Shown piece after piece: positions 1-34,077 of a stretch of 34,077 nt of DNA. Numbering within the stretch: position 1 is the stretch's first letter; the number at the start of each line of letters is the position of its first letter. The position numbers and the translations under genes were made by a program. The stretch is from an uncultured bacterium (GTDB lineage Bacteria; Patescibacteriota; Minisyncoccia; Phycocordibacterales; PALSA-1337), in the NCBI GenBank assembly GCA_903846945.1, contig CAINCE010000047.1, forward strand, positions 1 to 34,077. Reading direction: 5' to 3'. Below the pieces are notes generated by a model, which saw only the letters and a program-made list of their open reading frames with translations, searched no databases and had not been told where the DNA came from.

Positions 1-483
1 AAAAAACCACTTATCAGGGCTTACCTTAGCCGTAAAATTGACAAATTTTAAGAATTATCAATATGTGGCTTAACATAGCCATGAATCATTCAAAATCTGC
101 TTATTACGGGACAAGTCTACTCTCGGCGCAGGAGACCTATTTACAAATCTTGATGTACCAAGATTTGCGAGAAATTTGCATAAATTTTGACGTAGTTGAG
201 CCATTCTACGCGATCAAAGTTGCAAAATATTGGTACATCAAGATTTCAAAAGTAGGGTTTTATCGGAAGGTCGTGTCCCCCCACCGCCACAGCCGTCGGA
301 CACACGAAATCCTATGAATTTTCCTCCACACCCATTACGATTGTCTACTCATCAATTTTCCCATGAATTTTTAGACTTTCATAATTGGATTTGGCAAAAA
401 ATCCCTGGAGGGCCGAAACCTCCCTCAACTCCTGACTCGAGATCTTCGAAGAATACTCGGCAGTTGACGACCTATCAGTCCCC

Positions 484-1587
484 CTACTTCCCCTCCTTCG
501 CCACCTTCTCTAGAACCGCCCTTTCTGCCCTCTCAGCATTCTTGTATTTCTCAATATCGTTGATATATTCCATGAATGCCGCAGATAACGGAACAGCGAT
601 CAGTGCTCCGAGAACGCCAGCCAATTTTGCCCCGATGACGAGAGCGAGAATAACGATGATAGGAGAAACGCCGACGATCTTTCTGACCACCAATGGATAG
701 AAAACCTGGCTTTCCAGCTGATAGATGATGAGGTACAAACAAAATAGCAAGATCCCGATAGCCAATCCACTATCTGTAAAAGCGAGGAGGATAGGTGGGA
801 TAGACGAAATGATAGGACCAAATACGGGGATGAGTTCCAACAATGCTGCTAGCAATGCGAACAGTAGTGGATGTGCGACGCCGACAGATTTTAACAATAT
901 GTAGACCAATATTCCCACCACGATACCTAGAATGATCTGCCCCTGCAACCATAGAGCGATCTTGCGCTGCGACCTCTTCCACAGATCGATGATGTAATCA
1001 TGGTGCTTAACTGGTGCGATAATCCGTAGGAAATCATCCACACCATCTTCCTTGACCGCCAAGTAAAATGAGAGCACAACTATCAAGATAAAACTGAGCA
1101 GACCACCAAATATCATGCCCGCAGTCTGGAATATATTGTCACTGGTACCGACGACCATAGACCTTAGCTGATTCACGATATCTGAGAGTGATAGTACATG
1201 CTCACCAAAACTATATGAGGAACCAATATTTATACCGATATTATTTATCGGGCTCCAGAGCTCTTGGAATGAAACTGTCTTAGGTAGTGATGCTAGGAAG
1301 TTCGTCGCATCAGAGACGATGAGTGGCATGAAAAATATAAATATTCCCGCCAATATCATAGCCAATACGATGTATATACCGATAACACTAACTATCCTAT
1401 GAATTTTTCGTCTCTTCAATCTGCGAACGAGTGGTTCGATAGTAGATGCCAGAACGACAGCCGCGACCATGACCACCACCACATCTGATAGATAGTACAG
1501 AGCGAACAGTAGGACGAGGACCAGGAAAAAGCGGATGATAGTACTGGTACTTACATTCACCTTGGTCATCGGGGTTGGTTCATGCAT
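484..1587 (-). CDS. AI-2E family transporter / PerM-like permease
   Basis: 367 aa ORF, multiple TM segments, C-terminal motif region (ALLELIPVFGPIISSIPPILLAF ... VVRKIVGVSPIIVILALVIGAKLAGVLGALIAVPLSAA) typical of the AI-2E_transport family. Confidence 0.9.
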   Translation of the reverse strand: MHEPTPMTKVNVSTSTIIRFFLVLVLLFALYYLSDVVVVMVAAVVLASTIEPLVRRLKRRKIHRIVSVIGIYIVLAMILAGIFIFFMPLIVSDATNFLASLPKTVSFQELWSPINNIGINIGSSYSFGEHVLSLSDIVNQLRSMVVGTSDNIFQTAGMIFGGLLSFILIVVLSFYLAVKEDGVDDFLRIIAPVKHHDYIIDLWKRSQRKIALWLQGQIILGIVVGILVYILLKSVGVAHPLLFALLAALLELIPVFGPIISSIPPILLAFTDSGLAIGILLFCLYLIIYQLESQVFYPLVVRKIVGVSPIIVILALVIGAKLAGVLGALIAVPLSAAFMEYINDIEKYKNAERAERAVLEKVAKEGK

Positions 1588-1657
1588 AGATATATTTAAA
1601 TTGGTTAGTAATCAATAGGTATCTCATTACAAGTCTATTATAGTGATACTCAACCAA

Positions 1658-2929
1658 TTAATCAAACTTGAAATACGGCTTGAAAACAGCTTCATCTTTG
1701 AATTTCCCGATGATAGCCAGATTGAGACCATTATTTACAAATATTTCCCGAGCTAGGTTCTGAATATCCGCCGCTGTGACTTTACTGATCTTTTCCATGA
1801 ACTCTTCCGGAGTATCTATTTTCTTCTTCAATATTTCTTGGAAACCACAATACTCCGCACGAGATTCTGAAGTCTCTAGTTCGAGCAATGTCGTACCAGA
1901 TATATAGTCTCTCACTTTCTTGAGCTCAGCCTCACCGACTATCTGATCTTTCAATAGTTTACACTGATTCAATATTTCCTTGATCGCCTCCTCAACACGG
2001 GCATTATCCACACCAGCAGAGATAGTGAGATCACCGTGATCTGTAGACGCATCATGGGATGCGCGAACATAGTAGCATATCCCCATCTCATCTCGGAGTT
2101 TACTGAATAGTCTAGAACTCATTCCCCCACCGAGGATAGTAGTGAGGACAGTCATGGCTGCCAACCTCTCATCAGATATGGGAAAAGTTCTCGTAGCGAT
2201 GACGAGGTGCGTCTGATCCGTTTCTTTAAATTTAGTTTTGACTGCCGGCTCCACCTGATTTTCGACGACCGCGAGCTTGGACTTCTTTTGACCAGCCACC
2301 GCCGTAGCGAAGGCTTTTTCTATCTTTTCAATTGTTTTCTTTTCGTCAAATGAGCCCGCGACCAGAACTGTCGTAGCGGAGCTTACATAATGGTCCTTTC
2401 TGTACTCTACGAAATCTTCACGGCCAAATGAGCGTATATTATCCTCAGTTCCCAAGACACTCCACCCCGCAGGCTGGTCACCGAACATGAGTTCGGACAA
2501 TACATCGTGAACATGTCGCTGTGGCAAGTCATTGTACATGCGGACTTCTTCGATGATCACACCCTTCTCTTTCTTGATCTCTGCTTCCTCGAAGAGCGGG
2601 TTCATATACATGTCAGATACAACATCGAGAGCTTCGTCCAGTCGTGTTGCAGCAACCTTGGCATAGTAACCAGTAAATTCTTGAGTAGTAAATGCATTAT
2701 AATGAGCACCGAGTGAATCTAGTTCCCGTGAGATATCACTAGCTTTCGGCCTCCTAGGTGTCCCCTTGAAGACCATATGCTCGAGAAAGTGCGAGATACC
2801 GTTCTGTTTCTTCGTCTCATATTTGGACCCAGCTTCGACCATGACCAGTACCGTGACAGAAGGATTGTCAGTCATGGGGACAGTGATCACTCGTAGTCCA
2901 CTCTTTAGGATGGTTTTATTGAATTTCAT
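1658..2929 (-). CDS. M16 family zinc metallopeptidase
   Basis: HFLEHM (HxxEH inverse zinc motif) with downstream EKGVIIEEVRMYND; start placed at MKFNKT rather than the upstream M. Confidence 0.93.
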   Translation of the reverse strand: MKFNKTILKSGLRVITVPMTDNPSVTVLVMVEAGSKYETKKQNGISHFLEHMVFKGTPRRPKASDISRELDSLGAHYNAFTTQEFTGYYAKVAATRLDEALDVVSDMYMNPLFEEAEIKKEKGVIIEEVRMYNDLPQRHVHDVLSELMFGDQPAGWSVLGTEDNIRSFGREDFVEYRKDHYVSSATTVLVAGSFDEKKTIEKIEKAFATAVAGQKKSKLAVVENQVEPAVKTKFKETDQTHLVIATRTFPISDERLAAMTVLTTILGGGMSSRLFSKLRDEMGICYYVRASHDASTDHGDLTISAGVDNARVEEAIKEILNQCKLLKDQIVGEAELKKVRDYISGTTLLELETSESRAEYCGFQEILKKKIDTPEEFMEKISKVTAADIQNLAREIFVNNGLNLAIIGKFKDEAVFKPYFKFD

Positions 2930-2970
2930 AATGTAAATGTACCACAAATACAGACTTTAAAGCTAACTCG

Positions 2971-3139
2971 TGCGAGACGACCTCATATACCTCTTAAATC
3001 CTGAGGACATTCCGTGAGCGATCTACCATTGCATTTTCCAAATGATGAGTGAAGCCTTGGAGCGAATCTTTTGTGAAAATGCCGGTAGATTGCGAATGGA
3101 GCCGCAGGGATGAAAAGAGGTGTATGAGGTTGTGTCGTA
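2971..3139 (+). ncRNA. candidate long-hairpin structured RNA (6S-like or MITE-like), unclassified
   Basis: Terminal stem 2971-2995/3115-3139, second stem 3008-3012+3018-3027 with 3084-3098, third stem GCATTTTC 3031-3038/GAAAATGC 3075-3082; G-U wobbles favour the + strand. Confidence 0.45.
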
Positions 3140-3141
3140 TG

Positions 3142-4527
3142 TTAAGATATCTTCCTCTTCAAATATTTAAGTAGTTCCCCTTCAGCCACCCTCTCCTGCT
3201 TACCAGAGTCACGATCACGAACAGTGACACCATTTCCCTTTTCAATAGTTTCGAAATCCACAGTGACACATAGCGGTGTACCGATCTCATCTTGGCGGCG
3301 ATAGCGTTTGCCGATATTACCGTTGTCATCATAGTCAGTCATAGGTATTTCAGTTTGGATAGTCTTGAATATCTCCTCCGCTTTCTTAATGAGTTCCGGC
3401 TTGTTGCGAAGAAGCGGAAATACAGCCACTTTGAATGGTGCGACACTAGGATGCAACTTTAGATACACCCTCTTCTCACCACCCATCTCATCTTCTGTGT
3501 ATGCGTCACAAAGTATCGCTAATACAGTTCTATCCAATCCGAACGAAGGTTCGATGACATGTGGTATAAACCTTTCCTTTGTTTCTTCGTCGTAGTATGA
3601 GAGATCGACTTTACTAAAGTCAGAATGCTGCTTTAGATCAAAATCCCCTCGATATGCGAGACCATAGAGCTCCTTCTTACCAAATGGAAAGTCATATTCA
3701 AAATCTATCGTGCGCTTCGAGTAGTGAGCGCGGTCAGCTTCAGGAACCTCGAGTTCATGAACTTTGGAAGCAGAGAGACCAACATCAGACATAAAACCTT
3801 TCATTTCACTTCTAAAATATTCGAAAGACTTCTCCCATTCACTAGGCTTTACGAAATACTCTATCTCGATCTGTTCGAATTCTCGTGAACGGAAGAGGAA
3901 ATCTCGAGGAGCTATCTCGTTTCTAAACGCCTTCCCTATCTGTGCCATACCGAACGGAAGTCTCGGATGCTGAGTATCTAGAATATTTTTGAAGTTAACG
4001 AACATTCCTTGTGCCGTCTCTGGTCGCAGATATGAGATAGAAGAGTCATCTTGGATAGCTCCAACATTGGTTTGGAACATCATGTTGAATTGGCGCACAT
4101 TTGACTCGTTCGAGGTGCCACAGGATTCACACTTCCAGTAAGATTTCGTCCCCGTATCTGCTGTAGGATTACCCGTGAGTCCCGAGCCATCATCTTTCGC
4201 GGATATCTTTTCGACTTGGTCCGCCCGGAATCGTTTCTTGCACTTCTTACACTCTACTAGTGGATCAGCGAAACCAGCAGCATGACCGCTCGCCTGCCAG
4301 ACCTTTTGGTTCATGAGGATAGCCGCATCGACTTCGTACATATCGTGACGATTGTCAGAAAATCTCCTAAACCATATATTCCTGATGTTTTTCTTGAGTT
4401 TTACTCCGAATGGTCCATAATCCCATGTTCCAGCTAGTCCCCCATATATCTCCGATCCCTGAAATATGAAACCCCGTCGCTTGCAAAGGGCGACTATAGA
4501 GTCCATTCTGTCTTCTTTTTTATTCAT
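3142..4527 (-). CDS. glyS: glycyl-tRNA synthetase (single-chain alpha2 type)
   Basis: 461 aa; GFIFQGSEIYGGLAGTWDYGPFG, class II motifs, RNEIAPRDFLFRSREFEQIEIEYF, EPSFGLDRTVLAIL. Confidence 0.97.
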   Translation of the reverse strand: MNKKEDRMDSIVALCKRRGFIFQGSEIYGGLAGTWDYGPFGVKLKKNIRNIWFRRFSDNRHDMYEVDAAILMNQKVWQASGHAAGFADPLVECKKCKKRFRADQVEKISAKDDGSGLTGNPTADTGTKSYWKCESCGTSNESNVRQFNMMFQTNVGAIQDDSSISYLRPETAQGMFVNFKNILDTQHPRLPFGMAQIGKAFRNEIAPRDFLFRSREFEQIEIEYFVKPSEWEKSFEYFRSEMKGFMSDVGLSASKVHELEVPEADRAHYSKRTIDFEYDFPFGKKELYGLAYRGDFDLKQHSDFSKVDLSYYDEETKERFIPHVIEPSFGLDRTVLAILCDAYTEDEMGGEKRVYLKLHPSVAPFKVAVFPLLRNKPELIKKAEEIFKTIQTEIPMTDYDDNGNIGKRYRRQDEIGTPLCVTVDFETIEKGNGVTVRDRDSGKQERVAEGELLKYLKRKIS

Positions 4528-4564
4528 TACAGTATTCTACACTTAAAAAGGTGCTTGTTACAAG

Positions 4565-6502
4565 CTACCTCACCACATTCCCATCACCGTCCTTGTAGCT
4601 CGGGTCAGTACTGAAACGGGTCGTCAGATTTCCTTGACTACTGGTCAGGGTGCTATTGGTAAATGAGTCTAGCCCGCTCAGAGTTGCTTCGTTGACGAGT
4701 GTTACCGCCTGACCGATCTGATTGATCGCGGGCACAAACGAGACCTGGAAAGCGACTTCCCTCCTACCTTGAGAATTCAAAGTGTAAGTCCCAATATTAC
4801 CTACCAGCCAGGTGACTTTGCCCGTATTCGTATCATAAGTTACATTCTCCGTACTCGGACTAACATTACCGAGCCATTTCACATATGCCGGGAGTATCGT
4901 AGTCACTTGACTGTTACCTATCGCGTTAGATGTGTTATCAACATCCCATATCACAGTATAGCTAGTGGTTTGTTCTGTCTTGGGCGGTACAGGACCAGTA
5001 TTCGTAAATGGTCCGACGGTGCGAACAACTTTTCCAGACAAGCTAACACTAGAAACAACACGGATATTACGAGAGACCGTCGCCGCCAGATTGCTAGAGA
5101 CATTGGTCTCCTGAGTTCTATTGGCCGAAACATTCGCAGAGATAGACACTTTCGGATTGACTAGTTGGCCTACAGATGAACCGAAGTTCTTTGGTGTGAT
5201 CCTGAATGAAACAGTTCCTTTCTCCCCCGCACCAACAGAAGCGAATTCCGTATTTGTCTGTTGATTCCAGAGGATCTGGTCGGACGCTGATTGGAATATT
5301 CCTTGTTGTGGCTGTACTGACATCTTGTCATAAGCAGTACCAGATATTTTGGCGGTTATAACCATATTTGAAACTGCCACAGGTAGATTGTTCTCCCATT
5401 GTATTTCGATCCTGTCATCCGCACCAAACTGACCGATATAGTCCGCACCTGGATTATCTCCATTTACCGACATAGATAGCGAGATAAATGGTTTCTGAAC
5501 GGTGATATCCTGCTCCACAGCTACATATTGAGTGCCGATATTTTTCAAATCAGTTGAACTTTGAGCACCAACAGCGAAGCGGAAAACTCTAGTATCATTG
5601 TTTTCTCCGGTGATCTTTCCATGTATCTTGATATCTCTACTAGCACCAGGTGGTATATCCCCTATCTTCCAAGTCGTATTGTCTGTCTGCGGCTTGATAT
5701 CAGATGATACAAATGTATAACCAAATGGGTATTGTGCCTTCATAACTATATTCTTCAATGTTTCCTGGGAGTTGGACTTCAGACTAATTTTCATATCGAA
5801 CTCCTGCCCAGAAGAAACTTCCTTGAATGTATCGACTGTGAGACCTATCGGCGAAGAATTGATGAGGACATCGTATGATTTGTTCTTGGTAAAGAGTGAG
5901 TTCGTTCCTTTCACTTTGTAAGTAACAGTCACGACGATGGATTTTTGCATATTTTCTTCACCGAACATGATCGCCTTTACAGTCTTGCCTGACGATCCTC
6001 CAGCTGACACATCACCTATGAGCTCACGGAAATTTTTCATTTCCTTGGTAGAGTCTATAGGGTCAGTAGTACCCGCAGGGAAATCCACTGACAAGTCTGC
6101 TGATTGTAGATCGACATTGTTATTGTTCGTAATGACGATATCAAAAGGTACGACCGTGCCACCAGGTATCGATACTGGGCCATTTACTTTGATGTCTATA
6201 TTGTTCGCGGATATGAGATTACCACCATTTAGAAATAGATACGCACCGAGACCGAGTGCTAGCACGCAAAATACCAGTGAACCAATCAATATCTTTTTCA
6301 GATATGACATTGAACGATCTTCATAATGCTGGTTCAGGACCGGTTCCTCTGTCACATCTTTTGGTTCATCCCAGTCAGTCTGGACTTCTGGAGTCGTGTC
6401 ATTATATCGAAGCTTTCGACGCGTTCGCACATCCGGAGAACTTCTAGAGTAGAGAGTCTTCTTCAATTCTTCTATAGAGTTGTTACTGTCAGAAGGGGGC
6501 AC
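4565..6502 (-). CDS. membrane-anchored surface protein with repeated Ig-like/DUF11-like beta domains
   Basis: 645 aa; single N-terminal TM (ILIGSLVFCVLALGLGAYLFL) followed by about 550 aa of beta-rich repeats (e.g. VPFDIVITNNNNVDLQSADLSVDFPAGT). Confidence 0.65.
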   Translation of the reverse strand: MPPSDSNNSIEELKKTLYSRSSPDVRTRRKLRYNDTTPEVQTDWDEPKDVTEEPVLNQHYEDRSMSYLKKILIGSLVFCVLALGLGAYLFLNGGNLISANNIDIKVNGPVSIPGGTVVPFDIVITNNNNVDLQSADLSVDFPAGTTDPIDSTKEMKNFRELIGDVSAGGSSGKTVKAIMFGEENMQKSIVVTVTYKVKGTNSLFTKNKSYDVLINSSPIGLTVDTFKEVSSGQEFDMKISLKSNSQETLKNIVMKAQYPFGYTFVSSDIKPQTDNTTWKIGDIPPGASRDIKIHGKITGENNDTRVFRFAVGAQSSTDLKNIGTQYVAVEQDITVQKPFISLSMSVNGDNPGADYIGQFGADDRIEIQWENNLPVAVSNMVITAKISGTAYDKMSVQPQQGIFQSASDQILWNQQTNTEFASVGAGEKGTVSFRITPKNFGSSVGQLVNPKVSISANVSANRTQETNVSSNLAATVSRNIRVVSSVSLSGKVVRTVGPFTNTGPVPPKTEQTTSYTVIWDVDNTSNAIGNSQVTTILPAYVKWLGNVSPSTENVTYDTNTGKVTWLVGNIGTYTLNSQGRREVAFQVSFVPAINQIGQAVTLVNEATLSGLDSFTNSTLTSSQGNLTTRFSTDPSYKDGDGNVVR

Positions 6503-6516
6503 TGGTATAGTTTACA

Positions 6517-7233
6517 TCATAACATCGACTCCTTCAATGCCTTATTTATATGTTGATTTAATATTGTCCTCTGACTACTGAGTGCCCGCAACAGTTCGGG
6601 TGTTATCTCTATTGATCTCAATCGGTCGGAAATTCCCGCCACTTCCCCTATATAGCCGAGTGCTGATAGCATCCTCGCGACGACCAGTGACTCCAGCGTT
6701 CGCATTTCTTCATCATTTAGTTTCTCATACATTGAAATGGTTCCATCATTTAGATTTTCTCGCATTGAAATGATGTCTTCATTCGGCTCGCCGAGCATTT
6801 TGATAGAACCACCAGCCATATCCACGATCAATCCTACAGTAAGATGACCCACCAAAAACTTCCAGCACTCAAAAACGATATCAAAGAGTTCCGGATGCGG
6901 TTCCTCGCCTTGTAGGAGTCTCCTCAATAGTAATGCGATACGCGCGATGAGCTCCTTGTGTTCAGATCTTAAATCATGAATCGTAAATCGTAAATCTTGT
7001 GACTCCCCATTCGCACTCGTCAGGCGCCAAAATTCCTTCCCCCTCACCAGTGAATAGGCGCCGAAGGAATACTCTTGCGTGTAATAGCGCAGTTTCGATT
7101 TCTCTAGGCGAATACCCTGAGCTGTCGCATAGATGAGACCAAAGTCACGAGTAAATATGGTCAAAACTCTTCCCGCATCAGCATATGGACGCGATCCTAC
7201 GATGAATCCTCTAGTTGTGTGGATGGAATGCAT
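6517..7233 (-). CDS. recO: DNA repair protein RecO
   Basis: N-terminal OB-fold signature TRGFIVGSRPYADAGRVLTIFTRDFGLIYATAQGIR. Confidence 0.88.
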   Translation of the reverse strand: MHSIHTTRGFIVGSRPYADAGRVLTIFTRDFGLIYATAQGIRLEKSKLRYYTQEYSFGAYSLVRGKEFWRLTSANGESQDLRFTIHDLRSEHKELIARIALLLRRLLQGEEPHPELFDIVFECWKFLVGHLTVGLIVDMAGGSIKMLGEPNEDIISMRENLNDGTISMYEKLNDEEMRTLESLVVARMLSALGYIGEVAGISDRLRSIEITPELLRALSSQRTILNQHINKALKESML

Positions 7234-7291
7234 GAATGCCGGTGCTATGTGACGCGAAGCGGATGCAACACTGATGAATATTTATGAAAAC

Positions 7292-7319
7292 TTGACGAAA
7301 TATGTAGGTATGCTATAGT
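7292..7319 (+). promoter_or_regulatory. sigma70-like promoter
   Basis: TTGACG (7292-7297), 16-bp spacer, TATAGT (7314-7319). Confidence 0.5.
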
Positions 7320-7320
7320 A

Positions 7321-7470
7321 ACACCAGATTTCTTTCCTTTCGATTTTTAAATTTCCGGCAAGGAACTTGTTCCGACTCCGAGTTCCGCGCCGTGAGCCTC
7401 AACGGGTCCCATAACCCTTGAGTTGTGGCACGCTTCGACGTATTCCTCCCGTCGTTGCGTGCCCTTTTTT
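7321..7470 (+). ncRNA. candidate three-hairpin small RNA, unclassified
   Basis: Promoter 7292-7319; hairpins GGC..GGAACT/AGTTCC..GCC (7357-7391) and CTCAAcGGGT/ACCCTTGAG (7398-7422); Rho-independent terminator 7427-7470; no plausible ORF. Confidence 0.55.
7427..7470 (+). terminator. Rho-independent terminator
   Basis: GGCACGC tt CGACG loop CGTCG tt GCGTGCC followed by CTTTTTT. Confidence 0.8.
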
Positions 7471-7499
7471 ATACTTGTATTTACCCTCCATGGCTACTC

Positions 7500-8225
7500 T
7501 CACCCCAAGAACACTCTCTCCAATATTCCTTTCTCTATGATCTCTTTTGGATCTCCTTCGGCATATATCTTTCCCTTATCCAATACATAAGCTCTCTTCG
7601 TGATCTCCAATAATGATTTTAGGTTATGCTCCACGACGAATATGGCAGTCTTCCTGCGCTCATTTATTTCACGAATCTTCTCGAAAACTTCTTTGACTAT
7701 CTTTGGAGCTAACCCCAATGATGGCTCATCGAGCAATAAGACCTTCGGATCCGGCATAAGTCCTCGGGCAATGGCGAGCATCTGCTGTTGACCGCCTGAC
7801 AATGTCCCCGACTTTGCCTTGAGTTTCCCCTTGAGGGCTGGAAATAGATCTAGAACATTTGCGATCCTCTCTTTTCTTTCAGCGGCACTCCTCACATTGA
7901 ATCCACCTATCTCCAGATTCTCGAGCACAGTTAGATGATGAAAGACTCTTCGTCCCTGTGGCACGAATGACACACCCCTTTCAACCACTTCATATGACAC
8001 AGGTTTAAATGGCTGCCCTTCCCAAAGCACCTGACCAGCATCTATCGGAGCGAGTCCAAATATCGCTTTCAGTATCGTCGACTTCCCCGCACCATTCGGC
8101 CCCATGAGTGCCACTATCTCTCCCTCGTCTATAGAAACTGACGCACCATCGAGTGCCTTAACGCCGCCGTAGTGGACATGGATGTTTTTAAGTTCAAGAA
8201 GGGTTTCGGTAGAAGTCGTGGTCAT
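7500..8225 (-). CDS. livF: branched-chain amino acid ABC transporter ATP-binding protein LivF-like
   Basis: Walker A GPNGAGKST, signature LSGGQQQMLAIARGL, Walker B VLLLDEPSLGLAP, LivF-type length of 241 aa. Confidence 0.95.
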   Translation of the reverse strand: MTTTSTETLLELKNIHVHYGGVKALDGASVSIDEGEIVALMGPNGAGKSTILKAIFGLAPIDAGQVLWEGQPFKPVSYEVVERGVSFVPQGRRVFHHLTVLENLEIGGFNVRSAAERKERIANVLDLFPALKGKLKAKSGTLSGGQQQMLAIARGLMPDPKVLLLDEPSLGLAPKIVKEVFEKIREINERRKTAIFVVEHNLKSLLEITKRAYVLDKGKIYAEGDPKEIIEKGILERVFLG

Positions 8226-8368
8226 GTAAGTAATGTTTGAAAGATAATTTTCGGCAACTTCACATTTTACATATTAATATGTAATAACATTAACATATTT
8301 TTGCCTTTCAATCCCCCAGATCGCTCCTGATTTCTTCACTCCACCTTCTCCCTATGTCCTCCTTGCAC

Positions 8369-8409
8369 ACCTAGTAAAGTTGACTAATATTTGGTCAACT
8401 TTACTAGGT
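8369..8409. repeat. 41-bp palindrome containing the 27-bp core (copy 1)
   Basis: ACCTAGTAAAGTTGAC taatatttg GTCAACTTTACTAGGT; 16-bp perfect arms. Confidence 0.9.
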
Positions 8410-8428
8410 ATAGGAAAAATGTTACTCC

Positions 8429-8449
8429 CTGCGCTGCCAGCGCAGTTTT
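8429..8449 (+). terminator. hairpin plus short T tract
   Basis: CTGCGCT gcc AGCGCAG TTTT. Confidence 0.45.
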
Positions 8450-8484
8450 AACATCTCCTCAATTCAATATCTCCCCACTATTCC

Positions 8485-8990
8485 TCATTCCCCTAACTTC
8501 ACAAATTTACCGTCTTTGAAGATGTGTCGTTCAGAAGCCGCCAGTCGTGTTCCATTCTCATCAAAACCTACATGACCAGAAACACCGTCGATATCAGATT
8601 CCTGAATCTTGGAATTCCATTGATCCTTCGGTGTACCCAGGAGGCTCTTCACAATAGTGATAGCATCGTAACCCCAATCTGCCCCAATCAGAGGATTGCT
8701 TCCAAACCGTGCAGAATACGATTGCTTAAACCCATCTGACGTCAAGTTCGGTAGATTAGTCGAGAGACAACCTTCAAATGTACTTGTACCTAGAGCCTTT
8801 ATGTAATCAGCTAATGCAAATATATTTGTGACCGCATCAGGATTTGATGCCAAGATCTTTGTTACTTCAGATCTAAAGTCCGTCACACCCGTAACCTTCG
8901 TCTCATTTACTAATCTACTTGGCGCAACTACTCCCTGTTTGAAATAGTCCGCATCAAAAAGGGAAAAATTCGCGTAGTTGAGCCATTATT
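8485..8990 (-). pseudogene. truncated LivK-like substrate-binding protein (C-terminal part only)
   Basis: 133 aa from a GTG start; the same frame extends upstream as WLNYANFSLFDADYFKQGVVAPSRLVNETKVTG, homologous-looking SBP sequence, but is cut by a TAA; no N-terminal lobe or signal segment. Confidence 0.75.
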
Positions 8991-9031
8991 TTCGGGGCGA
9001 CCTACCATACCATCCTCCCAGACTACCTCAG

Positions 9032-9058
9032 AAAGTTGACTAATATTTGGTCAACTTT
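9032..9058. promoter_or_regulatory. 27-bp palindrome (copy 2) overlapping a promoter; candidate operator
   Basis: AAAGTTGACTAATATTTGGTCAACTTT; contains -35 TTGACT (9036-9041), 17-bp spacer, -10 TATACT (9059-9064). Confidence 0.75.
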
Positions 9059-9080
9059 TATACTCTACAGGAAGGAGCTA

Positions 9081-9926
9081 ATGGCCCCCGAGAAGATATC
9101 CGCTAAACCTATGAATTTCAATAATAAACCCTACGAAAAGAGCGCTGGATCAAAAGAGAATATAGACCAAACCATGGACATGATGGGTCTTACTGATGCT
9201 GAGAGAGCGATCATAACCGCGACGAGTCAGTATGCCCGAAGCATTTCGCAAATTTCTAGAAAGACAAAGGTACCTCGCTCTTCCCTTCTCTATATATTAC
9301 GCAAGCTTCAGGAACGTTCTTTGGTACGAGCCGTAAGACATGAAAATGGTAAATGGACAAAATGGGTATCTACAATAGATAAAACGATTCGTCATCTGAA
9401 TTACGTTTCACATAAGGGAGACCAGTTAGTCGAGGTCTATTACGGCTCAGCGGCAATATTTGAGATGTTTGAAAAGATAATCATACTGCCCAAGAATTCT
9501 CGTCTGTTAGCTCTCCAACCTGATAGTTCGATACGATATGCATTGCGGAAGAACAAAGTAGATGATTTCTTGCGTGTCAATAAAGGGATAAAGAATAAAG
9601 CGCTGATCGTAGAAGGCATCGTCCATGAGAAATCAGTAGGGACCATCGTAACAGAGCTCGGAAAAGTGAACGGGCAAAAGATATTTGAGAGTTTCATCGG
9701 ACGCTTGGAGGACTATGTAAAGATTCCTGACGACTTCGCCGATGTAGAATCTGAGATATACATATTTGGCGGATCAGCTTACATCATCAATTGGCACAAA
9801 GAGACAGCGGTGAGCATTCACGAAGAAAACATGGTTGCCCTGCTCAGAGCCATGTTTTCTTGCGTAAAGGAACTCGGCCAGAGATACAGCCAAAACGAGA
9901 AGATGAAACTTCACTCCCCCAGATAA
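9081..9926 (+). CDS. TrmB-like HTH transcriptional regulator
   Basis: wHTH (LTDAERAIITATSQYARSISQISRKTKVPRSSLLYILRKLQERSLVRAV) plus C-terminal sensor-like domain; start at MAPEK with upstream GGAAGGAG. Confidence 0.7.
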   Translation: MAPEKISAKPMNFNNKPYEKSAGSKENIDQTMDMMGLTDAERAIITATSQYARSISQISRKTKVPRSSLLYILRKLQERSLVRAVRHENGKWTKWVSTIDKTIRHLNYVSHKGDQLVEVYYGSAAIFEMFEKIIILPKNSRLLALQPDSSIRYALRKNKVDDFLRVNKGIKNKALIVEGIVHEKSVGTIVTELGKVNGQKIFESFIGRLEDYVKIPDDFADVESEIYIFGGSAYIINWHKETAVSIHEENMVALLRAMFSCVKELGQRYSQNEKMKLHSPR

Positions 9927-10663
9927 GCCTCCACCACATCTCTCCTAGACAACACTTCCGCAGGCGCGCCCTCAGCCAGCAATTCTCCAGAATCCAGAAC
10001 ATAGATATGATCTGAAAGTTCGCGAATGAGATCCATATTGTGTTCAACCAAGATGACAGCTTTGCCTTCCGCACGCAACTCCTTCATCACAGCAGTCACT
10101 ATCTTTATCATCTCTGGAAATAGTCCGGCAAATGGTTCATCGAGGAAAATGATATTGATATCACCAACACCACTATGTATCATGGCGAGTACGCGCGCGA
10201 TCTCGAGGAGTTTGCGTTGGCCATACGAAAGATTCTTAGCCAACTCATTTCTTTTTTCCCACAATCCAACTTTCTTCAAAACTTCTTCGGCTTTTTCCAG
10301 ATGAAATGCTCCATGCTTTTCGAACAATGACTTCCATATACTTCGTTCTGTGAGCACCACCAATATATTGTCTAAAACTGGCATCTGCTCAAACAACTTT
10401 ACATCCTGGAAAGTCCTAGTCATACCGAATGTAGGTACTTCATGCGCATAAACTCGTTTCAATCCTTCACCACCTGAGATAACGATCTCCCCACGATCAG
10501 CTCCGATCATGCCAGTCAATGTATTGATGAGTGTCGACTTCCCCGACCCATTCGGTCCGATGATTCCCGTCACCTTCCCCGCCTCAAAACCTATAGACAG
10601 TTTATTGACTGCATATACGCCGTCGAAGTGTTTGGTGAGTAGTTTGGTGGAGAGAATGGGCAT
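9911..10663 (-). CDS. livG: branched-chain amino acid ABC transporter ATP-binding protein LivG-like
   Basis: GPNGSGKSTLINTLTG, LSYGQRKLLEIARVLA, IIFLDEPFAGLFPEM; start at MPILST. Confidence 0.95.
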   Translation of the reverse strand: MPILSTKLLTKHFDGVYAVNKLSIGFEAGKVTGIIGPNGSGKSTLINTLTGMIGADRGEIVISGGEGLKRVYAHEVPTFGMTRTFQDVKLFEQMPVLDNILVVLTERSIWKSLFEKHGAFHLEKAEEVLKKVGLWEKRNELAKNLSYGQRKLLEIARVLAMIHSGVGDINIIFLDEPFAGLFPEMIKIVTAVMKELRAEGKAVILVEHNMDLIRELSDHIYVLDSGELLAEGAPAEVLSRRDVVEAYLGE

Positions 10664-10727
10664 AGATCGTGATGGCTTATACCTCAAAATACTAACCTAT
10701 TTAGTACTATATTTCCAATGAGTTCGT

Positions 10728-11867
10728 TTACTTACTCCAAGGTACCAACATACCACCCTTCATCACCTGAACAACAGTATTCGTATCCTGCACAACATGA
10801 TCAGCCGTAAATGTGATCGTACTATTCGGCGTGGTGAATGTATTATTCGCAATATATGCCGCAACTCCTGACACATCGCCGGCACTATCACTCGTAGCAT
10901 TAGCAATTCCCTGCGCCATGACATACAGTGCGTCGAAGTATTTGTCAGCAGATTTCGTTGGTGGGATACCATACTCATTCTGATATAGAGCAGTGAACTG
11001 CGGTGAGGTAATCTCCCAATTCAATACAACGACATTGTTGAGCAAGCTCTTGTCAGCCTCGCTCGCGAATGCATCTAGAATACCATTGTAGGAAATGATC
11101 GTAGGAGCAAATCCCAACTGTTTCGCCTGACGCAAGAAGATGAGTGGATCATTTGCCACCATGTCTAGGAAAACCGTATCAACATTTTCACCTTTCAATT
11201 TGATGATCGTCGTTTTAAAATCATTGTTACCGATCTGATTATACGGTTCATCGATGACACCACCACGACCGAGACCCTTCATAACACCATCTAATGTCTT
11301 CTCTATCTCTCCACCAAAAGTAGACTTAAAATGAACGACTGCTAGTTTCTTTACCGGACTTGCCGCTAGATACGGCTGTAATTTCGATATGGTCTTATTG
11401 AAATCAGTGAGCATAACGAAGCTCTGATCATTCAAGTCAAATCCGCCAACTATCCTGAAGTTTGAAGGTGAGATGAATGCTATCTTATTGGTTAGGGCAA
11501 GAGGAATTAGTGGTTGCGCTGTAAAATCAAATACTCCGCCAATGATCCCTTGTACATGATTGACGCTGACCAATTTATTGAATGCCGAAACGCCTTGCTT
11601 TGGATCCGTATGATCATCCTCTATGACGACTTCAACTTTTCTACCATTTATGCCACCGGCATCATTTATCGCCTTTACAGCTAGATTGATTCCATTTTTC
11701 CCATATTCACCCCAAGGCGCAGCGTCCCCAGTTAGCGATAAAACAGCACCTATTTTAATAGGTCTAATATTTGATTGATTACGGTTCGAACTACCCGAAG
11801 CCGCGAGTGCAACGACGATCAATACTATGATGACTCCAATCACTAACCAAAGATATTTCTTATTCAT
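10728..11867 (-). CDS. LivK-like ABC transporter substrate-binding protein
   Basis: IKIGAVLSLTGDAAPWGEYGKNGINLAVKAINDAGGINGRKVEVVIEDDHTDPKQGVSAFNKL; N-terminal TM anchor. Confidence 0.93.
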   Translation of the reverse strand: MNKKYLWLVIGVIIVLIVVALAASGSSNRNQSNIRPIKIGAVLSLTGDAAPWGEYGKNGINLAVKAINDAGGINGRKVEVVIEDDHTDPKQGVSAFNKLVSVNHVQGIIGGVFDFTAQPLIPLALTNKIAFISPSNFRIVGGFDLNDQSFVMLTDFNKTISKLQPYLAASPVKKLAVVHFKSTFGGEIEKTLDGVMKGLGRGGVIDEPYNQIGNNDFKTTIIKLKGENVDTVFLDMVANDPLIFLRQAKQLGFAPTIISYNGILDAFASEADKSLLNNVVVLNWEITSPQFTALYQNEYGIPPTKSADKYFDALYVMAQGIANATSDSAGDVSGVAAYIANNTFTTPNSTITFTADHVVQDTNTVVQVMKGGMLVPWSK

Positions 11868-12032
11868 ATATGTAATTTAATGGGCCGGTTGTAATGTCAG
11901 GATTGGGCCGTAATTCCTATACCCTAATCCCTATCCCCTATACCCTCTTGTAATAATGACTTGCATCTATATTACACCAATGTTAATCTTTGTACATAAT
12001 TCGGCGAAAAGCGAATAATACATAAACACAGC

Positions 12033-12797
12033 ATGAATACAGCCTTTCTGGACATATTCGGATTACCACCCAAGTCAAAACGAGTTCTATTGGACGTGAT
12101 AGCACAAGGTATATCATCTGTAGCAGTGATATCAAGGCGCCTAAATATGCCCAAGTCATCCGTCTATGATGCTGTCATTCCCCTATTGGAGCAAAGCCTC
12201 ATAAACGAGTACAGCGATAACCGCGGCAAAACATTTGGCATATCAGACAGTGGACAACTCACTCGTGCACACAAGGAGAAGATGGATGAACTGCAGAAGG
12301 CACAGACTTCCCTGCTATCCTTCATCAGTCATAACCATGGAGACAATACCGTCGCCAAACCAACGGTTAAGTTTTACTCTGGCAATCTAGGCATCAAGCA
12401 AGCCTTTAGAGATATACCATGGCAGAAAGATATCACCGAAACTTTCATGGTCTGGCCGACGAGAGACATGATCGACATAGACGAAGAGTTCTTCAAATGG
12501 CATGGCACTCAACGTTTCAAATACAACGTCTTCATATACGCTATAGAGAAGCATGCTGACCGAGCTATTCAAAGAGGCACCAAACATGAGTGGCTGAAGA
12601 ATGACAAGAAGAATCTAGTCAGCGTCAGATATCTCCCCAAAGGCGTTGACTGCAAGATGTCCTTTTGGCTCTACGGCAACAAATGTCTGTTTGCCTCTAG
12701 TGGAGCCGAGAAGATAGCATTCACCGTTCACAGCCGAGAGTTCTGCGAGATGATGAAGCTGCTTTGGAAGAGTATGTGGAATGAGTCGAAGAAATAA
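12033..12797 (+). CDS. TrmB-like HTH transcriptional regulator
   Basis: N-terminal wHTH (GISSVAVISRRLNMPKSSVYDAVIPLLEQSLINEY) plus C-terminal sensor-like domain; divergent from an SBP gene. Confidence 0.75.
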   Translation: MNTAFLDIFGLPPKSKRVLLDVIAQGISSVAVISRRLNMPKSSVYDAVIPLLEQSLINEYSDNRGKTFGISDSGQLTRAHKEKMDELQKAQTSLLSFISHNHGDNTVAKPTVKFYSGNLGIKQAFRDIPWQKDITETFMVWPTRDMIDIDEEFFKWHGTQRFKYNVFIYAIEKHADRAIQRGTKHEWLKNDKKNLVSVRYLPKGVDCKMSFWLYGNKCLFASSGAEKIAFTVHSREFCEMMKLLWKSMWNESKK

Positions 12798-12798
12798 C

Positions 12799-12830
12799 AA
12801 AGGCCTGGAGTTAAGTTCCAGACCTTTATT
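12799..12830. terminator. bidirectional terminator hairpin between convergent genes
   Basis: AAAGGCCTGGA gttaag TTCCAGACCTTTATT. Confidence 0.7.
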
Positions 12831-12852
12831 AAAGTAGATCATTATCTAATGA

Positions 12853-13932
12853 TTATAGATTCACTATCTTCCCTCCCTTAATAACTTTCATCTGTGTCTC
12901 TGGAAGTCTATTACCTGTAGAACCAAACTTTATCTGACCGCTAACCCCTTGGAAATTCGCATTCTTCATATTAGCAACCCAAGTCGCCTTGTCTGGTGAA
13001 TATGTTTGTACGAGCAGGTTAAATGAATCGTAGCCGATATCAGATAGGAATGGTGCATCAGTTCCATAGCGAGCCTTGTATGCATCTTTGTAAGCTTGTG
13101 TATCGTCGAGTTTCATACCACCAACAATACTGCCATTGAGCACATTGAGATCGCCCATGATTCGTTGATAGTCTGGATAGCCTGAAATAAAACTCGTGTC
13201 GAAGAATATCGTCGGCTTGTTTTTCACAATCTTCAAGAACTCTTTCATGAATTGTGCACCTTGCTGTGGGAACATAAATATTCCCACCGCGGCAGGATTG
13301 CCAGACGTAGCTTTCAACGCATGAGTACGGAAATCAGTCTCAGCAGAATCAATGATGATATCAGTCGTCTTGCCTTGGAAACCTTCCTTGAAAGCAGCGA
13401 CGAAACGGATCATGGCATCGATATTCGTGTAAACTAGTGTCATTTGAGTGAATCCTTTACTCTTCATATATGCACCATAGTCTCTCTCCGAAGCGATACT
13501 ATCTGGATATATTCCAAATACATTATCATCTGTTGGCACACGTCCCTGCTCTCCACCTTGAGCCACTGGGATACCGAGCTTTGTGACAGAATCATAGATA
13601 GCGTCTATCGAAGCGGTTGAGACATTTATGAGAGCGTCTATCTTGTCTACATTAACCAGCTTCTGATATGCACTCACAGCTTTACCACCAGAAAAACCGT
13701 CGTCTTCGATGATCATCGTGATAGGCGCATCTGGATGAGCTGCGTTGTATTGTTCCTGGGCCAAGACAGATCCATTTCTAAAGTTCTCACCTACTGCAGC
13801 ATATTCACCTGACAAGATACTGATCAATCCTAGATTGAGACTTTTCGCGGGTGTAGATTTCTTCGTTCCGTAGTAAACACCACCTATTATGACGAGAACC
13901 ACTATAACTATTGCCCAAATGTATTTTTTCAT
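12853..13932 (-). CDS. LivK-like ABC transporter substrate-binding protein
   Basis: LNLGLISILSGEYAAVGENFRNGSVLAQEQYNAAHPDAPITMIIEDDGFSGGKAVSAYQKLVNVDKIDALI; N-terminal TM anchor. Confidence 0.92.
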   Translation of the reverse strand: MKKYIWAIVIVVLVIIGGVYYGTKKSTPAKSLNLGLISILSGEYAAVGENFRNGSVLAQEQYNAAHPDAPITMIIEDDGFSGGKAVSAYQKLVNVDKIDALINVSTASIDAIYDSVTKLGIPVAQGGEQGRVPTDDNVFGIYPDSIASERDYGAYMKSKGFTQMTLVYTNIDAMIRFVAAFKEGFQGKTTDIIIDSAETDFRTHALKATSGNPAAVGIFMFPQQGAQFMKEFLKIVKNKPTIFFDTSFISGYPDYQRIMGDLNVLNGSIVGGMKLDDTQAYKDAYKARYGTDAPFLSDIGYDSFNLLVQTYSPDKATWVANMKNANFQGVSGQIKFGSTGNRLPETQMKVIKGGKIVNL

Positions 13933-14123
13933 AATAATAACTATTGTAAATTATGTTAATGCAACTAGAATAACCTATATTTCCTCACCTGGCAAATAAC
14001 ATTATAATTTGTGGACACCCAAATATTTCAATATATGCCTCATTATATAGATATTTTTGATTTTGCGTAGATAAGTTATCAAAAATATTGACTATTTCTA
14101 AAAACCAATGTAGTATGCCGATT

Positions 14124-14864
14124 ATGGACAACCCCCTAATATCAGGACTAACAAATCTTGGCTTAAATGAAAAACAAGCCCAGGTCTATTTAGCGTTACT
14201 AAAACTCGGAAAAGGTTCTGCATATGCCATATCTGAGCAATCAGGTCTGAAGAAACCGACTACATATGTCATATTAAATGAGCTCATAGAAAAGGGCGCT
14301 GCACAGCTCATTCCAAAAGTTGCCAAGAGACTATACAAACCTGTACCACCAGAGACGCTTATAAACAACGCGGAACAGCGTATGAGCGAAGCCAAACAAC
14401 TGCTACCCGCCTTGAAATCTATCGTTACCACCAAACCAGACAAGATCAACGTTCTTCACTATGAAGGCTTAAAGGCTTACAAGGAAGCTTTATACTACAG
14501 GATTGACGAGTGTGTAAACAAGGAGATAGTTGGCTTTTACGCACAGGCTAGTGACATGTCACCCAAACTCCTGGCTATATGCGAAGAATACAACACCTTT
14601 TGTGCGAAGAACAATATAGTAAACAAGACATTCGTGCCAGATCATCCATCACTTACCAATTTTCGAAAGACTGACGAACTATTCAAAAGAGTCACGCAAG
14701 TACTTCCCTATGATATCTATTCATCCTCTGTTTCTATCGATACATTCTCCGATATAGTCAGGATCGTATTGAACAAGAACAATCAGATGGTCATCATTGA
14801 AAACAAGGAATTCGCGAAGACCATACGAGAGATATTTGACATGTTATGGATGAGTCATCATTGA
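14124..14864 (+). CDS. TrmB-like HTH transcriptional regulator
   Basis: LTNLGLNEKQAQVYLALLKLGKGSAYAISEQSGLKKPTTYVILNELIEKGAAQ (TrmB wHTH); the tool start at 14088 is the TTG of a -35 box (TTGACT-17-TAGTAT), so MDNPL is the likelier start. Confidence 0.88.
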   Translation: MDNPLISGLTNLGLNEKQAQVYLALLKLGKGSAYAISEQSGLKKPTTYVILNELIEKGAAQLIPKVAKRLYKPVPPETLINNAEQRMSEAKQLLPALKSIVTTKPDKINVLHYEGLKAYKEALYYRIDECVNKEIVGFYAQASDMSPKLLAICEEYNTFCAKNNIVNKTFVPDHPSLTNFRKTDELFKRVTQVLPYDIYSSSVSIDTFSDIVRIVLNKNNQMVIIENKEFAKTIREIFDMLWMSHH

Positions 14865-14996
14865 TATTACGACTCATTTTGTAACTATTAGAATGCAAAT
14901 TCGCTCAAATCGCCTTGCACTACCCAATACTTTATGCTGTAATACTCAACGGACTTCGACAACCACAAACCTCTAACCAAGAAAGGAAGTTTAGTT

Positions 14997-15410
14997 ATGA
15001 CTTCGATACCAGTTACAGATCTCCAAGGTCACCAACTCAGCAAGTTCGGCTTCGTTCATGTCACAGGACTTTCGATGGAAATATTCGAGGGGGGTGCACT
15101 AACCGCCAAATGCCTGCTCGCCAGCCAGGCAGATTGCAGACGTTTCTCCATCCACTACGATACACTCTTTGTCGTGACAGAAAATGGTGAGATCTGGGTC
15201 CACCAACTCCAGCATGACGATCCGATAACACACGACATGTATTACATACAGCTGGAAGCACTTCTCTGCCCTCTTGGTGAAGGAAAAGCCATCATTGCAG
15301 ATCCTTGGCGGATCAACTATCTGTCCACATACGATATACTGACTCGCCTCGCTGATCCAACATGGAACGAAACGGTCGGAGGCTTCCCCCTCGTACGGAC
15401 GAGAGATTAA
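14997..15410 (+). CDS. hypothetical protein
   Basis: 137 aa with AAGGAAG upstream and a terminator downstream; no family recognised. Confidence 0.6.
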   Translation: MTSIPVTDLQGHQLSKFGFVHVTGLSMEIFEGGALTAKCLLASQADCRRFSIHYDTLFVVTENGEIWVHQLQHDDPITHDMYYIQLEALLCPLGEGKAIIADPWRINYLSTYDILTRLADPTWNETVGGFPLVRTRD

Positions 15411-15444
15411 CAAGGTTAGCCGAGAGAGCTCCTTTCTTTCATAC

Positions 15445-15475
15445 AAAAGCGCATTGATTTCCCAGTGCGCTTTTT
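15445..15475. terminator. bidirectional Rho-independent terminator
   Basis: AAAAGCGCA ttgatttcccag TGCGCTTTTT. Confidence 0.85.
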
Positions 15476-15492
15476 CTATTTTACAAGTGAGA

Positions 15493-16622
15493 TTACTGAT
15501 CCTGGGCAATTTGTACCGCGCCATCTTTTACGATAAACAATGTGTACACTGCTCCATTCCTATCATTATTCCCATCAAAGCTGATCTCCCCACCGGCCCC
15601 GTTATACTTAACAGTATTGAGATACGATCTGATCTTTGCAACATCTTCCCCATTTACTTTTAACGCCTCCGCGATCAGATGGATAGTATCGTATGTCTCG
15701 ACACAAACAGTCGTCTGAGGACAATCTTGTCCATATGTATCTTTGTACATTTTCAAAATCAAATCTGTCTGACTATTACTAGGAGCTACATAATTCGCCC
15801 CGAGTGCACCGTCCAGGATATCCTTGTGCTTCATGACCAAGTCTTTCGATATAGTGACATTGTCGTTTACGAGCAATCTCGGTCTGAAGTTCAGATCCTC
15901 CATCTGTTTGAGTACTACTTCAGCACTCGTCACTGTCTGAGGATTTATGAGCAATATATCCAACTTCTCAGATTTCAGTTTCGTAAGTTGCGTCCTTACA
16001 TCAGTTGTTCCTGTTGGAAACGATTCACTCATAACGGTGATGCCAGAATCTTTAAGGAAATTATCTAGGTTGATCTTGATACCTTTCGCATAATCAGTTT
16101 CCTCATATATAACCCCGACTTTTTTGTAACCAGCTTGTATGATCTTATCCGCGAACAATCTTGACTCATTTATATCAGATCCCCAGTTTCGGAATATGTA
16201 CTGAGATATGCCCGTGAGTTTGGCCCCCGACAATACATCCGACACAAACAAAGCATTCCCATCCGTTAACATAGGAGCTAAGCTCGCCATGGTTCCTGTG
16301 CAGGCGGCAGAGGTAAATATCTTTACACCATCAACAGAATTTAACTGTTGAAAAGCGGCCACAGCAGTCTTCGGATCACATTTATGATCCTGAAAGTCTA
16401 TCTCAAATTTCTTTCCGTTTATACCCCCCCATTAATGATCTCCGTTACAACCATCTGTGCGGTTTTTTGAGACGGTTCGCCGTATGTTACTAACCCACCA
16501 GTAAGTGGATATAGTGCACCAATCTTGATAGTTCCTGTATCTCCTCGTTTTGAACTGATCCCTGCGATAAGTATGACGACAACCACTATCCCAACTACTG
16601 TCCAAACAATTTTTTTGTTCAT
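15493..16622 (-). pseudogene. LivK-like substrate-binding protein, frameshifted at a G7 homopolymer
   Basis: N-terminal ORF 16419-16622 (IKIGALYPLTGGLVTYGEPSQKTAQMVVTEIINGGV*) and C-terminal ORF 15493-16362+; adding one G at 16424-16430 joins them as INGGGINGKKFEIDFQDHKCDPKTAVAAFQQL. Confidence 0.9.
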
Positions 16623-16832
16623 AGATATTTTGCCGAATATATTATTAACTTCCTAATACTACAACTTAAATAATGCCCTCGCAATATTGACTCAACTCAC
16701 CCCTCTGATACAATTCCCCTATTCAGATCGTAGGATTTTTCTCTGACCTCAATCAAACACCATAATATTTCACTCATCGGATCTGACGGTGGGTCTATTT
16801 ACTAATAATATTATTAACTAATCAACAATTAT

Positions 16833-17696
16833 ATGGACAAAGCACTAGACACAATACAAAAGAACCTAGAATCTATTAAGCGCGTATCAAATGATGATCA
16901 CCCCATGGAATTCTGGTCAGCTCGTGACCTCATGCCGATGTTGGGGTACACGAAATGGCAGAAATTTACAGAGGTAATAGAAAGAGCCAAGGCAGCTTGT
17001 AAATTGAGTGGTCAGAACATAGATGATCATGTTACCGGCGCCGGTAAGATGATAGCTACGGGAAAAGGTGCCACGCGTAAAATCGAGGATTTCTTCCTCA
17101 CCAGATATGCCTTTTACCTCATTGCCCAAAACGGCGATCCACGCAAACCGGAGATAGCTCTTGCACAAACATATTTCGCCACACAGACTCGCAAGCAGGA
17201 ATTACTCGAACAACGAGATATGGAATCAAAACGCCTCGATGCACGAGCAAAGCTCCGAGAGACAGAGAGTAAGATAGAGTCTACAGTATATGAGAGGGGT
17301 ATAAAATATCCTGTAGAATTTGCAACCTTCAAGAACAAACATATCGAAGCGCTATACGGAGGTATTTCTGCAAGTCAGCTCAAAAAGATCCGAAAGATTC
17401 CTCCGAAAAGATCTCTGGCGGACTTTGATAGCCATGTAGAACTCAAAGCAAAGGATTTTGCATTGGCGATGACAGACCATAATATCAAAGAGAAAGATAT
17501 TCGAGGTAAGGAGGCGATGAACACAGAAGTCGTCAAGAATAGTAGAGAGACACGCCAGGCACTGCTAAATAGAGGCATCAAACCTGAGCACATAAAACCA
17601 GAAGAGGACCTAAAGTTAGTCGAGTCCAGAAAGAATAAGGAAGCTAAACGGATTGCCGGAAAGGCAAACACGCCAAACCGAAGGCTACTGAAATAG
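16833..17696 (+). CDS. dinD: DNA damage-inducible protein D-like (BRO-N/DinD)
   Basis: FWSARDLMPMLGYTKWQKFTEVIERAKAACKLSG ... DFFLTRYAFYLIAQNGDPRKPEIALAQTYFATQTRKQEL, hallmark DinD sequence. Confidence 0.9.
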   Translation: MDKALDTIQKNLESIKRVSNDDHPMEFWSARDLMPMLGYTKWQKFTEVIERAKAACKLSGQNIDDHVTGAGKMIATGKGATRKIEDFFLTRYAFYLIAQNGDPRKPEIALAQTYFATQTRKQELLEQRDMESKRLDARAKLRETESKIESTVYERGIKYPVEFATFKNKHIEALYGGISASQLKKIRKIPPKRSLADFDSHVELKAKDFALAMTDHNIKEKDIRGKEAMNTEVVKNSRETRQALLNRGIKPEHIKPEEDLKLVESRKNKEAKRIAGKANTPNRRLLK

Positions 17697-17774
17697 TTTA
17701 CAACCTATATTACTTCACCACTCCTCCGCTCACGCTTCGGAGGTCGAGAAAGGTTCGGGAGGGCAAGCAAACAA

Positions 17775-18641
17775 TTATAATCTGTACTCTCCAACAAGTC
17801 CTTGTGGCCTATAGAGCATGAGTAGTATCAATATAACACCATAAGTCACCTGCCTCATCTGTGCTGCGATATCACTCGGGAAACCGACGAAGCGCAAGAT
17901 CTCTGGCAACAATATGAGACAGACTGCTCCGAGAACAGCTCCTTTGTTGTTCGCCAAACCTCCTAGGATGATAACGGCGAGGATGAAGATGGACTCCGTC
18001 AAAGTGAATGATGATGGATCGATAAATGTTATATAGCTCGCGAAGAGTGACCCAGCAACAGCAGCCATACCAGCAGAGATGACGAAGATAGCTAGCTTGT
18101 ACCAGAGTGTTCTGTATCCAAAGACGGATATAGCTTCTTCATCTTCGCGAATGGCTTTCAATACGCGACCAAATGATGAAGTGGTAATAAATCTACATAG
18201 GAAATATATAGTCCCCAAAATGACCACTGACAAAACTAGAAACCAGATGTTCTCAGAAAATGTGAACCCAAATAATGATGGTCGTGGAATTCCAGGGATG
18301 CCGAGTGGTCCACGGGTTAGTGACTGCCAATTCAGGAATATGCTGTAGATAATCACATTGAAACCAAACGAGCCCAGTGCATAATAGTCATCTTTGAATT
18401 TGGAAAGTACGAAGCCGATCGCTAGGCTAATTATTGCCGTAATGACGATTCCGAGTAACATCGCCAAGAAAAAATTCATACCTGTCGAAGTGAGCAGTAT
18501 CGCAGTGACGTACGCACCGATGCCATAAAATGCCGCCTGCGTTACAGAGAGCAATCCGGTGAATCCTACAACCAAGTTCAGTGACAGCCCGAGGATGCCG
18601 TAGATGGAGATCAGTATTGCGATGTGTATGAGGTATTCCAT
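17775..18641 (-). CDS. livM: branched-chain amino acid ABC transporter permease LivM-like
   Basis: LSLNLVVGFTGLLSVTQAAFYGIGAYVTAIL ... GRVLKAIREDEEAISVFG ... YITFIDPSSFTLTESIFILAVIILGGLANNKGAVLGA. Confidence 0.95.
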   Translation of the reverse strand: MEYLIHIAILISIYGILGLSLNLVVGFTGLLSVTQAAFYGIGAYVTAILLTSTGMNFFLAMLLGIVITAIISLAIGFVLSKFKDDYYALGSFGFNVIIYSIFLNWQSLTRGPLGIPGIPRPSLFGFTFSENIWFLVLSVVILGTIYFLCRFITTSSFGRVLKAIREDEEAISVFGYRTLWYKLAIFVISAGMAAVAGSLFASYITFIDPSSFTLTESIFILAVIILGGLANNKGAVLGAVCLILLPEILRFVGFPSDIAAQMRQVTYGVILILLMLYRPQGLVGEYRL

Positions 18642-18683
18642 GTTTAGAAATTAGGTAATTAGAAATTAGAAATTGAAGTCATT

Positions 18684-19550
18684 TTATCTTCGTAGAATTC
18701 CTTGAGGTCTGAACAACAAAAATATTATCAAGACCCCGAACGCTATCGCATCCTTCCATTCCCCAGATATCTGCCAGATACCAAAGTTCTCTATGAACCC
18801 CAGTAGGAATGCGCCGAGAACGCCACCGTAAACATTACCGATACCACCGATGATCGACGCGATCACACCCTTGAGTAACAACGACAATCCCATCGTCGGC
18901 TCTATTCCCGTATCGAATCCTACCAGGATTCCAGCCAAACCCGCTATAGCAGACCCCAAGAAGAATACCCAGCCGATAACTCTCACAGTATTGATACCGA
19001 CGATCTTCGATACTTCTTCATCGTCCCCTACCGCTTTGATAGCTTTGCCGAACAGTGTATATCGGAACATGAGGCCGATAGCAACCATGATGACTATTCC
19101 CAATACGAGAATGATGAGTTGTGTCTGTGTGATCACTCCGCCAAATATATTGTATACCGCTTCGCTGCCAGCACTGCGTGAGAGTGTCTGGAATTGGCTG
19201 GTAAATAGGATAGCGACTATTGATTGCACTGCTGTCATCACTCCGAGTGCAGCAACGAGCAATACCATGCCTGATGACTTTCTGGCCCGTAGTGGTGCGT
19301 AGACGAGTCTGTAGATGAGTAAACCGATAGCGCCAGAGATCAGAATGCCGAGAATGATGGCAATGTATAGATTTAGCCCTATTCCCTTGTAGAAATAAAA
19401 TACCGTATAACCTCCGACAGCAGCTAGTGCCCCATATCCTAGATCAAAGAATTTGGTCGTGCCATAGATGAGATTGAAACCGAGTGCGACCATACTGTAG
19501 ATCGCTCCGGCGATGATGCTGTTTACGATGAGTTGCGGGATGATGTCCAT
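18684..19550 (-). CDS. livH: branched-chain amino acid ABC transporter permease LivH-like
   Basis: IIAGAIYSMVALGFNLIYGTTKFFDLGYGALAAVGGYTVFYF ... GKAIKAVGDDEEVSKIVGIN ... GVIASIIGGIGNVYGGVLGAFLLGFIEN. Confidence 0.95.
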   Translation of the reverse strand: MDIIPQLIVNSIIAGAIYSMVALGFNLIYGTTKFFDLGYGALAAVGGYTVFYFYKGIGLNLYIAIILGILISGAIGLLIYRLVYAPLRARKSSGMVLLVAALGVMTAVQSIVAILFTSQFQTLSRSAGSEAVYNIFGGVITQTQLIILVLGIVIMVAIGLMFRYTLFGKAIKAVGDDEEVSKIVGINTVRVIGWVFFLGSAIAGLAGILVGFDTGIEPTMGLSLLLKGVIASIIGGIGNVYGGVLGAFLLGFIENFGIWQISGEWKDAIAFGVLIIFLLFRPQGILRR

Positions 19551-19682
19551 GGGATGTAACAGTCACAAGTATAGCCATAAATCGTCAATTTGGAAACATA
19601 CAGAACACATACAGAACACATACAAGCCAAACATAATGGCCAACAACCGTGCGAATAGGTGTCAATAACGGCCATCACCTTC

Positions 19683-19784
19683 ACCTTCCTCTCGAGGGGG
19701 TACAAAAGTTGACCAACTTTTGGTCAACTTTACTAGGTAGGCAGAAACATGTCCCTAACCCGCCCAACTTGCCCCCTCCTGACT
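19683..19784. repeat. 102-bp direct repeat, copy A, containing palindrome copy 3 (19705-19731)
   Basis: ACCTTCCTCtCGAGGGGG..TACAAAAGTTGACCAACTTTTGGTCAACTTTACTAGGTAGGCAGAAACATGTCCCTAACCCGCCCAACTTGCCCC..GACT, nearly identical to 21949-22050. Confidence 0.95.
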
Positions 19785-19808
19785 TCCGCACGCCACCCCA
19801 CCTTCCGA

Positions 19809-20951
19809 CTACGGTGTTATCGTAACTGGCACGCCGTTCTTGATCATACGGACAACAGCTTTCGAAGCTACTAGATGGTCGCTACCCATACTCATACCTG
19901 TACCGAGCGCACCATCGAAACCTTTTATACTCCCAATTCTAGCATTTATCTCAGTCCCCTTAGGAACAGTTATACCATCACCAGCCTTTTCAACAGATTG
20001 AACGATCATGTTCAATGTGTCGTAACCATTTGCTGCACCGAATTTCGGTGCCGTGCCATAGGTTTTGGTATAGAGATCCACGAACCACTGAGCTGCATCT
20101 GCACAATTCACATACCACATACCTTCGAACAGCGATAGTTGATCTGAGAACTCAAATGTCTCCATGGTACTTACGGGAGTTTTAACTCCAGCAGTACGCA
20201 ACTGCTTGGTTACTGTCTCTAGTTCTGGTGATGATAACTCTAGTACATATAGATTAGCCCCGAGGTTTTTCACTTTACTGATCTCTGTCCTGAAGTCTCT
20301 AGTCCCCGTGACTATCATCTGTGTTGAGAGCACCTGGATATTTGTTAACTTAACACCATCTAGAAATGCATTGATGAGAGCGGCTGAACCAGGATTGTCT
20401 TGCTGACCGAAGAAGACAATCTTATTTATGCCGCGTCTTTGCAATTCCTGGACGAATAACTTTGCATCCTCTGATGCAGGAGTATAGTCAACATAATTGT
20501 ACTGACCAGTCGCAACATGCGGATCCGATGCAAAGTCGTTGATATGTGGAACTCCTGCCGCCTCCGCTATAGGACTTACCACATTACCGACTGGAGAGCC
20601 AAATGAGATGAGAGCATCAACCTTATCAACACTGATGAGCTTATTTGCCGTCGTCGCGCCGATAGAAGGCTTGAAACCATCATCCTCGAATACGAGTTTA
20701 TAATCATACTTCAGATTTGTCTTATCCAGCTGACTATAGGCGAGCTCTATAGCATTCTTATTACTTTGACCGAGCATTGCCACATCTCCAGTGAGAGGCA
20801 ATGTTACACCTATTATAACCGTCGGTTTGGAACCTGTTTGACCAACATGGCTAACCCCCAATAATCCACCACTTTTAGCTAATATACCTATAATACTAGC
20901 CAAAATCACGATACCTATAACCCCTAACATGATCCTTGTTGTTTTTGTCAT
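19809..20951 (-). CDS. LivK-like ABC transporter substrate-binding protein
   Basis: VIIGVTLPLTGDVAMLGQSNKNAIELAYSQLDKTNLKYDYKLVFEDDGFKPSIGATTANKLISVDKVDALISFGSPVGNVVSPIAE; N-terminal TM anchor. Confidence 0.93.
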   Translation of the reverse strand: MTKTTRIMLGVIGIVILASIIGILAKSGGLLGVSHVGQTGSKPTVIIGVTLPLTGDVAMLGQSNKNAIELAYSQLDKTNLKYDYKLVFEDDGFKPSIGATTANKLISVDKVDALISFGSPVGNVVSPIAEAAGVPHINDFASDPHVATGQYNYVDYTPASEDAKLFVQELQRRGINKIVFFGQQDNPGSAALINAFLDGVKLTNIQVLSTQMIVTGTRDFRTEISKVKNLGANLYVLELSSPELETVTKQLRTAGVKTPVSTMETFEFSDQLSLFEGMWYVNCADAAQWFVDLYTKTYGTAPKFGAANGYDTLNMIVQSVEKAGDGITVPKGTEINARIGSIKGFDGALGTGMSMGSDHLVASKAVVRMIKNGVPVTITP

Positions 20952-21126
20952 ATATTTACTATTAATTATTAATGTGTTGTTATTATATCAGGTATATACA
21001 TTTTGTTATCTTTAATGATGTTTTCTTACCATGATTGTGGCTCTACATAGCGCTGTACAGAGTTATCCACAGTTTTTGTTCGTAAGAAGTGACAAAATGC
21101 CCTATATTTGATACAATAGATTCATC

Positions 21127-21924
21127 ATGAAAAATGAAATCATCGTCCGTCAATTACAAAAAACTGGTCTAAATGAAAAGACCGCTATAGTATTCAGTGC
21201 ATTACTGGAATTGGGCGGTGCCTACCCTTCTAGAATAGCCGAATTAACCAAGTTAAATAGGAGTACTGTATACAAGATCCTATTGGAATTGTCGGTCAAG
21301 GGACTTGTAACAGAGATAGAACGAGGTAAGAAGTTGTTCTATCAGATCGAGAACCCCGAAAAGCTGGCGCGTTACGCAAAGACCCAGGCTGACATGGCTG
21401 ATGAGGCATATAAAAAGACTCGCGAACTCATCCCTGAGCTCGAGGGTATATTTGCCATGAATCCCAACAAGCCCATCATCCGCTACTTCAGCAACTCCGA
21501 AGGCATCATTTCCATCTATGAGGAGATGGTCTCAAAAAACAAAAAATACGAAATGCTTTCCTTTTCTCATGGTCAAGCCTTCAAAGACTATCTACCAGAA
21601 AGATCCCTATTCAAATTCATCAAATCCAAAGAACGCATCGGCATAACTACACGAGCCATAGTCCCAGATACAGAGGAAAATAGGAGTTACAATGAAGAAG
21701 TATTCAAGGGCCTAAAGAAAGAAGTCTGGCCTCTCATCAGATTCGTGCCAAAAGAAGTATTCCCCTTTGAGGCAGAGATAACCTTGTACGACAACGACAA
21801 ACTAGCCATCACAAAACTCACCAGTGAAAAACTGATCGGTCTAGTCATCGAGGACAAACTCATTCACGATATGTTCAAAATGATATTTGAATTAGTGTGG
21901 AAGTCAGATCAAGTAAAGGAATAA
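21127..21924 (+). CDS. TrmB-like HTH transcriptional regulator
   Basis: LQKTGLNEKTAIVFSALLELGGAYPSRIAELTKLNRSTVYKILLELSVKGLVTEIERGKKLFYQIENPEKL plus C-terminal sensor region. Confidence 0.9.
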   Translation: MKNEIIVRQLQKTGLNEKTAIVFSALLELGGAYPSRIAELTKLNRSTVYKILLELSVKGLVTEIERGKKLFYQIENPEKLARYAKTQADMADEAYKKTRELIPELEGIFAMNPNKPIIRYFSNSEGIISIYEEMVSKNKKYEMLSFSHGQAFKDYLPERSLFKFIKSKERIGITTRAIVPDTEENRSYNEEVFKGLKKEVWPLIRFVPKEVFPFEAEITLYDNDKLAITKLTSEKLIGLVIEDKLIHDMFKMIFELVWKSDQVKE

Positions 21925-21948
21925 CTTACCGTAACAACGCTGACAGTT

Positions 21949-22050
21949 ACCTTCCTCCCGAGGGGGGTACAAAAGTTGACCAACTTTTGGTCAACTTTAC
22001 TAGGTAGGCAGAAACATGTCCCTAACCCGCCCAACTTGCCCCTCCCGACT
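21949..22050. repeat. 102-bp direct repeat, copy B, containing palindrome copy 4 (21972-21998)
   Basis: Nearly identical to 19683-19784. Confidence 0.95.
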
Positions 22051-22058
22051 CCCCCTCC

Positions 22059-25000
22059 CTACACCCCCAACTTTATCTGCAATCCACCAATATTTTGGAA
22101 TTCACCTTCTACAGTAGCAAACTCAATTCCCCTTAATGAAGTCGCCGCAGAGATCTCACTTCTATACTTCTCCACAAAAGCCCTGCCCTCATCATTCGTC
22201 TCGATCTTGAGACTAACCTTGTCATTCACGGTGAAGCCTCTATCTTTGCGCATATCCTGAACAGCACGAATGAGCTCGCGAACAACACCTTCTTCACGGA
22301 GCTCTGGGGATATAGTCGTATCCAGTTCTACTTCCGTCGATAATGTTGCATTGAAGTCAACTTCTTTGACATTAACCTCGTCTCTGACCAAGTGAACAAA
22401 TTCAGCATCCCCATGGATCGTACCAATCCCCACCTTACCGACCTTCAGCTTTTGTAGCGGCTGTCTGACATTTATCTTGGCTTTCATGCGCGCTTCCAGC
22501 CCTCTAGATGAAACTTCGCGAACGACTCTCATATTTACCAGCAGCTCTCCTTCCACTTTGCCAGCAGTTGGCCACATTTCGAGATGAACACTCTCCAATT
22601 CACCACTCATCCTACTATAGATATCCTCAGCCAAGAACGGCATGAACGGAGCGATCAATTTGGCAATCTCCAACAATACGAACATAGTTGTCTCCAATGC
22701 GAACTTTTTATCAACCATGTCACCACTCTTGAACCTGTCTCGTGATCGTCGCAGATACCAAGTAGACAGATCATCAGTGAGATCCATGAACGGTCTCGTC
22801 GCACGATCGAGTTCCCCTGCTTCCAGAGCTTTCGTAACTAGCGAGATAGTTTCATTGAGTCTAGAAACGATCCATCTGTCTAGAACATTGGTACTCGTAG
22901 CATTACCGACAGAGTCGCTCGCCACACTATTCTCACTATACATCTCATAGAAAGAAACCACATTCAACAATCTATTTAGCAATTTCTTTGTCACTTCATC
23001 AACACCTCTCTCACTGAAACAGAGATCTTGACCATGAACTACGGGGGACGACAACAGATAATATCGGAGAGAATCAGCTCCATACTTTTCCACTATTCCC
23101 ATCGGATCGGGATAATTTTGCTTGCGCTTGGACATCTTTTCACCGTCTTCAGCCAATACGAGACCGTTCACAACTACTTTCTTGTATGGAGTCTTGCCGA
23201 ACAATGCAACACCGAGAACCATCATCGAGTAGAACCATCCGCGAGTCTGATCCAGTCCTTCTGCGATAAAGTCAGCAGGAAAACCTATAGACTTCTTTAA
23301 CAATCCCGGATGCGGCTCGAACTTGTCACGATTTTCGAAAGGATGATGCTCCGAGGCGTACGGCATAGACCCAGATTCGAACCAGCAGTCAAATACATCC
23401 GGAACTCTGACCAACTTATTCCCCTCCTTTGTCATCAACTGCACCTCATCGATGAATGGTCTATGTAGGTCGAGCTCATAGTCAGTGTTGTGTGGCAATG
23501 GTACGAAATCGAGCTTTCTAACTTCGGCATTCTTCATAAAATCTCCAACTAGACGCAGTGATTTTGCACTCTCTATATCCATCCCCATAGCCGCAGCACA
23601 GAGCAACATTGCTGGTGTCTCATGAGTAACAACTAGTATATTCTTACCTTCATATTTTCCCTCTATATCATAGAGGAATTCTCCGGTACGCTTCTTTATA
23701 TCCATATAATCCTCCCCTCCCTCAGGTCTCCATAACCAACGATCTGACGCTGTGTGTGCACGACCTAGTTCCGCAACACTCTTGCCCTGAAATACGCCAG
23801 GGTTGTATTCTGCTATGCGATTATCAACTATTAGTTTATCGTCACCCAAGCCGAGTGCGATTTTCACCATCTCTGCGGTTTCTTTTGTGCGCAATATTGG
23901 CGAGACGAAAATGAGATCAATCTTCAATGACCTCAATTCCTTCACTGCGCCAGCCACCTGCTCTCTACCTTTTTCTGTAAGGTGATGAGTCGTAGTCACA
24001 CTAGAATCCAATACATTCAATGTATTATTCTCCGCCTCGCCATGTCTCATCACATGATAATTATTCTTGGCGTGACTATATTTCCTCAGATCTTCTACGG
24101 AACCTATACAATGAACGCCACTCTCGTTGACTAGTTCACTTCCTACTCCGGGATCCTGAATCTTTTCTTCCCTCCATACAGGTATCGGCGCTCCCCAAAA
24201 CCTAGACCGAGATATCGCCCAATCCCTTGCACCCTCTAGCCAATTACCAAATCTCCCCTCACCGACTTCGGGTGGCACCCATGTAACCTTCTTGTTCTCA
24301 GAGACTAGCTTGTCCTTGATATCTGTTACTTTCACGAACCACGATGAAGTAGCGTAGTTGAGCAACGGCGTATCGCATCGCCAACAATGAGGATATGAGT
24401 GAACTAACTTTTCTTTACTAAATAGCTTGCCCCCATGCGCTAGCCATTTGATGATCTCGATATCAGTTTTTTGGTGAGCATCTTTTTCTGCATCAGTATC
24501 CTTGGGTTTTACATGTAAACCAGCAAAATCAGTAACTTCACTCTTGAATACACCGTCCATGGTTACATGCTGGACGAATGGCAGACTATTTACCTTCATG
24601 AGATCATAGTCATCTGCACCGAATGCTGGCGCGATATGTACGATACCAGTTCCATCCTCTGTCGTGACGAATCCTGCCGCATATACCTGCCATCCATTCT
24701 CATGATTTTTTAATTTCTGGTTTTTTGAATAATGATCGAAGAGTGGTTGATATCGTTTTCCTACCAGATCAGCACCTTTGAATTCCTCGACACTTTCATA
24801 CTGAGTATCTTTCAAAACCGACAAGCGAGATTTAGCCAGAATGAAATATTCATTGGCGATCTTGACCTTCGTATATTCGATATCCTTCCCTACTGCCAAG
24901 GCGACGTTTCCTGGTAGAGTCCACGGAGTAGTCGTCCATGCCAAGAGATATGTATCTGCCACATCCAGAACTCTGAATTTGACGGTGACAGATATATCAG

Positions 25001-25700
25001 TTATATCCTTGTAACCTTGTGCCACTTCAAAGTTTGATAGGGTAGTTTCGCACCTAGGACATAGATTCATCGATTTGAATCCTTCATAGATGAGTCCCTT
25101 ATCATGGAGTTGCTTGAATATCCACCAGACACTCTCAGTATATGTTGCGTCCATCGTTCGGTAGTCGTCTTCCATATCCACCCAGCGACCTAGTCGAGGA
25201 ACTATCGCGCGCCATTCATCTGCATAACGCATCACACTCTCCTTGGCAGCAGCATTGAATCTGTCTATACCATAAGTAACGATGTCTTTTTTTGATTTCA
25301 ATTGGAGCTCTTTTTCTATCAGATTCTCTACCGGCAATCCATGACAGTCCCACCCCCATTTCCTAGGAACATGATATCCTTGCATCGTTTTGAATCTCGG
25401 CACTACATCCTTGATCACTCCCGCCAAGATATGCCCGTAGTGAGGCAAGCCATTGGCAAATGGAGGACCATCATAGAATATATATTCCCCCTTCGGAGAC
25501 TTCCTTTCCAAAGTCTTTTCGAATATCCCCTTCTCCTTCCAATACGCCAATATCTTCTCCTCGCGTAATGCGTGCGGAGTTTTAGAAGTTATCGGCGTAG
25601 TCACTGGTGATCCTGTAGGGTCTGTCGACTTTACAGGCTTTGCGGGTTTTGTCGATTTTGCGGGTTCCATATTGTCTATATTATCTATTTGTTCAGCCAT
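22059..25700 (-). CDS. ileS: isoleucyl-tRNA synthetase with an inserted histidine phosphatase (phosphoglycerate-mutase-like) domain
   Basis: 1213 aa; YDGPPFANGLPHYGHILAGVIKDVVPRFKTMQGY (HIGH region), GIVHIAPAFGADDYDL, EKMSKRKQNYPDP (KMSKS); inserted RHGEAENN...SPILRTKETAEM...VVTHETPAML at about 23500-24066. Confidence 0.96.
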   Translation of the reverse strand: MAEQIDNIDNMEPAKSTKPAKPVKSTDPTGSPVTTPITSKTPHALREEKILAYWKEKGIFEKTLERKSPKGEYIFYDGPPFANGLPHYGHILAGVIKDVVPRFKTMQGYHVPRKWGWDCHGLPVENLIEKELQLKSKKDIVTYGIDRFNAAAKESVMRYADEWRAIVPRLGRWVDMEDDYRTMDATYTESVWWIFKQLHDKGLIYEGFKSMNLCPRCETTLSNFEVAQGYKDITDISVTVKFRVLDVADTYLLAWTTTPWTLPGNVALAVGKDIEYTKVKIANEYFILAKSRLSVLKDTQYESVEEFKGADLVGKRYQPLFDHYSKNQKLKNHENGWQVYAAGFVTTEDGTGIVHIAPAFGADDYDLMKVNSLPFVQHVTMDGVFKSEVTDFAGLHVKPKDTDAEKDAHQKTDIEIIKWLAHGGKLFSKEKLVHSYPHCWRCDTPLLNYATSSWFVKVTDIKDKLVSENKKVTWVPPEVGEGRFGNWLEGARDWAISRSRFWGAPIPVWREEKIQDPGVGSELVNESGVHCIGSVEDLRKYSHAKNNYHVMRHGEAENNTLNVLDSSVTTTHHLTEKGREQVAGAVKELRSLKIDLIFVSPILRTKETAEMVKIALGLGDDKLIVDNRIAEYNPGVFQGKSVAELGRAHTASDRWLWRPEGGEDYMDIKKRTGEFLYDIEGKYEGKNILVVTHETPAMLLCAAAMGMDIESAKSLRLVGDFMKNAEVRKLDFVPLPHNTDYELDLHRPFIDEVQLMTKEGNKLVRVPDVFDCWFESGSMPYASEHHPFENRDKFEPHPGLLKKSIGFPADFIAEGLDQTRGWFYSMMVLGVALFGKTPYKKVVVNGLVLAEDGEKMSKRKQNYPDPMGIVEKYGADSLRYYLLSSPVVHGQDLCFSERGVDEVTKKLLNRLLNVVSFYEMYSENSVASDSVGNATSTNVLDRWIVSRLNETISLVTKALEAGELDRATRPFMDLTDDLSTWYLRRSRDRFKSGDMVDKKFALETTMFVLLEIAKLIAPFMPFLAEDIYSRMSGELESVHLEMWPTAGKVEGELLVNMRVVREVSSRGLEARMKAKINVRQPLQKLKVGKVGIGTIHGDAEFVHLVRDEVNVKEVDFNATLSTEVELDTTISPELREEGVVRELIRAVQDMRKDRGFTVNDKVSLKIETNDEGRAFVEKYRSEISAATSLRGIEFATVEGEFQNIGGLQIKLGV

Positions 25701-25743
25701 ATATTTCTGGTCAGTTGGGTGAATGTGACTATTCTAGCACTTT

Positions 25744-27657
25744 TTACATCTTCTTTGGCACCTCTATCCCTAGCAACCACAATCCTCGTGTCATCGTCGT
25801 GAGAAATGCGCGAACCAACTCTACTCTGTAAGCCGTCAATAGGTCTTTCTCATCGATGATCGTCTGGTTTGCATAGAACGCATTGAATGCGCCCGCCAAC
25901 TGAACTAGATAACCTGCAACATGCTGAGGTGCATACTCTACCCTAGCTCGTTCCACAATATCTGGGAAACGCACGATCAATTTTTCGAGAAGACCAACAG
26001 TTTCTGGTAATTTCATATCGGACTTTGCAGAAGTTGCGGAAGTTGCAGAAAACTTGGAAGTTTTGGAAGTCCCGGAAAATGTACCACCTCCCACCTTCTC
26101 CAATACAGAAGCAGCTCTAACTGCCGAATACTGCAGATATGGTCCCGAATCCCCTTCGAATGAGATAGACGCAGCTGAGTCAAAAACAACATTGCCACCT
26201 ATAGCCTGTCGCAATATCGTGTACTTCACCGCACCGACGGCGATCATGTCAGCGATCTCTCCCACATCATCAGCCGAGAAATCCCTCCCAGCGACCTTTT
26301 CCATAACCATTTTCTTTATATCCCCGATGAGTGCATCCGCCGTCACGACATTACCCGTCCTCGATGACATCTTCCCCTCTGCAAATCGTAGCATTCCATG
26401 GCCGATATGCATGGTTTTGCCACCATTTTTCGCGTCTATCAACGAAAATACTTTGGTAAGCACTTTGAAATAGTCATTCTGTTCATTGGCTGTAATTATT
26501 ATAGATTGCACCGTGTCTGGAAACTTCTCAAATTTTGTAACATTGAGTCCAACATCCTTGGTCTCATAAGTCGGCAATCCGCGGGAATTGATAAATACTC
26601 GAGTATGCAGTCCATATTCCTCACCTTTGAACACGATAGCACCGTCACTTTCTTCAAAAACTCCAGAAATATCACTCGTCCCATCGTTCAATAGTTCCTT
26701 TGTAGAATTGTTCAATTCTGAATCAATAGTACTTTCAACTTTTTCCTTGCCTCTGATATTCTCCTTAACGATCTTCAGTCCCACAGGTGCCATCTCAGAC
26801 TCAAATATCGTCATATCGAACTTGGTCCCCAGCAACTCATATAGCAGATCAAAATGTTCTAGACTCCATTCCCTACCTTTGTCGTATAGATCATTCACAG
26901 CATCATCAGATCGGTCATATATAGCCTGATTCAACTCATCGATCTCATTTTTCACCAATGGATCTGCATCGTATGCATTGGTACCCTCGACATACATCTT
27001 CCCCAAGAATGCCGTTCTCTCCTCTATAGGAGCCGCTTCCGAAGGAATTTCGTCCAGATGCTGTTCCATAGCCCAGATAGATTTCGCGATATGGAGACCG
27101 ATATCAGATGGATAGCAGATGCGTACAACCTTTGTGCCAGTATTTTCGATCAATCGAGAGATAGACTCTCCTATAGTATTAGACATGATATGACCGATAT
27201 GGAATGCCTTGAATGTGTTTGGATCGGTGTATTCGATGAGGACTTGCTCAGACTCTCCTTTTGAGCTAGATTGCCTCGTCGACTTTTCCCCAAATAGTTG
27301 GTGACTTGACTGGTTTAAAGATGTCCCTTTGAGCGACTTTTCATTTGAACTGCTTTCTGATAGACCAACGACACCCAATACCTCCTTCGCAAACACTTCA
27401 TCCTTCAATTTGAAATTGATAAATCCAGGACCCGCCACAGATATTTCTTTTATAAAATCAGCCAAATTCAATTCCGCAACGACCTTCTCCGCCAACTCTT
27501 TTGGTGATAATCCCAATTGCTTTGCATAAGCTAGTGCCACATTTGTCGAAAAGTCTCCATGTTCTGGGACTTCTGGATAATCCAACTTTACCACAGGATC
27601 TGATATACCAACTTTCTGCACAGCCGTTTCGATAAGTGAGATTATTTTCTGTTTCAT
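25744..27657 (-). CDS. argS: arginyl-tRNA synthetase
   Basis: VLIEYTDPNTFKAFHIGHIMSNTIGESISRLIENTGTKVVRICYPSDIGLHIAKSIWAM; C-terminal DALR-type region. Confidence 0.96.
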   Translation of the reverse strand: MKQKIISLIETAVQKVGISDPVVKLDYPEVPEHGDFSTNVALAYAKQLGLSPKELAEKVVAELNLADFIKEISVAGPGFINFKLKDEVFAKEVLGVVGLSESSSNEKSLKGTSLNQSSHQLFGEKSTRQSSSKGESEQVLIEYTDPNTFKAFHIGHIMSNTIGESISRLIENTGTKVVRICYPSDIGLHIAKSIWAMEQHLDEIPSEAAPIEERTAFLGKMYVEGTNAYDADPLVKNEIDELNQAIYDRSDDAVNDLYDKGREWSLEHFDLLYELLGTKFDMTIFESEMAPVGLKIVKENIRGKEKVESTIDSELNNSTKELLNDGTSDISGVFEESDGAIVFKGEEYGLHTRVFINSRGLPTYETKDVGLNVTKFEKFPDTVQSIIITANEQNDYFKVLTKVFSLIDAKNGGKTMHIGHGMLRFAEGKMSSRTGNVVTADALIGDIKKMVMEKVAGRDFSADDVGEIADMIAVGAVKYTILRQAIGGNVVFDSAASISFEGDSGPYLQYSAVRAASVLEKVGGGTFSGTSKTSKFSATSATSAKSDMKLPETVGLLEKLIVRFPDIVERARVEYAPQHVAGYLVQLAGAFNAFYANQTIIDEKDLLTAYRVELVRAFLTTMTRGLWLLGIEVPKKM

Positions 27658-27695
27658 ACATCAATATTAGCAGAATTTGGACCATTACACTCATA

Positions 27696-27723
27696 TTGAC
27701 AATATCAGGAAAAGGAGTATAAT
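27696..27723 (+). promoter_or_regulatory. perfect-consensus sigma70-like promoter
   Basis: TTGACA (27696-27701), 16-bp spacer, TATAAT (27718-27723). Confidence 0.7.
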
Positions 27724-27729
27724 ACGGCT

Positions 27730-28091
27730 AGGCTAGGAGGTTAGAGACTGGATCTTCTATGCATTCTATTGTTCGTGAAATGGCCACGCATGTTTGTATG
27801 AACTGCCTGGCCGGAGTACCGAAACATACCTGCATGAGCCATAAGGTAAAAAGGGGCTATCGGTTCCTCCATCGATGAAATGAAAAAGACTGGCCATTCT
27901 AGCGCCGAGATGTTAGCCATCCACTAGCATCACCGTGCAGCGACTTGTTCATTGCAATCCCCCCCTTCAGTCTCAAAGTACCTTCCTCAGCAAAGAGAAC
28001 GGCGAACACGATTAGTGCCATAGTCGATCGTATAGTCGTTCACTGAGGAAGGTGGTGTCACGAGTGATCCTTTAGGACATCGTGATTTTTT
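27730..28091 (+). ncRNA. candidate structured ncRNA of about 360 nt, unclassified
   Basis: Consensus promoter; hairpin 27780-27842; 11-bp ACCTTCCTCAG/CTGAGGAAGGT stem (27980-27990/28043-28053); terminator ending in T6; no convincing ORF. Confidence 0.5.
28059..28091 (+). terminator. Rho-independent terminator
   Basis: TCACGA gtgaTCC ttta GGAca TCGTGA TTTTTT. Confidence 0.65.
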
Positions 28092-28111
28092 CATACACAA
28101 GTAAATATTTA

Positions 28112-28148
28112 CAAGAAAAGAGCGCGATACCCTATGGTAACGCGCTCT
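28112..28148 (-). terminator. Rho-independent terminator, minus strand
   Basis: AGAGCGCG..TACC ctat GGTA..CGCGCTCT; minus-strand 3' end reads CTCTTTTCTTG. Confidence 0.7.
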
Positions 28149-28553
28149 CAATGCATAGACGATTCACTTAACAAACAGAACCGAACTGGGAGGAAATTGG
28201 CCGGCTGTGGTCAAAGGATTTGAGACCTGAAACCTATTTACTGACGGTCTCGAACCATGATGACAACGATTGTGTCTTGCGACGCCGGCGGTTTTTTGTT
28301 TGGCTAGGGACCGCAGTCCTGTTGCCTGGGAGCCATGAGGCACCCTATACCCCTCATTATCTACCATTGAGGGAATGGCTACTACGATATGACAGGAGCT
28401 TTCTTCGACTTCATCGGAGAGCTAACTGCTACCGCGGAGTATTGACTGTCCATGAGAAACATTACACCTATGCGAGAAATATTGCAAGTAGTTATACACA
28501 AGTTATCCACAGGTCGATAAATGTTAGTAAATTGACCTCCCAAAGAAACGAAT

Positions 28554-29750
28554 TTATGCAGCTCTCAAAATTTTATCTATCCTCTGTGCGATCTTCTTCA
28601 TATCCTTCTCCTTCGCACCACGAGTAGTCTCCGCAGCAGTTCCGAGGCGTATTCCAGATGGATCAAATGGTGATCGACTATCGAAAGGAATGGCATTTTT
28701 GTTTACGATGATACCTGCCGCTTCTAACTTTGAGCTAGCATCCTTGCCAGCGACAGCACCAGCCCCCTTTTCATTCTTCACTCCCCCATTCCAAGTATCG
28801 ACGAGGATGAGATGGCTGTCAGTGCCACCTGAGATGATCCTCCAACCAGCCAACTTCAGCTCCTCGGCCAATACAGCTGCGTTCTTCATCACCTGACTAG
28901 CATATTTCACGAACTTCTGGCTATCTGCTTCTTTGAGAGCCACCGCGACGGCCGCGATCTGATTTATATGAGGTCCACCCTGGAGTCCCGGAAAGACTGC
29001 TTTGTCTATCTTCTTGTCTAACTCCCTCATATCACGCTTCACAAATATGAGTGCCGCACGAGGACCGCGTAGAGTTTTATGAGTCGTCGTAGTCACGATA
29101 TCAGCATATGGAAATGGAGATGGATATACGCCGCCCGCCACGAGTCCGGCGATGTGTGACATATCAACCATGAGTAATGATCCTGCCGCATCTGCCACTT
29201 CGCGCATCCGTGTCCAGTCTATAGTCCGAGGATACGCTGTATAGCCACAGACAATGATGGCTGGTTTTTCTCTCATAGCCATCTCGCGTAGTTGATCATA
29301 ATTCAGTACTTCTGTGACTTTATCAACACCATACGGAACCTGCGTCCAGAATTTCCCTGTCGCAGAAACTTTATGCCCATGAGTTAGATGACCTCCTTGA
29401 TCTAGTGACATACCCATAATCTTCCCTCCTGGTGGGATGAGTGCTGTGTATACGGCCAAGTTCGCTGGTGATCCAGAGAGTGCCTGGACATTTACATGCC
29501 AATCTGTTGGGTCGAGTTTAAATAGTTTGAGTGCCCTCTCCCGGCATAGCTCCTCGATCTTGTCTACTATCAGATTGCCACCATAGTATCTCTTACCAGG
29601 ATAGCCTTCGGCATATTTATTGGTGAGTTCCGAACCGAGTGCCTCCAATACATCCTTGGACACATAATTCTCTGATGCGATCAGGTTCACTACTTTCTTC
29701 TGACGTTTCTTTTCCGCACTTATGAAGTTTTTTATTTGGGTGTCTTTCAT
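28554..29750 (-). CDS. glyA: serine hydroxymethyltransferase
   Basis: NLIASENYVSKDVLEALGSELTNKYAEGYPGKRYYGG ... DIVTTTTHKTLRGPRAALIFVK; start at MKDTQIK. Confidence 0.97.
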   Translation of the reverse strand: MKDTQIKNFISAEKKRQKKVVNLIASENYVSKDVLEALGSELTNKYAEGYPGKRYYGGNLIVDKIEELCRERALKLFKLDPTDWHVNVQALSGSPANLAVYTALIPPGGKIMGMSLDQGGHLTHGHKVSATGKFWTQVPYGVDKVTEVLNYDQLREMAMREKPAIIVCGYTAYPRTIDWTRMREVADAAGSLLMVDMSHIAGLVAGGVYPSPFPYADIVTTTTHKTLRGPRAALIFVKRDMRELDKKIDKAVFPGLQGGPHINQIAAVAVALKEADSQKFVKYASQVMKNAAVLAEELKLAGWRIISGGTDSHLILVDTWNGGVKNEKGAGAVAGKDASSKLEAAGIIVNKNAIPFDSRSPFDPSGIRLGTAAETTRGAKEKDMKKIAQRIDKILRAA

Positions 29751-29942
29751 AATATAAATACTAGCATAATGTATAAAAAAAGGGGCCCACCGATGCAACG
29801 CACATCAGCAGACCTTACCCAACCACAAACCACTATCACCGAACCCACAAACAAAACAAACAAACTAACATCTATAGTTATACCATAGATGTGGACAATT
29901 ATGCAAGGGGTATTGTGTCGCATTCACCCTCACCGAATATAC

Positions 29943-30365
29943 CTATTTCCCTGTACTCCCAAACCTGCCAGACCCTCGCGAAGTCTCTGACAACTCATCG
30001 ACTTCTTCGATCTTTGGTATTTCTACAGGAAATATGACGAGCTGTGCTATCTTGTGCCCTTTTTCTATCTTGTAATCCTCACTTCCTAGATTTATCAGAT
30101 TTACATTGTATTCACCTCTATATCCAGCATCATATACACCACCCATAGTATGAACTCCACCATTTTTCGGCAAACTCCCCTTATCTTTCACTATCGCCGC
30201 ATAACCCACCGGAAATTCCATTGCAAAACCAACAAAAAATATCTTTCTTTCACCAGGTTTCAATGCATAGTCCTCCGTTGCATACAGATCCATACCGACG
30301 TCGCCGGGATGAGCGTAGGAGGGCATCGTTGCATCTTTGTTGAGTCTTTTGATTTTAATTTTCAT
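29943..30365 (-). CDS. dut: dUTP diphosphatase (trimeric dUTPase)
   Basis: PGDVGMDLYA, KDKGSLPKNGGVHTMGGVYDAGYRGEYNVNLIN, GHKIAQLVI, SRGSGRFGSTGK (dUTPase motifs 1-5). Confidence 0.95.
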   Translation of the reverse strand: MKIKIKRLNKDATMPSYAHPGDVGMDLYATEDYALKPGERKIFFVGFAMEFPVGYAAIVKDKGSLPKNGGVHTMGGVYDAGYRGEYNVNLINLGSEDYKIEKGHKIAQLVIFPVEIPKIEEVDELSETSRGSGRFGSTGK

Positions 30366-30533
30366 AAAAGTAATTAGATATTCGTGTCATTTCCGCGATC
30401 CTCCAGCTGGCGGATGGAATGCATATATTATAGCGTAATGTTTAAAAGAAACGAATGCAATGCATAGCGAAGATTTGTGAAAGACTTTATGATACTATTT
30501 ACATTACTATTAATAATACTTCCCCAAACTACA

Positions 30534-31445
30534 ATGAAACCATATGCGGACCGTACACCAGACACACAGTATCAGAGCCTACTCAGAGAAATCCTAGAGA
30601 ATGGTGTGAGAACTCCTAGTCAGCAGGGCGTTGATGCGCTCACTGTCATCGGCCCTCGATCACTCCACTACAAGTTCGATAACGGTGTTCCACTCATAAC
30701 TGAGCGCAATCTCAATCCAAAGACTTCTGAGACTCTCCCCGTAACTATCTGGCAGCAAGCTATCGGTGAAATACTCGGATTCATGAATGGGGCCAGAACT
30801 CAGAAAGATCTAGAGAAATTTGGTTGCTATTGGTGGAGATGGTGGGTCACAAAAGAGAAATGTGAGAAACGCGGTCTCGAAGAAGGAGACCTCGGTCCAG
30901 GGTCATATGGCGCCGCTTTCCATGACTTCCCTACGAGTGAAGGTGCGCCTTACAATCAACTCAAGAATGTCATTGATCAAATAAAGGAGTCCCCTCATTT
31001 GCGAACTCACTTCATCACTCCATGGATACCTCAGTACATGATGCGCGGAGAAGGAAAACAACAGAAGGTTGTCGTCTGTCCATGTCATGGCTGGATACAC
31101 ATTAGAATCATAGAAAACAAACTGACTCTGCATATGATCCAGCGTTCAGCTGATGTTCCGGTCGGATTACCCCAAAACTTGATCCAATACGCAGCACTCG
31201 CCTTAGCTATCGCACATGTCACAGGTACAGAAGCATACGAATACGTCCATAGTTTCTCTGATGCACATATATATGTCGACCAGGTCGACTCTGTGAAAAC
31301 CATGCTCGAACGCGAACCCCGACGCCTCCCAACACTCACCCTAAGTACACCTCATGATGACATATTCGATTTCCGTCGTGAAGATTTTTCATTGACAGAC
31401 TACGATCCGCATCCAGGTATAAAGAAGATACCAGTAGCCATCTAA
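30534..31445 (+). CDS. thyA: thymidylate synthase (ThyA type, divergent)
   Basis: Catalytic Cys in VVVCPCHGWIHI followed by LTLHMIQRSADVPVGLPQNLIQYAALALAIAHVTG and HIYVDQVDSVKTMLER; start at MKPYADRTPDTQYQ. Confidence 0.9.
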   Translation: MKPYADRTPDTQYQSLLREILENGVRTPSQQGVDALTVIGPRSLHYKFDNGVPLITERNLNPKTSETLPVTIWQQAIGEILGFMNGARTQKDLEKFGCYWWRWWVTKEKCEKRGLEEGDLGPGSYGAAFHDFPTSEGAPYNQLKNVIDQIKESPHLRTHFITPWIPQYMMRGEGKQQKVVVCPCHGWIHIRIIENKLTLHMIQRSADVPVGLPQNLIQYAALALAIAHVTGTEAYEYVHSFSDAHIYVDQVDSVKTMLEREPRRLPTLTLSTPHDDIFDFRREDFSLTDYDPHPGIKKIPVAI

Positions 31446-31446
31446 C

Positions 31447-31920
31447 ATGGAAAAGAAATTCATCAATGTCGAGCATGTCCGTCGTGAGGACCAGAAAGTG
31501 GTCATGGATCAGATTGCAGCTGAAAAACACTGCCCTTTTTGCACAGAAAATCTCGTCAAATATCACAAGAAGCCCATTCTCAAAGAAGGTAAATATTGGA
31601 TATTTACTGACAATCAGTGGCCTTACGAAAAGATTACGAACCAATTATTAGCAATATATATCACTCATATCGAGCACATTCAGGATATGGATCCAGCAGC
31701 TGGAGCAGAACTGATCGAATTCTTCAAGGAAGAAGCTACGAAAAGGAACATTCCAGGTGGTGGCATCGCTATGCGTTTTGGGAGTAGTCCACATGGATCG
31801 TATGGAAATAGTGTTATGCATATTCACGCACATCTCATAGAACCTGATCTAGAAGCCCTGGCACCTGACGAAAAATGGAAATTTACCTTTGGTAAGTCTG
31901 GGAAGAAAGGGTCAAAATGA
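31447..31920 (+). CDS. HIT family protein
   Basis: HCPFCTENL and NSVMHIHAHLIEPD (histidine triad); starts 1 nt after the thyA stop. Confidence 0.88.
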   Translation: MEKKFINVEHVRREDQKVVMDQIAAEKHCPFCTENLVKYHKKPILKEGKYWIFTDNQWPYEKITNQLLAIYITHIEHIQDMDPAAGAELIEFFKEEATKRNIPGGGIAMRFGSSPHGSYGNSVMHIHAHLIEPDLEALAPDEKWKFTFGKSGKKGSK

Positions 31921-31925
31921 TTAAA

Positions 31926-32837
31926 CTATTTCCCCGTCTTTACAAAGATTATCTTCACTCCCCTACTTTTCAATATCCTCTCACCGTCTAGAACACCGTA
32001 ACCATCAGCATAGAAAATTTCCTTGATACCAGAATATGCGATCAATTTTGCGCACGGTGGACATGGAAATGTCGTGGCATACATTGATGCACCTTCTAGG
32101 GAGATACCCACCCTCGCTGCTTCCGCTATCAGCTTTGCCTCACAATGAAATGATGTAGATAGTTCCACATTGATACCCTTGGAGAAATCTGCCCTAGGAT
32201 CACCCTCCACATATGGCATCTGTTCATTTGGTACGGCATGATTGTGCGTTTTCATGATAACTATCCCCCCCTTTACCACTGCAGCACCTATATGACGCCA
32301 CCAGTCAGAACTCTTCCCTGCATCCCCCTTCAATTCTTTAATAAGTTTCTTATCAAATGACTTTATCGATACTTCCTGATCCGCATTCACAGGTTGACCA
32401 TCGAAAGACTTGTGCTTGTCCCAACGTAGGAATATAGAATCGAAATTCACTTTGGCATTCAACAAATATTTGTCAGCTAGATTCTGCATTACATCCTCAT
32501 CTGGCATTATGAATTCAACATTTGAACCACCTTTTATCGATCCTTCCCTCTTTATTTCCGCATTCTTCAAGCTTATCCCATCTATTTTCTTCAAATCAGC
32601 TTCTCCTATGACTTTTACTTCTTTGAATATACCCAACGAATCGATAGCCTTCTTCATTAGCAGAGGATCAATAGCTCGAAGATCTTTGGTTAATTGTTTA
32701 TAATTCTTGGAAATGTCAGTACCGATCAGAAATAGTTCCTTCGCATATCGATGTTTGTTAAAAAAGCGCAGATACCCTTCATGGAGCACTGGGACATACG
32801 CGACAATTATCTTTTTATTATCTGTCCCTTTTTTCAT
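31926..32837 (-). CDS. dCMP/cytidine deaminase-like protein with N-terminal nucleotidyltransferase-like domain
   Basis: FHCEAKLIAEAARVG (HxE) and TFPCPPCAKLIAYSGIKEIFY (PCxxC) zinc deaminase motifs; about 130-aa N-terminal segment with IVAYVPVLHEGYLRFFNKHRYAKELFLIGTDI. Confidence 0.8.
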   Translation of the reverse strand: MKKGTDNKKIIVAYVPVLHEGYLRFFNKHRYAKELFLIGTDISKNYKQLTKDLRAIDPLLMKKAIDSLGIFKEVKVIGEADLKKIDGISLKNAEIKREGSIKGGSNVEFIMPDEDVMQNLADKYLLNAKVNFDSIFLRWDKHKSFDGQPVNADQEVSIKSFDKKLIKELKGDAGKSSDWWRHIGAAVVKGGIVIMKTHNHAVPNEQMPYVEGDPRADFSKGINVELSTSFHCEAKLIAEAARVGISLEGASMYATTFPCPPCAKLIAYSGIKEIFYADGYGVLDGERILKSRGVKIIFVKTGK

Positions 32838-32840
32838 ACC

Positions 32841-33467
32841 TTACTTGCGCTTGGCCTCTTGATAACCCATGAGAGTACTACTGATCATGTCTGCCACCTT
32901 GGGAAGGATTGCTTTTTCAAACTTCTTCGCGAGAGAGAGCTGGAGTCTACGGATCTTTGCACTAGTAGAGGTTGTAGCCATCGGTTTCAAGACGATGATC
33001 TCGCCACAATATTTTGCCATTTCCTTCATTTTTTGTTTGCCATTTTTCTTCACAGTTTCATCCGTAACAATGAGAACATCAGGTTGAACGGTCTTTATGA
33101 GGTGCCACCTAGGCATATTTAACTCTTTTACGGTGACAATGTCGACTGGACGCAGGTGTGTGACCATCTCCAATCTCTCGGTTTGTGGAACGAGAGGACG
33201 ATCTGGGCCTTTACGATGGCGAACCTTTTTATCACTGTCCACCCCAACAACGAGGAGGTCTCCATGCTTCTTTGCTTCTTCAAAATATCGTGCATGGCCG
33301 ATATGGACCATATCATAGGTTCCTTGAGTGAGTATGATCCTGAGTCCTATGCCTTTACAGTGTTCAACTAGCTTTTTGAGTTTCCCGTAGTCAGGAACAA
33401 AACGATCATCAAAGTTTGAATTGATTCCAAATATACCTCCATTCGTGCTGTATCGTTTTATAGACAT
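32841..33467 (-). CDS. cytidylyltransferase-like (RfaE2/TagD-type) nucleotidyltransferase
   Basis: ILTQGTYDMVHIGHARYFEEAKKHGDLLVVGVDSDKKVRHRKGPDRPLVPQTERLEMV (HxGH motif). Confidence 0.88.
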   Translation of the reverse strand: MSIKRYSTNGGIFGINSNFDDRFVPDYGKLKKLVEHCKGIGLRIILTQGTYDMVHIGHARYFEEAKKHGDLLVVGVDSDKKVRHRKGPDRPLVPQTERLEMVTHLRPVDIVTVKELNMPRWHLIKTVQPDVLIVTDETVKKNGKQKMKEMAKYCGEIIVLKPMATTSTSAKIRRLQLSLAKKFEKAILPKVADMISSTLMGYQEAKRK

Positions 33468-33516
33468 GTGTGTATGTAAAGCTATCACAATGCGAGTCAT
33501 GCTACAATATAGACAT

Positions 33517-34023
33517 ATGCAGATAAAATGTTTCCTCATCTCCTGTCTCACCACCGACGGCTACATCGGCAAACATTCTACACATGCCGCCATGTGGACC
33601 AGTAAGGAGGACAAAAAGAGGTTCATAGAGATCACCAAACGCGCCGGTGTCATCGTCATGGGTCAGAATACATGGACAACACTCGGTGGGAAACCACTCA
33701 AAAACCGTTTAAATATCGTCTACTCCCCTACACCACTCACTCCAGTCGAAGGGATGGAGGTAACAACCAAGTCTCCGGCTGACCTGTTAGCCGAGCTCGA
33801 GTCTCGTGGATTCAAAGAAGTTGCCATATGCGGCGGTTCGCAGATATATACGATGTTTATGAAGGCTGGTTTGGTAGATACACTGTACCTCACGATAGAG
33901 CCCGTCGTTTTCGGTGATGGTATGAGGTTATTCAAGGAAGATATGGACTACAAGTTGAATCTAGAAGAGTGTACGAAGACGGAGACTGGGACGTTGTTGC
34001 TGACTTATAAGGTGGTGAAATAA
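33517..34023 (+). CDS. dihydrofolate reductase family protein
   Basis: CFLISCLTTDGYIGKHS, AGVIVMGQNTWTTLGGKPLKNRLNIVYS, VAICGGSQIYTMFMKAGLVDTLYLTIEPVVFGDGMRLF; likely FolA role. Confidence 0.85.
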   Translation: MQIKCFLISCLTTDGYIGKHSTHAAMWTSKEDKKRFIEITKRAGVIVMGQNTWTTLGGKPLKNRLNIVYSPTPLTPVEGMEVTTKSPADLLAELESRGFKEVAICGGSQIYTMFMKAGLVDTLYLTIEPVVFGDGMRLFKEDMDYKLNLEECTKTETGTLLLTYKVVK

Positions 34024-34026
34024 ACT

Positions 34027-34073
34027 ACCTCGCAGCAAGCTGGCGAGGTATTAAGTGGAAGCTCTGCTTCTTT
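34027..34073 (+). terminator. tandem hairpins after the DHFR gene
   Basis: ACCTCGC agcaagctg GCGAGGT and GAAGC tct GCTTC TTT. Confidence 0.5.
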
Positions 34074-34077
34074 ACGC

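Follow-up and report, generated by a model that had tools for sequence, protein, structure and literature searches.

A histidine-phosphatase domain nested in the isoleucyl-tRNA synthetase of Patescibacteria: a candidate bifunctional enzyme

The isoleucyl-tRNA synthetase (IleRS) of an uncultured member of the Patescibacteria contains, within its class-I catalytic domain, a histidine-phosphatase (HP) domain with a complete set of catalytic residues. The gene lies in the window, i.e. the whole 34,077-nucleotide stretch of DNA analysed here (contig CAINCE010000047.1). We infer that the nested domain is active as a phosphomonoesterase and is coupled to charging, and we give about even chances to the full reading of the protein as a bifunctional IleRS with an active tethered phosphomonoesterase coupled to isoleucyl-tRNA synthesis. 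An apparently active second enzyme kept by IleRS across much of the class suggests an undescribed link between phosphate chemistry and charging.

The host synthetase

The gene ileS (P0001, 22059..25700, minus strand) is a single uninterrupted ORF coding for 1213 aa, assigned by its reading frame, Pfam and NCBIfam. Its sequence identifies the product as an IleRS by the score against the NCBIfam ileS family (TIGR00392, 889.9 bits, above the cut-off of 621.4), by the HIGH-type motif HYGH (aa 87-90, 25431..25442, minus strand) and the KMSKS-type motif KMSKR (aa 855-859, 23124..23138, minus strand) and by an anticodon-binding domain. Pfam matched the class-I catalytic domain tRNA-synt_1 in two parts, one at 24120..25553 and the other at 23034..23468 (both minus strand), the latter restarting immediately past the insert, and also Anticodon_1 and DUF5915. 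The AlphaFold2 model of residues 40-1213 is a confident single-body fold (mean pLDDT 91.5, pTM 0.86), and the Foldseek matches of the entire model were type-2 and eukaryotic IleRSs. The host had been called a type-2 IleRS in an earlier note made from the sequence alone, and both the whole-chain fold and the sequence matches agree with this.

The gene immediately upstream is argS (25744..27657, minus strand, by Pfam). The genome that holds the window amounts to 0.98 Mb in 77 contigs and has two further PF00300 genes besides the nested HP. The region adjoining ileS (10728-20951) contains four Peripla_BP_6 periplasmic binding protein genes and a permease of the branched-chain amino-acid type, which together look like a cluster for the uptake of branched-chain amino acids, here in a genome of very small size.

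The nested domain

The insert, delimited by a profile of homologous inserts, covers aa 545-743 (23472..24068, minus strand) and is 199 aa long, located between IGSVEDL and DLHRPFID (site A below). The earlier note had placed an HP domain here, in one frame with the IleRS and at 23500-24066, bounds that are correct to about 30 bases. Pfam splits tRNA-synt_1 around His_Phos_1 (PF00300, aa 550-732, 23505-24053, E 1.1e-30), which scores 107 bits where the cut-off is 21.7. The spacing from WG.P.P to CWFESG is about 62-79 residues in most of the IleRSs that have no insert and about 250-276 in those that carry it. The GC content of the insert is 43.7%, that of the remainder of ileS 45.2%.

All the catalytic residues of branch-1 histidine phosphatases are present in the insert, as the earlier note had seen, and they were compared in an alignment of 55 homologous inserts. 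They are R552 and H553 of the RHG motif (24042..24047), invariant in the 55 homologues and with the histidine as the predicted phosphoryl acceptor, the second arginine R604 in SPILRT (23889..23891), E631 as the predicted acid/base (23808..23810) and the second histidine H693 in VTHE (23622..23624), all on the minus strand. Modelled alone, the insert gives a PGM-like alpha/beta fold (AlphaFold2 pLDDT 95.4, pTM 0.92), which answers the objection that no such fold might be predicted. Foldseek top matches were all HPs (TM about 0.77), and they are small-molecule enzymes such as glucosyl-3-phosphoglycerate phosphatase, PspA and PhoE. By motif and predicted fold the insert thus belongs to branch 1 of the histidine phosphatase superfamily. 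None of the NCBIfam HP equivalogs (CobC, GpmB, PspA, SixA and archaeal dPGM) reached its cut-off with the insert, the nearest scores being 84.9 of 225 for dPGM_arch, 75.5 of 162.9 for CobC and 33.3 of 74.5 for SixA, so that no substrate can be named from them.

A misassembly of two genes had also been raised as an objection. The same in-frame insert is present across dozens of independent genomes, ruling out misassembly or a chance origin.

Conservation of the active site

The five catalytic positions (R, H, R, E/D, H) are intact in 97 of 97 copies at site A and in 15 of 15 at the other three IleRS sites (B, C and D), that is, in all 112 IleRS-nested copies examined. In the 55-insert alignment R, H, R, E and H are all invariant, and the catalytic positions are among the few columns of this kind at a mean identity of about 36-39%. 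Retention of five residues is hard to explain other than by catalysis, and a pseudo-enzyme is ruled out for the IleRS copies. The catalytic competence predicted in the earlier note is strengthened by this conservation and by the fold recovered with AlphaFold2 and Foldseek, and it stays a prediction from sequences and models. The residues are also intact in 7 of 9 copies nested in valyl-tRNA synthetases (ValRSs) and in 21 of 25 standalone HPs. Of the ValRS exceptions, one has the second histidine replaced by serine (L104:955-3933) and the other has serine at the acidic position (L158:2207-5512).

Insertion sites and other nested enzymes

Phylum-wide searches followed by site mapping located HPs at four sites of IleRS. 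Site A is flanked by the (I)GS..EL element and by DLHRPFID, site B lies immediately ahead of the R.PEV.DCWFESG stretch, site C in the stretch from CWFESG to PADFIAEG and site D at the junction of the catalytic and anticodon domains. Ten IleRSs have HPs at both A and B, and one IleRS of 1572 aa (L149:2167-6882) has three, at B, C and D, with the catalytic residues intact in all of them. Nine HP domains were found in eight ValRSs, in the region equivalent to A/B, one of these proteins having two. Other enzymes share these hosts: a ValRS of 1277 aa (L152:1827-5657) nests HAD, serine-hydrolase and HP domains, and one IleRS (L141:3138-7490) combines a GNAT acetyltransferase, located at site C, with an HP located at site D.

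The choice of hosts is narrow. In 59 genomes across the phylum, all the HPs found in ORFs longer than 300 aa sit in IleRS or ValRS, and random insertion into large proteins is unsupported by this survey. It was done with PF00300 to escape the bias of a profile derived from IleRS, and the hosts were classified separately. None of the 34 leucyl-tRNA synthetases (LeuRSs) scanned had an HP, which excludes the domain as a feature of all class-Ia synthetases. The nested domains in these 34 LeuRSs were Nudix (21), serine-hydrolase (7) and HAD (4), and the Nudix-box consensus was present in about 20 of them. In the genus of the window the LeuRSs (L198, L199, L200, L201, L202, L203 and L204) are 1007-1539 aa long, and nested in them are as many as three Nudix domains as well as serine-hydrolase and HAD domains. 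No Nudix domain was found in 37 IleRSs, 35 of which had an HP; this set was drawn largely from HP carriers, hence only the Nudix absence is informative. Since LeuRSs of the same genus have Nudix domains, one may also ask what leads such small genomes to place enzymes inside their synthetases. Separately, three proteins of 437-462 aa (L159, L160 and L161) have a C-terminal HP, preceded in the one scanned (L160) by a membrane VTT (DedA-type) domain.

Separate genes beside ileS

Among the standalone HPs, those closest to the insert adjoin ileS. At four loci (L163, L261, L262 and L263) the order argS-HP-ileS is found on the same strand, the HP and ileS frames overlap and the ileS has no insert. 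At another (L265) argS and HP are followed by a gap of 0.85 kb and then ileS, and at L264 the HP is located about 1.1 kb ahead of the gene that precedes ileS. One insert-like standalone HP, in genome G213, lies away from ileS. As a control, 18 less similar standalone HPs were inspected, with no ArgRS, IleRS, LeuRS or ValRS in the few kb fetched around each. In the HP tree, four ileS-adjacent HPs grouped with two nested ones and with that of G213 (support 96), indicating that the nested and separate states have been interchanged. A phosphatase either nested or encoded beside ileS points to an undescribed connection with protein synthesis, and the existence of two natural states makes the function accessible to ordinary biochemistry. 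At one more locus, a standalone HP gene (L268:5399-6043) is located immediately upstream of a gene assigned by eye as aspartyl-tRNA synthetase-like.

Distribution and evolutionary history

The insert was present in every IleRS read from a set of 40 closely related genomes, from the same genus or order, and is absent from that of G296, a member of the order of the window. The class was sampled with 113 genomes of at least 90% completeness, and 77 of these have an HP detected by the insert profile in an ORF of at least 700 aa, a count made by frame length with the individual ORFs unclassified. Across the phylum, profile searches found the insert to be patchy. Its absence from many IleRSs of the phylum, and from some within the order such as G296, indicates that it is dispensable for aminoacylation. 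The scan for relatives was queried with six peptides of the window's IleRS and reaches close relatives only; almost every named relative with the insert is listed under Patescibacteria, Paceibacterota, Parcubacteria or one of their subgroups. Outside the Patescibacteria the view is confined to a few IleRSs: two loci titled Alphaproteobacteria and Acidimicrobiia (L056 and L057) have an IleRS without insert, and the solved IleRSs do not match it.

Mapped on the IleRS-core tree, the site-A label requires at least 8 changes, 7 of them forced by well-supported branches. In the HP trees the copies from site A, site B, site D and ValRS split into several groups. All these trees were built by a quick method, and the HP trees have many poorly supported branches, leaving the number of separate acquisitions uncertain. 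The different sites and hosts imply different insertion events, and as judged from these sequences the HP domain is repeatedly gained and lost. Over 85 site-A proteins (mean identity 36% for the HP and 48% for the IleRS core) the HP and IleRS distances were correlated (Mantel r 0.51, none of 2000 permutations as high), a correlation that we count as suggesting co-inheritance of both parts.

Possible function of the nested phosphatase

The window's IleRS would be a bifunctional enzyme, a type-2 IleRS with a catalytically active PhoE/PspA/CobC-like HP in its connective region. The nested HP would apply the usual two-step phosphohistidine mechanism to a small phosphomonoester, and its activity would be functionally tied to the charging of isoleucine tRNA (in some lineages valine tRNA). 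In this mechanism a terminal phosphoryl group is moved to the histidine of RHG. Ile-AMP, Val-AMP and Ap4A, which the earlier note had considered, are unlikely substrates because they do not offer a simple terminal phosphoryl group, aminoacyl-adenylates and Ap4A being a poor fit to the established chemistry of these enzymes. AMP and further phosphomonoesters are still candidates. The tethering would serve mainly to ensure 1:1 production and co-localisation and not to hand over a substrate to the synthetic site; the existence of other positions in IleRS (site D) and of a separate gene favours co-production and co-localisation over channelling. Against the coupling speak the repeated gain and loss of the insert and the G213 copy away from ileS. 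Furthermore, since other types of enzymes are nested in the LeuRSs of the genus, a general habit of nesting fits as well as a specific coupling.

This last point leads to the main rival, in which the HP serves an unrelated metabolism and IleRS is just a constantly expressed carrier with insertion-tolerant loops, on the premise that in compact genomes small enzymes come to be nested in larger ones. We regard it as possible, although improbable. The Nudix, HAD and serine-hydrolase domains in LeuRSs, the HAD and serine-hydrolase in one ValRS and the GNAT in one IleRS are what would be expected from it, as are the variable sites of the HP inserts and their repeated gain and loss. However, a carrier of convenience does not sit well with the HPs in long ORFs of the 59-genome survey being present in IleRS and ValRS only (none in the 34 LeuRSs, with no Nudix in the 37 IleRSs), with the HP staying beside ileS where it is un-nested, or with the entry of HPs at four different IleRS sites.

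A different kind of link, which we consider unlikely, is that the HP acts directly on a molecule that the synthetase produces or binds, driving the reaction or repairing a substrate: AMP, a damaged nucleotide of the ATP site or the phosphate on a broken tRNA 3' end. AMP is released in each charging and editing cycle, and IleRS and ValRS both edit, so the output of AMP and the editing hosts would suit this proposal, as would the fact that in IleRS and ValRS alike the commonest HP site falls within the connective region of the catalytic domain. On the other hand, LeuRS also edits and had no HP in the 34 scanned, the HPs at site D or in separate genes are poorly placed for channelling, and by the established mechanism aminoacyl-adenylates and Ap4A do not have a suitable terminal phosphomonoester.

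It is even more doubtful that the HP is a protein phosphatase working in cis on the synthetase, for example undoing a kinase modification near KMSKS. HipA-type kinase toxins modify GluRS, synthetases being known targets of kinase toxins, and some members of the HP superfamily dephosphorylate phosphoproteins or phosphohistidine, precedents that make the idea conceivable; but the closest solved relatives of the insert are small-molecule phosphatases and the serine in the KMSKR of the window is the usual one. Finally, a purely structural insert, i.e. a stabiliser or surface for which catalysis is irrelevant (the scaffold of the earlier note), is very improbable: the whole protein does fold confidently as a single body (pLDDT and pTM given above) and two ValRS copies have each lost a catalytic residue (the second histidine in L104, the acidic one in L158), but the active site is fully retained in all 112 IleRS copies at a mean identity of ~35%. 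The replacement of a missing phosphoglycerate mutase by the nested HP is also unlikely, as one of the two other PF00300 genes of the genome is canonical PGM-like by eye.

Returning to the bifunctional enzyme, a tentative extension that we hold to be possible and no more than that is that the editing class-Ia synthetases of Patescibacteria could act as scaffolds, each for an active hydrolase dedicated to it, with an HP for IleRS and ValRS and a Nudix domain for LeuRS. The synthesis of branched-chain aminoacyl-tRNAs would then have an undescribed layer that controls it, cleans up after it or proofreads it.

Comparison with known systems

The best PDB sequence matches of the insert are PhoE/YhfR of Bacillus stearothermophilus (1ebb, 1h2e) and the phosphoserine phosphatase PspA of Hydrogenobacter (4ij5), with E values of 1.6e-31 and 1.7e-28 and Foldseek TM of about 0.75-0.78. 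They share with it the HP branch 1 fold and the catalytic residues. However, they are free-standing enzymes and the insert is only 24-26% identical to them; at this identity, and under the equivalog cut-offs, its substrate cannot be read from theirs. The host resembles the IleRS2 of Priestia megaterium (8c8v) and the yeast IleRS (8wnd) in the type-2 whole-chain fold and in sequence (about 30-32% identity). None of the solved IleRS structures, these two included, matches the inserted domain, and the alignment is interrupted at the insert.

A curated precedent for an IleRS with an additional enzyme domain is NCBIfam NF040702 (ileS_w_GNAT), in which the extra domain is an N-acetyltransferase, a different enzyme class. 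The window's IleRS scores 331 against its cut-off of 1999 and has no Pfam match to GNAT, and no HP counterpart of this family was among its NCBIfam matches. A full-text literature search, with most subscription papers outside its scope, found no report of an HP in a synthetase, and database annotation of HP-carrying synthetases probably exists. Synthetases with extra domains are thus already known, and it is the HP version that has no description in the literature searched.

HPs fused to an unrelated enzyme, as here, are also known from PFK-2/F2,6BPase and RNase H/CobC (PRK07238). In those metabolic or nucleic-acid enzymes the fusion is end to end, whereas the HP of the window is nested within the catalytic domain of a synthetase.
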